Part shown: positions 1 to 54,973 of the stretch, piece after piece
Layout: each line of letters begins with the position of its first letter
How positions within the stretch are numbered: position 1 is the first letter of the stretch
Source of the DNA: Oscillatoria salina IIICB1
Lineage (GTDB): Bacteria > Cyanobacteriota > Cyanobacteriia > Cyanobacteriales > SIO1D9
DNA: 54,973 nucleotides
Assembly (NCBI RefSeq): GCF_020144665.1
Contig: NZ_JAAHBQ010000050.1
Coordinates: 1-54,973, forward strand
Reading direction: 5' to 3'
Notes under the pieces: generated by a model
What the model saw: the letters and a program-made list of their open reading frames with translations, nothing else
Databases searched by the model: none
What the model was told of the DNA's origin: nothing
Made by a program: the position numbers and the translations under genes

Positions 1-350
1 AGCGAATAATCAAACACCTTGAATTAATCTGCTTTAAAACTCCAAAATTTCAGAAACGAAGTCTATCAACTTTTAGGGCTTGCCAAAGATAGCACTTTTA
101 AATTAATGGATACGGTTTTAGTCACCAGAAATTTCTATTCCTTTACTGAATTATCCTTCATACTAGAGTGTACAGTATGAGTTTTTAGTCTATAGCAGAG
201 AACGAGTTGGCTCAAGACATCCTTATTTTCGGAAAACCTTGTTAGCATAGACTTTGATCGCTGTTTACTGTTCACTGTTCACTGTTCACTGCTATAAACT
301 CGAGCAATGCTGTAAAGCATTAATAGTGGTTTGCCACGACCCGTCTGGGA
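1..350. other. Non-coding flank with short heptamer repeat
   Basis: No gene is supported here. The stretch is AT-rich, and the open frames are under 30 codons with no family resemblance. At 271-291 there are three tandem copies of TTCACTG, a 7-bp unit that recurs in other intergenic regions of the window. A weak hairpin (AATGCT, 4-nt loop, AGCATT; 306-321) lies 30 bp past the sbtA stop codon and could mark its transcript end, but there is no T-run. Confidence 0.5.
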
Positions 351-1502
351 TCAGTTGCCTATCAGCACCTCGGCAAGCCCGATGAAGAGCGGTATTCCCA
401 CGGCGATCGCAACCGGCGTGCCGACGGCTGTAGACGCGCCGATGTAGGCGGAGGGATTAGCCGACGGGATACCGGCTCGTAAAGTGGGCGGCCCGGAGAT
501 GTCTGAACTGGAGGCAGCAATGACAGCCAGGAGTGCGACACCGCCAGGACTGAAGCCCGTGGCATAGTGGGCAATCATGCCAAGACCGAAGGCGATAAAC
601 CCATGCAGCAGGGGTGCCACTAAGGCATATAGGGCGTACCACTGGGCAACCTTGCGCAGCTCGCCAATCCTTGACCAGGCCTCCATACCCATTACCAGCA
701 TCAGTATTGAAAGCAGACCGCGGAAGAGGAGATTGTAAAAGTCTTCATAGACACTTTCCGGCTGGGTTAGCAGACCTAGAGCGAGGCCGAGTAGCAGTGC
801 CGATAGGGCAGATCCTTCGAGACTTTCTTTCACGATGGGCCATATTTTGACCCGCTTGGCCTGCTTTCTGGGATACCCACTTGCGGTAATGCGCTGCTGG
901 CTGCGATACTCCTGCCTGGTGGTGGGATACTCCGGCTTGCTGGCATACTCACCTGCGGCAACGGGCTGCTTGCTGAGATTCTCCTGCTTGCTAAGATCCT
1001 TGTCTTCGGTAGCGCGCTTCTTGCTGGTATAAATGCTGGCCACGACGATCGCCGTCACGAGCGCTGGGATGTCCATGAAGGGATAGAGTGCGCCAGCCCA
1101 GGGTTCGTAGTAGATTTCTTGCGCTTCCAGTACCGTTATGCCGGCGGCGAGGGTAGAGCCACTCACGGCACCGAATAAGCCCGCAGTCGCAAGGGCATCC
1201 ACGGTTCTGATGCCTGGTAGCTTCGCCAAAGTGTAGCGCCCGATGAACACGATCAGCATCCCCGTTACCACCGCGAACAGCGCGGGCAACAGCATCTCTA
1301 CTATATTGGAATTGCGGATCGCAATGCCGCCGCTCAGGCCGACTTTGATGAGCAGCATGAAGACGATGAACTTATAGATCGCATCTGGAATTTCCAGTTT
1401 GCTACCGAGGGCGGCAATGACCATACCACCAATCAGAAAGCCGAGTGTCGGGGACTGCAACTGCGCCCCGAATTTCGTCAAGAAATCGGACAAAAATTCC
1501 AC
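351..1502 (-). CDS. sbtA: Sodium-dependent bicarbonate transporter SbtA
   Basis: High-affinity Na+/HCO3- symporter of the plasma membrane, part of the carbon-concentrating mechanism. The protein is about 383 residues, close to the ~374 of Synechocystis SbtA, and very hydrophobic. It carries the family signatures QSPTLGFLIGGMVIAALG near the N-terminus, GLFGAVSGST, AGALYPFMDIPALVTA and, near the end, AASSSDISGPPTLRAGIPSA. A hydrophilic cytoplasmic loop (about residues 160-215, many K/Q/E) splits the two halves. An upstream in-frame ATG at 1514 would add four residues, but a GGAGG (1507-1511) sits between it and a GTG at 1502. From that GTG the protein starts MEFLSDFLTKF, matching the known MDFLSNFLTDF start, so the GTG is preferred. 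Base composition is clearly GC-richer than the genes to the right. sbtB lies divergently 570 bp away rather than in an operon. Confidence 0.96.
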   Translation of the reverse strand: MEFLSDFLTKFGAQLQSPTLGFLIGGMVIAALGSKLEIPDAIYKFIVFMLLIKVGLSGGIAIRNSNIVEMLLPALFAVVTGMLIVFIGRYTLAKLPGIRTVDALATAGLFGAVSGSTLAAGITVLEAQEIYYEPWAGALYPFMDIPALVTAIVVASIYTSKKRATEDKDLSKQENLSKQPVAAGEYASKPEYPTTRQEYRSQQRITASGYPRKQAKRVKIWPIVKESLEGSALSALLLGLALGLLTQPESVYEDFYNLLFRGLLSILMLVMGMEAWSRIGELRKVAQWYALYALVAPLLHGFIAFGLGMIAHYATGFSPGGVALLAVIAASSSDISGPPTLRAGIPSANPSAYIGASTAVGTPVAIAVGIPLFIGLAEVLIGN

Positions 1503-1600
1503 TTTACCTCCCATAGATCAAGATCTATTAAGATCCGAATCTCTATATACTTAAGTCTATGCGCTTAAGTTTATCTTAAAATTCGCACCAATTTGCGATC
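1503..1600 (-). promoter_or_regulatory. sbtA leader: Shine-Dalgarno, inverted repeat and CTTAAG boxes
   Basis: Reading towards sbtA, a GGAGG (1507-1511) precedes the preferred GTG start. Immediately upstream is a perfect inverted repeat, TAGATC-AA-GATCTA (1514-1527). Further up are two CTTAAG palindromes exactly 14 bp apart (1550-1555, 1564-1569), followed by a CTTAAA (1575-1580). Carbon-limitation genes in cyanobacteria are commonly controlled by LysR-type regulators (CcmR/NdhR, CmpR). That these boxes are such an operator is inference from position and spacing only. Confidence 0.35.
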
Positions 1601-1736
1601 GCTCTACATGGAAATGTCAAATTCAGATCATAAGTTTTCCTTTTAATTTAAGAAAACCTGCATATTTTTGGTTAATGTAAATGGCGATCGCAGAATTTTC
1701 TCTATACGTTGTTGTCATTAAGAAGGGCTTTCTCTA

Positions 1737-1850
1737 ATGGCACTTCCCAAATTGCGTTGGATGGCGCTAATCGCAGTCGGCTTGGGGGTCATTAATTTGT
1801 CTCCAGAGTCAACTGCTGTACCAGATGCCTCTATTTGTACTTGGCAATGA
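1737..1850 (+). CDS. Possible 37-residue secreted peptide, or gene relic
   Basis: A short ATG frame with AGAAGG about ten bases upstream encodes a basic start (MALPKLRWM), a hydrophobic stretch (ALIAVGLGVI) and a short polar tail containing one Cys. This looks like a signal peptide or membrane anchor with almost nothing after it. It could be a real small protein, or the 5' remnant of a longer exported protein whose body has been lost. I do not recognise the sequence. It lies in the sbtA-sbtB intergenic region, in the same direction as sbtB. Confidence 0.2.
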   Translation: MALPKLRWMALIAVGLGVINLSPESTAVPDASICTWQ

Positions 1851-2023
1851 GATTGTCGATGACGGTATGGGGTCTGATGTTGAATGGTGGTCATAGCACC
1901 AAAAAGATAAGTGTTTTTTATAAAATGCTTCGGTTAATCTGAGTCAATCTTTCTCAACAGAGGGTAGTGGATTTGCCGATCTTTGGCATAATCTTAAACA
2001 TATGGTTCAAGGCAAAACCATAG

Positions 2024-2389
<366 letters not shown>

Positions 2390-2462
2390 CTCAAAACCCC
2401 AGTAATTCTCATTTTGGCAAGAAACTGTTCAAGCACTGGGAATCTCGGTATTGTAATGACAT

Positions 2463-2681
2463 CTGAGAGCTCCAAGAGAGCTAGAGCGGTTGCAAGAACG
2501 GGGTTTGTTTGACACCATCATCGGTTCGTTTCGCCAGCGTTTGTCGTCGCTACCGGACAAACGCACTGGCAAAAATACTCGCCACGGGATGGAGGATGCC
2601 GCTTTTTTATGTTATTTTGAAATAAAATTACTACTGACAAATATTTCTACCTTAGTCAAAGCGATTTTTCGGCTTCGGTAG
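2463..2681 (+). pseudogene. Transposase N-terminal remnant
   Basis: An open stretch encodes LQERGLFDTIIGSFRQRL and then a PDKRTGKNTRHGMEDAA segment. This resembles the N-terminus of cyanobacterial transposases of the type whose first domain has a 'PDKR.GKN..Y...DA' motif. After GMEDAA the similarity stops and the frame runs into AT-rich sequence ending at a stop after about 25 more residues. No catalytic DDE region follows and no terminal inverted repeats are apparent, so this is a decayed fragment. It lies at the switch from the GC-rich sbtA/sbtB segment to AT-rich genes. The family assignment is from memory of the motif and is moderate. Confidence 0.45.
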
Positions 2682-2789
2682 AAGCTAGCTTCTTTGTCTT
2701 GATTGAAATTGTGACAATTTTATGCTAATTATGAAACTTTGTGTCAAAGCCGATCGCCAAAATTATCAATCGAGCGATCGTGATATTTT

Positions 2790-3188
2790 ATGATTATTGT
2801 TAAAAAAGTTCAAGGAAAAGGAAGAGGTATTTTTACTACCCAATTTATTCCTCCGGGAACCTTACTTGAAGTTGCTCCTGTCAGCATCATTCCAGCCGAG
2901 CAACAAGCCGCTCTAAGAGGGACAGAACTCTTTAAGTATAGTTTTGTGCAACCTGTTGAATATTCCCAAAGCAAGCAGGTAAAAGGATACCTTGTCTTTG
3001 GTTTAGCTTCATTATGTAACCATGAGGAAAATCCTAATTCTCGTGTGAATTGGATCGAGGATGAAGTGGGAATGTGGTCGTATTTAATTGCTCAAAGGGA
3101 AATTCAGCCTGGAGAAGAAGTTACTTTGTTTTATACTAATATTGATGAGTATTGCGATATAAATTGTCATCAATCTAACCGGGAATAG
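2790..3188 (+). CDS. Small SET-domain protein, putative lysine methyltransferase
   Basis: A 132-residue stand-alone SET domain. Visible elements are the N-terminal KGRGIFTT strand (residues 10-17), the NH motif in GLASLCNHEENPNS (N77, H78) that in SET enzymes helps build the S-adenosylmethionine pocket, and GEEVTLFY (108-115) with the Tyr expected at the catalytic position. It lacks pre- and post-SET zinc regions, as usual for bacterial short SET proteins. Substrate is unknown, but SET enzymes methylate protein lysines. The gene is AT-rich and is followed 49 bp later by a GNAT acetyltransferase gene on the same strand, so the two may be co-transcribed. Confidence 0.8.
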   Translation: MIIVKKVQGKGRGIFTTQFIPPGTLLEVAPVSIIPAEQQAALRGTELFKYSFVQPVEYSQSKQVKGYLVFGLASLCNHEENPNSRVNWIEDEVGMWSYLIAQREIQPGEEVTLFYTNIDEYCDINCHQSNRE

Positions 3189-3237
3189 TTAAGCAATAAT
3201 CAAGCTTTAGGTGTAGCTAAGGAAAATAACTGAGTCA

Positions 3238-3831
3238 ATGAGCTTTACCAAAAAAAACATTGTTTTAGAGCAGGAGTACAAGAAATTAGGATTAAAAGTT
3301 TTCTTGTCTCCTCTGGAAAATAAACAAATAGATTATCTCATACGCCTAGCTCAAGATCCTAATTTAGTTGATTTAATGGGAATAAATCTGGCAATTCAAC
3401 CAGGTGATATCGAAGGATTTATACAGACAATTTCAGCTTACAGTTTTCCTTACTCTCGGAAAAGTAAACCTTTAATATATGGAGTTTATTTTAACGTAGA
3501 AAATTTACCGATTGGCTATGGTGTACTTAAGGGTTTTAACCAAGATTTACTAACTGCTGAAGTTGGTATTGCTATTCTCGATAATACTTATAGAAATAGA
3601 GGTTATGGAAGATTAGTTCTCAATCGGCTAGTTGCTTATGCTTTTCAGGAATTAGGGATGCAGAAAATTGGTGCTGCCATTTTATCTTCCAATATGAAAT
3701 CAATTAATATGTGTAAAAAGAGCGGATTTATTGTGCAAAAAAATGAGCTTTGGAAGATGCCTAATGGAGAGTTAGTAAGTATGGTTTTGCTAGAACTACA
3801 AGCAGAAGATTTCATAGTATTATCTGCGTAA
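3238..3831 (+). CDS. GNAT-family N-acetyltransferase
   Basis: A 197-residue acyl-CoA-dependent N-acetyltransferase. The acetyl-CoA binding motif A is EVGIAILDNTYRNRGYG (about 108-124), with the R-x-x-G-x-G pyrophosphate loop at 119-124. Motif B follows as SSNMKSINMCKKSGF (150-164), the Asn-plus-helix arrangement typical of RimJ/RimL-like members. The N-terminal 80 residues are less conserved and probably hold the acceptor site. The acceptor (protein N-terminus, amino acid or antibiotic) cannot be told from sequence. It sits between the SET gene and an EamA permease gene on the same strand. Confidence 0.85.
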   Translation: MSFTKKNIVLEQEYKKLGLKVFLSPLENKQIDYLIRLAQDPNLVDLMGINLAIQPGDIEGFIQTISAYSFPYSRKSKPLIYGVYFNVENLPIGYGVLKGFNQDLLTAEVGIAILDNTYRNRGYGRLVLNRLVAYAFQELGMQKIGAAILSSNMKSINMCKKSGFIVQKNELWKMPNGELVSMVLLELQAEDFIVLSA

Positions 3832-3868
3832 CTTTTTCGCAGGGAAAGAGAAAATAAAGTAGTAAAAT

Positions 3869-4843
3869 ATGCAAAATATAAGTGCTAAAAATTTAGCAAT
3901 TGGCTCTCTGGTATTGAGCTTAATAGCTTATGCTTTCGTCCCCATATTGATTCGCTGGTCTGAAGTTGAAATTAGTCCAGAAGCAACAATTTTTAACCGT
4001 TATTGGATTGCGGCTTTGATTTTAGCGTGTTGGCAATTTTTGCAGATAATCCGCAACTTCGATCTTTTCCCATTTGTAAGTTGTCGAAGTATTGATTTAC
4101 AGTTTTTTCAGGATCTTTCTGCTCGACAAGCAACGATCTTGGAAGCAGATATTACTGAAAATAGTAAGCATCTCTATTTGACCTGGGGAACTACTATTTT
4201 GGCTTATGCGATTGCACCAGTGTTCTGGGCTTGGTCGCTTACTGAAACTAGTGTAGCTAATTCTGCCTTGATTCACAGCCTTACACCATTATTTACCACA
4301 GTGGGAAGTTGGTTGGTGTTTAAAACCCAGTTTGAACGTCAATTTTGGTTAGGAACTCTCATCGCAGTAGGAGGAGCAACTGTCCTTGGTTTTAATGACT
4401 TTCAACTAGATTTTCACAGAATTAAAGGTGATATTTTAGCCTTAACTTCAGCTATATTTTTCGCCATCGGTTTGATGGCGACAGAACGCTTACAAACCCA
4501 AGCCAATACAATGCAAATGGTGTTTTGGTTTTCTTTAGCTGGAGCAGTTGTCATGCTATTGATTACATGTATGTTAGGTGAACCTGTATTCCCTGTTTCC
4601 TTTCAAGGGTGGTTAGCAGTATTTACGTTAGCGATCGTCGGTCAACTTTTAGCTGTAGGCTTTGTCACATATAGTCTCAGTCAACTATCAGCAAGTTTAG
4701 TAGCTTTAGTATTTTTGCTAGATCCAGTGCTGACAGCGATCGCTGCTTGGTTTGCCTTTGAGGAAACTTTGAATCTCTCGAATGCAATCTCCTTTGCGAT
4801 CGTTTTGTTGGGCGTTTATCTAGGTTTGACAGCAAAGCAGTAA
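3869..4843 (+). CDS. EamA/DMT-family transporter
   Basis: A 324-residue integral membrane protein of the drug/metabolite transporter superfamily, with the two-fold EamA repeat. The first repeat spans about residues 10-160 and the second about 180-320. Recognisable features are FVPILIRWSEVEISP in the first helix hairpin, the NSALIHSLTPLFTTV segment closing repeat one, and LVALVFLLDPVLTAI near the end. A hydrophilic insert of roughly 40 residues (about 65-105) after helix 2 is longer than usual. Substrate is unknown. The gene lies 37 bp after the GNAT gene, same strand, and faces atzE across a hairpin. Confidence 0.88.
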   Translation: MQNISAKNLAIGSLVLSLIAYAFVPILIRWSEVEISPEATIFNRYWIAALILACWQFLQIIRNFDLFPFVSCRSIDLQFFQDLSARQATILEADITENSKHLYLTWGTTILAYAIAPVFWAWSLTETSVANSALIHSLTPLFTTVGSWLVFKTQFERQFWLGTLIAVGGATVLGFNDFQLDFHRIKGDILALTSAIFFAIGLMATERLQTQANTMQMVFWFSLAGAVVMLLITCMLGEPVFPVSFQGWLAVFTLAIVGQLLAVGFVTYSLSQLSASLVALVFLLDPVLTAIAAWFAFEETLNLSNAISFAIVLLGVYLGLTAKQ

Positions 4844-4920
4844 TCAAAATAGTTACTACAGTGATATATCAACATGAATGACTATATTTGACTATATTTT
4901 TATTTAAAGTTTACGATACT

Positions 4921-4951
4921 CCCACTCTGTAATCTTTGATTGCAGAGTGGG
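4921..4951. terminator. Hairpin between convergent genes
   Basis: A perfect 9-bp inverted repeat, CCCACTCTG and CAGAGTGGG, with a 13-nt loop lies midway between the ends of the EamA gene (+) and the amidase gene (-). The position suits a shared bidirectional transcript end. There is no clear T-run on either side, so factor-independent termination is not proven. Confidence 0.5.
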
Positions 4952-4989
4952 CTTCTCGCTAGTTTAAGCTAAAGTTTTTACTACCAATC

Positions 4990-6384
4990 TTACTCAGCGA
5001 TCGCCACAGAAACGATTCCTCGATTTTCTAGCACCGAGGCTACTCGTAAAATCAAAGCTTCGTTATAAGGTGCAGCAATAATTTGCACCCCCAACGGCAG
5101 GTTATTCGCACAACGCACCGGAACCGATAAAACAGGTAAACCAACAAAGGAAAGAGGTTGAGTAAAACGCCCTAAATTAGGACGGACGAGAATTTCTTCG
5201 CCAGCAATAACCATCTTTTCTTGTCCCAAAGGTGGAGCCGCGCAGGGAGTCGTAGGTGCGAGAATAATATCTACCTTTTGGAAAATTTCCCGCAGACGCG
5301 ACCGATACCAATTACGAAAACGTTGAGATTGAACGTACCAAGTAGCAGGAATCATCGCACCTGCAATAAAGCGATCGCGTGTCGCCGGATCGAAATCACT
5401 AGGGCGATTTCGCAAGTTATTTAAATGCAAATTCGCTCCTTCTACCGCCGTAATCAGGTAAGCGGCGGCTCTCGCACGATGAGATTCTGGTAAATTAATC
5501 CGACTTTTTGCCCCTAAAGTCGCCGCAACTTGTTCAACTGCCTCCCAAGCTTCCGGTTCGATCCCTTCAGTAAAATACCCATCTGCGACAGCAATCCGCA
5601 ATCCTTTAATCCCAAAATCTAATTGAGGTAAACAAGGTTCGGGAGGATGGCGAGAGACAATCGGATCGCGATTATCTTCCCCTTGCAGAAAATCAAAAGT
5701 TGTCGCAATATCTCTTACTGAACGAGCAAACGAACCAATATGGTCTAAACTACTGGAAAACAACACCGTACCTGCCCGCGAAAGACGACCATAAGTGGGT
5801 TTAAAGCCATAAACACCACAAAGTGCCGCCGGAACGCGAATCGAGCCATTCGTATCTGAACCCAAAGTTAACGGTACTAAGCCTGCGGCTACGGCTGCGG
5901 CTGAACCACCAGAGGAACCGCCTGCAATTCGTGTCGCATCGTGAGGGTTAGGAGTAGCACCATAATGGCTATTTTCCGTCACAAAGCCATAAGCATACTC
6001 ATCCATATTCAAAGTACCGATCAGCACTGCCCCCGCCCGCTTCAAACGAGCAACAGCAGTAGCATCCATTGTCGCCGGAGAATTTTCTGCATTGATTTTT
6101 GAGCCAGCAAGAGTGGTTAAACCAGCAACATCGAAGAGATTTTTCACTGCAAAAGGAACCCCAGCCAACGAACCAGGGTAATTACCTTGGGCAAGTGCCC
6201 GATCGATTTTCTCAGCATCAGCGATCGCTTGTTCGGGAAGAGTTGCTGTGAAGCAGTTCATCGCTTCATTTTTGGCAGCAATTCTCTCTAAGGTAGCGCC
6301 AACTACGTTTCTGGCAGTAATTTTCCGACTGCGAATCGCCATCGCGATCGATACAGCATCGGCTGAAAGTAAGTCCAAGTTCAT
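4990..6384 (-). CDS. atzE: AtzE-family amidase (amidase signature enzyme)
   Basis: A 464-residue amidase-signature hydrolase most like the AtzE/1-carboxybiuret hydrolase group. The Ser-cisSer-Lys triad is in place: Lys81 (GVPFAVKN), cis-Ser157 (GGSSGGS) and nucleophile Ser181 (GSDTNGSIR). The N-terminal helix DAVSIAMAIRSRKITARNV and the C-terminal LPVLSVPV / LPLGVQIIA segments are as expected. In Pseudomonas ADP, AtzE needs the small subunit AtzG. A gene matching AtzG is in this window at 24199-24387, 18 kb away, instead of adjacent. The enzyme probably hydrolyses a carboxybiuret-like or other small amide in nitrogen salvage, but the true substrate is uncertain. The gene stands alone and is divergent from lepB. 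Confidence 0.88.
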   Translation of the reverse strand: MNLDLLSADAVSIAMAIRSRKITARNVVGATLERIAAKNEAMNCFTATLPEQAIADAEKIDRALAQGNYPGSLAGVPFAVKNLFDVAGLTTLAGSKINAENSPATMDATAVARLKRAGAVLIGTLNMDEYAYGFVTENSHYGATPNPHDATRIAGGSSGGSAAAVAAGLVPLTLGSDTNGSIRVPAALCGVYGFKPTYGRLSRAGTVLFSSSLDHIGSFARSVRDIATTFDFLQGEDNRDPIVSRHPPEPCLPQLDFGIKGLRIAVADGYFTEGIEPEAWEAVEQVAATLGAKSRINLPESHRARAAAYLITAVEGANLHLNNLRNRPSDFDPATRDRFIAGAMIPATWYVQSQRFRNWYRSRLREIFQKVDIILAPTTPCAAPPLGQEKMVIAGEEILVRPNLGRFTQPLSFVGLPVLSVPVRCANNLPLGVQIIAAPYNEALILRVASVLENRGIVSVAIAE

Positions 6385-6718
6385 AACGCAATTTTTTTCT
6401 TCAATCTAGATGAGAGTAGTTGCGATCTCAGGCGCAGGTAAGAATTTTTTCGGGGACTTTATTTATTTAATCCGCCATTTGTTGTAGTTGGGCAAAGATT
6501 TCCATCGACCTGTTTTTAGGATGATACTCACCGATTTTAACCTTTCCTGGTTGTAAACGCCGTCGATTCGCTTTTCCGTTAATTTTTTCTGGTGCTCAAC
6601 TCTCGCCGAACTCCTGTCGAAGTGGTGCAACTTTGCCCTTGAAGGGCAAGGTTTGACCACACCATTTTTTGATAATGTACAGAAGTTGCACGCAAAGTCT
6701 CTACCGCGAAGAAATTTT
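6385..6718. other. Divergent intergenic region with 17-bp palindrome
   Basis: 334 bp between the amidase (-) and signal peptidase (+) genes with no supported gene. A minus-strand frame spanning 6463-6807 has no family resemblance and overlaps lepB. The region holds a perfect inverted repeat, TTGCCCTT-G-AAGGGCAA (6633-6649), whose core recurs at 9263-9275. Promoters for both flanking genes must lie here, but none stands out. Confidence 0.5.
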
Positions 6719-7357
6719 ATGGCATCTAAGGAAAAAGATTTAGCCTCAACTTCTAGCTCTACTTCTGTTCCAGAAAAACCACAACAGCGAGAAAATGTCA
6801 ATGACACTGAGGTAAATAAGAGTAAATCGAAATTAACTAAGCAAATTTGGGAAAATGTCCAAGTTATCGCGATCGCGTTGAGTTTAGCCTTATTAATTCG
6901 TTTTTTTGTCGCTGAACCACGCTATATTCCTTCTGATTCGATGCTACCAACTTTGGCGATCGGCGATCGCTTGGTGGTCGAAAAAGTCTCCTACTATTTT
7001 CACCCACCTCACCGAGGCGATATCATTGTCTTTGAGCCGCCTCAGCAGTTAATTGTCCAAGGCTATGAACAAGACCAAGCTTTTATCAAACGGGTAATTG
7101 GCGAACCCGGTCATACTGTAGAAGTCCGAGATGGGATCGTTTATCTCGACGATCTTCCTCTCCAAGAAGATTACATCGCTGAACCTCCACGTTATCAATT
7201 AGAAAAAATCTCTGTGCCTCCTGGCAACCTTTTTGTTATGGGAGACAATCGTAATAATAGCAATGATTCTCATGTTTGGGGCTTCCTCCCCCAAAATAAT
7301 CTTATCGGTCGCGCAATTTTCCGCTTTTTCCCCTTCTCTCGCATTGGTGGGGTTTAA
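6719..7357 (+). CDS. lepB: Signal peptidase I
   Basis: Membrane serine/lysine endopeptidase that removes signal peptides of Sec and Tat exported proteins. From the ATG at 6719 it is 212 residues. There is a polar cytoplasmic N-terminus rich in Ser and Lys, one transmembrane helix (about 46-64), then box B PSDSMLPTL with nucleophile Ser74, box D KRVIG with general-base Lys124, and box E MGDNRNNSNDS (174-184). The TTG at 6653 would add 22 residues before a sequence that already makes a natural start, so it is not preferred. The stop codon runs directly into a heptamer repeat array. Confidence 0.95.
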   Translation: MASKEKDLASTSSSTSVPEKPQQRENVNDTEVNKSKSKLTKQIWENVQVIAIALSLALLIRFFVAEPRYIPSDSMLPTLAIGDRLVVEKVSYYFHPPHRGDIIVFEPPQQLIVQGYEQDQAFIKRVIGEPGHTVEVRDGIVYLDDLPLQEDYIAEPPRYQLEKISVPPGNLFVMGDNRNNSNDSHVWGFLPQNNLIGRAIFRFFPFSRIGGV

Positions 7358-7358
7358 C

Positions 7359-7545
7359 AGTGAACAGTTAACTGTTAACAGTGACCAGTTAACAGTTAAC
7401 TGTTATCTTATCAGTTTGTCTCTTCCCAGTCCCCAGTCTCCAGTCCCCAGTCTCCAGTCCCCAATCACCAGTCCCCAGTCCCCAGTCCCCAGTCCCCAGT
7501 CCCCAATCCCCAGTCCCCAGTCCCCAGTCCCCAGTCCCCAATCCC
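7359..7545. repeat. STRR-type heptamer array between lepB and the HhH gene
   Basis: The first part (7359-7405) is built of CAGTGAACAGTTAACTGTTAA-like units containing short palindromes. From about 7427 it becomes a near-perfect tandem of CCCCAGT/CCCCAAT heptamers. This is the STRR class described in filamentous cyanobacteria. The array starts two bases after the lepB stop. At its right edge it supplies the CTA that, read on the minus strand, is the TAG stop of the helix-hairpin-helix gene (7546-7548). Confidence 0.92.
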
Positions 7546-8097
7546 CTAAAACTGCAAATAGTGCATTAAATGGGAAATCAACTGACTGCTGAGGGAAAGA
7601 CGATGCTGTAAATCAGCCAAATTGCGGTAATTACCGTGAGCGAGACGATTTTCGACAATAATTTGTGCGATCGCTGGTTCGATAACTGGGATTTTTGCTA
7701 ATTCTTCTACCGAAGCTGTATTCGGATTAAACCTTTTTGGGGTTGACAAACCATCTATATTATAGTAAGCAAAATAGAGAATTGGTTCTAAAGGTTGAAG
7801 ACGAAGAGGAGGGATACTCAGAGCAGCAGCCAAATCTTCAATACAGAGAAACTGGACGCCCAAACCTGAAAGTTCAACCAGCGATCGCGCTTGACGAATA
7901 GAAATTCCCGGTAGCCGCAGCCAATCATCAACACCAGCTTGATTGACATCAATTTTAATCCCCAACTCCGCCGCCACCGCCACTTCCGCCATCGATTGGA
8001 AGCGATAATAAGGATCGTTAGCGATCCGAGCGCGAATCGCCAACCGTTGCGGATTAATTTGCTGACCTTTAGCAGCCAACCAATCAGAAAGACCCAT
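7546..8097 (-). CDS. Helix-hairpin-helix (ComEA-like) protein
   Basis: A 183-residue protein with two helix-hairpin-helix units of the ComEA type. The first is [17 protein letters not shown] with the following helix (about 50-76), and the second [19 protein letters not shown] with its continuation to about 165. The 'VN.A....L..LPGI' and 'NPNTAS.EEL..IP.I' patterns are non-specific DNA-binding hairpins. No signal peptide is visible, so unlike ComEA it appears cytoplasmic. It lies 5 bp after the TM2/SHOCT gene on the same strand, which suggests an operon. Its stop codon lies in an STRR array. Confidence 0.82.
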
Positions 8098-8102
8098 AAA
8101 AA

Positions 8103-8510
8103 CTAAGCAATACGGTCGAGTAACTGACGACGCTTTTGTTCAAACTCATACTCAGACATTAGCCCTTCCTGACGCAAGCGGTCTAACTCCCGAAGAGAAT
8201 CAGCGATCGCGCTCACTTGATAAGGGTCAACCGAAACCGAAGCCAAATCGCCTCCTGACGACATCGATAGCAAACCCACATTAAACCTACGATTAAACTC
8301 TTCGCCATCCTGCGCTAAATACCACACAGCTTCAATTGCACAAGCAATCCGAGGAATTGGCGTAGCCCACAAAAGTAAATACACCAGACCCCAAAGAGGC
8401 TGACCGAGATAAAGCTTGTGTAATCCCGCCAAAGGCGTTACCGTTCCCACCAAAGCAAGAATTATTGCTACTCTCCGACTTTTCGGCTTGTTGAAAAGGT
8501 TATCAATCAC
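8103..8510 (-). CDS. TM2-like membrane protein with C-terminal SHOCT motif
   Basis: A 135-residue protein. Two hydrophobic helices (about 13-30 and 34-60) follow a basic N-terminus, with GLHKLYLGQPLWGLVYLL typical of TM2/NINE proteins. The last 35 residues, ending with LDRLRQEGLMSEYEFEQKRR, form a SHOCT-type short helical module (LxxLxxxGxISExEFExKK). SHOCT modules are usually oligomerisation elements at the ends of membrane proteins. It is the first gene of a likely two-gene operon with the helix-hairpin-helix gene. Function unknown. Confidence 0.85.
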   Translation of the reverse strand: MIDNLFNKPKSRRVAIILALVGTVTPLAGLHKLYLGQPLWGLVYLLLWATPIPRIACAIEAVWYLAQDGEEFNRRFNVGLLSMSSGGDLASVSVDPYQVSAIADSLRELDRLRQEGLMSEYEFEQKRRQLLDRIA

Positions 8511-8642
8511 CGGGACTAAAGGTGCTATAACACCACCAAAACAACAGTTTCTTTCTTTCTTTATGATATTGACTTACTTCGAGCAAGGGAATTTTTTCTC
8601 CACTGTTGACATCCTCTTTTTTAATCCTAAAGCGCAAACACC

Positions 8643-8731
8643 TTGACTTCCCGATACGGAAAACCGTATTTTACGGCAACTTTCGACTACTCTAGAATGA
8701 GATCGAGTGTTTCCGTGGTAGGTGGATAGTC
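8643..8731 (+). promoter_or_regulatory. Putative promoter and operator-like hairpin for the DUF1825 gene
   Basis: An inverted repeat ATACGG-AAAA-CCGTAT (8654-8669) is followed by a possible -35 (TTACGG, 8671-8676) and a good -10 (TAGAAT, 8693-8698) with a 16-bp spacer, 33 bp before the ATG of the DUF1825 gene. The inverted repeat abuts the -35 and could be an operator. Confidence 0.35.
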
Positions 8732-9055
8732 ATGGGATTTTTTGACTCGGAAGTAGTTCAGCAAGAAGCCAAGCAATTATTTGAAGATTATCAATCCCTT
8801 ATGAAACTAGGGGGCGATTACGGCAAATTCGATCGCGAAGGAAAAAAAATTTACATCCAGCAAATGGAAGAAATGATGGAGCGCTACCGCATTTTTATGA
8901 AGCGGTTCGAGCTTTCAGATGATTTTATGGCACAAATGACCGTACAACAACTTAAAACTCAACTAAGTCAATTTGGCATTACTCCTCAGCAAATGTTCGC
9001 TCAAATGAATATAACCTTAGAGCGTATGAAAGCTGAATTAGAAAAGCAAAATTAA
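8732..9055 (+). CDS. DUF1825 family protein
   Basis: A 107-residue conserved cyanobacterial protein beginning MGFFDSEVVQQEAKQLFEDY. It is almost entirely charged helix with a Met-rich centre (QQMEEMMERYRIFMKRF) and a C-terminal segment where ITPQQMFAQMN precedes a last helix. No transmembrane segment, signal peptide or catalytic motif is visible. It is full length for the family. The family is widespread in cyanobacteria and its role is not established from sequence. It stands alone. Confidence 0.92.
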   Translation: MGFFDSEVVQQEAKQLFEDYQSLMKLGGDYGKFDREGKKIYIQQMEEMMERYRIFMKRFELSDDFMAQMTVQQLKTQLSQFGITPQQMFAQMNITLERMKAELEKQN

Positions 9056-9390
9056 AATATTGGCGATCGCGGATTGGCGACTAGGCACTGGGAAGACTTG
9101 GACGGATTAGTAAACAACCTCGCCGATTAGGGTCGAGGCTTTCAGTAACCCTGAAGTTATCGCACAAGACAACAACTGCGAGCATCCAGGCTGGTTGAAA
9201 GAGCAGCCCCAAAGCCCAATTACTAATATCGAACCCCTTATTTTCAACTCCTATCCCTCTCCGCCCTTGAAGGGCAAGGCTTCTCGGAGCTTTTTAGTGA
9301 ATAAACTAATTCATGCGCCTACGTGCTAACTAATAACGAACATCATTGGTCGCCAGCGACCAATGACCGACGACCAATCAAAGCTAAGTT
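9056..9390. other. Convergent intergenic region with two hairpins
   Basis: 335 bp between DUF1825 (+) and the penicillin-binding protein gene (-) with no supported ORF. At 9259-9297 CTCCG and CGGAG enclose a GCCCTT-G-AAGGGC inner hairpin and are followed by CTTTTTAG, a plausible factor-independent terminator for the plus strand. At 9343-9366 a perfect 10-bp stem, TCATTGGTCG-CCAG-CGACCAATGA, lies just past the stop of the minus-strand gene. The 200 bp before the first hairpin could be a 3' UTR or an independent small RNA. Nothing known was recognised. Confidence 0.45.
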
Positions 9391-11310
9391 TTAGGGACGA
9401 GGGAACTTAGAAGGAGAAGGGAAGTATTTGACAGGTTCATTTTTGAGCGCCTCACTCATAAATTGCCGCCAGATGGGAGCCGCGTGTCCGCCACCAGTCA
9501 CCCCAGCACCTAAAGGTCTGTAATTATCATTACCGATCCAAACTGCCGTAGAAAGCTGGGGAACGTAACCTACAAACCAAACATCACGCTCAGAAGAAGT
9601 AGTACCTGTTTTACCAGCAGCCGGACGACCAATATTGGCATTTTTACCTGTACCGCCAGCAATTACTCCTTTTAAAACCGTAGTTAGAGAAGCAGTAGCC
9701 CAAGGATCTAAAACCAATTTAGGTCTAGGGGTATTGTCAAGCAAAATATTGCCGTTACTGTCAGTGACGCGCACGATCACTGTAGGATCGGAATGCCAGC
9801 CATTGCTAGCAAAAGTAGCATAAGATCCCGCCATTTCTAGAGGAGTTACACCAATAGCACCCAAAGGTAAAGAAACCACAGGTTCCAGAGGACTCTTAAT
9901 GCCTAAAATTCGACAAACTTCGATAACTTTATCAAGTCCCACAGCCCTACCAATTTTCACAGCCGGAACGTTACGAGATTGAATTAAAGCAGTGCTGATA
10001 CTCATCGGTCCTGCGTAACCACCACCATAGTTTTTCGGACTGTAGTAACCAGAACCATCGCGATAGCTAACCGGAGTATCGTTGACTGTCGAATAAGGGC
10101 TATATTTACCGGAAGCAAAAGCAGCATAATAAACAAAAGATTTAAAAGCAGATCCCGGTTGACGACGAGACTGTACCGCGCGGTTAAACTGACTTTTTTC
10201 GTAATCTACCCCACCAACAAGAGCTTTGACAAAGTGAGTGCGCGGATCGACAGCTACTAACGCTACTTGGTCAGCATAAACACCGTAGCGACGTAGATTG
10301 CGGTGTCCTCGCTGGACAATTTCTTCCGCCTTCTGTTGAAAATAATAATCTACCGTAGTTTGGACGCGCATACCACCTTTGAGTACCGCATCGCGTCCGA
10401 AGCGATCGTTTAATTCGGAAATAACTGCTTCGGTAATGTAAGGCAGTTTACTGGTGCGCCATGCGGTCGGTTTACCTACTAATAGAGGTGCTTCGCGGGC
10501 GGTTTTCGCTTCCTCTGAGTTAATCCAACCTAACTCTTCCATCCGGCTCAGAACCACTGCCTGTCGCCGTTTAGTTTCGTCGTAGTTAATAAAAGGACTA
10601 TAATCTTCTGGAGCTTGAATTAACCCAGCCATCATCGCGGCTTCTGGTAGGGTAAGTTCCGAAGCCGGTTTGTTAAAGTAACTTTCCGCAGCAGTTTGAA
10701 CGCCGTAGTTGTTATGACCCCAATAGATACTATTGAGGTACATTTCCAGAATTTCATCTTTATTAAAAATTTGCTCGACTCGAATTGCTAAGACTGCTTC
10801 AGCGAGTTTACGGCTAACAGTGCGATCGCGAGAGAGGAAGAGATTTTTTACTAACTGCATGGTGATTGTTGAGCCACCTTCAACCACTGAACCTTGTTTC
10901 CAGTTAGCCACGAAAGCACGCCCAATACTATTGGGGTTAATACCTTCATGAAGATAAAAGTGGCTATCTTCGATCGCTAGGACTGCTCGCTTTAGTTCTG
11001 GAGAAACTTCGTCAAGTTTAACTACTTTACGATTAGCTTCACCGTGCAAACTGGCAAGAGGTCTACCTTTGATGTCATAAACATAAGTAGTTTCCGTGGG
11101 AGCATAACCCCGCAGCACTCTGACATCGGGAAGGTTGCGAAAGCTAACCGCTAAACCGACCAGTCCTCCAGCTACAACCGAACTGGTTAGCATGGTAATA
11201 CCTAGAATTGTGCCACCTGTTGCTTTGGCAACTCCTTTGGCAAAATTTATAGCTGGTGCAGTTGTAGCTTGCTTATTTTCTGTTTTTTGTCTAATGGTGC
11301 TAGTGGACAC
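9391..11310 (-). CDS. Class A penicillin-binding protein (PBP1a-like)
   Basis: Bifunctional peptidoglycan synthase of 639 residues. After a cytoplasmic tail and a transmembrane helix (about 33-56) comes the GT51 glycosyltransferase domain. It shows the catalytic Glu114 in EDSHFYLHEG, then EGGSTITMQLVKNLF and the RKLAEAVLAIRVEQ region. The transpeptidase domain has Ser387 in PGSAFK, the SRN triad at 445-447 and KTGT at 567-570, so all penicillin-binding motifs are intact. It links lipid II into strands and crosslinks the stem peptides on the outer face of the plasma membrane. It is transcribed alone, divergently from tyrS. There is no extra C-terminal domain. Confidence 0.96.
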   Translation of the reverse strand: MSTSTIRQKTENKQATTAPAINFAKGVAKATGGTILGITMLTSSVVAGGLVGLAVSFRNLPDVRVLRGYAPTETTYVYDIKGRPLASLHGEANRKVVKLDEVSPELKRAVLAIEDSHFYLHEGINPNSIGRAFVANWKQGSVVEGGSTITMQLVKNLFLSRDRTVSRKLAEAVLAIRVEQIFNKDEILEMYLNSIYWGHNNYGVQTAAESYFNKPASELTLPEAAMMAGLIQAPEDYSPFINYDETKRRQAVVLSRMEELGWINSEEAKTAREAPLLVGKPTAWRTSKLPYITEAVISELNDRFGRDAVLKGGMRVQTTVDYYFQQKAEEIVQRGHRNLRRYGVYADQVALVAVDPRTHFVKALVGGVDYEKSQFNRAVQSRRQPGSAFKSFVYYAAFASGKYSPYSTVNDTPVSYRDGSGYYSPKNYGGGYAGPMSISTALIQSRNVPAVKIGRAVGLDKVIEVCRILGIKSPLEPVVSLPLGAIGVTPLEMAGSYATFASNGWHSDPTVIVRVTDSNGNILLDNTPRPKLVLDPWATASLTTVLKGVIAGGTGKNANIGRPAAGKTGTTSSERDVWFVGYVPQLSTAVWIGNDNYRPLGAGVTGGGHAAPIWRQFMSEALKNEPVKYFPSPSKFPRP

Positions 11311-11764
11311 GGCGATTTTACTTCCTCACTCAAAAAAAGATTCAACTCGCTCCCGCAGGTTAACAAAACGTCAACACTTTCCTTTAGATGATTACATTAA
11401 TTTACTAACTAACGCAGGATTAAGTAGAAAATTTTACTCTGTCTTACTTTGTATGGTACTGGTTATGAAAATTATTGCTAGGGGTCTTGGGTGGGGAAAT
11501 ACTAACTGGCACACTCTAGATATCTCGCCTAACTTGTTTTTCGTCAAAATAGTAGTAGCCTACAACATTAGAGGTGGATTTAGCTAGTACCGCCTGGGGT
11601 CAAAGATCCTGGTTTAGGGATTGATTTGAGGATAATTTTCCTTTCACAATCGTAAAAAACAGCTAGTTAAGAAAAATTTGTCAATGGTTTGGCATTGTTG
11701 GCAATTTATAATAGATAGGCTGAGTGCCAGCAGTTGTTGATTTTTAATTAGATGAGATCGCTTT
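11311..11764. promoter_or_regulatory. Divergent promoter region of PBP and tyrS
   Basis: 454 bp without a supported gene. A plus-strand frame at 11135-11587 is only the shadow of the PBP gene running out. A perfect TATAAT (11707-11712) lies about 53 bp before the tyrS ATG and is preceded by two TTGGCA hexamers (11689, 11698). Neither hexamer is at the standard 17-bp spacing, so the -10 is better supported than the -35. Confidence 0.35.
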
Positions 11765-12988
11765 ATGCCGCCAGGAAACCAAACCTCGGATCTTGATTGG
11801 CTTTTTCGGGGAACTAGTGAAATTTTCCCAGATCGTCCGGATTCTCAAAACCCTCAAGAGAATTTGGCTCAACTTTTGGCACAATCTGACCGACCTTTAC
11901 GAGTTAAGTTGGGTATTGACCCTACTGGTGCTGACATCCACTTGGGTCATAGTATCTCATTTCGCAAGTTACGAGCGTTTCAGGATGCCGATCATGTAGC
12001 TGTCCTAATTATTGGTGATTTTACTGCTCAAATTGGCGATCCGACTGGTAAGTCGGAGGTACGTCGCCAATTATCTCCCCAGGAAGTTCGGGAAAATGCT
12101 CGCGATTATTTGGATCAGTTGCGTCCAATTTTGGATTTTGATACGCCGGGACGTTTGGAAATTCGCTATAACTCGGAGTGGCTGTCAAAGTTGGATTTGG
12201 CAAAAATTCAGGAGTTATTGGCGACAATGACTGTGGGGCAAATGTTGGCGAAGGAAGGCTTTGCTGAACGTTTTAGCCAAGAAAATCCGATTTATTTGCA
12301 TGAGTTTCTTTACCCTTTGATGCAAGGTTATGATTCGGTGGCTGTACAGGCTGATGTGGAGTTGGGCGGAACTGACCAAAAGTTTAATATTGCGGTGGGA
12401 AGGGATTTGCAACGACATTTTGGTCAAAAACCTCAGTTTGGTTTGTTACTGCCGATTTTAATCGGGACTGATGGGGTGCAAAAGATGTCGAAGTCTTTGG
12501 GAAATTATGTGGGGTTGAAGGAAGATCCTCTGACGATGTACTCGAAGTTACAGGGAATTCCTGATGCGTTGTTGGATGAGTATTTTGAGTTGTTGACTAA
12601 TTTGTTTTTGGATGAATTGCCAGAAAATCCGCGCGATCGCCAAAAACTTTTGGCTTTGGATGTGGTTTCTCAATATCACGGTAAGGATGTCGCTCTCAAA
12701 GCTAGAGAATCTCTAGAAAATATTAGTGGTGGCGATACTGCGGCGGCGGAAGCTGTGCCAACTTATTCTTTGTCTAATGTACAATTTCCCGCTCCTGTTT
12801 ACTACATTCTCAATGCTAGTGGTTTGTGTAAAAGTAGTGGCGAAGGACGACGACAAATTCAAGGTGGTGCGGTGCGTTTGGATGGAGATCGCTTGACTGA
12901 TGCTACTCTCGAGATTCAATCTCCTGAAGAACTATCTGGTAAAGTCTTACAAGTTGGTAAGAAAAAGTTTGTCCGTCTGATTCCCTAA
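11765..12988 (+). CDS. tyrS: Tyrosyl-tRNA synthetase
   Basis: Class I aminoacyl-tRNA synthetase charging tRNA-Tyr, 407 residues, of the shorter bacterial (TyrZ-like) type. The HIGH motif is HLGH (59-62) after [10 protein letters not shown], and the active-site strand [17 protein letters not shown] follows. [14 protein letters not shown] (195-208) contacts the substrates and KMSKS is at 240-244. An S4-like RNA-binding domain makes up roughly the last 65 residues ([19 protein letters not shown]). The ATG at 11765 gives a normal N-terminus. A short heptamer array separates it from pyrF. Confidence 0.97.
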
Positions 12989-13010
12989 ACAAGGAAGAGA
13001 GGGAAGAGGG

Positions 13011-13068
13011 GGTTTTCAGTGACCAATCCCTAATCCCCAGTCCCTAATCCCCAATCACTAATCCCCCG
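13011..13068. repeat. Short STRR heptamer array between tyrS and pyrF
   Basis: A GGTTTTCAGTGACC segment leads into degenerate CCCTAAT/CCCCAGT/CCCCAAT heptamers that end 6 bp before the pyrF start codon. Same class as the arrays elsewhere in the window, and nearly fills the 86-bp gap. Confidence 0.8.
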
Positions 13069-13074
13069 ATCGCT

Positions 13075-13773
13075 ATGAATCATGAGAAAATTATTGTTCC
13101 TTTAGATGTCCCAACGTTATCGGAGGCGATCGCGTTACTCGATCTTTTGCCTCAAGTTAGCTTCTGGAAGGTTGGCTTGGAATTATTTGTCAATTGTGGA
13201 CAAGAAATCTTAACAATTTTGCACAATCGACAAAAACGGATTTTCCTCGATCTCAAATTCCATGACATTCCTAATACGCTCGCTGGTGCTTGTTGTTCGG
13301 TGCAAAAATATCAAGTAGATTTGCTCACAATTCACGCTACTGCGGGACGAAAAGCTTTGCAAGCCGCAGTTGCAGCCGTGGAAAATGCTAATCAAAGACC
13401 AAAATTGCTGGCTGTGACGCTACTGACAAGTATTAATTCACGGGAATTAGCTTTTGACCTAAAAATCCCTTTAGAATTGCCGGAATATGCTTTACAAATG
13501 GCACTTTTAGCGAAAGAATCGGGTTTAGATGGCGCAATTTGTTCGCCTCAAGAAGCAGCGCAATTACGGCAAGTATGTGGAGAAGATTTTCTCTTAGTTT
13601 GTCCCGGAGTGCGCCCCAGTTGGGCTGATGCAGGCGATCAACGCCGGGTGATGACTCCAGAAAAGGCGATCGCTGCGGGTGCAGATTATTTGGTCATCGG
13701 TCGTCCAATTACGGCTGCTGACAATCCTAAACTAGCTTGGGAGCGCATTTGTCAAGACTTGAGTAATCTCTAA
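13075..13773 (+). CDS. pyrF: Orotidine 5'-phosphate decarboxylase
   Basis: Final step of UMP synthesis, decarboxylating OMP. At 232 residues it is a normal bacterial type I enzyme. The catalytic Asp-Lys-x-x-Asp array is in [10 protein letters not shown] (Asp59, Lys61, Asp64). Asp11 in VPLDVP and Lys32 in WKVGLE complete the active site, and [10 protein letters not shown] near the end binds the phosphate. It starts 87 bp after tyrS and is followed 27 bp later by a secreted hypothetical protein on the same strand, with which it may share a transcript. Confidence 0.96.
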
Positions 13774-13800
13774 AAATCGCTTTCGAGTCAAGATATTTTT

Positions 13801-14373
13801 ATGCGCTACCTATTGACTTTTTTATTAATTTATGTATTAAATCTTGTTCCTTTTTACCCGCGTTTGTCGCTACTTTTAGCACAACCAAACCAAGCAATAA
13901 ATAATAACTCAACTTGTCCCACAGATGTAAAAATTTTAACCGAGCAAATGCTCAAAGACCTGCCCAGTTACGCAAATCGAGTCATTCAAAGAGCGCGACG
14001 TTTAGACAGAGATGTAGATATCTTCAGCTATGTAATTATCGCAGGAAGGGCTGAATTTGAGCCTCTCACCCTCGGTCCAGGGGAATATAATCCAGCACCA
14101 AACGCGATCGCCTTAGAACCACCTCAACAAATATTTTTTACCACCCTAGAACGACAATATACCGACGAAAAAGCCATCGAAACACAACACTATCACTGGT
14201 TATTTTTAGTCCAAACTGACAGTGGTTGGCGAGTAGTCACAATTTTTTCCCGACTGGGTTCCCCCTCAGCAGAACGTCCGCCCTTACCCCCACGAGAAAC
14301 CAGTAAAGGCGTAATCGGTCAAGCAGTTAAACTATGGTTACGGGATTGCCGTGCGGGTACGTTACGCAGTTAA
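13801..14373 (+). CDS. Secreted conserved hypothetical protein
   Basis: 190 residues with a clear Sec signal peptide: MRYLL, a hydrophobic core to about residue 24, then a likely cut after LLLAQ. The mature part begins with a Cys in NNSTCPTDVK and has another in DCRAG at the end, which could form a disulphide. In between are LPSYANRVIQRARRL and a beta-rich domain with TQHYHWLFLVQTDSGWRVVTI. I recognise this only as a cyanobacterial hypothetical type and can give no function. It follows pyrF by 27 bp. Confidence 0.75.
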   Translation: MRYLLTFLLIYVLNLVPFYPRLSLLLAQPNQAINNNSTCPTDVKILTEQMLKDLPSYANRVIQRARRLDRDVDIFSYVIIAGRAEFEPLTLGPGEYNPAPNAIALEPPQQIFFTTLERQYTDEKAIETQHYHWLFLVQTDSGWRVVTIFSRLGSPSAERPPLPPRETSKGVIGQAVKLWLRDCRAGTLRS

Positions 14374-14440
14374 TTTAAGATTGGGATCTAGCTCGTGGTT
14401 CTTGGTTGTGAGATCCTAAAAATAGGTTAACTACAGTTAA

Positions 14441-15424
<984 letters not shown>

Positions 15425-15546
15425 GTTCGATGCTGTAGCAAATATCCTTAAAAAAGTAGCGGCGACTTTGAAGTTTTCTCTCAAAGGAGTCAGTAGTGGC
15501 GCTTTGACTACGCCAAATAGAGTCCATTTTTGGATGGCTTAAGAAT

Positions 15547-15576
15547 CCCCTCCCTTTAGCAACGCGGAGGGAGGGG
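15547..15576 (+). terminator. GC-rich hairpin downstream of por
   Basis: A perfect 9-bp inverted repeat, CCCCTCCCT and AGGGAGGGG, with a 12-nt loop lies 122 bp after the por stop. No T-run follows (AGCAGTTAAG), so it may be an RNA 3'-end stabiliser rather than an intrinsic terminator. Confidence 0.45.
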
Positions 15577-15694
15577 AGCAGTTAAGAATACAAGATCTTG
15601 GTAGTAAATTAACTTATCGCTAGCTCAAAAGCGGCGGAGAGATAGATTATCCTGTAAGGGATACCCTTGAATTGGGTAAAAAAGATTATTCGGC

Positions 15695-17347
15695 ATGGCT
15701 AAATTAACACTGATACAGCGTAACTACTACTATCTCCTCGAAGCCGAACGTAGTGGCATTCATAAGCCAATACTAGCGGCACTTTATGCAGCTAGTGCTG
15801 CACCTTCTCTGGCTGATGGGGAAACTGGATTAGGAATTTTTCCCGTGAATCAAATTTCCTCGGAACAGCTTGATACTTTTCCCGAACAGGTACAGTATGC
15901 AGCGAATACAATTCGCGCTTTGACTGATAGTTTAATTAATTTGGGTTGGTCGGGAGAGGATCTTTGGAATGCTGAAAAAGGTCGCTACAGTGACAAATTT
16001 GTGGAAACAGTAGCTGATGGGTATATTCCTACAGCGAAGGAAAAGGCAGCCGCACGTTTAGAGTCTACGGATTTTGGGAAACTTTTGTCTGCTTATCGGG
16101 TAGACATGGAAATTAATTTCGATTATTCCCAACTGCCGCAAAATTTAGCTTATTTAGATACGGCATTGTTGAAATTAGTGGAGCGCGTTCCTGAGTATTA
16201 TTTAGGTTGGGCGCACCAGCGAGATGCCTTATTGGAAGCAGCGCGGTTGTGGCGGAAATTAGATAGTCAAGAAAGTGCGAGATCGGCTTTGGCGGCTGAG
16301 GCGAATGTTTTGCCGGAAAATTTAACTGAGTCCGAGTTAGATTTGCTCCTGAAGGAGTACGTGGAGCGCATTTCTGCTAATTATGGGGGCTATCCCCATC
16401 AGCGAGAAGCTTTGCTGCGTTTGACTCAACTGTGGCGACAGTTGGAAAGTAGAGTAGAAGCGATCGCCTCTCTGGAAAATAATACTTCTCCCGATCCAGG
16501 GTTAGCATCTCTCGATCCGGCTTTGATTGCTTTTGTGCGACGAGTTCCTCAATATTACGAAGGTAAGGGTCAACAACGCAATGCTTTGACAGAAGCTTTT
16601 CGAGTTTGGCGACAGTTAAGCGATCGCGCGGAGGTTTTGGAGGTTTTAGGAATCGATCCGACAATCCTCACTGCTAATACTGGCGAACAAGAAAGTTTAG
16701 TTAATCTGGCGACTCAGTTAGACATGGAATTGCTGAGTTTTGTCCAACGTATTCCTAGCGCTTATCAAGAAATAGATTATCAGCGAGAAGCTTTGCTCCG
16801 ACTTGTCCAACTTTGGCGAGGTTTGAAGACGCGCAGCCAAACGATCGCCTCTTTAAGCGAAGACTTAAAAATTTTAGCTAGAGAACGTCCTCAAATCGAA
16901 GATCGATTCCGAGCGATCGCTATTCCCCCTCGCCCGGAAAACTGGACTCCAGAGAACATTCAGCTTTTTGCACCAATTATCCCAGATGGCGCTTTTACCT
17001 GGGCAGAAGCCACCGCAGGCGGGATTTTTATACCTTCAGATCTAACAACCGTAGAAGCGATTGTCAGGATTGCTACACTAGCACAAAGGGTGCGCGATCG
17101 CCTTGGTCTTCCCTTGATTATCGCTAGCTGGTATCGTCCTCCTCACGTTAACCATGCGCTTGGTGGGGCGAAAACTAGTCGTCATTGCTTTGGAGACGCG
17201 ATCGATTTTGTTTGCGAACATCTCACGGGAAATCAAATTTACTGGACTTTAGACCCTTGGTTCCCTGGTGGTTTAGGTCGATATACGCAGTTTCCCTACC
17301 TTTGCCACATTGATGCGCGGGGATACCGGGCAAGGTGGCAGCATTAG
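15695..17347 (+). CDS. M15-type peptidase with four internal helical repeats
   Basis: A 550-residue protein in three parts. Residues 1-130 form a helical region (QRNYYYLLEAERSGIHKPIL) of uncertain nature. Residues 154-200, 214-260, 273-319 and 342-388 are four copies of a 47-residue motif of the pattern LxxxLLxFVxRxPxYYxxxxxQRxALLxxxxLWRxL. The C-terminus is an M15-like zinc peptidase/D-Ala-D-Ala carboxypeptidase domain with SRHCFGDAID (His497, Asp504) and CHIDARG (His538) as metal ligands. No signal peptide is visible. The metal site suggests cleavage of peptidoglycan peptides, and the repeats may bind wall or partner proteins. No operon partner is evident. Confidence 0.8.
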   Translation: MAKLTLIQRNYYYLLEAERSGIHKPILAALYAASAAPSLADGETGLGIFPVNQISSEQLDTFPEQVQYAANTIRALTDSLINLGWSGEDLWNAEKGRYSDKFVETVADGYIPTAKEKAAARLESTDFGKLLSAYRVDMEINFDYSQLPQNLAYLDTALLKLVERVPEYYLGWAHQRDALLEAARLWRKLDSQESARSALAAEANVLPENLTESELDLLLKEYVERISANYGGYPHQREALLRLTQLWRQLESRVEAIASLENNTSPDPGLASLDPALIAFVRRVPQYYEGKGQQRNALTEAFRVWRQLSDRAEVLEVLGIDPTILTANTGEQESLVNLATQLDMELLSFVQRIPSAYQEIDYQREALLRLVQLWRGLKTRSQTIASLSEDLKILARERPQIEDRFRAIAIPPRPENWTPENIQLFAPIIPDGAFTWAEATAGGIFIPSDLTTVEAIVRIATLAQRVRDRLGLPLIIASWYRPPHVNHALGGAKTSRHCFGDAIDFVCEHLTGNQIYWTLDPWFPGGLGRYTQFPYLCHIDARGYRARWQH

Positions 17348-17450
17348 AATGCTACTTAGTCTCATCTTTGTGGAATCTAAATATTTTTATGCTGAGATTG
17401 AGGGCATCCTAGAAATAGATATGCCATTTTAACTAACAAGAGTGGAGATT

Positions 17451-18260
17451 ATGTCTTCTCAATTATTTTTGATCGAACCTGTGTTGGCTCAAACTGAAGC
17501 TAGCCAACCACCTGCGCCGGAATCAGCGCCACCTTCCGGTAGTTTTTCCTTACCTGCCAAAATTTTTCTTTCTACAACAATTTTACTAGCGATTGGCGCG
17601 ATCGCTTTGGCAGTTTACGGCAAACTCGAATTCGAGAAAAGGGATAAAGCACTTAAGTTTGAAAAGTTCAAAACGAGAGAGTTACAGAAAAAGTTGAAAT
17701 TAGCTCTCAATACGATCAAGAAAATGGAAACTAATCCTGACTTGGTTCACTCGCGGGAATTTAATCTCGATTATCTGAGATTACGCATGGAAGATGAGGT
17801 GTTTCACTTCGCGATCGTTAACCATATTAAAGTTAAAGTCAAGCAATTAATTGGTGCAGCACTGCGTCCAGATACGAGAGAAAGTACAGTTGGTATTGCT
17901 AATACAAGCGGACGACAAATTGATGAAAAATTTGATGTCACTTATGATACAGTCACCAGAAGTGGCAAGAGACAAAAGGGCGTTTTATTTCGCATTCAAA
18001 TCAAGTTAACCAAATTACCAACTCAGTCTACTTCTACGACAATCAATCAAATTATTGACTGTATTGAAAAGTTTTTGATGCCAGAAGAAAATCACGAAAA
18101 CTGGTATCCTACTATTCAAGGTCGTATTGTCACAATGGAGTGGGATCAAAAGGCAAAACCAACTCCTTTACTGGTTTTACAGCAATCAACTGAAGGCGGT
18201 GGCGTTACTCTTAATCCGAAATGGGGAGGTAACACTCGCAAGTCTCCAGCTAAATCTTAA
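17451..18260 (+). CDS. Membrane-anchored conserved hypothetical protein
   Basis: 269 residues from the ATG at 17451 (a GTG nine bases earlier is also possible; GTGGAG precedes the ATG). A short Pro/Ala-rich N-terminus is followed by one transmembrane helix (KIFLSTTILLAIGAIALAVYG) and then a basic coiled-coil-like stretch (EFEKRDKALKFEKFKTRELQ). A folded cytoplasmic domain of about 150 residues follows, with EFNLDYLRLRMEDEVFHFAI and a C-terminal beta-rich part. I do not know its function. The stop codon lies directly against the convergent devA stop, so the two transcripts meet head on. Confidence 0.75.
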   Translation: MSSQLFLIEPVLAQTEASQPPAPESAPPSGSFSLPAKIFLSTTILLAIGAIALAVYGKLEFEKRDKALKFEKFKTRELQKKLKLALNTIKKMETNPDLVHSREFNLDYLRLRMEDEVFHFAIVNHIKVKVKQLIGAALRPDTRESTVGIANTSGRQIDEKFDVTYDTVTRSGKRQKGVLFRIQIKLTKLPTQSTSTTINQIIDCIEKFLMPEENHENWYPTIQGRIVTMEWDQKAKPTPLLVLQQSTEGGGVTLNPKWGGNTRKSPAKS

Positions 18261-18977
18261 TTAAGCTTGAGTAGAGGTTACTATATCATTAGCTCGATTG
18301 CGAACCAGGTGTCCATCTTCCATATGAATCAAGCGATCGGCAATATCTAAAATGCGGTTATCATGGGTGACAATCAAAATCGTGCATCCTTGTTCCCTCG
18401 CTAGTTTTTGCATGAGTTCGACTACGTCCCGGCCAGATTTACTATCTAGTGCCGCAGTGGGTTCATCTGCTAATACCATTTTTGGATGACTGACTAAAGC
18501 TCGCGCGATCGCTACTCGCTGTTTTTGTCCCCCAGAAAGGTTATCCGGATAGTAATTTACTCTCTCACCTAGCCCGACTGCTTCTAAAATGGCAATAGCT
18601 GTTCCCTTTGCCTCTGCTGGAGTAAACTTATTATGCAATTCAAGTGACATTTGTACGTTTTGTCTAGCTGTTAGCGATCGCAGTAAATTATGTGCTTGAA
18701 AAATATAGCCTATATTACGTCTAATTTTTACTAATTGACTTTTTCTCGCTCCTACTAATTCCTGCCCTAAAACTTTTAAACTACCGTACAGGGGAGAACG
18801 CAAACCTCCCATTAATGTGAGTAAGGTTGTTTTCCCAGAACCAGAAGGTCCTGTCATAATCACAATTTCTCCTGTTTTTAGCGTCAAGTTAATATCAAAT
18901 AAAATATGTTTTCTTAGCGCTCCTTTACCAAAATAATGATTGAGATTTTCGATTTCTACAACTGGTTCTTTCTTCAT
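18261..18977 (-). CDS. devA: DevA-type ABC exporter ATPase
   Basis: ATP-binding subunit of a DevBCA tripartite exporter, 238 residues. Walker A is GPSGSGKT (43-50), the Q-loop is in YIFQAHNLL, the signature is LSGGQ (147-151) and Walker B is MVLADEP (167-173), so the ATPase is intact. DevBCA with a TolC-like outer-membrane channel exports heterocyst glycolipids in Anabaena, and paralogues with other roles are common in all cyanobacteria. It is the last gene of devB-devC-devA, 63 bp after devC. Confidence 0.93.
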   Translation of the reverse strand: MKKEPVVEIENLNHYFGKGALRKHILFDINLTLKTGEIVIMTGPSGSGKTTLLTLMGGLRSPLYGSLKVLGQELVGARKSQLVKIRRNIGYIFQAHNLLRSLTARQNVQMSLELHNKFTPAEAKGTAIAILEAVGLGERVNYYPDNLSGGQKQRVAIARALVSHPKMVLADEPTAALDSKSGRDVVELMQKLAREQGCTILIVTHDNRILDIADRLIHMEDGHLVRNRANDIVTSTQA

Positions 18978-19040
18978 ATTTAATTAGTTATTAATTATTT
19001 ATTTGCTAGCTTACACTTAACATTTTTGGCGATTATTTGC

Positions 19041-20189
19041 TTAAAAAATATCGGCGGGATCGGCTGAATTCAGCTTGCGGACTGAAATTGCTCCAGATAC
19101 TAAACACATAATTATAGTTAAAATCAAAACCATTATAGCTTTGAAAATTGTCATCGCCATTGGTAAGCTAGTTGCATTAGCTGCCATAAAATAAAGCAAT
19201 AAAGCGACTGAAAAACCTGGCAAATAGCCGACCAAAGCTAAAATAATGGCTTCTTGAAACACGACAACTAATAAATAAAAATCTGTATAACCCATCGCTT
19301 TTAAAGTTGCATATTCAGGTAAATGATCGGCAACATCGGTATAAAGAATTTGATAAACTATGACTGTACCGACAATAAAGCCCATAATAGTTCCTAACGT
19401 AAAAACAAAGCCTATTGCCGTACTATTTTGCCAATAATTTTTTTCATGGGTGATAAATTCTTCGCGACTAAAAACAACTACATCTTCTGGTAATTCTGCT
19501 TTCAAACCTGTCAGAACTAATTCTAAATTTGCTTCTGGTTGTAAGTTAATTACCCCAATATCAATTAAACCTTTTTCTCGTTCTGGAAATAAACGCAAAA
19601 AATTCACGTCGCTGGTAATAATATTACCATCAGCCCCAAAAGATGCACCCAAAGCAAACAATCCCTTGACTTTTATCCGACGTTCTGCTACTTCTGTAGT
19701 TATAGTTTTTCCTTGGTTGAATAATTCAGCGATCGCACCGTACTCAGGTCGAGAAAGTTCGTCAAACAAAACCACATCTGGTAACTTAATCACATCCAGA
19801 TTATTTCGTACTCCTGGCAGATTAATAATATCATCAACTGGATTGAATCCGATTACTTGAATTGCACGAGTATCGCGAGTAATGGGATTTTTCCAAATCG
19901 CAAAATTGAGGTAAATTGGACTAACAGTAGCAACTCCTTCAACGCTCAGTGCTTGATACAAACGTCGCTCAGAAAAAGTTTCTAAAGCAACTAAAGTATC
20001 AGATTGAGGATTAAGTAAAAAAATGTCACCACGAAACTGTTTAGTTAAAATTACCGAACTTTCAAATAAAGCATCGCGAAAACCTAACTGCATAAACATT
20101 AAAATATCGGCAAAAGCAATACCCGCAAGTGCTACTAACAAGCGAATTTTTTCATGAGTTAGTTGTAACCAAGCTAAGGGAATTTTCAT
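19041..20189 (-). CDS. devC: DevC-type ABC exporter permease
   Basis: Membrane subunit of the DevBCA exporter, 382 residues (family about 385). It has the MacB/FtsX-type layout: one N-terminal transmembrane helix (about 14-36), a periplasmic domain of about 220 residues, then three C-terminal helices from about residue 260. Family signatures are IPLAWLQLTHEKIRLLVALA at the start, FADILMFMQLGFRDALFESS, YATLKAMGY and the C-terminal KLNSADPADIF. It lies between devB (65 bp) and devA (63 bp). Confidence 0.94.
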   Translation of the reverse strand: MKIPLAWLQLTHEKIRLLVALAGIAFADILMFMQLGFRDALFESSVILTKQFRGDIFLLNPQSDTLVALETFSERRLYQALSVEGVATVSPIYLNFAIWKNPITRDTRAIQVIGFNPVDDIINLPGVRNNLDVIKLPDVVLFDELSRPEYGAIAELFNQGKTITTEVAERRIKVKGLFALGASFGADGNIITSDVNFLRLFPEREKGLIDIGVINLQPEANLELVLTGLKAELPEDVVVFSREEFITHEKNYWQNSTAIGFVFTLGTIMGFIVGTVIVYQILYTDVADHLPEYATLKAMGYTDFYLLVVVFQEAIILALVGYLPGFSVALLLYFMAANATSLPMAMTIFKAIMVLILTIIMCLVSGAISVRKLNSADPADIF

Positions 20190-20254
20190 AAGTTGGGGAT
20201 TGGGAGACTGGGAAGATAAACTAATAACTGATAAATGCGGACACTTGCTAACTA

Positions 20255-21568
20255 TTAAATCAGAATTTTGACAAACACTTTAGCATTAGTTAAATGAGCA
20301 ACAAGTTGGCTATCTTCAGGATTAAGGAGAATTTTAACTTCAACAACTCTAGCATCAACATCAGCAGCAGGATCGGTATCGAGAACGTCTTGCTTGCCAA
20401 TTTGTAAGCTAATTTGGTTAACAGTTCCTTTTATTTGTTTACTGAAAGCCCCATTTTCGCTTTCGATAATGGCTGACTGTCCAATTTTTACTTTCCCGAT
20501 ATCGCTTTCGTAAACTTCCGCGATCGCCAGCATTTGTGAGGTTTGGGCTAACTCAACAATTCCGTCACCTTCGCTGACAGATTCTCCGGGACGAGTGTTA
20601 ATTTCGAGAATTTGACCGCTAAAGGGCGCTCTGACGTATGCTTGTTCTAAGTCAGCTTGGGCTTGTTTGTAAGTAGCGATCGCTTTTTCTAATTCTGCTT
20701 GGGCTTGTTTAATATCTACGGGACGTACTTCGGAAATACTGGCTAAATTGGCTTGCGCTTCTTGAATTTGCTTTTCTAAAGTATTTCTCGTTCGAGTTAA
20801 ATTAGCTTGGGTTTCTTGAATTTGTTGGGATAAAGTTGCTACGATCCGACTTTGGCTTGCTTTAGCTTCATTTAAGTTTTCTCTAGCTGTGTCTAAATTA
20901 AGACGGCGTAAATCCAAAGCTGATTGAGAAACTACTCCATTTGCTGCTAAAAGTTCGTAACGTTCCGACTCGATTCGAGCATTTGCTAGCTCAGATTCTA
21001 AGGCAGCAATTTTAGCATTAAGTTCTAATTTTTCTCCTTCTAATTCAGCGATTAATCTTGCTAAACTAGCTTCTTGAGCGGTAATTTCGCCGCTTAATTG
21101 AGCGTTTAGACGTTCGATAGTTGCTTGTTGGGCTTGAATATCTCCAAGTTTCGCTCCTGCTTTAATTTTTGACAAATTAGCTTCAGCGACGCTAATATCT
21201 TTTTCAGCACTTTCTACTGCTGCTTGTAAGCGAGAGTGATTGTCTAAAATCGCGATAATTTCGTTAGTTTCGACAAGATCGCCTTCTTCTACATTTAACT
21301 TTTCTACTCTGGCTCCGGATAAAGAAATGGGGGCTGATAGTTTGGTTACCTCTCCGAGAGGTTCGATCCGCCCTAACGCTGTTACTGCATTAATTTCAGC
21401 AGTTTCGCTAACTGTTTGCGTGGTAGAAGAAAATGGCTTAGAAGCAAAATTAAGACTGTAAACAGCAACAGCAGTAGTAGCGATCGCACCGACTATTGAA
21501 AGCGCGATCGCCCATCGCTTTCCTGGTTTTGCAAATACCGTTTCTTTGGAGTTTGCTCGATCGCCCAT
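20255..21568 (-). CDS. devB: DevB-type membrane fusion protein (HlyD family)
   Basis: Periplasmic adaptor linking the DevCA pump to a TolC-like channel, 437 residues. An N-terminal anchor helix (about 19-38) is followed by a lipoyl half-motif and a long coiled-coil hairpin (about 110-310) with many Gln/Ala/Glu heptads. The second half-motif is YVRAPFSGQILEINTRPGE, and a beta-barrel ending with ADVDARVVEVKILL is typical of DevB. An XRE regulator gene lies 133 bp upstream on the same strand, and a short CCCAAT-type heptamer relic sits between devB and devC. Whether this set serves glycolipid export cannot be told from sequence. Confidence 0.93.
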   Translation of the reverse strand: MGDRANSKETVFAKPGKRWAIALSIVGAIATTAVAVYSLNFASKPFSSTTQTVSETAEINAVTALGRIEPLGEVTKLSAPISLSGARVEKLNVEEGDLVETNEIIAILDNHSRLQAAVESAEKDISVAEANLSKIKAGAKLGDIQAQQATIERLNAQLSGEITAQEASLARLIAELEGEKLELNAKIAALESELANARIESERYELLAANGVVSQSALDLRRLNLDTARENLNEAKASQSRIVATLSQQIQETQANLTRTRNTLEKQIQEAQANLASISEVRPVDIKQAQAELEKAIATYKQAQADLEQAYVRAPFSGQILEINTRPGESVSEGDGIVELAQTSQMLAIAEVYESDIGKVKIGQSAIIESENGAFSKQIKGTVNQISLQIGKQDVLDTDPAADVDARVVEVKILLNPEDSQLVAHLTNAKVFVKILI

Positions 21569-21701
21569 GATCGCCTTTATCTTTTCTTTGGGATTGAGAA
21601 ATCTTTCCTAGGGAAGAAGTCTTTGATTTTATTTTACTATTACCAGCCTAAGATTTGTTCCCTGAATTACTTCAAAACCACAAAAAATTTTCCAGTTGGG
21701 A

Positions 21702-21941
21702 TTAGTCCTCTAACTCATTTATCTCTTTCTCTATCTCATCAATCATGCGACTAGCTGGTAGATCGAGAGCTTTGGAGATGTCAAATAAAACAGATAGAGT
21801 TGGTGACTTTAATCCTCGCTCAATTTGACTAACATATGTACGATGAATTCCTGCTCGATCGGCAAGTTCTTCCTGTGAAATTTTTAGAGTTGTCCTATAT
21901 TTAGCTAAAACTTTACCTAGAGCTTGATTAATATTTTTCAT
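21702..21941 (-). CDS. XRE-family HTH regulator
   Basis: A 79-residue single-domain Cro/C1-type regulator. The helix-turn-helix is SQEELADRAGIHRTYVSQIE (about 22-41), followed by RGLKSPTLSVLFDISKALD and a short acidic tail. Size and sequence resemble restriction-modification controller proteins and other small XRE repressors, but no methylase or nuclease gene is nearby. It sits 133 bp upstream of devB on the same strand, so it may control devBCA or itself. That link rests on position only. Confidence 0.85.
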   Translation of the reverse strand: MKNINQALGKVLAKYRTTLKISQEELADRAGIHRTYVSQIERGLKSPTLSVLFDISKALDLPASRMIDEIEKEINELED

Positions 21942-22114
21942 TGTTAAAATATCTTCCCTATGAGACTATAGTCTACAGACAATAGTATTCAAAAGGTTGA
22001 CTCCACAATAGCTTTTAGCCATCGCCCCACCAATCTTAATGAAATGAAATGCTATTTTCCCCGGTTCTGCCTTCAGAATGGTTTTCAGTAGTCATGCGAA
22101 GAAGATAACTAACG

Positions 22115-24085
22115 ATGAAAGAAACAAATATTGAATCCATTTTGCAAGAGAAGCGTTTATTCCCGCCGTCGGAGGAGTTTTCCCAAGAGGCGCAAATTAA
22201 AAGTATGGAGGAGTATCAACAACTCTACGATCGCGCCAAAGCTGACCCCGAAAAGTTTTGGGCAGAATTAGCCGAACAAGAATTAGATTGGTTTGAGAAG
22301 TGGGATACCGTCTTAGATTGGCAACCACCGTTTGCAAAGTGGTTTGTCGGTGGAAAGATTAATATCTCCTACAATTGTCTCGATCGCCATTTGCAGACTT
22401 GGCGCAGAAATAAAGCCGCATTGATTTGGGAAGGTGAACCAGGAGACTCGCGTACCTTAACTTATGCCGAATTGCATCGAGAAGTTTGTCAAATGGCGAA
22501 CGTTTTGAAGCAATTGGGAGTAAAAAAAGGCGATCGCGTGGGGATTTATCTACCAATGATACCTGAAGCAGCGATCGCGATGTTGGCTTGTGCGCGTATT
22601 GGCGCACCCCATACAGTGGTTTTTGGCGGTTTTAGCGCCGAAGCCCTCAAAGATCGACTGGTAGATGCTCAAGCTAAATTAGTAATTACGGCTGATGGTG
22701 GTTATCGCAAAGATAAGGCTGTTTCCCTCAAACCAGAAGTAGATAAAGCTTTAGCAAATAATAGCGTGCCGAGTGTGGAGAACGTCCTCGTAGTTCAGCG
22801 TACCAAAGAAAAAATCCACATGGAAGCGGGGCGCGACCATTGGTGGCACGATCTTCAAGCAGGTGTATCCGCTAAATGTCCAGCCGAACCAATGGATAGC
22901 GAAGATATGCTTTTTATTCTCTATACTTCTGGTACTACGGGCAAACCGAAAGGTGTAGTTCACACTACAGGCGGATACAATCTCTATACCCATATCACTA
23001 CTAAATGGACATTTGACCTCAAAGACACCGATGTTTACTGGTGTACTGCTGATGTGGGCTGGATTACCGGACACAGTTACATCGTCTATGGACCTCTTTC
23101 CAACGGTGCTACCAGTTTAATGTATGAAGGTGCGCCTCGTCCTTCCAATCCAGGCGCTTTCTGGGATGTGGTTGAGAAATACGGCGTTACAATTTTCTAC
23201 ACTGCACCCACAGCGATTCGTGCTTTTATTAAAATGGGCGAACACCACCCGAAAGCGAGAGATTTGTCTTCTCTACGCATTTTGGGAACAGTGGGCGAAC
23301 CGATTAATCCCGAAGCTTGGGTATGGTATCACAAAATTATCGGTGGCGGACGTTGCCCAATTATCGATACTTGGTGGCAAACTGAAACAGGTGGGTTTAT
23401 GCTGACACCTTTACCTGGTGCAACTCCCACGAAACCAGGTTCTTGTACTTTCCCCTTCCCCGGTATTATCGCCGATATTGTCGATTTGTCAGGTAATCCT
23501 GTAGAAAACAATCAAGGCGGTTATTTAGTCATTAAACATCCTTGGCCGAGTATGATGCGAACAGTATACGGCGATCGCGATCGCTTCCGTCGCACTTATT
23601 GGGAACATATTCCCCCTCAAGATGGCCAATATTTCTATTTTGCTGGCGATGGTGCGCGATGTGACGAAGATGGCTATTTTTGGGTGATGGGTCGTGTCGA
23701 TGACGTAATTAATGTTTCTGGGCATCGTTTGGGAACAATGGAAGTAGAATCGGCTTTGGTTTCCCATCCCGCAGTTGCAGAAGCCGCAGTTGTCGGACAG
23801 CCGGATGAAGTTAAAGGCGAAAATGTGTTTGCTTTTGTCACCTTAGAAGGTAATTATACTCCTAGCGATGAGTTGGCAAAAGAATTAAAACAGCACGTAG
23901 TTCAAGAAATTGGTGCGATCGCGCGTCCGGGTGAAATTCGTTTTACTGATTCTTTACCGAAAACTCGCTCTGGTAAAATTATGCGACGTTTGTTGCGTAA
24001 TTTAGCCGCAGGTCAAGAAGTTGCTGGCGATACCTCTACCTTAGAAGACCGTAGCGTCTTAGATCGACTTCGTCAAGGTGCTTAG
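22115..24085 (+). CDS. acs: Acetyl-CoA synthetase
   Basis: AMP-forming acetate-CoA ligase, 656 residues, full length. The N-terminal ACS region includes [20 protein letters not shown]. The P-loop-like A3 motif is [19 protein letters not shown]. The acetate/adenylate pocket TWWQTETGG is present, as is [16 protein letters not shown] of the hinge. The C-terminal catalytic and acetylation-regulated lysine is Lys621 in [11 protein letters not shown]. It activates acetate in the cytosol for assimilation. It stands alone and is followed by a strong hairpin. Confidence 0.97.
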
Positions 24086-24113
24086 GTAAGTTTGCTCCGC
24101 ATAACTTTGTAGA

Positions 24114-24151
24114 CTGGAGTAGAGATGTTGCTAACAGCGTCTCTACTCCAG
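24114..24151 (+). terminator. Strong hairpin after acs
   Basis: A perfect 12-bp inverted repeat, CTGGAGTAGAGA and TCTCTACTCCAG, with a 14-nt loop lies 29 bp past the acs stop. It is followed by CAAAAAAG rather than a T-run, so on this strand it is probably a 3'-end stabilising or attenuating structure between acs and the small downstream gene. Confidence 0.55.
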
Positions 24152-24198
24152 CAAAAAAGATACAATATTGCCAAGAAACGTTTTTTCCTCGATCTACT

Positions 24199-24387
24199 AT
24201 GACTGACCAAGATCGCCAAATTGCTGAATATGTTGACTTAACAGCTTATTTGCTCGAATTACCCCTTGAACCAGACCATCGTAAAGGTGCGATCGATAAC
24301 TTAACTCAGATCGCTGAGATCGCCAAACTGGTGACAGAATTTCCCTTATCTGGAAAAATCGAGGCTGCACCTGAGTTTAAACCTTAA
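24199..24387 (+). CDS. AtzG-like small amidase subunit (DUF4089)
   Basis: A 62-residue, mostly helical protein with the DUF4089/AtzG pattern: a short N-terminal helix, LPLEPDHRKGAIDNL, a second helix TQIAEIAKLVTEFPL and a C-terminal APEFKP tail. AtzG is a GatC-like small subunit that wraps the amidase AtzE and is needed for its stability. In genomes where I know the arrangement the two genes adjoin. Here the amidase is at 4990-6384 on the other strand. It follows acs by 113 bp, past a hairpin. Assignment is from memory of the AtzG pattern. Confidence 0.8.
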   Translation: MTDQDRQIAEYVDLTAYLLELPLEPDHRKGAIDNLTQIAEIAKLVTEFPLSGKIEAAPEFKP

Positions 24388-24885
24388 TTCAGGTTCAGGT
24401 AACAGGGTAGGAATCGAGACAAATTTTTGTTCGAGGTGAAGATTAATTTATCCAAATTTTCTGACAAACTTTAGTCTAAGAAAAAATTAACTCTGGGAAA
24501 CTAGAAAAGCACAAATAATCTTTTCACCTGATTAGTGTCAAAGTCACTCATTGCCGCGATCGCTAATCGGAATGTGAGATTTTCTTTGCGGACTCACGAC
24601 AATAATCAATCTTTAAATCTAGCTCTTATTTTTCTGACTTCCTCATTATCTTCCCCGCTCTCTTTGTTCCTCACTTTAACTAATTTTTTCATTACACTAC
24701 TTGTAAGCAGAATTTCTCTGTCTTTGTCATCATTCTTAGGAGAGAATTTCTATTCTCACTCCGGAAACTTATCGATCGCAAAAGTGAAATCTCTCATAAG
24801 TGGGAAGTAAGATTTCGGAAAACTTTGTAATCTAAGATAGCAGAATTAGGGAGGTTATCTATTAGAGCAATAGCCCTTATTAAAT
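24388..24885. other. Intergenic region, no clear gene
   Basis: 498 bp between the AtzG-like gene and the histidine kinase gene. A Leu/Ser-rich frame at 24535-24810 has no family resemblance, an AT-driven composition and no good ribosome site, and is not accepted. No hairpin or repeat stands out. The kinase promoter should lie in the right-hand part. Confidence 0.5.
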
Positions 24886-26232
24886 ATGACGAAAGAAAAT
24901 AATAACTATAATGACATCATTCAAACTAACCAAGAAAGACTAGATACAATTCTCCAATCTGTCCAAAGTTTAGTCAACCAGGGAGAGACAGAATTTAGCA
25001 ATCTTCTTGGCGAATTATCTCTAGTAGTACGAGAGATAAATACAGAAATTGAACAGTTAGTTACTACTCATCAAGAGTTACAATTAGAATGCCAACATTA
25101 TCAAGAATTAATTGCCGGAACTTCTGATGCTTATTTGATGACTGATTCAGCAGGTGTAATTAAAAAAGCTAATCAAGCTGCGGCAGATTTGTTGAAAATA
25201 AATAATCCAAATTCTCTGGCAGGTAAACCTCTTAGTTGCTTAATTTCTGAAGCTAATTTAACTAGCTTTAACGAGGAAATTAAAGAGCTGAAATTTTTGT
25301 TTAATAAAGAAACTCAAATTAAACTTGCAAATGAGCAGTTTTTACCAGCAAAAATATCTCTAAATTGTATCTGCGATCGCCAAGAAAATGTTATTGCTTT
25401 AAGTTGGTTAATTCGCCCAATTGAAGACGATAATCAAAACTTAACGAATCGAGCCGAGTCGGAAAAAGAAAAAGAACTCAGCGAACTGAAAACTCGTTTA
25501 ATTCAAACAGTTTCACATGAGTTCCGTACCCCTTTAAACATGATTCATATTTCCGCTCAACTCTTAGAAAAATATTATCATACTTTTTCTCGCGAAAAAA
25601 GTAAAAGATTTTTTCACAAAACCCGCACGGCTATTAAATATATTACAGAATTATTAGATGATGTTTTGGTTTATAGCCAAGCGGAATCGGGCAAGTTACA
25701 ACTCACAAATAAATTACTAGACTTAAACCAATTTACAGCCAAATTAATCGAAGAACAACAACTTTTGCGTGGTTCTAAATATCGAATTAACTTTGGCAGT
25801 AATTGTCAATCTATCTCAGTTTGTGTTGATGAAAAATTGTTACATCAAATCTTCGGTAACTTACTCTCTAACGCAATCAAATACTCACCTCAAGGAGGCA
25901 ATATTGACGTAGAATTAAACTGTATAGCCGATCGCGTTATCTTTGAAGTTAGCGATCGCGGTATCGGCATTCCTGCTGAAGAAATACCTTATTTATTTGA
26001 ACCATTTCACAGAGCCAAAAACGCTGGAACTATTCCGGGAACAGGATTAGGTTTAGCAATTGTTAAAAAAGCAGTAGAGGCGTTAAGTGGAGAAATCACT
26101 CTAGAAAGTGAAATTAACGTTGGGACTACTTTGACAGTTTCTTTACCTATTCTAAGTGAAAATATCGAGAGCGAGTGCAGAAGAGATACAGAACTTGAGA
26201 TTGGCGATCGGGAATTGGGAGATAACGACTGA
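24886..26232 (+). CDS. Soluble PAS-domain sensor histidine kinase
   Basis: 448 residues with no transmembrane helix. An N-terminal helical region (1-70) leads to a PAS domain (about 72-180). Then comes the HisKA dimerisation helix with phospho-acceptor His211 in SHEFRTPLNM, and the HATPase_c domain with the N-box NLLSNAIKYS (325-334), G1 DRGIGIP (357-363) and GTGLGL (385-390). All catalytic boxes are intact. No response regulator gene is nearby, so it is an orphan kinase. The last ~15 residues (GDRELGDND) are encoded by DNA resembling the GGGA(A/T)TGGGG heptamer repeats, so the C-terminus may have been extended by repeat sequence. Confidence 0.93.
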   Translation: MTKENNNYNDIIQTNQERLDTILQSVQSLVNQGETEFSNLLGELSLVVREINTEIEQLVTTHQELQLECQHYQELIAGTSDAYLMTDSAGVIKKANQAAADLLKINNPNSLAGKPLSCLISEANLTSFNEEIKELKFLFNKETQIKLANEQFLPAKISLNCICDRQENVIALSWLIRPIEDDNQNLTNRAESEKEKELSELKTRLIQTVSHEFRTPLNMIHISAQLLEKYYHTFSREKSKRFFHKTRTAIKYITELLDDVLVYSQAESGKLQLTNKLLDLNQFTAKLIEEQQLLRGSKYRINFGSNCQSISVCVDEKLLHQIFGNLLSNAIKYSPQGGNIDVELNCIADRVIFEVSDRGIGIPAEEIPYLFEPFHRAKNAGTIPGTGLGLAIVKKAVEALSGEITLESEINVGTTLTVSLPILSENIESECRRDTELEIGDRELGDND

Positions 26233-26283
26233 TTGGAAGACACCAACTACCAACTGATAACTACTAAATGCGGCTACGTGCTA

Positions 26284-26297
26284 ACCGATCGATCGGT
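26284..26297. promoter_or_regulatory. 14-bp palindrome upstream of the large repeat-protein gene
   Basis: ACCGATCGATCGGT is a perfect 14-bp palindrome in the 213-bp gap between the kinase gene and the repeat-protein gene. It is followed at 26329-26357 by CCACC-AAA-GGTGG flanked by GTTTC and GAAAC, a leader hairpin. It may be an operator, or only a GATC-rich sequence drifted from HIP1. No ORF lies in this gap. Confidence 0.3.
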
Positions 26298-26445
26298 CAA
26301 AAGAAGTAAATTACTCACTATTAAATGAGTTTCCCACCAAAGGTGGATGTATGAAACCCTCTAAGTTTAGGATTCTGTGCATTATGAAGTAAATTGACGC
26401 TCAAGATGGCGAGCGTAAAGAATAAATACTTAAAGAGGGAAGATT

Positions 26446-29400
26446 ATGCTTGAAAGTGCAGGAATGCTAATCGAAATCAATAAAATGTTTTTTTGGATCG
26501 CCCAATTTGGCGAACCCGTATTGGACGATCCTGAAGATGCATCATTAGTCTTTTCCGGACCGCAATTTTGGATTGCAGTAATTGCTGGAGTAGTACTAGC
26601 ATTTGCTTTCCAATTACTCTTAACAAATCTTGGCGTAGCTACAGGAATTTCGCTAGCAGGAAATTCTTCAGATTCCCATAGTCATAGTCATAATTCATCA
26701 GAGAGCGTTGGGGGTACAATTCGCAAAATCAGTGTTGCTCTCGGATTAGCTACCTTAATTACAGTGACGATCGCACTTTTTTGTGCGACAATTTTGGCAG
26801 TTAAGTTGAGTTTGCTAGAAAGTGCAGGCTTAGGTGCGATCCTGGGTTTGGTAATCTGGGCAGCATATTTTTGCATCTTGTTTTGGGTAAGCTCAACCAC
26901 GGTAGGCTCATTAGTGGGTTCGGTCGTAAACACCGCTACATCAGGCTTTCAAGCATTACTCGGAACCGCTACCGCCGCGATTGGAGGTAAAGCCGCTTCC
27001 GATCGCGTAGTTGCAACCGCAGAAGCAGCAGCAAGTGCAGTACGTCGAGAAATAGGTGCAGCGATCGATCCCGAATCAATTCGCGAGAATTTAGAAGATT
27101 ATCTAGGCGGTTTGCGTCCACCGCAACTAAACTTAAAAGGAGTCAAAAACGACATCGAAGCGATCCTGCATGACTCAGATTTAGAACAACTGGCTGGTAG
27201 TGATGCTCTCAGTAAAGTCAATCGCCAAACCTTTGTCAACTTAATCAGCGATCGCAGCGACTTATCCAAGCGCGAAGTAGAACAACTTGCTAACGAACTA
27301 GAATCAGTTTGGAATCGAAGCGTCAAGAGACTTCCATCAAAAAATCGCCTCGAAGAATTCGTCGATTACGTCAAATCAGCCGCACCCGATTCTTTACTCG
27401 GACCCGAATTTAACTCAAAACTCGACGACCTAATTGAAGAATTGCGTAAACGACGCAAAGCTCAAAGTACAACACCGATGCAACAAGCAATGACCCTCAG
27501 CTTTAACAGTTTAATCGGTTTAGTGATGGGTCGAAGCGACTTATCAGACATGAGTGTCGAAAAAATAATCGATCGCTTGCAAACCGCTAAAGATAAATTT
27601 GGCGAACAAACCGAGCAAGTTAAGTCCCAAATTCAAGGTAAACCAGTGAAGTCGATGGCATACAAAACTATTAAAGCCGACATCGACAATTATCTGCTCA
27701 ATACCTACTCTTGGCAAATGACTCAACCGAAAATCGAAACCGAATTTCGGGAAATCATTTACGATCCAGAGGCAGATCCAGAAACCGTTGCGGAAGCCTT
27801 AACCCACTTCGATCGCACCTATTTTGCTAATTTACTGCAACAGCGAGGCGTATTTACCCAAGAACGAATCGACGAAATTGCTAATATTTTAGAAACAGTT
27901 CGCTTAGAAGCGATCGCCACAGCCAACGCAGCCGCCGAACGCCAAATTGCACTCTCATTAATGGCAGAAGTCGAAGACTATGTAATTAATACTCCCAAAG
28001 CAGAACTATCTCCCGCCAAAATTGAACTTGACTTCAAGGCGATGATGTCCGACGCTGATGCCGAATACAAACAATTACAATCTCGTTTGGAGCAATTTGA
28101 CCAACCTACCTTCGAGCGGATGTTACGCCAGCGAGAAGATCTTAACTCCTCAGAAGCACAAAAAATCAATCTCTGGCTGTTAGAAGCACGCAACCGCGTC
28201 CTCAGCGATGCTAAAGGAACCAGCGAACCAGTTCATCTCAAAGCCCAAATCGAACAATTTCTGCTCGATACCGATTACAGTAAAATGAATCGGCAAACCT
28301 TAGAGCAACAATTCCGCAACCTAATTTTCGATCCTGATGCTGACCAAGGTCGTCTCGCTGATGCTTTAATGCAAATTCGCCACGATTATTTTGTCCGCTT
28401 GCTGCAAAAACGAGGCGTATTCACTCAAGAACAAATTAACCAACTTGCTGACATTTTAGAAGCAATTCGTGCTGAGGTTGCGCGTCAAGCCCAACAAGCC
28501 AAATACGAGCGGGCAGCAACTGCTGTGCGCGAAGAGCTAGAAAAATATTTGCTCACTAGCGATCGAGAAGAGTTAACACCCGAAAAAATTCAACTCGACT
28601 CGCGAGCAATTTTCGCAGACTCCGAAGCCGATTATCATGAGTTAAATGCTCGTCTAGCTCAATTTGACCGCTACACCTTCGATACGATCTTAAATCGGCG
28701 CTCAGATTTATCAGCCGAAGACAAAACCGAAATTGCGAGCGAGTTAGAAAAAGCCAGAACTCGCATTTTAGACGAATCTCGCGAACTCACCGAAGCAGCA
28801 AAAGCCAAAGCCGAAGCCCAATGGCTAAAAGTCGCTTCTTATCTGCGAGATACAGGTAAAGAAGAACTCAATCCCCAAGGTATTAAACGAGACTTACAAA
28901 CATTGTTAGACAACCCCCAAGCAGGAGTTGCCGCTTTGCGGGCGAGGACTGCTCGTTTCGATCGCGATACCTTGGTAAAATTACTCTCTCAGCGTCAAGA
29001 ATTCAGCGAAGAGCAAGTTAACCAAATTATCGACCAAGTGGAAGATAATTGGCACGGTGTAACCCACGCTCCCCAAAAAGCGGCGGGTAAAGTCAAAGAA
29101 GAATACGACCATGTAACGAGTGCGATCGCCGATTATTTACGTTCTACAGGTAAGGAAGAACTCAATCCTGAAGGTATTAAACGCGATTTGCAAGTTTTGT
29201 TCTCTGACCCGAAAATGGGAGCTAGAGCAATGCGACAGCGCTTGTCACAGATGGATCGCGATACGTTAGTACAGCTTCTCGCTCAACGTCAAGATTTAAG
29301 CGAAGCACAAGTCAATCAAATTATTGACGAAGTACAGGCAAATATTCGTAATTTTGTCAAAGCTCCGCGTCGTATAGCTAGTCGCGCCAAAGGACAAGTG

Positions 29401-30129
29401 TTAGACTTTGAGGCTAGTTTAGAAGATTATTTGCGTTCTACCGACAAAGAAGAACTCAATCCTGAAAGCATCAAACGCGATTTACAGCAGTTAGTCAACG
29501 ATCCCAGAGTGGGAATGAGTCGAATTAGCGATCGCCTTTCTCAGTTCGATCGTTCTACGATAACTGCTTTACTCGCTCAAAGGGAAGATATCTCCGAACA
29601 AGAAGCCGCCGAAATTAGCGATCGCATCTTCTCGGTTCGCGACCAAATCATGGCACAATGGCAACAAGTCCAAGGTGCAGTCCAACAGGTCATCGATAGT
29701 ATTTTGGGACGTATTCGCAGCTATCTCAACTCCTTAGACCGTCCCGAACTCAACTACGAAGGGATTAAAACAGACGTACAGACAATGTTCGACGACCCCG
29801 AAGCCGGATTTGAAGCTATGCGATCTCGCCTTTCGCAATTTAACCGCGACACCTTAGTAGCGATTTTGAGTTCTCGCGAAGACATCTCCGAAGCCGATGT
29901 TAACCGGATCATCGATCAAATCGAACATACTCGCAACCGCTTGTTACAACGAGCCGAACGCCTGCAATTACAAGCCCAACGACGCTTAGAAGAAGTGAAA
30001 CTAGAAGCCCAGCGACAAGCAGAAGCCACTCGCAAAGCAGCCGCAGCCGCAGCTTGGTGGTTATTTGCTACCGCGTTAATTTCCGGTATCGCTTCCAGTC
30101 TAGGTGGCGCATTAGCCGTCGTAGACTAG
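26446..30129 (+). CDS. Large membrane-anchored protein with about ten ~80-residue helical repeats
   Basis: 1227 residues. The N-terminus has hydrophobic segments at about 41-67, 95-122 and 128-150, with a His/Ser-rich loop (SDSHSHSHNS) after the first. From about residue 216 to 1160 the protein consists of roughly ten degenerate repeats of the pattern DYLxSTxKEELNPExIKRDLQ, a short acidic linker with DP or DxxA, LxxFDRDTLVxLLxQRxDLSExxVNxIIDxxE. Spacer lengths vary, and the three or four copies before the last are the best preserved. A basic coiled coil (RLQLQAQRRLEEVKLEAQRQ) and one C-terminal hydrophobic helix (WWLFATALISGIASSLGGAL) end it. AGAGGGAAG precedes the ATG. Both ends can be membrane-bound with the repeat rod between. 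I recognise no enzyme domain; a structural or scaffolding role is inference. Confidence 0.88.
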   Translation: MLESAGMLIEINKMFFWIAQFGEPVLDDPEDASLVFSGPQFWIAVIAGVVLAFAFQLLLTNLGVATGISLAGNSSDSHSHSHNSSESVGGTIRKISVALGLATLITVTIALFCATILAVKLSLLESAGLGAILGLVIWAAYFCILFWVSSTTVGSLVGSVVNTATSGFQALLGTATAAIGGKAASDRVVATAEAAASAVRREIGAAIDPESIRENLEDYLGGLRPPQLNLKGVKNDIEAILHDSDLEQLAGSDALSKVNRQTFVNLISDRSDLSKREVEQLANELESVWNRSVKRLPSKNRLEEFVDYVKSAAPDSLLGPEFNSKLDDLIEELRKRRKAQSTTPMQQAMTLSFNSLIGLVMGRSDLSDMSVEKIIDRLQTAKDKFGEQTEQVKSQIQGKPVKSMAYKTIKADIDNYLLNTYSWQMTQPKIETEFREIIYDPEADPETVAEALTHFDRTYFANLLQQRGVFTQERIDEIANILETVRLEAIATANAAAERQIALSLMAEVEDYVINTPKAELSPAKIELDFKAMMSDADAEYKQLQSRLEQFDQPTFERMLRQREDLNSSEAQKINLWLLEARNRVLSDAKGTSEPVHLKAQIEQFLLDTDYSKMNRQTLEQQFRNLIFDPDADQGRLADALMQIRHDYFVRLLQKRGVFTQEQINQLADILEAIRAEVARQAQQAKYERAATAVREELEKYLLTSDREELTPEKIQLDSRAIFADSEADYHELNARLAQFDRYTFDTILNRRSDLSAEDKTEIASELEKARTRILDESRELTEAAKAKAEAQWLKVASYLRDTGKEELNPQGIKRDLQTLLDNPQAGVAALRARTARFDRDTLVKLLSQRQEFSEEQVNQIIDQVEDNWHGVTHAPQKAAGKVKEEYDHVTSAIADYLRSTGKEELNPEGIKRDLQVLFSDPKMGARAMRQRLSQMDRDTLVQLLAQRQDLSEAQVNQIIDEVQANIRNFVKAPRRIASRAKGQVLDFEASLEDYLRSTDKEELNPESIKRDLQQLVNDPRVGMSRISDRLSQFDRSTITALLAQREDISEQEAAEISDRIFSVRDQIMAQWQQVQGAVQQVIDSILGRIRSYLNSLDRPELNYEGIKTDVQTMFDDPEAGFEAMRSRLSQFNRDTLVAILSSREDISEADVNRIIDQIEHTRNRLLQRAERLQLQAQRRLEEVKLEAQRQAEATRKAAAAAAWWLFATALISGIASSLGGALAVVD

Positions 30130-30131
30130 GC

Positions 30132-30473
30132 TGGTGATTGGGAACTGGTGATTGGGGACTGGGGACTGGGGACTGGGGACTGGGGACTGGTGATTGGGGA
30201 CTGGTGATTGGGGACTAGGGACTGGGGACTGGGGACTGGGGACAGTTACCAGTGAACAGTTTATCCTCCCTCTTCCTTGTCTCCCATCTCTAGAGATAAC
30301 TGATAACTTACAACTGATAACTGATAACTGTTCACTGTTCACTGAAAACCCTCTCCCTTGTCTCCCATCTCTAGAGATAACTGATAACTTACAACTGATA
30401 ACTGATAACTGTTCACTGTTCACTGAAAACCCCCTCCTCACTGGTAACTGTTAACTGAAAACCCCAATCGAGT
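30132..30473. repeat. Composite STRR array with an 81-bp direct duplication
   Basis: The array begins two bases after the stop codon of the large repeat protein. First come GGGGACT/GGTGATT heptamers (30132-30243), then CAGTTACCAGTGAACAG, a pyrimidine-rich stretch, and an ACTGATAACTTACAACTGATAACTG segment ending in TTCACTG repeats and GAAAACC. The part from CCTTGTCTCCC to GAAAACC is present twice at an exact 81-bp offset (30275-30355 and 30356-30436), almost unchanged. Open frames across it on both strands are translations of the repeat, not genes. Confidence 0.92.
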
Positions 30474-30658
30474 CAAACCGTCCTAAAAGGTTCGGAAACC
30501 AGCACTTACGAGAGAATGTCAACCCCCGTCACTATATAGGAAAGAAAGTCTGTAAATTGAAACGAGACACAAATCGAATCTTTATTTAAATTTCACTCGG
30601 TTCAATTTCTTCTGTTGCACTGAAGAATATCTGTAGTTAGATTGGGAGTAGCTTTTAC

Positions 30659-32620
30659 ATGGCTAAAGTAGTTGGTATTGACCTCGGAACGACAAACTCT
30701 TGCGTAGCAGTAATGGAAGGTGGTAAACCCACCGTTATTGCCAACGCCGAAGGATTTCGTACCACTCCATCCGTTGTCGCTTATGCTAAGAATGGCGATC
30801 GCCTCGTCGGTCAAATCGCGAAACGTCAAGGGGTAATGAACCCCATGAATACTTTTTACTCGGTTAAGCGTTTCATGGGTCGCAAATTTGATGAAGTAAC
30901 CACTGAAACTACCGAGGTTTCTTACAAAGTTCTGCGCGACAATAACGGCAACGTTAAACTTGATTGTCCCGCACTCGAAAAACAATTCGCCCCCGAAGAA
31001 ATTTCTGCCCAGGTACTGCGTAAGTTAGTTGAAGATGCTAGTAAGTATCTTGGCGAAACAGTAACTCAAGCAGTAATCACTGTTCCTGCTTACTTTAACG
31101 ATTCTCAGCGTCAAGCGACTAAAGATGCTGGTAAAATCGCTGGTGTGGAAGTGCTGCGGATTATTAACGAACCTACCGCCGCTTCTCTGGCTTACGGTTT
31201 AGATAAGAAAAGTAATGAAACTATCCTGGTTTTTGACTTAGGTGGTGGTACCTTCGACGTATCCATCCTCGAAGTTGGCGATGGTGTATTTGAAGTTTTA
31301 GCTACTTCTGGCGATACTCACCTTGGCGGTGACGACTTTGATAAGAAAATAGTTGATTATCTAGCAGCAGAATTTAAGAACGCAGAAGGTATCGATCTTC
31401 GTAAAGATAAGCAAGCTTTGCAACGCTTAACTGAAGCCGCAGAAAAAGCTAAAATTGAACTTTCTAGCGTTACCCAAGCCGATATTAACTTACCTTTTAT
31501 CACCGCTACTCAAGAAGGTCCTAAACATCTCGATATGACCTTGACTAGGGCTAAATTTGAGGAACTGTGTTCCGATCTAATCGATCGCTGTCGCATTCCG
31601 GTAGAAAATGCAGTTCGAGATGCGAAAATTGATAAAAGCGCGATTAATGAAGTAGTTTTAGTTGGTGGTTCTACTAGAATTCCTGCGGTTCAAGAATTAG
31701 TTAAGCGCGTATTGGGTAAAGACCCCAACCAAGGTGTAAACCCTGATGAAGTAGTAGCAGTTGGTGCAGCTATCCAAGCTGGTGTCTTGGCTGGTGAAGT
31801 TAAAGATATCCTGCTGTTAGACGTTACACCTTTGTCTCTGGGTGTGGAAACCTTGGGTGGTGTAATGACGAAAATTATTCAGCGCAACACCACTATTCCT
31901 ACTAAGAAGTCGGAAACTTTCTCGACTGCGGTTGATAACCAAAGTAATGTGGAAATTCATGTTCTTCAAGGTGAACGGGAACTCTCGAAAGATAACAAGA
32001 GTTTGGGTACTTTCCGCTTAGATGGTATTCCTCCCGCACCTCGTGGTGTACCGCAAATTGAAGTAACTTTCGATATCGATGCTAACGGTATCCTCAACGT
32101 TACTGCGAAAGATAAAGGTACTGGAAAAGAACAATCGATCAGTATTACTGGTGCTTCTACCTTACCGCAAGATGAAGTTGAGCGGATGGTTAATGAAGCG
32201 GAAGCTAATGCTAATACTGACAAAGAACGTCGTGAGAAAATCGATCGCAAGAACCAAGCTGATTCTTTAGTTTATCAAGCTGATAAGCAACTGCAAGAGT
32301 TGGGTGATAAAGTCCCTGCGGCTGACAAGTCGAAAGCAGAAGGCTTAATTAACGATTTGCGTGATGCGGTTGCTCAAGAAGACGATGAGAAAATTCAAGC
32401 TGTGATGCCTGAGTTACAGCAAACACTTTACACTATCAGTACTAACTTGTATCAACAAGCTGGCGGTCCCGCACCTGGTGGTCCTGGTGGTCCTGGTGGT
32501 CCTGGTGGTCCTGGTGGTCCTGGTGGTCCGACTCCCGATGGTGCAACTGGTGCAGGTCCTAGCGATAGTTCTGACAGTGGCGATGATGTCATCGATGCTG
32601 AGTTCTCGGAAAGTAAGTAA
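30659..32620 (+). CDS. dnaK: Chaperone DnaK (Hsp70)
   Basis: ATP-dependent Hsp70 chaperone, 653 residues. The nucleotide-binding domain starts [19 protein letters not shown] and contains [14 protein letters not shown] and [14 protein letters not shown]. The substrate domain has [14 protein letters not shown], then the helical lid and the C-terminal [12 protein letters not shown]. An unusual run of six Pro-Gly-Gly units precedes the acidic tail, encoded by six identical copies of CCTGGTGGT (32474-32527). It is not next to grpE or dnaJ. A terminator hairpin follows about 70 bp after the stop. Confidence 0.97.
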
Positions 32621-32688
32621 TGATGGTAGGGGCGCCAAAATTTGTCCCGCCCCTTTACCATTGAATTTTATTTTTGTCAAGAAAATGA

Positions 32689-32717
32689 CCTCGCCTCAAT
32701 CTTTAGGCGGGGTTTTT
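32689..32717 (+). terminator. Factor-independent terminator of dnaK
   Basis: CCTCGCCT and AGGCGGGG form an 8-bp stem (one G-T pair) around an 8-nt loop, followed directly by TTTTT. This is the clearest intrinsic terminator in the window and lies 69 bp after the dnaK stop. Confidence 0.8.
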
Positions 32718-32753
32718 GCTAAGGTGTGAGTAGCGATCGCGCAACAGTTTTTT

Positions 32754-32806
32754 TCTAATTCCCAATCCCCAATCCCCCGTCCCCAGTCCCTAGTCCCCAA
32801 TCACCT
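32754..32806. repeat. STRR heptamer array before the Uma2 gene
   Basis: Tandem CCCCAAT/CCCCAGT/CCCTAGT heptamers that end two bases before the ATG of the Uma2 gene. The array therefore occupies the position where the ribosome binding site would be. Confidence 0.85.
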
Positions 32807-32807
32807 T

Positions 32808-33461
32808 ATGGTACAACTAGAATCAGCATCTGGCTCTGAAATTATCTACCCAGACAGTGACGGTCAACCAATGGCTGATAATACTAAACAATACCGCACG
32901 ATTGTCTGGATTCATGCTGGTATTGAAGCTTTGTATAAAGACGATCCTGATGTTTTTGTGGCTGCCGATCTATTGTGGTATCCTGTTGAAGGAGATAATA
33001 CTATTCGTCGCGCTCCTGATGTTATGGTTGCTTTTGGTAGACCAAAAGGAGACAGAGGTTCTTATAAACAGTGGTTAGAAAATAATCTCCCACCACAAGT
33101 AGTATTTGAAATCCTTTCTCCGGGTAATACACTCCGAGAAATAGCAGCCAAACAACAATTTTACGATCGCTATGGGGTCGAAGAATATTATCTTTACGAT
33201 CCAGATACAAATGACTTGACAGGATGGCTGCGTCGTGGTAAAAGATTACAAGTAATTGACGAAATGATCGGTTGGGTGAGTCCCCGATTAGGAATTAGAT
33301 TTGCAATGGGGACGGAATTAGAGCTTTATCGTCCAGATGGAGGGCGCTTTGCGACTTATCTCGAAGTTTTAGAGCAACTTGATAGCGAACGCGAACGAGC
33401 CGAACAAGAACGCGAATTAGCCGAACAAGAACGCGAACGAGCCGAACAAGAACGCAAATGA
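32808..33461 (+). CDS. Uma2-family (DUF820) putative nuclease, C-terminally truncated
   Basis: 217 residues of the Uma2 family, a PD-(D/E)xK-fold group greatly expanded in cyanobacteria. Core motifs present are RRAPDVMVAFG, VVFEILSPGN (the ExL strand) and REIAAKQQFYDRYGVEEYYL. The C-terminal coiled tail is built of (AEQERER) repeats and stops at a TGA (33459-33461). Reading straight on in the same frame gives AEQAEALLTAEQRRNEAL and then a typical Uma2 ending, MGIDPDQL, with a stop at 33558-33560. In the other repeat copies the codon is CGA, so one C-to-T change explains the truncation by 33 residues. The catalytic core is complete, so the protein may still work. Confidence 0.9.
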   Translation: MVQLESASGSEIIYPDSDGQPMADNTKQYRTIVWIHAGIEALYKDDPDVFVAADLLWYPVEGDNTIRRAPDVMVAFGRPKGDRGSYKQWLENNLPPQVVFEILSPGNTLREIAAKQQFYDRYGVEEYYLYDPDTNDLTGWLRRGKRLQVIDEMIGWVSPRLGIRFAMGTELELYRPDGGRFATYLEVLEQLDSERERAEQERELAEQERERAEQERK

Positions 33462-33561
33462 GCCGAACAAGCAGAAGCGTTACTCACAGCCGAACAAAGA
33501 CGCAACGAAGCTTTAGCTGCACGATTGAGAGAAATGGGGATCGATCCCGACCAATTATAGA

Positions 33562-34755
33562 TTAATCGATTTCATCAGGAAAAGCACCTGGGCGCACAGC
33601 GATCGCCACCGTCTTACTTTTCCGTTTCACTTCAACTTCTAAAACTTCCCCAATTACACTTGCTTCTACTTGTTGTTGAACATCACCTGCGGTTTCAATA
33701 TTTTTCCCACCAACTTTAATAATCACATCTCCGGTTTGGAAACCTGCGAGATCTGCGGGAGAATTAGGAACAACGCGCATAACAATGACACCTTTATCTT
33801 CATCGATATTCAAATTCAAATCCACATCTTCATTAATTTGCTTTCTCAACTCCGAGTTAAGCGTCATCATTTGAATACCCAGATAAGGATGATCTACCTT
33901 TCCCTTCGTAAACAATTGACTAGCAATCCGTTCAGCAGTTTCAATGGGGATAGCAAAACCTAACCCTTGTGCATCAGCGCGAATAGCAGTATTAATACCA
34001 ATAACTTGACCTTGAGCATTCAGCAACGGACCGCCAGAATTACCAGGATTAATTGCTGCATCAGTTTGAATAAAACTAACTCGCTTATCCGGAACACCCA
34101 CCTGAGAACTAGAACGTCCCAAAGCACTGATAATTCCCACTGTAACAGTATTATCCAATCCTAAAGGATTACCGATCGCGATCGCCCATTCTCCAGGAGT
34201 TAAATTTTCTGCTTTACCTAACTTAACTGTCGGTAAATTACGACCATCTATTTTAATTACTGCAATATCGGTAACTGAATCAGTTCCCAGTACCTCACCC
34301 TCGAAAATCTGACCATCTTTGAGAGTTACTTTAACCCTATCTGCACCTTCAACCACATGAGCATTAGTAATTAAGCGTCCATCGGAACTTAAAATAAAAC
34401 CCGAACCCGTACCTCGTTCTAATTGACGTTTGGGAATTGGTACTTCATCCCCAAAAAAGCGTCGAAAAAACGGATGTTGGAAAGATTCGGGAATTTCTTG
34501 ACTAACTTGACGAGAAGCATCGATGCGGACTACCGCCGGACCCACTGCTCTTACCGCCTCAGCGATAAAATTAATATTACCTTCAACGGGGTTAGCTGAC
34601 GGTACTGGAAAAGATTGTAGTGCGGCGGGCAGCACTTGGGGAAGTTCCTGACGTTGTTGCTTTGCTAACAAATAGCGATTCCCGACAAATCCAGCACCAC
34701 CACCCAGTGCTAATAAAGTTAAATATATACCTAATTTCTTAATAAATTGGCTCAT
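33562..34755 (-). CDS. HtrA/Deg-type serine protease (HhoA/HhoB/HtrA group)
   Basis: Trypsin-like envelope protease, 397 residues. An N-terminal signal anchor (about 8-25) is followed by the protease domain with His133 (TNAHVVEG), Asp163 (TDIAVIKID) and Ser240 (NPGNSGGPLL). One PDZ domain (about 290-388) contains LGIQMMTLN and SPADLAGFQTGDVI. This single-PDZ layout matches the three cyanobacterial Deg proteases, which I cannot separate by eye. It removes or refolds damaged proteins in the periplasm or lumen. Its stop is one base from the ancestral end of the Uma2 gene. Confidence 0.94.
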   Translation of the reverse strand: MSQFIKKLGIYLTLLALGGGAGFVGNRYLLAKQQRQELPQVLPAALQSFPVPSANPVEGNINFIAEAVRAVGPAVVRIDASRQVSQEIPESFQHPFFRRFFGDEVPIPKRQLERGTGSGFILSSDGRLITNAHVVEGADRVKVTLKDGQIFEGEVLGTDSVTDIAVIKIDGRNLPTVKLGKAENLTPGEWAIAIGNPLGLDNTVTVGIISALGRSSSQVGVPDKRVSFIQTDAAINPGNSGGPLLNAQGQVIGINTAIRADAQGLGFAIPIETAERIASQLFTKGKVDHPYLGIQMMTLNSELRKQINEDVDLNLNIDEDKGVIVMRVVPNSPADLAGFQTGDVIIKVGGKNIETAGDVQQQVEASVIGEVLEVEVKRKSKTVAIAVRPGAFPDEID

Positions 34756-34853
34756 TTTTCTTGAGAGTTCTAGGATGACAGCACTACCAAATTTTTGCTC
34801 GTACTTTCCTCTAATGTAGTCCAGATCTAATTTGACCGCTAACTATAATCAAT

Positions 34854-34879
34854 CAAGGGGCGATGGCGATCGCCCCTTG
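34854..34879 (-). terminator. Hairpin at the end of speE
   Basis: A perfect 11-bp inverted repeat, CAAGGGGCGAT and ATCGCCCCTTG, with a 4-nt loop lies 8 bp past the speE stop. It incorporates a HIP1-like GGCGATCGCC. No strong T-run follows on the minus strand (ATTGATTATAG). Confidence 0.6.
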
Positions 34880-34886
34880 TCAAATT

Positions 34887-35831
34887 TTAAGAGTTCACTG
34901 TTCCCTTGCCAAAGAATTTTGGTGGTTCTTTGAGGGTGTAAACTTGAGTATGTTCGGCGATCGCGCGACGGATATGAGCAGGTGTTTGTAACATTCCTAA
35001 CAAGGTTGTTCCATCCATTAACTTAAATCCACCGTTAGTTTTTTCCTCTAACAAGCGATCGATCGCTTGGGGATCTGGTAAAGTATCTATTGTTTCCTGG
35101 GAAGCTAGTCCAAAACCCCACGGAGAGGCGTAAGTAGGTACGTGGGAAGCGTAAGAAACCACATTCGCAAAGACAGTTTTCAGAGTATTAATTAAACGAG
35201 CGTGTAGCTTAATTTCCCCTGGTGAAACTGGACCTGCTTGGACAACAAAAAATCCTTTTGGTGCAAGTACGCGCTGAACTTTCTCAAAATACTCTTTGGT
35301 AAACAATTGGAACGACGGACCTGATTCAATCGGATCGCTAAGGTCGGAAATAATTATATCCCACTTTTGCTCAGTTGTATCTAAAACTTCCAAAGCATTA
35401 GCAATCTTTAACTCAACGCGAGGATCGTCAAAAACATTTTCGTGCATTTCTCGAAGATGTTCTCGACAAGCTTCAACTACTTCACCGTCGATGTCTACCA
35501 TTGTCACTTGCTCGATGGTTTTCCAGCGCAATACTTCTCTTACTGTAGCACCTTCACCGCCACCCAGGATGAGAGCTTTTTTTGGTGACTGATGAGAAAT
35601 CATTGCTGGATGTACCAATGGTTCATGATACAAAAATTCGTCCCCAGTACAAGATTGCCATTTACCATCGAGGACTAATGCTTTACCATAAACACCAGTT
35701 TCTACGATGTACATCTCTTGAAATGCGGTTTTTTTGTAAGCAAGGATCTTAGTGATACCATGCTCGTAAACATCCCAAGGTGTGATGTACTCTTTGACCC
35801 ACAAATCTGCTTTTAGTTCGCTACCAGCCAT
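34887..35831 (-). CDS. speE: Spermidine synthase-type aminopropyltransferase
   Basis: Transfers an aminopropyl group from decarboxylated S-adenosylmethionine to a polyamine, 314 residues. The Rossmann-type binding loop is LILGGGEGATVREVLRW (about 87-103), followed by acidic VDIDGEVVEACREHL. The active-site loop reads ISDLSDPIESGP, with Asp163 and Asp166 where most enzymes have D-S-T/S-D-P; the second residue is Leu here. The entry region with GKWQSCTGDEFLYHE is as in the family. Product could be spermidine or a related triamine. It stands alone. Confidence 0.92.
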   Translation of the reverse strand: MAGSELKADLWVKEYITPWDVYEHGITKILAYKKTAFQEMYIVETGVYGKALVLDGKWQSCTGDEFLYHEPLVHPAMISHQSPKKALILGGGEGATVREVLRWKTIEQVTMVDIDGEVVEACREHLREMHENVFDDPRVELKIANALEVLDTTEQKWDIIISDLSDPIESGPSFQLFTKEYFEKVQRVLAPKGFFVVQAGPVSPGEIKLHARLINTLKTVFANVVSYASHVPTYASPWGFGLASQETIDTLPDPQAIDRLLEEKTNGGFKLMDGTTLLGMLQTPAHIRRAIAEHTQVYTLKEPPKFFGKGTVNS

Positions 35832-35981
35832 AGAAAAACCTCCATTAGCTTTTTTCGCACAAATTTATCATTATCTCACACTTGAAAATTCTCAGGAGCA
35901 TTTTTTCTCTATTTTTTGGCTGCCAAAGCGAGATAAATATGAATAAAAGTTGCAATTTGCGCTCAATGTCACAATTATCTG

Positions 35982-36401
35982 CTAATTTTTCGGCAACACA
36001 TCTGCAAATAAGAGTAAAATGCGATCGAAAATAGGTTCTCCAGCACGAGTAGAGATAATCGTGCGGACTAATTCAATTAAATCGCTGTCAAGGTAGCGAT
36101 CGCTCTCCACAATTTTACTAGCTGGATAAAAACTCACATCATCAACTTGCATTTCATTCGTCGAACCAGTGCGCCACTTACGGTCTTTCGCATTCCAGGA
36201 AATCGACTTACCGCGCAAGGTAAACTGAAACCATTCTATGCGATCGGATCGCATTTCGATAAAAAGATCAAAATAAGGTTCCCCACCTTGATACCAAACT
36301 CTCATCCCTTGTTCATCGTTTTCAGGAGTCAAGATTTTCGGGTCTATTCGTCGTAAGGAAGCACCTAACGCTACAATTTCATCTGGATGAATGAGGGTCA
36401 T
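35982..36401 (-). CDS. Conserved hypothetical protein
   Basis: About 139 residues from an ATG at 36401 (MTLIHPDEIVALGASLR), which has TGGA nine bases upstream. Longer starts exist: an ATG at 36446 and a GTG at 36542, the latter giving 186 residues. The added N-terminus looks unlike a natural start. The body has YQGGEPYFDLFIEMRSDRIE, FQFTLRGKSISWN and FYPASKIVESD, a mixed alpha/beta cytoplasmic protein. I do not recognise a function. It lies just downstream of recF on the same strand and may be co-transcribed with it. Confidence 0.72.
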   Translation of the reverse strand: MTLIHPDEIVALGASLRRIDPKILTPENDEQGMRVWYQGGEPYFDLFIEMRSDRIEWFQFTLRGKSISWNAKDRKWRTGSTNEMQVDDVSFYPASKIVESDRYLDSDLIELVRTIISTRAGEPIFDRILLLFADVLPKN

Positions 36402-36552
36402 CTTGTTTTGTCCAGCTAGCTGGTTAGTCCGGTAATATTTAATCATCTCAAAAGTGGGGACGTGGCAAAAAGAAATCCAATAGGTTACAATCGCCCTAAC
36501 TAAGGGAGTGAGTAAAATCTCCAAAAATTGGCAAATTTTCACACTTCACTTC

Positions 36553-37695
36553 TTATACTTCGTAGCTGCGGCTAATCTGTCCGGCTTGAACGCTGAGAAT
36601 TTGAGAAGCTTTAATCCATTCTGGATCGAAAGAACCCAGATGTGTAGTTGTGATTAAGGTTTGAAAGCGCGATCCGATCGCTTCGAGCAAGTGATTTTGA
36701 CGGTTAGGGTCTAATTCCGCCAAAACGTCGTCTAAGAGCAACAGAGGCGGTTCTCCGACGACTTCTGCAATTAACTTTAACTCGGCTAATTTCAAAGCTA
36801 AAACTAAAGTTCGCTGTTGTCCTTGGGAACCATAAGAGCGGGCTGGAGTTTCGTTAATTGTAAACTCAACTTCATCTCGATGGGGACCAACTAAGGTTTT
36901 ACCCTGTTGTTGTTCGGGAAGACGACGTTGTTGAATCTTCTCTAAAAAAGCTTGTTGCACCCTTTCTGGATTGTCTTCTGTCCAACTTATATTCGGATTA
37001 TATTTTATTTCTAGCACTTCTGTCTTACTACTGATTTTAGCGTGCCAAACTTGTGCTAATGGTGCAAGACGTTTGATAACTCTAGCCCTACGTCTGGTTA
37101 CTCGCGAACCATTTGCGGCTAATTGCGCGTCCCACAAAGTTAATTGTGCCTGATAATCTTTAACTTGTGATTGGTTTGCGTCTAAATTACGCATTTCTTT
37201 AAGCAAAGCATTGCGCTGACGCAAAACTCGTTCGTACTGCTGCAAAATATAAGCATAAATTGGCTCTAGCTGTATGAGTAACGAATCTACCCAATTGCGG
37301 CGACGTTCCGGCGCCCCACGAACTAAATCCAAATCTAAACTAGAAAATTGTACCGCATTAACAACACCGAGAAATTCTAACTGACGGCGCAGATTTTCTC
37401 GATTTAAACTGAGTGTACGACGACCGCGATCGCGTAAGGTAATCGCTAGGTCTACTGTACCGTAAGCTTTTTCCAGAGTAGCGCCAATTTGTCCAGCCGT
37501 CGTCCCTGACATCACCAAATCGCGATCGCGCGAGGTTCGATGACTTTTCAATGTTGCTAATAATTCTACTGCTTCGAGGAGATTTGACTTACCTTGAGCA
37601 TTATCTCCCAGCAAAATTGTCTTCGGAGCCTCGAAATTAATTTTACTATCTCGATAATTCCGAAAGTTACGCAAGTGCAAGCTTTTCAGAAACAT
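36553..37695 (-). CDS. recF: DNA recombination and repair protein RecF
   Basis: SMC-like ATPase that helps load RecA on gapped DNA, 380 residues. It starts [14 protein letters not shown], the RecF signature, with Walker [10 protein letters not shown] (30-38) and [16 protein letters not shown] in the conserved middle. Near the C-terminus are the ABC-type signature [19 protein letters not shown] and Walker [13 protein letters not shown]. All ATPase motifs are intact. It is not next to dnaA, dnaN or gyrB, as is normal in cyanobacteria. A heptamer array begins about 7 bp upstream of its start codon. Confidence 0.96.
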
Positions 37696-37701
37696 TTATC
37701 T

Positions 37702-37817
37702 GTTGGGGATTGGGGACTGGGGACTGGGGATTGGGGATTGGTGATTGGGGACTGGGGACTGGGGATTGGGGATTGGTGATTGGGGACTGGGGATTGGGGA
37801 TTGGGGACTGGGGATTA
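37702..37817. repeat. STRR heptamer array, GGGGACT orientation, upstream of recF
   Basis: Tandem GGGGACT/GGGGATT/GGTGATT heptamers starting about 7 bp from the recF start codon. They occupy the place of its ribosome binding site and promoter. This array is the reverse complement of the one at 38068-38242. Confidence 0.9.
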
Positions 37818-38067
37818 ATTTTCACGTAGGGTGCATTTAGCAGTTTTCAGCGACCAGTTATTAGTTTACCTTCCAATTCGCTCAATTCTTCTCCCTCTCA
37901 CCAGTGTATGCTTTTCAAGCACTGACGCGAATCGGAGCAAAAATTAAGGGCGAAATTTCCTAAGTTTTACCTGCTCTATTTTCCCCCATTTCCTTAGCTT
38001 TCCCGGCTGAAAATCAATCACATGAAGCGAAAAAATATTCCCTTGTCAGCTTCTTTGTCATCATCCT
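37818..38067. other. Spacer between two inverted heptamer arrays
   Basis: 250 bp with no gene. The first 35 bases include CAGTTTTCAGCGACCAGTTATTAG, the same CAGT-rich segment found at the head of the composite elements near 30250 and 41160. The rest is AT-rich and should carry the recF promoter on the minus strand. Confidence 0.5.
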
Positions 38068-38242
38068 CTCCCAGTCCCCAGTCACCACTCACCAGTCCCC
38101 AGTCACCAGTCACCAGTCACCAGTCCCCAATCCCCAGTCACCACCTCCCCAGTCCCCAATCCCCAGTCACCACCTCCCCAGTCCCCAATCCCCAGTCACC
38201 ACCTCCCCAGTCCCCAGTCACCAGTCCCCAATCACCAATCAC
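38068..38242. repeat. STRR heptamer array, CCCCAGT orientation, at the pacL end
   Basis: Long tandem of CCCCAGT, CCCCAAT and CACCAGT heptamers with a higher-order unit CCCCAGTCCCCAATCCCCAGTCACCACCT repeated about three times. Its right edge overlaps the stop codon region of the P-ATPase gene (38239). A plus-strand frame across it is low-complexity repeat translation, not a gene. Confidence 0.9.
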
Positions 38243-41055
38243 TTGCGAGATTTGTACCAGCGAATGAATAACTTTTCTAACTCCACCCAAACAAAGATTA
38301 AGGTACTAAAACCTAAACAAATCAAAAGTTCGAGGGGGCTGAGAAACTCTGTATCGAAGAAATTCCGTAAAAATGGCACATAAACCAAGAGTAATTGCAA
38401 CAGAGTCGTCACGACTACCGCAGCAAGTAAAAACTTATTACCCAAAGGATTCATTTCGATCGCTAGTTTATTATTAGAGCGAACGGCGATCGCGTGTCCC
38501 ATTTGACCGATGCAAAGGGTGGTAAAGACCATTGTTTTCCAACGTTCGGGATTACCTTCTCCTTGAGAATAATAAAATGCCCATGCCATTAAAGCGATCG
38601 TGGTAATCGAAAAAATTATCCCAATCCGAACAATATAAAAGCCTAAACCTCTAGCAAAAATGCTTTCTTGGGGATTAAAGGGAGGACGACGCATGACGTT
38701 AGGTTCGGCGGGTTCGACGGCTAATGCGAGGGCTGGTAAACCGTCGGTGACAAGGTTCATCCAGAGAATTTGTAGGGGGGTTAGGGGAACGTCGGGAAGT
38801 CCGAGTAAGGGTGCAGCCGCAATGGTTAAGACTTCACCAACGTTACTTCCGAGAATGTATTTGATAAACCGACGAATATTGGCGTAAACGACTCTACCTT
38901 CTTCGGTAGCGGCGACAATCGTGGCAAAGTTATCGTCTAGTAATACCATGTCGCTAGCTTCTTTAGAGACATCTGTACCTGTAATACCCATTGCGATACC
39001 AATATCAGCTTGTTTGAGTGCGGGTGCGTCGTTAACACCGTCTCCTGTCATAGCGACAAATTTGCCTTGTTTCTTCAAAGCTTGAACAATTCGCAGTTTG
39101 TGTTCTGGAGAGACGCGGGCGTAAATAGTTACATCGTCTACTTGTTGTTCGAGTTCGCTTTGAGATAACTGAGATAAGTGTACACCTGTGAGGACATGAC
39201 TATTACCATCGGTGATTCCTAATTGTTGCGCGATCGCGACGGCGGTGAGTTGATGATCTCCGGTAATTAATACTGGTCGAATTCCGGCTGCACGACATTT
39301 GGCTACTGCTAATTTTACTTCGGGGCGGGGTGCGTCGAGCATTCCGACTAATCCTAACCAAGTTAATTCTTTTTCATTGGTTTCGGCTTCGGTGGCGTCG
39401 GGAATTTGCTTGATGGTTTTGTAGGCAAATCCGAGGACGCGCAAACCACGACTAGCCATTTGGTCGTTATTTTCGAGGATGCGATCGCGCATTTCTGGGG
39501 TGAGGGGAATTATTGCTTCGCCTTCTTGATATGTCTCGCAGCGCTCTAAAATTAATTCTGGCGAACCTTTGCTAAATAACCAATATTTCTTTGACTCGGT
39601 TTCTTTGGTGTCCACCGGACAAATAACGCTCATTCGCTTGCGTTCTGAGGAAAAAGGAAATTCTCCTAAGCGAGGATACTTACTTTGTAAAGTCTTTTGT
39701 TCTAATCCTGCTTTTCCTGCTAGGGAAAGTAATGCACCTTCGGTGGGGTCGCCTAAAATTGTCCATTCACCGTTGTCTTCCTGTTGCAAAATGGCATCGT
39801 TACAAATTACGTTGGCTAGCAGTAATTTTTCTACTTCTGGTGTTTCTTTGACTGCTACTGGTTGGTTTTCTGGGTTGAGAAATTCGCCTTCGGGAGTATA
39901 TCCTTCCCCTGTCACCTGTAAAGTGTTACTAACGGTAATTACTTCTTGAACTACCATTTTATTTTGGGTCAAGGTTCCGGTTTTATCCGAACAAATGGTA
40001 TTCACGCTTCCCAGAGTTTCTACTGCGGGGAGTTTCCGGATTAAAGCTTGACGCTTAACCATGCGTTGTGTACCGATCGCCAGAGTTACAGTAATTACTG
40101 CTGGTAATCCTTCAGGAACTACGGCTACAGCCATACTTAAGGATACTTCAATTAGTTGGCGCAAGCGACTAAAGCCTCCGCTTTGAATTACACCACCCAC
40201 GATGACAATGACGACTAAAATTAGCGAACCCGTAACTAAAACGTTCGCTAGTTGGGTCATTCGCTTCTGTAGCGGCGTATCTTCGCTTTCCACTGCTTGC
40301 AGCATTTCGGCGATTTTACCCAGTTCTGTGTGCATTCCTGTGGCAGTTACGACCATTTTTCCTCGTCCCTGTACCACTTCCGTACCGCAGAAAACTAGAT
40401 TGACGCGATCGCCGAGGGCTGTTTCTGGGCTTAATTCTACTTGCGCTTGTTTGCTTACTGCTGCTGCTTCTCCGGTTAAAGCTGCTTCTCTGATTTGCAG
40501 GTTAGCTGCTTCAATTAATTGTCCGTCGGCTGCTGGTTGTACTCCCGCTTCCAAAAGGACAATATCTCCGGGTACTATTGTTGCCGCATCAACTTCAATG
40601 GTTTGCGAGTCCCTAACTACGCGTACTTTCGGTGAGGAAAGTTGTTTTAAAGCGGCTAAAGCTTTTTCTGCACGGCTTTCCTGAAGATAACCTAAAACGC
40701 CATTGAGAATGACGATTAACAGAATGGCGATCGTGTCTTTAAAGGGAATTCCTCCTTCTGCACCACCGCCATTTTGTAGTTCAATTAAATCCAAAATCCC
40801 GGAAATAATCGCTACAGCGATCAGCATTAACAACATGATATTGTTAAACTGATCGAGTAGAATTTGCCAAGAAGAGCGTCCACCCGTTTCTTGCAGTTCA
40901 TTAGCACCGTAACGCTGCAACCGCCGTTCAACCTCGGCTGAGGTTAAACCGGTTTGGGGGTTACTCTCTAGCTGTTGTAATGTTGACTCAACTGATTGGG
41001 AGTGCCAGGGACGTATTTCTGCGGGAGTAGAATCAGGGGAAGTAGATTGAGTCAC
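38239..41055 (-). CDS. pacL: P-type calcium-transporting ATPase (PacL-like)
   Basis: Type IIA P-ATPase, 938 residues, likely exporting Ca2+ from the cytoplasm. In order: an N-terminal cation-ATPase domain, M1-M2, the actuator domain with LTGEAAAV (193-200), M4 with VVPEGLPAV (312-320) of the Ca2+ site, phosphorylated Asp357 in SDKTGTLTQ, the nucleotide domain with KGSPE, the hinge [11 protein letters not shown] and M5-M10. M6 carries [12 protein letters not shown], as in SERCA/PacL pumps. It stands alone. Its stop lies in an STRR array and another array begins 100 bp upstream of its start. Confidence 0.95.
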
Positions 41056-41159
41056 AGGAAATTTTTTTGCTGAAGATACATTGATCTTAGATCTTAAAAC
41101 CTGACCGGGATCGCGAGCGTAATTATTGACTTTTAGTTACATCTGTGATATACAAAGGC

Positions 41160-41494
41160 TCATCAGTTATCAGTGACCAGTTAACAGTTTATTCCCTAAT
41201 TCCTCTTGTCTCCCCCTCCTGCTTGTCTTCTCCCTCTCCCCCAATCCCTTGTCTCCCTAGTCTCCAATCTCTATGGATAACTGATAACTTACAACTGATA
41301 ACTGTTCACTGTTCACTGTTCACTGTTCACTGTTCACTGAAAACCCCCTCTCCCTTGTCTCCCAATCCCCAATCTTTAATCCCTAATCCCCAGTTATTCT
41401 AATTTCACCTTGCTCAATTTCTTCTCTTGACAATCCTGACTGATAACTGATTACTGATTACTGATAACTGCTAAGTGAAAACACCAGTCCCCAA
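41160..41494. repeat. Composite STRR element upstream of pacL
   Basis: CAGTTATCAGTGACCAGTTAACAG opens the element. A pyrimidine-rich CTTGTCTCCC stretch, GGATAACTGATAACTTACAACTGATAACTG, five TTCACTG copies and GAAAACCCCC follow, the same order as at 30244-30355. CCCCAAT heptamers and more TGATAACTGATTACTGAT units run to 41494, ending at the DUF928 stop codon. The opening segment and the ACTGATAACTGTTCACTG segment are roughly inverted copies of each other. Confidence 0.88.
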
Positions 41495-42298
41495 TCACTT
41501 ATGAGCCGAAGTGAGGGAACTACGAACCAGAGAAGCTTGAACAAGCTCCTCCAAACCAGCAGATGTCAACAACTTTTCCCAATCACTCGCCAAGGCTAAA
41601 TCATCGGGGCGAGATCGGTAAATCTGAGCTAACTTAGCTAGAGAATCGTACCAAATTTCGGCTTCTGCATACAACCTTGCCTGCTCTTGAGGTGAAGCTT
41701 GTTGCAGTTGAAGCGACAAAGGTGACTTGAGTTCGACTCGTTTAATCCAACCATTAGTCTCTCCCTTGGTTTCCTGCAAATCATCAACGATCGCCAGCGA
41801 CCAATGATAAAGTTTATTTACTTCCAAAGGTAACAAACCAGCTTCGGCGGGGAGAGCGATCGTCACAATACCAGAAGTAGCAGATTTTTTGAACGTGGAG
41901 GTATAAATTTCTTCTCCCGTATCGCCATCTTCCAGACGAAACTCAACTTCCTGAATTGCCTGAGAATTAGAGCTAGAAGGAAGATAAATTAAAAAGCTGG
42001 GATAGGGATTAACCGTTACCCCAAACTGATTGCTCGTCGTCGGAACCAAAGCAATCGGCCGATCGATCGCAGTTGGAGAAGTCAGGCGACCACCACGAGT
42101 ACCCCCTCGATCGAGACTCGTAGGAGTCCCGATATTTCCTGGCGGTTGGTATTCCTGAGCCTGCCAGCGTTCTGGTATATTCTGAGCAACAACAGACAGT
42201 GGTTGATTAATAATCACACTGCCGACAGCTACCATTAGAGCCAATCTAACAGAAAAGGCTGAAGACAGTTTGAGATAACGGCACATGGTTCGACTCAT
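41495..42298 (-). CDS. DUF928 family secreted protein (second copy)
   Basis: About 267 residues from the ATG at 42298 (TGAGGATT just upstream). A TTG 14 codons earlier is less likely. A signal peptide (hydrophobic core LALMVAVGSVII, cut near SVVAQ) leads to a Gly/Arg-rich segment (GGTRGGR). The DUF928 domain has NPYPSFLIYLPSSSNSQAI, VEFRLEDGDTGEEIY, YHWSLAIV and a helical C-terminus with EAEIWYDSLAKLAQIYRSRP. DUF928 proteins are periplasmic/outer-envelope proteins of unknown role, abundant in cyanobacteria. It is a tandem paralogue of the next gene, about 60 bp apart. Confidence 0.88.
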   Translation of the reverse strand: MSRTMCRYLKLSSAFSVRLALMVAVGSVIINQPLSVVAQNIPERWQAQEYQPPGNIGTPTSLDRGGTRGGRLTSPTAIDRPIALVPTTSNQFGVTVNPYPSFLIYLPSSSNSQAIQEVEFRLEDGDTGEEIYTSTFKKSATSGIVTIALPAEAGLLPLEVNKLYHWSLAIVDDLQETKGETNGWIKRVELKSPLSLQLQQASPQEQARLYAEAEIWYDSLAKLAQIYRSRPDDLALASDWEKLLTSAGLEELVQASLVRSSLTSAHK

Positions 42299-42356
42299 AA
42301 TCCTCAGTTTAGTAAAAAAATACTCGGTGCTACTGCTCAACCTGCCTTAATTACTC

Positions 42357-43175
42357 TTACTCAGAAGAGGGAACAAGCTCAGAGCGAGTAGCAGTATCAC
42401 TAGCAAACTCATATTGAGAAATATTCTGCAAGCCAACCGAGTTGAGTAATTTCGTCCAAGCTTGTTTAAAGTCAGGATTATTCGGTTCTTGCAGACGTGC
42501 TTCGTAAAGACTTGCTAAGGTTTCGGGCCACAATCCAGCTTCAGCATAGCGAACTATTCGTTCTTCGAGGGAATTTTCCTCTTCGATCAGGTTAGCAATG
42601 CTTTGCTTTTGAGGATCGCGATAAACATAACTTCGATCCCATTGCAGTGTTTGTTTGTTAAAGCCTTCACCGCAAGCGAGACTAACTTCCCAGCGATATC
42701 TTTGCGCCATCGCTAACGGATTCGCATCAGTCAAGGATGGCAAGTCAAGACGCATAATTCCATGCGGATTTTCGCCTACCCCATCAGCAGAACCGATTTG
42801 GTATTGAGTTTTGTATACCTCATTGCCAGTTTCATCTTCGAGTAAGAATTCTACTTCGACTACATCATCTGAATTAGTTTCTGGCAGATACCAAAAAAAG
42901 CTAGGATATCCAGAAGCAGTTATGGCTCCTTGATCTGGACCTAAAACTTGTAACTGTTGGTTGTTTTTGATACAAGGACCTCGAGTTGCCCCACCTTCGC
43001 GTCCTTCAGGTTTACCTCTTTCAGGAGGGTCAAATTTCCATTCAGTGGGCAATTGGTTAGAAATGGACTTTGGTAAAGACTGCGCCTGTAGTTTACCTAG
43101 AGCAGGCATTAACAGTCCGGTAGCTAAAAGTCCAATGACGAAGATTTTATCTAGAGAGCGTTTGAAAGATGCCAC
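42357..43175 (-). CDS. DUF928 family secreted protein (first copy)
   Basis: 272 residues with a signal peptide (FVIGLLATGLLMPALGKLQA) and a GTG start at 43175; a possible AGGAG lies 12 bases upstream. It has GGATRGPCIKNNQQL, then ASGYPSFFWYLPETNSDDVV, VEFLLEDETGNEVYK and YRWEVSLACGEGFNK, and the helical end RYAEAGLWPETLASLYEARL. Two Cys (CIKN and ACGE) may form a disulphide; they are absent from the downstream copy. It is the upstream gene of a two-gene paralogous pair. Role unknown. Confidence 0.88.
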   Translation of the reverse strand: MASFKRSLDKIFVIGLLATGLLMPALGKLQAQSLPKSISNQLPTEWKFDPPERGKPEGREGGATRGPCIKNNQQLQVLGPDQGAITASGYPSFFWYLPETNSDDVVEVEFLLEDETGNEVYKTQYQIGSADGVGENPHGIMRLDLPSLTDANPLAMAQRYRWEVSLACGEGFNKQTLQWDRSYVYRDPQKQSIANLIEEENSLEERIVRYAEAGLWPETLASLYEARLQEPNNPDFKQAWTKLLNSVGLQNISQYEFASDTATRSELVPSSE

Positions 43176-43477
43176 GATCGTATTGTTCTCCTAGTGAGAA
43201 CTCGATTGTTTATGTATTTATGATGGCAGAAACCACAGAATAGTTCCGACTTTTACACAGCGATCGCCTTGTCGATCTGCCACGTGAGACTTTAACTTCT
43301 GCCTATAGCGAGTTACTATCTGACTGAGTAAGGTTCACAAAGAGCATTGCCTGATGTTTCTCTTTTGGTAAGTTAAGGGGTTGGATGGCTACTTGCGATT
43401 TTAGCGAAAGCAGCTACTCTGTAGACTGAAAAGTTTTTTCAACTACTTTTGTTTATTTAACTTCAATTAAGACAAGT
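43176..43477. promoter_or_regulatory. Divergent intergenic region
   Basis: 302 bp between the DUF928 pair (-) and the propeller/transglutaminase gene (+). No ORF, repeat or strong hairpin is apparent. Promoters for both sides must lie here, but none could be assigned with confidence. Confidence 0.45.
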
Positions 43478-45151
43478 ATGATTCCCGATTCAGCCACTTC
43501 TTTTTCTCCTCAAAACCAGATTAGTCTGAGAACAATCCGACCCATTGCTGCGGCTGCAATTCACGGTATTTCCTTCCGAGGAAATGAGTTACTCGCGATT
43601 GACTCAACTAATGGTTATTTGTTGCAAATCGATCCTCGCACCGACGAAACTAAAATTTTGAATCCTCAGCATTGGTTAGAGTTTCGAGATGCTAAGGGTT
43701 TGGCAATTTCAGGAGATACTCTCTGGTTTACTAAGTACGAGAGTGTTTATTTTACTTCCCTCAATGGAGAGATTACACCTCAGCACTTCGTTACTTTACC
43801 TTATGAGGCTAATGGAGTGGCTGTTTTGGACAAAACAATTTATGTTACTTGCGAGCAGTACGGCTCGATTTTGATTTTTAGTCAGGAAACTGGGAGAGAA
43901 ATTACTCGCCTTTATGCTCCTGGTATTGGTATTGAGAATATTACTGTTAAGGGTGAGGAACTCTGGATTTGTGATGCTACCGAACAAACTGTTTACTGTC
44001 TCGATCGCGCGACGGGTAAGTTACTCTTTAGTGTCCTGACTCCGTTTGAAAATCCCACGGGGCTAGCTTTTTATCCTCACCCGGAAACGGGGGAGGAGAT
44101 ACTTTATGTGTCTTATGCTTTCTCGGAACCTTATATTCGCGATAACCCTAATGCCGATCCCAATCATGAATTACAATACCGCGATCGCACTTTTGTTCAC
44201 CCTCTCTATTTTCACTACAATCGTGAAAAGCATTATGCTCTTTCTAATGGCTATTTGGTCGAAATGTCTTATGTTGAAGAAATTTCTCCTCTCGAAGATA
44301 TAGAACTAAAAGCACTTGAATGGCGGATTGCTTTACCCGCCGAAACCGATCGCCAAAAGGTGAAAAAAATTGAATTTGTGGGTTTGCCTTTTACTGAGGA
44401 AGTTGAAGATGGACAGCGCGTGGCGGTGTTTAAGTTTGATACTCTCTCTTCTCAAGATCGTTTGATTTTTGGCTGGAAGGCACTTTTAGAAGTTTGGAGT
44501 ATTAAATATCAAGTTACTCCTGGTGATTGTGAATATCCTCCGGAGCTTTCTCCTAATTATCAAGAACGCTATTTAGTCGATGATGATGATTTGGCAATGG
44601 ATAGCCCGATTATTATCGATGCGGCTCAGGAAGCTGTGGGAACGGAAACTAATTTGTTGCGGAAAATGTATAGCATTCGTAACTATGTTTATGACCGTCT
44701 TTCTTATGGGATTAAACCTTATATTGATACTCCGGATGTGGCACTAGAAAGGGGGGTTGGTTCCTGTGGCGAATATTTAGGTATTTTACTCGCACTTTCC
44801 CGACTTAATGGGATTGCTTGTCGCACTGTGGGACGCTACAAATGTCCGGCTCAACCTCATTTACGTGGGCTTCCTCTCGAACCAGATTTTAACCATGTTT
44901 GGATGGAATTTTATGTTCCGGGAATTGGTTGGTTGCCGATGGAATCTAATCCTGATGATATCTCTGAAGGTGGCCCTTATCCCACTCGCTTTTTTATGGG
45001 TCTTGCTTGGTATCATGCAGAAATGGCTAAAGGTGTTTCTTTTGAAAAGCTGATTAGTCAGGGAGTACCTGTTGATAAGGAAAAGGTTTCTATTGGTGAG
45101 TTGGCAATTAATCACGTTAGCTTTACTATTTTAGCTGAATTAAAGCCTTGA
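43478..45151 (+). CDS. Beta-propeller / transglutaminase-like fusion protein
   Basis: 557 residues. The N-terminal half (about 20-265) has repeating YLLQIDPRTDET, LAISGDTLWFTKYES and LYAPGIGIENITVKGEELWI units of the NHL/SMP-30-like beta-propeller kind. A linking beta domain follows. Residues about 375-500 form a transglutaminase/protease-like core with Cys430 (GVGSCGEY), His473 (DFNHVWMEF) and an Asp near 493 (MESNPDD), so the triad is complete. No signal peptide is seen. Transglutaminase-like cores in bacteria are mostly peptidases or amidases. The substrate is unknown, and the propeller may select it. Confidence 0.82.
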   Translation: MIPDSATSFSPQNQISLRTIRPIAAAAIHGISFRGNELLAIDSTNGYLLQIDPRTDETKILNPQHWLEFRDAKGLAISGDTLWFTKYESVYFTSLNGEITPQHFVTLPYEANGVAVLDKTIYVTCEQYGSILIFSQETGREITRLYAPGIGIENITVKGEELWICDATEQTVYCLDRATGKLLFSVLTPFENPTGLAFYPHPETGEEILYVSYAFSEPYIRDNPNADPNHELQYRDRTFVHPLYFHYNREKHYALSNGYLVEMSYVEEISPLEDIELKALEWRIALPAETDRQKVKKIEFVGLPFTEEVEDGQRVAVFKFDTLSSQDRLIFGWKALLEVWSIKYQVTPGDCEYPPELSPNYQERYLVDDDDLAMDSPIIIDAAQEAVGTETNLLRKMYSIRNYVYDRLSYGIKPYIDTPDVALERGVGSCGEYLGILLALSRLNGIACRTVGRYKCPAQPHLRGLPLEPDFNHVWMEFYVPGIGWLPMESNPDDISEGGPYPTRFFMGLAWYHAEMAKGVSFEKLISQGVPVDKEKVSIGELAINHVSFTILAELKP

Positions 45152-45251
45152 TTTTCGTTTTTTAATAATGGTGCGACACAGCTAAAATTATGCACTCTTT
45201 AAGTTGGAACAATTTAATGATTTGATGCAGATAATTAGCTGTGCGATCTCC

Positions 45252-47456
45252 CTAGTTAGAAGTTAACATTTTTCTTCTTACTTGCTCCCATTCTAATCCT
45301 AATACATCTACTTGATATCGTTCTTGACCGAGAATAATTTGAATCTTTTTTTGACAACTAACTTGGTTAAGTTCTGTTAAAGCTGCTTGACGAAATTCTT
45401 GCTTTTCTTGTTTAATTTTTGTTAGTTGTGCTTCTAATTTGGCAAGTTCTTTTTGCCAATAAATTAATTCTGTTTGTACTGCTAAAGAACCTTTTTTCTG
45501 CAAAGCTAAACATTTTTTTTCACAATCTTTGAGTTTGGTATCTATTTCTGCTAAGTTGACTTCATTGATTAGTTCGTTAATGGGTTTTACGCTTAAAGAA
45601 TCTAAAAAACTACCAAAACCTAAAAAAGCTAGGCGATAAATAGCTTGACGGCTAAATTCGCCAGCAAAAAAGCCGCTATGGGTATCGCATTTTTCGAGTC
45701 CGTTGGCAATTATTAAACGTAGATAATAAACTAATTTTGGTTCCCAAAACCACTTTTTGAAGCTTAAAATTTGTTGGTTTTTGTGGTTTGATTTAAGCGT
45801 ATAATCCCGGTAATTTGTACAGTCAAAAAAGGTAAAAAGTTCGGCAATATTTTCTCCACCACTACCAAGATTACTAAAATATTTAACTTGGAAATTTTCT
45901 AAAGATTTGCGAATATTAAAAGAATCAATAAACAAGTTATTAAAAGAAAACTTACTATTATTTTCCTGACTAACTTGCTCTAAATTGACAATTCCATAAG
46001 GTAAACTATTTCTAATCCCTAAATTACCGAGACGATAACCACTGGTGCGAGTGCGGGCTGGAAAAGAGAAATAATTAGCAACTGTGGAGGCTAATCTTAA
46101 AGCAATATCTGCTTCATTACTGAATAAATAAGTTTCTTCAAAGCGACGCAAAGATGAAGCAAGAAAGTTTGCTCTCCCAGAAATAATCGTATTAATAGGA
46201 ATATCAGGTGCAACTAAAACTAAACGTCCCAAGCGAAAAACTTTGCCAATATCTGCACTAGGTAATTTATCACCTGTTCCCAAGTTTCCTACGGAACGTA
46301 AGTCGAAGATATCTGAGAGAATTCTGACTACATTAGTGACGACTTCTCCTCCCATACTATGACCGATAAATGATAACTTTATTCGGTTATTTTCGCGCCA
46401 AAATCTTTTTGCTTTATTTTCTAATATTTCTCTTGCACCATCGCGCAAATTAGCTAATTCAGAGTTAGTTTCTTGAATTAAAATTTTATTAGCCAGATTA
46501 ATAATTGTTTCTAATTCCGACCTGGAAAGATTAAAATTATTAGTAAGTAATAAAGATTCGACAGTTGTGTTTTTTACCGTACTTTCCAAGCAATAATCTT
46601 TAATAACTTTGTTGCTAATTATTTCGAGGAGAGAATCCGCGATCGCCAAATTCTCTACTGCATACAAATATTCCTTAACTTGAGACATTAGTAACTTAGT
46701 AACTTTAGGAATTAAGCTAACTTCATCTAAATAATTTTCCTTAGCTTTACTCATCAATAATTTATCCAATTGGCGGATAAATTCCACCAAATCGGGAACG
46801 CCAAAATTATCTGCCCGATACCGATCGCGAAAATAGCCAGATAATCTCATCAAAAACAAGGTAATAATTGCAAAGAAACCAAGCATTAACAGCAAAATTA
46901 CCAAACTTAAAATTATTCCCCATTGACTCGCAAAAGCCAATTCCCTTAATTGAGGCAAATAAAGAAAAATAATCCCCACAAACCCTACCCAAAATATTGT
47001 TTTTGCCAAACTAGGAAGCGCAGTGACAGCCGTATAAATCTTACCAAACAAATCCTTGAGATTGCCATCAGTAAGTGATTCCGAAGACCAACGATAACCG
47101 ACATAAATCAACTTATTAGCCTTTTCCACAAATTGACGGCTATTATCACTATTAACATATTCATGAATTTCCGCAAATCTTTTAATTGATTTTGGGCGAC
47201 TATTGCTAAAACCATGAATAGAAATCACCAACTCAATAAAATCAGCAGGCTTGTGAATTTCCGTAATAACTTTTTGATAAATAAGATCCGCAAGCTGTTG
47301 AAGATTTTGCTGTTGTTGTGCCAAATTATTTTGACGACGCGAAGCCAGTTTATCCCCTTCCACATTAATTGGTGCGGTACTAAGAACAAAATAACCAGGA
47401 ATACGCGGATTTTGCACATTCTTGAGTTGATAAATAGCAATTAAAGGCTTATCCAT
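45252..47456 (-). CDS. Large membrane alpha/beta-hydrolase-like protein
   Basis: 734 residues. The N-terminal part holds an alpha/beta hydrolase start, LVISIHGFSNS (about 77-87), the His-Gly of an oxyanion strand. A long insertion follows with two or three transmembrane helices (about 152-169 and 178-204) and a helical region to about 355. The nucleophile elbow FIGHSMGGEVV comes only at 363-373 (Ser367), then LVLVAPDIPIN with a likely acid residue. The C-terminus ends in a coiled coil of about 100 residues with many Lys/Gln/Glu. It is probably a membrane-bound lipase or esterase-like enzyme. The acid and base of the triad were not placed with certainty. It is AT-rich. Confidence 0.75.
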   Translation of the reverse strand: MDKPLIAIYQLKNVQNPRIPGYFVLSTAPINVEGDKLASRRQNNLAQQQQNLQQLADLIYQKVITEIHKPADFIELVISIHGFSNSRPKSIKRFAEIHEYVNSDNSRQFVEKANKLIYVGYRWSSESLTDGNLKDLFGKIYTAVTALPSLAKTIFWVGFVGIIFLYLPQLRELAFASQWGIILSLVILLLMLGFFAIITLFLMRLSGYFRDRYRADNFGVPDLVEFIRQLDKLLMSKAKENYLDEVSLIPKVTKLLMSQVKEYLYAVENLAIADSLLEIISNKVIKDYCLESTVKNTTVESLLLTNNFNLSRSELETIINLANKILIQETNSELANLRDGAREILENKAKRFWRENNRIKLSFIGHSMGGEVVTNVVRILSDIFDLRSVGNLGTGDKLPSADIGKVFRLGRLVLVAPDIPINTIISGRANFLASSLRRFEETYLFSNEADIALRLASTVANYFSFPARTRTSGYRLGNLGIRNSLPYGIVNLEQVSQENNSKFSFNNLFIDSFNIRKSLENFQVKYFSNLGSGGENIAELFTFFDCTNYRDYTLKSNHKNQQILSFKKWFWEPKLVYYLRLIIANGLEKCDTHSGFFAGEFSRQAIYRLAFLGFGSFLDSLSVKPINELINEVNLAEIDTKLKDCEKKCLALQKKGSLAVQTELIYWQKELAKLEAQLTKIKQEKQEFRQAALTELNQVSCQKKIQIILGQERYQVDVLGLEWEQVRRKMLTSN

Positions 47457-47645
47457 CAGTTTAACTATTCCGAAAAACTCAATCTAACAATTATATCCGA
47501 TCGCCAAAAAATTATTTGCGCCTTTCTTTGCGCCTTTGCGCGAGATAAATAATTGGTATAGTAAAGACGAATTTAATTTAAAATAATCGAAAAAGAACAA
47601 GATTAGCCCTGGCATCGCAATTAAAAACAAAGGAGAAAATCAAGA

Positions 47646-48419
47646 ATGGAAGTAATTCCAGCAATAGATTTATTAGAAGGACGCTGCGTGCGCTTGTATC
47701 AAGGAGATTATACGCTGTCGCAGGTGTTTAGTGACAACCCAGTGGAAGTAGCAAAGCGTTGGGAACAAGAAGGCGCAACGAGACTCCACGTGGTAGATTT
47801 AGATGGGGCGAAACAAGGTAAACCAGTTAATCACGAGGCGATCGCCGCAATCGTCAATTCAGTTTCCATTCCGGTAGAGGTAGGTGGTGGTTTACGCGAT
47901 CGCACCAGTATAGCCCAACTTTTCGATTTGGGTGTACGTTGGGCGATCGTGGGTACAGTTGCAGTGGAACAACCCCAACTGGTGAAAGAGTTTTGTCAAG
48001 AGTTTCCTGGTAAAATTATCGTCGGCATTGACGCTCGTAATGGTAAAGTAGCTACCAAAGGTTGGCTAGAAACTTCCGAAGTAACAGCTACCGAACTCGC
48101 GCAACAAATGGCAGAATTAGGGGCAGCCGCGATTATTTACACCGATATTCTGCGCGATGGTACTCTCGAAGGTGTAAATACGGAAGCTTTACGAGAATTA
48201 GCCACGAAAATTGAGATTCCGGTTATTGCTTCTGGGGGCGTTAGTTCACTTAGCGATGTTTTAAGTTTACTCGCCCTGGAACCTGTCGGCGTAAATGGTG
48301 TAATTATCGGTCGCGCCTTGTATACTGGCGATATCTCTCTATCGGAAGCAGTAAAAGCAGTGGGAAATGGACGCTGGCAAGATATCCCTCCCGATACAGG
48401 ATTTTCTAACTTCGCTTGA
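47646..48419 (+). CDS. hisA: Phosphoribosylformimino-5-aminoimidazole carboxamide ribotide isomerase HisA
   Basis: Histidine biosynthesis isomerase (ProFAR to PRFAR), 257 residues, (beta/alpha)8 barrel. Catalytic Asp8 is in [15 protein letters not shown] and the second Asp in [16 protein letters not shown] (about 129). The two phosphate loops are VEVGGGLRD and [16 protein letters not shown] lies 10 bases before the ATG. The next gene, an ion channel, starts 40 bp later on the same strand, so read-through is possible, although the functions are unrelated. Confidence 0.97.
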
Positions 48420-48458
48420 TCTATCCTGCAACAGACGTGGAAAAAAGTAAGTTGCTGG

Positions 48459-49526
48459 ATGCAAACACTGCTAGTTGTTCTCGGACTGTTAACGATCGCT
48501 ATTGTCAGCTTTGATGTGCTGATTACTACTTTAACGTTAGGTGGCGGTGGTCCGATAACTAGCAGATTGTCTTGTTGGCTGTGGAAGATTGCCCTAAAAA
48601 TTCACAATTGGCGTTCTAACCACCGACTGTTATTGTTTACTGGGTGGAGTATTTTAGTGGCGATCGCGCTACTATGGTTTGCACTTACTTGGCTAGGATG
48701 GACGTTGTTTTTCTGCGCTGAGAATTCGGCAGTAATTAATGGTAGCGATAAAATTCCTGCTAGTCTTACGGAAAGGATTTATTTTACTGGTTTTACGCTT
48801 TCAACTTTGGGATTAGGAGATTATCAACCTAATGGTACGATTTGGCAGTTAGCTACGGCAATTTGTTCGGCAAATGGTTTCTTTTTGGTGACGCTGACGT
48901 TTGCTTATTTGTTACCTGTGGTTTCCGCCGCTACTAATCAACGTCAATTAGCAGTATATATTTCTTCCCTTGGCGGTACTGGTGATGAAATCTTGATTAG
49001 GGCTTGGAATGGTCAAGATTTTGGACAGTTTGACCAACATTTGTTTGCTTTAGCGCCGATGTTGAGTCAACAGGGAGAAGCTCATTTTAACTATCCTGTA
49101 CTTCATTATTTCCATAATTTGGAGCGATCGCAATCAATTATTTTGAGTTTAGTCGCTCTCGATGAGGCGATGACTCTGATGGAGTATGGTGTAAAAAAAT
49201 CGTACCATCCGGATAAGTCTGCCTTGAATTCGGCGCGTCGAGCTAGCGCTGCTTATTTAAATACTCTTAAATCAGCTTATCTCAAACCTAGCGATCGCCA
49301 TCCACCTCTTCCGGATCTTCATCGGTTGCGGCTGGCTGGAATTCCTACGGTTACGGATGAGGAGTTTCGTCAAGCAACGCAGAAGGTGACAAGACGGCGA
49401 CGACTGTTACTAGCGTTGATTGAAAATGACGGTTGGACTTGGGACGCGATCGCTTCTAGCAAAACTACTAATCGCGCTAGCCATTTAGATGATGAAACGA
49501 TGATTAATGAGGCTGTGTTGCATTAA
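48459..49526 (+). CDS. Ion-channel-domain (two-TM K+ channel-like) membrane protein
   Basis: 355 residues. Hydrophobic helices lie at about 1-24 and 60-86. A pore loop follows with FTLSTLGLGDYQPNG (113-126), and another helix at 130-156. TLGLGD corresponds to the TVGYGD potassium filter with the aromatic replaced by Leu, so ion selectivity is uncertain. The remaining 200 residues are soluble and helical, with LDEAMTLMEYGVKKSYHPD and a basic TRRRRLLLAL segment, and are not a recognisable RCK domain. The gene lies 40 bp after hisA and 8 bp before the metallophosphoesterase gene, so an operon is likely. Confidence 0.82.
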   Translation: MQTLLVVLGLLTIAIVSFDVLITTLTLGGGGPITSRLSCWLWKIALKIHNWRSNHRLLLFTGWSILVAIALLWFALTWLGWTLFFCAENSAVINGSDKIPASLTERIYFTGFTLSTLGLGDYQPNGTIWQLATAICSANGFFLVTLTFAYLLPVVSAATNQRQLAVYISSLGGTGDEILIRAWNGQDFGQFDQHLFALAPMLSQQGEAHFNYPVLHYFHNLERSQSIILSLVALDEAMTLMEYGVKKSYHPDKSALNSARRASAAYLNTLKSAYLKPSDRHPPLPDLHRLRLAGIPTVTDEEFRQATQKVTRRRRLLLALIENDGWTWDAIASSKTTNRASHLDDETMINEAVLH

Positions 49527-49534
49527 TTTAAGTG

Positions 49535-50452
49535 ATGAAAAAGTTTAGATATTTGATTTGGGTATTCTTCGGATTAGTTGTTTTTTTGCTAGGTTGGGGC
49601 TTGATTGAACCTTACGTTATCGACACAGAAGAAGAAATTGCCACAATTCCTAATTTGCCGGAAATTTGGTCTGGCGAACGAGTGGCGCAAATCTCCGATT
49701 TTCAATTAGGAATGTGGTGGGATAACGATCCTACTATTCGCCGCATTGTTGATGACTTGATTGAGGAAAATCCGGCGGCGGTGTTAATAAGTGGTGATTT
49801 TATTTATCATGCTACTCCCAATCCGGAAAAAGAAATAAATCGTGCTGTAAATTTGCTTCGTCCTCTGACAAAAGCGGGTATTCCTACTTATGCTGTACTC
49901 GGCAATCACGATTATGGTATGAGACAGTTAAATTCCCAACCTAAAGAAGATTTAGCTGCTAATTTAGAAGCCGCATTAGCCGAAATTGGCGTGGATGTTT
50001 TGCAAAATGAAGCTATTCTACTTCCGCCGCCAGAAAATACTAATCAAGCTAATTCTGCGCCTCTTTATTTAGTTGGTGTTGGGGCTTATTTAGCTGAAAA
50101 TAGTCAACCAGAAAAAGCTTTGGCTGATCTTCCCGAAACCAGTCCGCGAATTGTGATGATGCACAATCCTAATTCCTTTGCTGCTTTCCCTGCTAATACG
50201 GCACCTTTGGCTATTGCTGGACATACTCATGGAGGACAAATTCGCGTTCCTTTTACACCTGAATGGTCGTGGGTTACTTTGAAGCGGGAAAAGTTAGAAC
50301 ATATTGATGGTTGGGCGGAAGATTATGGCGCATCTGGTAATCAACTTTATGTTAATCGGGGGATTGGTTTTAGCGATCTTCCCATTCGTTTTAATTGTCC
50401 GCCAGAGGTGACTTTTTTTACACTTATGTCTGAGGAGGAAGTTGGATCGTGA
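49535..50452 (+). CDS. Membrane-anchored calcineurin-like metallophosphoesterase
   Basis: 305 residues from the ATG at 49535 (a GTG directly before it is the alternative). An N-terminal anchor helix (4-25) precedes the phosphoesterase domain: AQISDFQLG (Asp55), ISGDF (Asp88), GNHDYG (123-128), MMHNP (His210) and GHTHGG (229-234). In the first motif the usual Asp-x-His reads Asp-Phe-Gln, so one metal-1 ligand differs from the classical set. All other metal ligands are there. The best general resemblance is to YkuE-like enzymes. It sits between the channel gene (8 bp) and the YetF-like gene (4-bp overlap). Confidence 0.88.
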   Translation: MKKFRYLIWVFFGLVVFLLGWGLIEPYVIDTEEEIATIPNLPEIWSGERVAQISDFQLGMWWDNDPTIRRIVDDLIEENPAAVLISGDFIYHATPNPEKEINRAVNLLRPLTKAGIPTYAVLGNHDYGMRQLNSQPKEDLAANLEAALAEIGVDVLQNEAILLPPPENTNQANSAPLYLVGVGAYLAENSQPEKALADLPETSPRIVMMHNPNSFAAFPANTAPLAIAGHTHGGQIRVPFTPEWSWVTLKREKLEHIDGWAEDYGASGNQLYVNRGIGFSDLPIRFNCPPEVTFFTLMSEEEVGS

Positions 50453-51021
50453 AGTCGGTTTGGGATGCTATAAATTGGGCTTTGGGACTTGAGGCTGTTA
50501 AACTGACTTATTGGCAAATGGGCTTGCGGGCGGCGGTTATTTATGTAGCAATTATTATTATGATTCGCGTTGGTGGCGATCGCCGTTTTCTCGGCAAACA
50601 CGCAGCAATGGATGTTCTCTTAACCGTCATTTTGGGGTCTACTCTCAGTCGCGCTATTAATGGCGGTGCGCCTTTTTTTCAGACTTTGGCTGCGGCTGTG
50701 GTTTTGGTGGGAATTCATCGCTTGTTCGCCGCGATCGCGTTTTATTTCCCTCGTTTTGATAATTTGCTTAAAGGTCATTCGCGCATCCTCATTCGTGATG
50801 GTCAAATTCGTCAACAAACTCTTCGTCAAAGTCATCTTACTCATGCTGATTTAGAAGCTGCTTTGCGCTTAAAGGCTAAACTTGATGACTTTCAACAAGT
50901 GAAACTTGCTCGTCTCGAAAGTGGTGGCGAAATTAGTGTTATGCCTCAACAAAAGCCGATTCAAGTTGTTGAAGTTACTGTGGAAGATGGGGTGCAAACT
51001 TTGCGGATTGAGCTTGACTAA
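50449..51021 (+). CDS. YetF/DUF421-family membrane protein
   Basis: 190 residues. Hydrophobic helices lie near 25-42, 53-66 and 78-98, with the family motif RVGGDRRFLGKHAAMDVLL and VILGSTLSRAINGGAPF. The soluble C-terminal domain has ILIRDGQIRQQTLRQSHLTH and ALRLKAKLDDFQQVKLARLE, as in YetF/YdfR proteins of unknown function. The GTG start overlaps the stop of the phosphoesterase gene by 4 bp (GTGA), and GAGGAGGAA lies nine bases upstream, so translation is coupled. Its last codons (QTLRIELD and the stop) form the left edge of a 159-bp tandem repeat. Confidence 0.9.
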   Translation: MKSVWDAINWALGLEAVKLTYWQMGLRAAVIYVAIIIMIRVGGDRRFLGKHAAMDVLLTVILGSTLSRAINGGAPFFQTLAAAVVLVGIHRLFAAIAFYFPRFDNLLKGHSRILIRDGQIRQQTLRQSHLTHADLEAALRLKAKLDDFQQVKLARLESGGEISVMPQQKPIQVVEVTVEDGVQTLRIELD

Positions 51022-51436
51022 TTCAAGATTTTGCTATATTATTTAGATAGTTCTTTTCATAATGAAAATCTGAGCATTTAAGTTTTTACAGTCAGATTCC
51101 CATTATAAAGCAAGTATAAATCTTTTTCTCAAAAAAAGCAATATTTGTCGCCCAAACTTTGCAAATTGAGCTTGACCAAATTTAAGATTTTGCTATACTA
51201 TTTAGATAGTTCTTTTCATAATGAAAATCTGAGCATTTAAGTTTTTACAGTCAGATTCCCATTATAAAGCAAGTATAAATCTTTTTCTCAAAAAAAGCAA
51301 TATTTGTCGCCCAAACTTTGCAAATTGAGCTTGACCAAATTTAAGATTTTGCTATATTATTTAGATAGTTCTTTTGATAATGAAAATCTGAGCATTTAAG
51401 TTTTTACAGTCAGATTCCCATTATAAAGCAAGTATA
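50995..51436. repeat. 159-bp tandem triplication including the 3' end of the yetF-like gene
   Basis: Three successive copies with a period of 159 bp: about 50995-51152, 51153-51311 and 51312-51436 (the last diverges after GCAAGTATA). Marker TGCTATA falls at 51032, 51191 and 51350. Copies differ by only a few bases (a T/C, a C/G, small changes near the start), so the duplication is recent. The unit begins with CAAACTTTG, the codons for QTL at the end of the yetF-like gene. In copies 2 and 3 the pseudo-coding part reads on through an altered stop codon for two residues. No gene lies in the array. Confidence 0.95.
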
Positions 51437-51526
51437 CCTCTTCCCAAAAAGAAAAGCAACAGTTACCTCAAGAAAACTTAAACAAAAAGAAACAAATCTC
51501 TTAACCTGTAAACCGATAAGCAAAAT
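51437..51526. other. Leader of the GH31 gene
   Basis: 90 bp of A-rich sequence between the last repeat copy and the alpha-glucosidase start codon. No Shine-Dalgarno of note (AAACCGATAAGC before the ATG) and no clear promoter. With the tandem array it makes up the 505-bp gap. Confidence 0.4.
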
Positions 51527-53872
51527 ATGCCCCAATATTTCGGACAACTGCCAGTAGCAGAAACCCTCTGGACAACAGCCAAAAGCATCAAAACCTACAG
51601 CAAAGTCAAACAAGGAATAGACTGTAAATGTAATAACGGCGAACTACTAACAATCAGAGTATTAGCTAATAACTTAATCAGAGTACGTCTCGCCCCCAAA
51701 GGAGAACTAAAACCCCGTCGTCCTTGGGCAGTAACAGTAGCAGATGAAGAATGGTCGCCCGTCGAATTTAAAATCCAAGAAACCGCAAGCGATCTAACAA
51801 TAATCACCGCCGAAATGCGCGTCCAAATTCAGCGCGAACCAGTCAAAATTGAATATTTTGATAAAGACAATCGCCCCTTTGCTGGCGACACCTCAGACAG
51901 AATGGGTTGGCGCGAAGGAGAAATTTCTATATGGAAAAAAATTGAGTCAAACGAACACATTTACGGCTTAGGAGAACCACCCGGATTACTCGATCGACTA
52001 GGGCAAAAACACACCATGTGGACTACAGATGCTCTTGATTATACATCTCAGACCGATCCGATGTATCAAGCAATTCCCTTTTACATGGCAGTACGTCCGG
52101 AAGTCAGTTACGGATTATTATTGAACAGCACTTATTGGAGTCAATTCGATCTTGGCTGTACCCAACCAGAAGTAATACAAATACAAAGTAAAACAACCGA
52201 ATTAGATTATTACCTTATTCACGGTTCCACACCAGCAAAAATCCTCGAAACCTACACTCAACTAACAGGAAGAATGCCGTTACCACCAAAATGGGCATTA
52301 GGTTATCATCAGTGTCGTTGGAGTTACGAATCCGAAACAGTAGTTAAAGAATTAGCCAGAGAATTTCGTCAGCGTGAAATCCCTTGCGATGTTATTCATT
52401 TAGACATCGATTATATGAGAGGATATCGAGTCTTTACTTGGAGTCCCAAACGCTTTCCCGAACCCAAACAAATGTTGCAGGAACTCCAAGAACAAGGCTT
52501 TAATGTAGTAACAATTATCGATCCTGGAGTTAAATACGAACCAGAAGCAGACTATGAAATATTTGACGAAGGATTAGCTCACGATTATTTTGTTAGAAAA
52601 CCAGACGGAGAATTATTTTATGGCTACGTTTGGCCCGATAAAGCAGTTTTCCCCGACTTTATGCGTCCCGAAGTTCAAGAATGGTGGGGAGAGTGGCATC
52701 AAAGCTTAACAGAAATCGGCATTGCAGGTATTTGGAATGATATGAATGAACCTTCGATCGCTAACCGTCCTTTTGGTGATGGTGGGGAGAAAATCTTCTT
52801 TCCTCTCGATACACCCCAAGGTTCAGAAGAAGCAAGAACCAACCATGGGGAAACGCATAATTTGTATGGCTTAATGATGGCAGAAGCGACATACGAAGGG
52901 TTAAAAAAAGTGCGTCCCAATCGGCGATCGTTTTTGTTAACTCGTTCGGGTTATGCAGGTATTCAACGTTACTCAGCAGTTTGGACTGGAGATAACTTTT
53001 CCTTGTGGGAATATCTTGAAATGTCCTTACCAATGTTGTGTAACCTCGGTTTATCGGGAGTGGGTTTCGTCGGTGCAGATATTGGTGGATTTGCGGAGAA
53101 TGCAACCGCAGAACTATTTGCGCGCTGGATACAAGTAGGAATGCTTTATCCGTTAATGCGATCGCACTCAGCCATGTCTACAAATCAACAAGAACCTTGG
53201 CATTTTGGAACCGAGACAGAAAACATTTGTCGCGAATACATCCAACTGCGCTATCGTCTCCTACCTTACATTTATAACTTGTTTTGGGAAGCAGCAAGCA
53301 AAGGTGCGCCAATTTTACGTCCCTTAGTTTATCAATATCCTGCTGACAAGAACGTATCTCAACTTCACGATCAAATCTTATTAGGTGCAAACATCATGGC
53401 TGCACCAGTATATCGTCCCGGAGTCGAATGTCGCGCAGTCTATTTACCCGCAGGAAAATGGTACGACTGGTGGAGTGGGGAAGAATTCACCGGAGGAAAG
53501 CATATTTTAGCCGACGCACCCTTAACCAAAATGCCGCTTTTTGCTTGTGGTGGTGCGATTATTCCTCTGCAACCTGTCATGCAATACGTCGATCGATATC
53601 CAGTAGAAGAGTTAACTTTGCGCGTGTATCCAGGTGCAGGAGAGTTTACCCTTTACGAAGATGATGGTGATAGCTTCGATTATCAACAAGGTGCTTTTTG
53701 TCAGACTACATATCGCGTCCGAGAAGAGTCAAAAGAAGTTATTTTTGAGGTAGAAAAAAGAATCGGAAATTGGCTACCACCAAAGCGCGAAGTTATCGTT
53801 GAGTTAGTTGGTGTTGGTGAGAAGCGTTTTGTTGATGATGGTACAGCAAAGGAATTGAAATTTAGTCGTTAA
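51527..53872 (+). CDS. Alpha-glucosidase, glycoside hydrolase family 31
   Basis: 781 residues. An N-terminal beta-sandwich has HIYGLGEPPGLLDRLGQKH. The TIM-barrel follows with LDIDYMRGYRVFTW, then the catalytic nucleophile Asp405 in GIWNDMNEPS and the acid/base Asp489 in WTGDNFSLWEYL. GFVGADIGGF and WIQVGMLYPLMRSHS are further family signatures, and the C-terminal beta domains close with GEFTLYEDDGDSFDY. It releases alpha-linked glucose from oligosaccharides, probably in glycogen or maltodextrin turnover. No signal peptide is seen, so it is cytoplasmic. It stands alone. Confidence 0.96.
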   Translation: MPQYFGQLPVAETLWTTAKSIKTYSKVKQGIDCKCNNGELLTIRVLANNLIRVRLAPKGELKPRRPWAVTVADEEWSPVEFKIQETASDLTIITAEMRVQIQREPVKIEYFDKDNRPFAGDTSDRMGWREGEISIWKKIESNEHIYGLGEPPGLLDRLGQKHTMWTTDALDYTSQTDPMYQAIPFYMAVRPEVSYGLLLNSTYWSQFDLGCTQPEVIQIQSKTTELDYYLIHGSTPAKILETYTQLTGRMPLPPKWALGYHQCRWSYESETVVKELAREFRQREIPCDVIHLDIDYMRGYRVFTWSPKRFPEPKQMLQELQEQGFNVVTIIDPGVKYEPEADYEIFDEGLAHDYFVRKPDGELFYGYVWPDKAVFPDFMRPEVQEWWGEWHQSLTEIGIAGIWNDMNEPSIANRPFGDGGEKIFFPLDTPQGSEEARTNHGETHNLYGLMMAEATYEGLKKVRPNRRSFLLTRSGYAGIQRYSAVWTGDNFSLWEYLEMSLPMLCNLGLSGVGFVGADIGGFAENATAELFARWIQVGMLYPLMRSHSAMSTNQQEPWHFGTETENICREYIQLRYRLLPYIYNLFWEAASKGAPILRPLVYQYPADKNVSQLHDQILLGANIMAAPVYRPGVECRAVYLPAGKWYDWWSGEEFTGGKHILADAPLTKMPLFACGGAIIPLQPVMQYVDRYPVEELTLRVYPGAGEFTLYEDDGDSFDYQQGAFCQTTYRVREESKEVIFEVEKRIGNWLPPKREVIVELVGVGEKRFVDDGTAKELKFSR

Positions 53873-54343
53873 ATAGACACAAATTTGAATTAGGTATGAG
53901 TACCGACTAATACCAAGTTGCGTCCAGAGATAGTGTCCTTGCAAGTCGATGGCTACGCCGATATTACAGTACGTGTGGAAAAATGTCATCCTTCGCTTCG
54001 CGAAGGATCTTGGACACTCAGGATGACGTAAATTGAAACGAAGAAGAAAATGTTACAGATGTTATACCAAGTTGTGTCCAGACATTTCCTTCATTTCTAT
54101 TAAATCTTTTAGTGTTTCGTGTCCTCTAGAACATCAATTCCAAATACCCCTAAAGTCGCGGCTACACGGGCATAGACGCGGAGCGGGTTAAACTGTTTTA
54201 TGGTAAATTACTAGACTTAATCTATCTATCTGTCGCTCTCTTTGTAAACAAATGTAAAACTTGGGTGAGATTTGCACAAAAACTACCTTGAAAATCCGAG
54301 GACTTGATAGAACTACCCATATTTTTTCAGGAGAAACAGTTCT
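53873..54343. other. Intergenic region with degenerate interspersed repeats
   Basis: 471 bp without a gene. An 18-base motif TACCAAGTTGYGTCCAGA occurs at 53911-53928 and 54065-54082 (one mismatch). Between them lies a perfect hairpin ATCCTTCGC-TTC-GCGAAGGAT (53988-54008) within a larger GTCATCC...GGATGAC pairing. At 54151-54193 is a stretch of the GTCGCGGCTACAC...GCGGAGCGGG kind seen scattered in cyanobacterial genomes. These look like small non-autonomous element relics. The promoter of the last gene should be to the right of them. Confidence 0.5.
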
Positions 54344-54973
54344 ATGAAGAAGCTCAATAAATTGTCAATGACAACAGTAAAACTAGCAATTGTTGCTTCA
54401 GGAACAGTAATCTTTGTTTCCTCAGCCGAAGCTGCATCTTTTACGCAAATTCGGATTGGAGATGTGGATGGTTTTGGTTATGGTGACGGTGCAGGATATT
54501 ATAATACAAAGGGCGACCCAGTAAATGTGGATGGAGTAGGTGTACTCGGTTTTGGTGACTTTCTCCCAGACCGCAACAGAGATGGTTATGTTGCACGTAA
54601 TAGCGGAGACAATTTCGATTATCGTTCAATGGAAGAGAAAGACAATACTGCGGTTACAGGTAGCGGTTTTATTAATAATGGAACTGAGGGTTCGCGCTTT
54701 ACTGATGTTGCTTTGTCAAAAGGGTATAAACCAGGTTTAAGATTTCACAAAGCCGAATTTCTCTTTGACTTTTTTGTCGAGAAAGCAAATATCGTTCCCG
54801 ACATTCCTCTCTTTATCAACTTTACCTACGGTGACTTGGAAGCTCCAGAAAAAGTTGAATTTATTCGTCAAGATGGTACCAAGTTTGCACAACCATTATC
54901 AACAATTAATCCTAGTATTGAAAATGGTCAAATCTTAGGAGCATTTGCTGAAATTGCTTTTAATGATGTCTTG
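54344..54973 (+). CDS. Secreted protein, 3' end beyond the window
   Basis: The first 210 codons of an open gene that runs off the window end. TCAGGAGAAA lies 11 bases upstream of the ATG, a strong ribosome site. The signal peptide is MKKLNKLSMTTVKL, a core IVASGTVIFVSSA and a likely cut at AEAAS. The mature part is rich in Gly and Asp (IGDVDGFGYGDGAGYYNT, then FGDFLPDRNRDGY) and then beta-rich (FINFTYGDLEAPEKVEFIRQ). The style fits cyanobacterial PEP-CTERM or similar cell-surface proteins, but the C-terminus needed to decide is missing. Function unknown. Confidence 0.8.
   Translation, partial: MKKLNKLSMTTVKLAIVASGTVIFVSSAEAASFTQIRIGDVDGFGYGDGAGYYNTKGDPVNVDGVGVLGFGDFLPDRNRDGYVARNSGDNFDYRSMEEKDNTAVTGSGFINNGTEGSRFTDVALSKGYKPGLRFHKAEFLFDFFVEKANIVPDIPLFINFTYGDLEAPEKVEFIRQDGTKFAQPLSTINPSIENGQILGAFAEIAFNDVL

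Follow-up and report, generated by a model that had tools for sequence, protein, structure and literature searches.

Plasmids of Proteobacteria, Bacteroidota and Bacillota encode small four-helix membrane proteins, widespread and uncharacterised, that are labelled ‘PhnA-like protein’, ‘YrzE family protein’ or ‘CAP-Gly protein’. The labels carry no functional information, literature searches on YrzE, DUF3792, TIGR04086 and PhnA-like returned no title about this family, and a literature search with five family peptides found nothing. VIPP1/PspA and CurT are known organisers of thylakoids or membranes, and the DNA-binding protein HU (PF00216) has a helix-turn-long-helix element which resembles one part of the repeat described below.

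The protein considered here is encoded on the forward strand of a 54,973-nucleotide window (the whole stretch of DNA analysed) of Oscillatoria salina IIICB1. The N-terminal three helices, helical loop and C-terminal helix of the small proteins match this giant in order; the seven that were aligned comprise 303–346 aa with at most one recognised unit, whereas the giant has 1227 aa and nine and a half units. With N-terminal part, unit and C-terminal part thus matched, the ‘rod’ of the sequence-only reading would be an overgrown loop. We consider it very probable that the giant is a member of the four-helix family with its loop enlarged to a string of beads, and the whole explanation, this architecture together with a stress-linked scaffold function, is given a probability of about 0.5. 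A large, conserved, unnamed cyanobacterial protein is in this way joined to a family reaching Proteobacteria, Bacteroidota and Bacillota, and a ‘membrane rod’ becomes a set of testable claims: four membrane helices, a shared bilayer for the two chain ends, a loop of counted units and a link to stress genes.

The giant gene and its repeat units

The features of the gene are as follows (all on the + strand; supporting evidence in brackets).

26446..30129, +, giant ORF, 1227 aa, ATG start (ORF calling; relatives)
26539..26658, +, membrane helix 1, hydrophobic stretch, residues 32–71 (hydropathy and profile match)
26653..26721, +, loop, residues 70–92, His/Ser-rich here and Asp/Ser-rich in relatives (alignment with relatives)
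26716..26928, +, membrane helices 2 and 3, hydrophobic stretch, residues 91–161 (hydropathy and profile match)
27088..27330, +, unit 1, residues 215–295, best counterpart of the single unit in three mini proteins (unit profile, tree alignment)
27466..27609, +, unit 2, half and degenerate, residues 341–388 (unit profile; weak with a single-unit query)
27679..27921, +, unit 3, residues 412–492 (unit profile)
27967..28209, +, unit 4, residues 508–588 (unit profile)
28246..28488, +, unit 5, residues 601–681, block with unit 6 absent from relatives (unit profile, relatives)
28534..28776, +, unit 6, residues 697–777, block with unit 5 absent from relatives (unit profile, relatives)
28828..29070, +, unit 7, residues 795–875 (unit profile, relatives)
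29122..29364, +, unit 8, residues 893–973, carrying the best partial HU-like match, 936–977 (unit profile, Pfam)
29416..29658, +, unit 9, residues 991–1071 (unit profile, relatives)
29710..29952, +, unit 10, residues 1089–1169 (unit profile, relatives)
30037..30126, +, membrane helix 4, C-terminal hydrophobic stretch, residues 1198–1227 (hydropathy and profile match)

The coding frame, repeats and hydrophobic ends described in the sequence-only reading are all real, as seen from the ORF at 26446–30129, the repeat profile and hydropathy, the last placing three hydrophobic helices at the N-terminus and one at the C-terminus. Its estimate of ten or so units of about 80 residues was likewise accurate: a profile built from four late units detected ten, comprising nine full units of that length and one half unit, with starts spaced 93–98 residues apart from unit 3 onward. 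The profile matches themselves span residues 216–294, 354–385 (the half unit), 413–486, 509–586, 602–679, 698–775, 795–875, 894–973, 992–1071 and 1089–1169. A single unit used as query found eight other units at 14.5–89.1 bits, against a top whole-sequence score of 8.3 in 1000 shuffles of the remaining protein (778 gave any score), while the half unit (unit 2) scored 1.1 bits and was not significant in that test. No carrier of the unit besides the giant gene was found in the O. salina genome. The His-rich N-terminal loop of the earlier description exists in this copy (3 His in residues 70–92) but is not conserved, 13 of 37 alignment rows having no His there; the composition of this loop in the family is rich in Asp and Ser.

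Cyanobacterial relatives and the age of the copies

Checking the taxonomic spread of the repeat, as had been proposed, revealed a cyanobacterial family of giants, present in 42 of the 291 genomes of a phylum sample after removal of two weak matches (G174, E 7.6e-5, within a 287-aa small-protein frame; G221, E 4.6e-4). Among 60 relatives, 27 bear a giant, a count that includes the fragments G051 (227 aa), G012 (303 aa) and G009 (broken frames); G020, G047 and G055 were left out of the small-protein count, their matches falling inside giants. Viral contigs gave no match to the giant, nor did plasmids searched with it as query. The cyanobacterial giants resemble the O. salina protein in N-domain, units and C-terminal helix (48–62% identity overall) and measure approximately 1024–1067 aa, with one of 990 aa (75 named loci, that is 80 minus 5 whose frame missed the start motif). 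They have seven full units and a half, two fewer than the O. salina copy: of the 93 distinct relatives (95 counted, minus two duplicate records of one gene each), seven units are seen in 73, eight in 20 and more in none, and ten were found in the O. salina copy alone. One-unit ‘minis’ (371–382 aa) share N-domain, units and C-terminal helix with the giant. A 42-row tree built on the membrane domain separated the small and non-cyanobacterial proteins, with 100/100 support, from a group of giants, minis and two divergent forms; the place of the minis among the giants is not settled by this tree, in which long branches meet, and no order of mini and giant is therefore claimed.

Copies 7–10 showed 63–73% identity to the same copy across 36 relatives and 43–64% to one another, mostly below the same-copy values, while copies 1, 3 and 4 showed 46–51% and the half copy 57% identity to their counterparts. 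The observation that the later copies are better preserved thus stands, but the recent duplication that had been read from it does not: because they are mostly closer to the same copy in the relatives than to each other, these copies are, judged from the alignments, old and constrained rather than recent. The relatives lack a counterpart of copies 5 and 6, and units 3–4 and 5–6 are identical at 73 of 186 residues; on this comparison, a two-unit duplication (3–4/5–6) is specific to the O. salina lineage. Which of the two blocks is called the added one is an arbitrary choice. This sole lineage-specific duplication falls within the poorly kept copies.

Homology to small four-helix membrane proteins

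A profile of the giant N-domain, with the minis left out, matched the seven non-cyanobacterial proteins with a probability of 98.2 and a score of 96.5, against at most 18.6 in 40 column shuffles and 17.7 for the reversed control; the three N-terminal helices matched the small families, again without the minis, at probabilities of 98.2 and 97.2 with controls far lower. The C-terminus of the giant matched helix 4 of the seven proteins (probability 94.3 and score 47.8; the shuffles did not exceed a score of 17.4, the reversed score was 27.3, and a reversed control of 28.5 stands beside the probability of 94.3), and its match to the cyanobacterial small family was weak (probability 56, and 48 in another comparison). 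The one-unit minis aligned with the seven proteins over 258 columns at a probability of 98.5. Between helices 3 and 4, the unit was recognised in three of the seven non-cyanobacterial proteins, from Pseudomonas (11.8 and 20.7 bits), Dyadobacter (15.9 bits) and Roseomonas (9.3 bits), against a shuffle maximum of 5.7, the Roseomonas match being marginal with a window-only profile (3.9 versus a shuffle maximum of 3.8); the other four had no listed unit match. TIGR04086 and DUF3792 (YrzE) weakly matched the first helices of the Pseudomonas homolog, below their cut-offs (20.8 versus 30 and 19.4 versus 31.3), and the O. salina N-domain was not listed against either up to E = 1.

In this picture, some of the small four-helix membrane proteins have one helical unit between helices 3 and 4, and that loop unit would have been amplified in cyanobacteria to seven full units and a half, and in O. 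salina to nine and a half.

Membrane topology

The helices at either end of the giant correspond to the two halves of a single four-helix family, so both ends are expected in one bilayer, and from this homology the two chain ends probably lie in one membrane domain rather than bridging two membranes. Helix 4 would close a bundle with helices 1–3, so that the chain exits and re-enters one membrane, and the beads would form a helical loop on one side of it.

The Lys/Arg distribution of the two small families, concentrated at the N-tail, loop 2 and C-tail, puts the bead loop outside, and Cys makes up 13 of 65,316 bead residues in 75 relatives, although a cytosolic-type AAA/SMC-like protein in the same window likewise has no Cys. 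Charge in the small relatives and scarcity of Cys lead us to lean towards an extracytoplasmic position of the beads (periplasm or thylakoid lumen). In the giants, however, loop 1 has a mean of 2.95 Lys/Arg compared with 0.65 in the N-tail, and 3.00 were counted where helix 4 is flanked on the bead side; this favours a loop on the cytoplasmic face of the thylakoid or plasma membrane, held by the same four-helix anchor and organising cytoplasmic partners; set against the charge pattern of the small families and the near absence of Cys, we regard this arrangement as rather unlikely.

The sequence-only reading had instead proposed a rod spacing or tethering membranes. Between two membranes, plasma membrane and thylakoid for example, helices 1–3 would sit in one and the C-terminal helix in the other. 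A long helical repeat chain flanked by hydrophobic helices, and a near-constant number of units as needed for a ruler, would suit such a spacer, but the end helices match one small protein in which a short loop or a single unit parts them, and we find a bridge between two membranes improbable.

Fold searches and the HU-like resemblance

A characterised family with an assigned function was sought for the repeats in Pfam, NCBIfam and PDB sequences, and the outcome, just a partial HU-like match, agrees with the initial description of a membrane-anchored helical repeat chain of no assigned function. Pfam Bac_DNA_binding (PF00216) exceeded its cut-off in three stretches (29.2 versus 22.4 bits), HU resembling the second half of a unit; besides this match, no scanned giant, mini or small protein passed a Pfam or NCBIfam cut-off, and the VIPP1/PspA and CurT families were absent from the 15 Pfam and 4 NCBIfam rows up to E = 10. 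A membrane-bound nucleic-acid binder acting through HU-like units is very improbable, given that the best stretch (936–977) covers only model positions 1–42 of 90 and not the whole domain, NCBIfam HU_rel lies well under its cut-off (19.2 versus 68.6), residues 440–1180 are acidic (102 K+R versus 133 D+E) and the structure models have no strands.

Structure prediction, suggested earlier as a check, gave a helical chain, but with low-confidence models (mean pLDDT 64 and 56) for which Foldseek found no match at E ≤ 0.001. The best VIA-align 2 matches of these models (Z 8.3, to condensin, and 5.2) were rejected as within the range that common arrangement gives helical models, and the remaining Pfam, NCBIfam and PDB rows were judged to be chance.

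Stress-gene context

Stress-associated genes (CsbD, DUF2382, DUF892, Gls24) adjoined the small homologs in 7 of the 10 cases fetched, a tendency rather than a strict feature of the family. The giant and DUF2382 occurred together in 25 of 60 relatives and each alone in two, and DUF2382 was present in 38 of the 42 giant-bearing genomes of the phylum sample. The phi coefficient with the giant was 0.75 for DUF2382 and 0.55 for NRPS condensation domains, which served to gauge the effect of genome size and lifestyle; both of these, and descent too, confound the co-occurrence of giant and DUF2382. The neighbours of the giant in O. salina are a histidine kinase and Hsp70 and include none of the stress genes, and no conserved neighbour, stress genes included, was found across 51 loci (two pairs being one contig each). 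Passages of a study of alkane-overproducing Nostoc punctiforme (PMC7660261) report CsbD-family and AvaK-type PRC-barrel genes as up-regulated, and the giant is not among the genes in those passages.

We tentatively suggest a stress-linked membrane scaffold, whose beads might build up a scaffold or spacer layer over the membrane and bind partner proteins. A bolder form of the proposal, which we hold as speculative and on balance doubtful, is a molecular hoop: a counted set of beads would leave and re-enter one membrane by the four-helix anchor, with the periplasm or lumen as the probable side. Such a hoop would have arisen when an ancient stress-linked membrane protein had its loop unit amplified; the unit number would be under selection and would determine how high, or of what valency, a protective layer is, and the O. 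salina lineage would have lengthened the hoop by two units.

A substrate-binding protein and an ATPase were observed near the giant in 8–9 of the 51 loci.

Repeat array of the giant protein

The gene occurs once in the Oscillatoria salina genome:

26446-30129 (+), window: ORF of the giant protein, 1227 residues

Hydropathy placed hydrophobic stretches at residues 32-71, 91-161 and 1198-1227, in agreement with the sequence-only reading, which had put such segments at both ends. The repeat units that it described were also recovered, with a profile built from four late units detecting ten across residues 216-1169 (unit 2 being a half) and unit starts spaced 93-98 residues apart from unit 3 onward. 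With one unit alone as query, scores for eight others ranged over 14.5-89.1 bits; the half unit, at 1.1 bits, fell below the best of 1000 shuffles (8.3). A unit-profile search of the window's genome found no second carrier of the unit beside the giant gene. Directly 3' of the ORF, window 30131-30437 comprises about 16 copies of the 7-base CTGGGGA followed by a pair of 81-base direct copies (97% matches).

By unit profile, 73 of 93 distinct relatives have seven units and 20 have eight, the weakest of these lying at about residues 293-441, the position of the window's half unit. All 20 relatives in an alignment with the window protein (A1) have a gap opposite two further units of the latter and, among the sequences examined, the array has lengthened only in the window's lineage. 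Because its two duplicated blocks (units 3-4 and 5-6) share just 73 of 186 residues, they are probably too diverged to be an assembly artefact. Identity to the equivalent copy in 36 relatives was 63-73% for copies 7-10 and 46-51% for copies 1, 3 and 4; the later copies are thus better kept, as had been proposed, but the internal duplication read from this is not supported as a recent event: these identities and the unit counts point to an old array of near-fixed length whose late copies are under most constraint.

Relation to small four-helix proteins

Small and mini proteins were traced from weak edge-of-search matches in order and phylum scans. Proteins of 230-290 aa resemble the giant's N-terminal helices, and in the small proteins a loop separates the first three hydrophobic stretches from a fourth. 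The minis (371-382 aa) combine a giant-type N-domain, one unit and a giant-type C-terminal helix; in an uncultured cyanobacterium (locus L074) a one-unit mini (9208-10353, +) lies in tandem just downstream of a giant (5980-9099, +). Small proteins were present in 22 of 60 order genomes (three matches inside giants excluded), all 22 with a giant. One is in the window's own genome (locus L178, contig C16), divergent from a PRC-barrel/DUF2382 gene, a pairing identical to that on alphaproteobacterial plasmids:

6606-7250 (-): small four-helix homolog
7567-8550 (+): divergent PRC-barrel/DUF2382 gene

Plasmid-borne relatives of the small family were found in Rhizobium, Sinorhizobium, Paracoccus, Azospirillum, Pseudomonas, Serratia, Klebsiella, Enterococcus, Dyadobacter and others, annotated as 'PhnA-like protein', 'YrzE family protein', 'CAP-Gly protein' or 'hypothetical protein'; the Klebsiella and Enterococcus matches covered 66-78% of the query, with the last helix outside the match.

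Profile comparison of the ends, with minis excluded and 40 column shuffles plus a reversed alignment as controls, matched the giant N-domain to seven non-cyanobacterial proteins (probability 98.2, score 96.5; shuffles ≤18.6, reversed 17.7) and its C-terminus to their helix 4 (probability 94.3, score 47.8; shuffles ≤17.4, reversed 27.3). In the comparison with the cyanobacterial small family, the probabilities were 97.2 and only 56.1, respectively. The alignment of minis to the non-cyanobacterial set spans 258 columns and runs from helix 1 through helix 4. With a 223-unit profile, Pseudomonas, Dyadobacter and Roseomonas each scored above the shuffle maximum (5.7) for a unit lying between helices 3 and 4. 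With the window-only profile the Roseomonas score is at the shuffle maximum; no unit match was listed for the other four of the seven in this search. The end and unit matches thus indicate that helices 1-3, a unit and helix 4 follow one another in this sequence outside cyanobacteria as well, and from these comparisons the giant reads as a small four-helix protein with an amplified loop unit.

Membrane arrangement and predicted structure

If helix 4 packs in one bundle with helices 1-3, the unit chain would leave and re-enter a single membrane. The tether or spacer between membranes suggested earlier would require relocation of helix 4 to another bilayer; no sign of this was found, and the ends match parts of one four-helix protein, making such a bridge improbable.

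In the small families Lys/Arg are concentrated in the N-tail, in loop 2 and in the C-tail, a distribution that would place the bead loop outside the cytoplasm, but the bead-side flank of helix 4 carries Lys/Arg too; the pattern in the giant's own loops gives no decision on side. After residue 170, Cys is nearly absent: 75 relatives together have 13 among 65,316 residues and the window protein has 0 among 1057. This is no more than a hint on side because the window's HtrA-like protease, HlyD protein and AAA/SMC-like protein also lack Cys.

Two AlphaFold models (mean pLDDT 64 and 56) show helical beads linked by helices of ~45 residues, with no match to solved folds at E ≤ 0.001. A Pfam HU match spans 42 of 90 positions and is not taken as a sign of DNA binding.

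Distribution of the giant

Giant relatives were found in 27 of 60 order genomes (three as fragments) and 44 of 291 phylum genomes, or 42 once two weak matches were removed. A scan of named genomes gave at least 568, the best 80 all with cyanobacterial names. Several genomes have two forms. Divergent giants at L142 (2741-5896, -; 1052 aa) and L143 (1712-4477, +; 922 aa), ~23-24% identical to the window protein and with only five units detected in each, appear to be a further subfamily. At L147 (genome G009, contig C268) the gene is split over several broken frames and looks decayed or poorly assembled.

Association with stress genes

We tentatively hold a stress-linked membrane scaffold to be the most likely function (probability about 0.35); a literature search on the giant and small families, including their annotation labels, found no paper on these proteins. 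DUF2382/YsnF-AvaK, CsbD, Gls24-type and similar genes are stress-response genes. Part of this background comes from PMC7660261. Seven of ten fetched small-homolog regions contain DUF2382/YsnF-AvaK, DUF892, CsbD, Gls24/AmaP or YqjK/DUF883 genes; the others have a ferritin-like gene (Rhizobium), YtxH and diadenylate cyclase genes (Dyadobacter) or no such genes (Pseudomonas). On Enterococcus faecalis plasmid pRFP1 (L187), a homolog labelled 'hypothetical protein' lies inside a GlsB, Asp23/Gls24, AmaP and CsbD stress cluster.

Of the 60 order genomes, 25 had both giant and DUF2382, 2 had only the giant, 2 had only DUF2382 and 31 had neither; permuting 20,000 times within genome-size classes never gave 25 co-occurrences (maximum 23). 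In six families with variation, the two vary together in four and the giant alone in two. Among 291 phylum genomes, DUF2382 was found in 38 of 42 giant carriers and in 17 genomes without the giant, and association with the giant (phi) was 0.75 for DUF2382, 0.55 for NRPS condensation domains and 0.25 for NiFe hydrogenase; part of the giant-DUF2382 association can come from lifestyle and descent. In genus g47 (family f33), G096 and G106 matched both giant and DUF2382, and seven genomes (G112, G139, G158, G178, G182, G184, G269) have DUF2382 and no giant match, possibly through recent loss of the giant.
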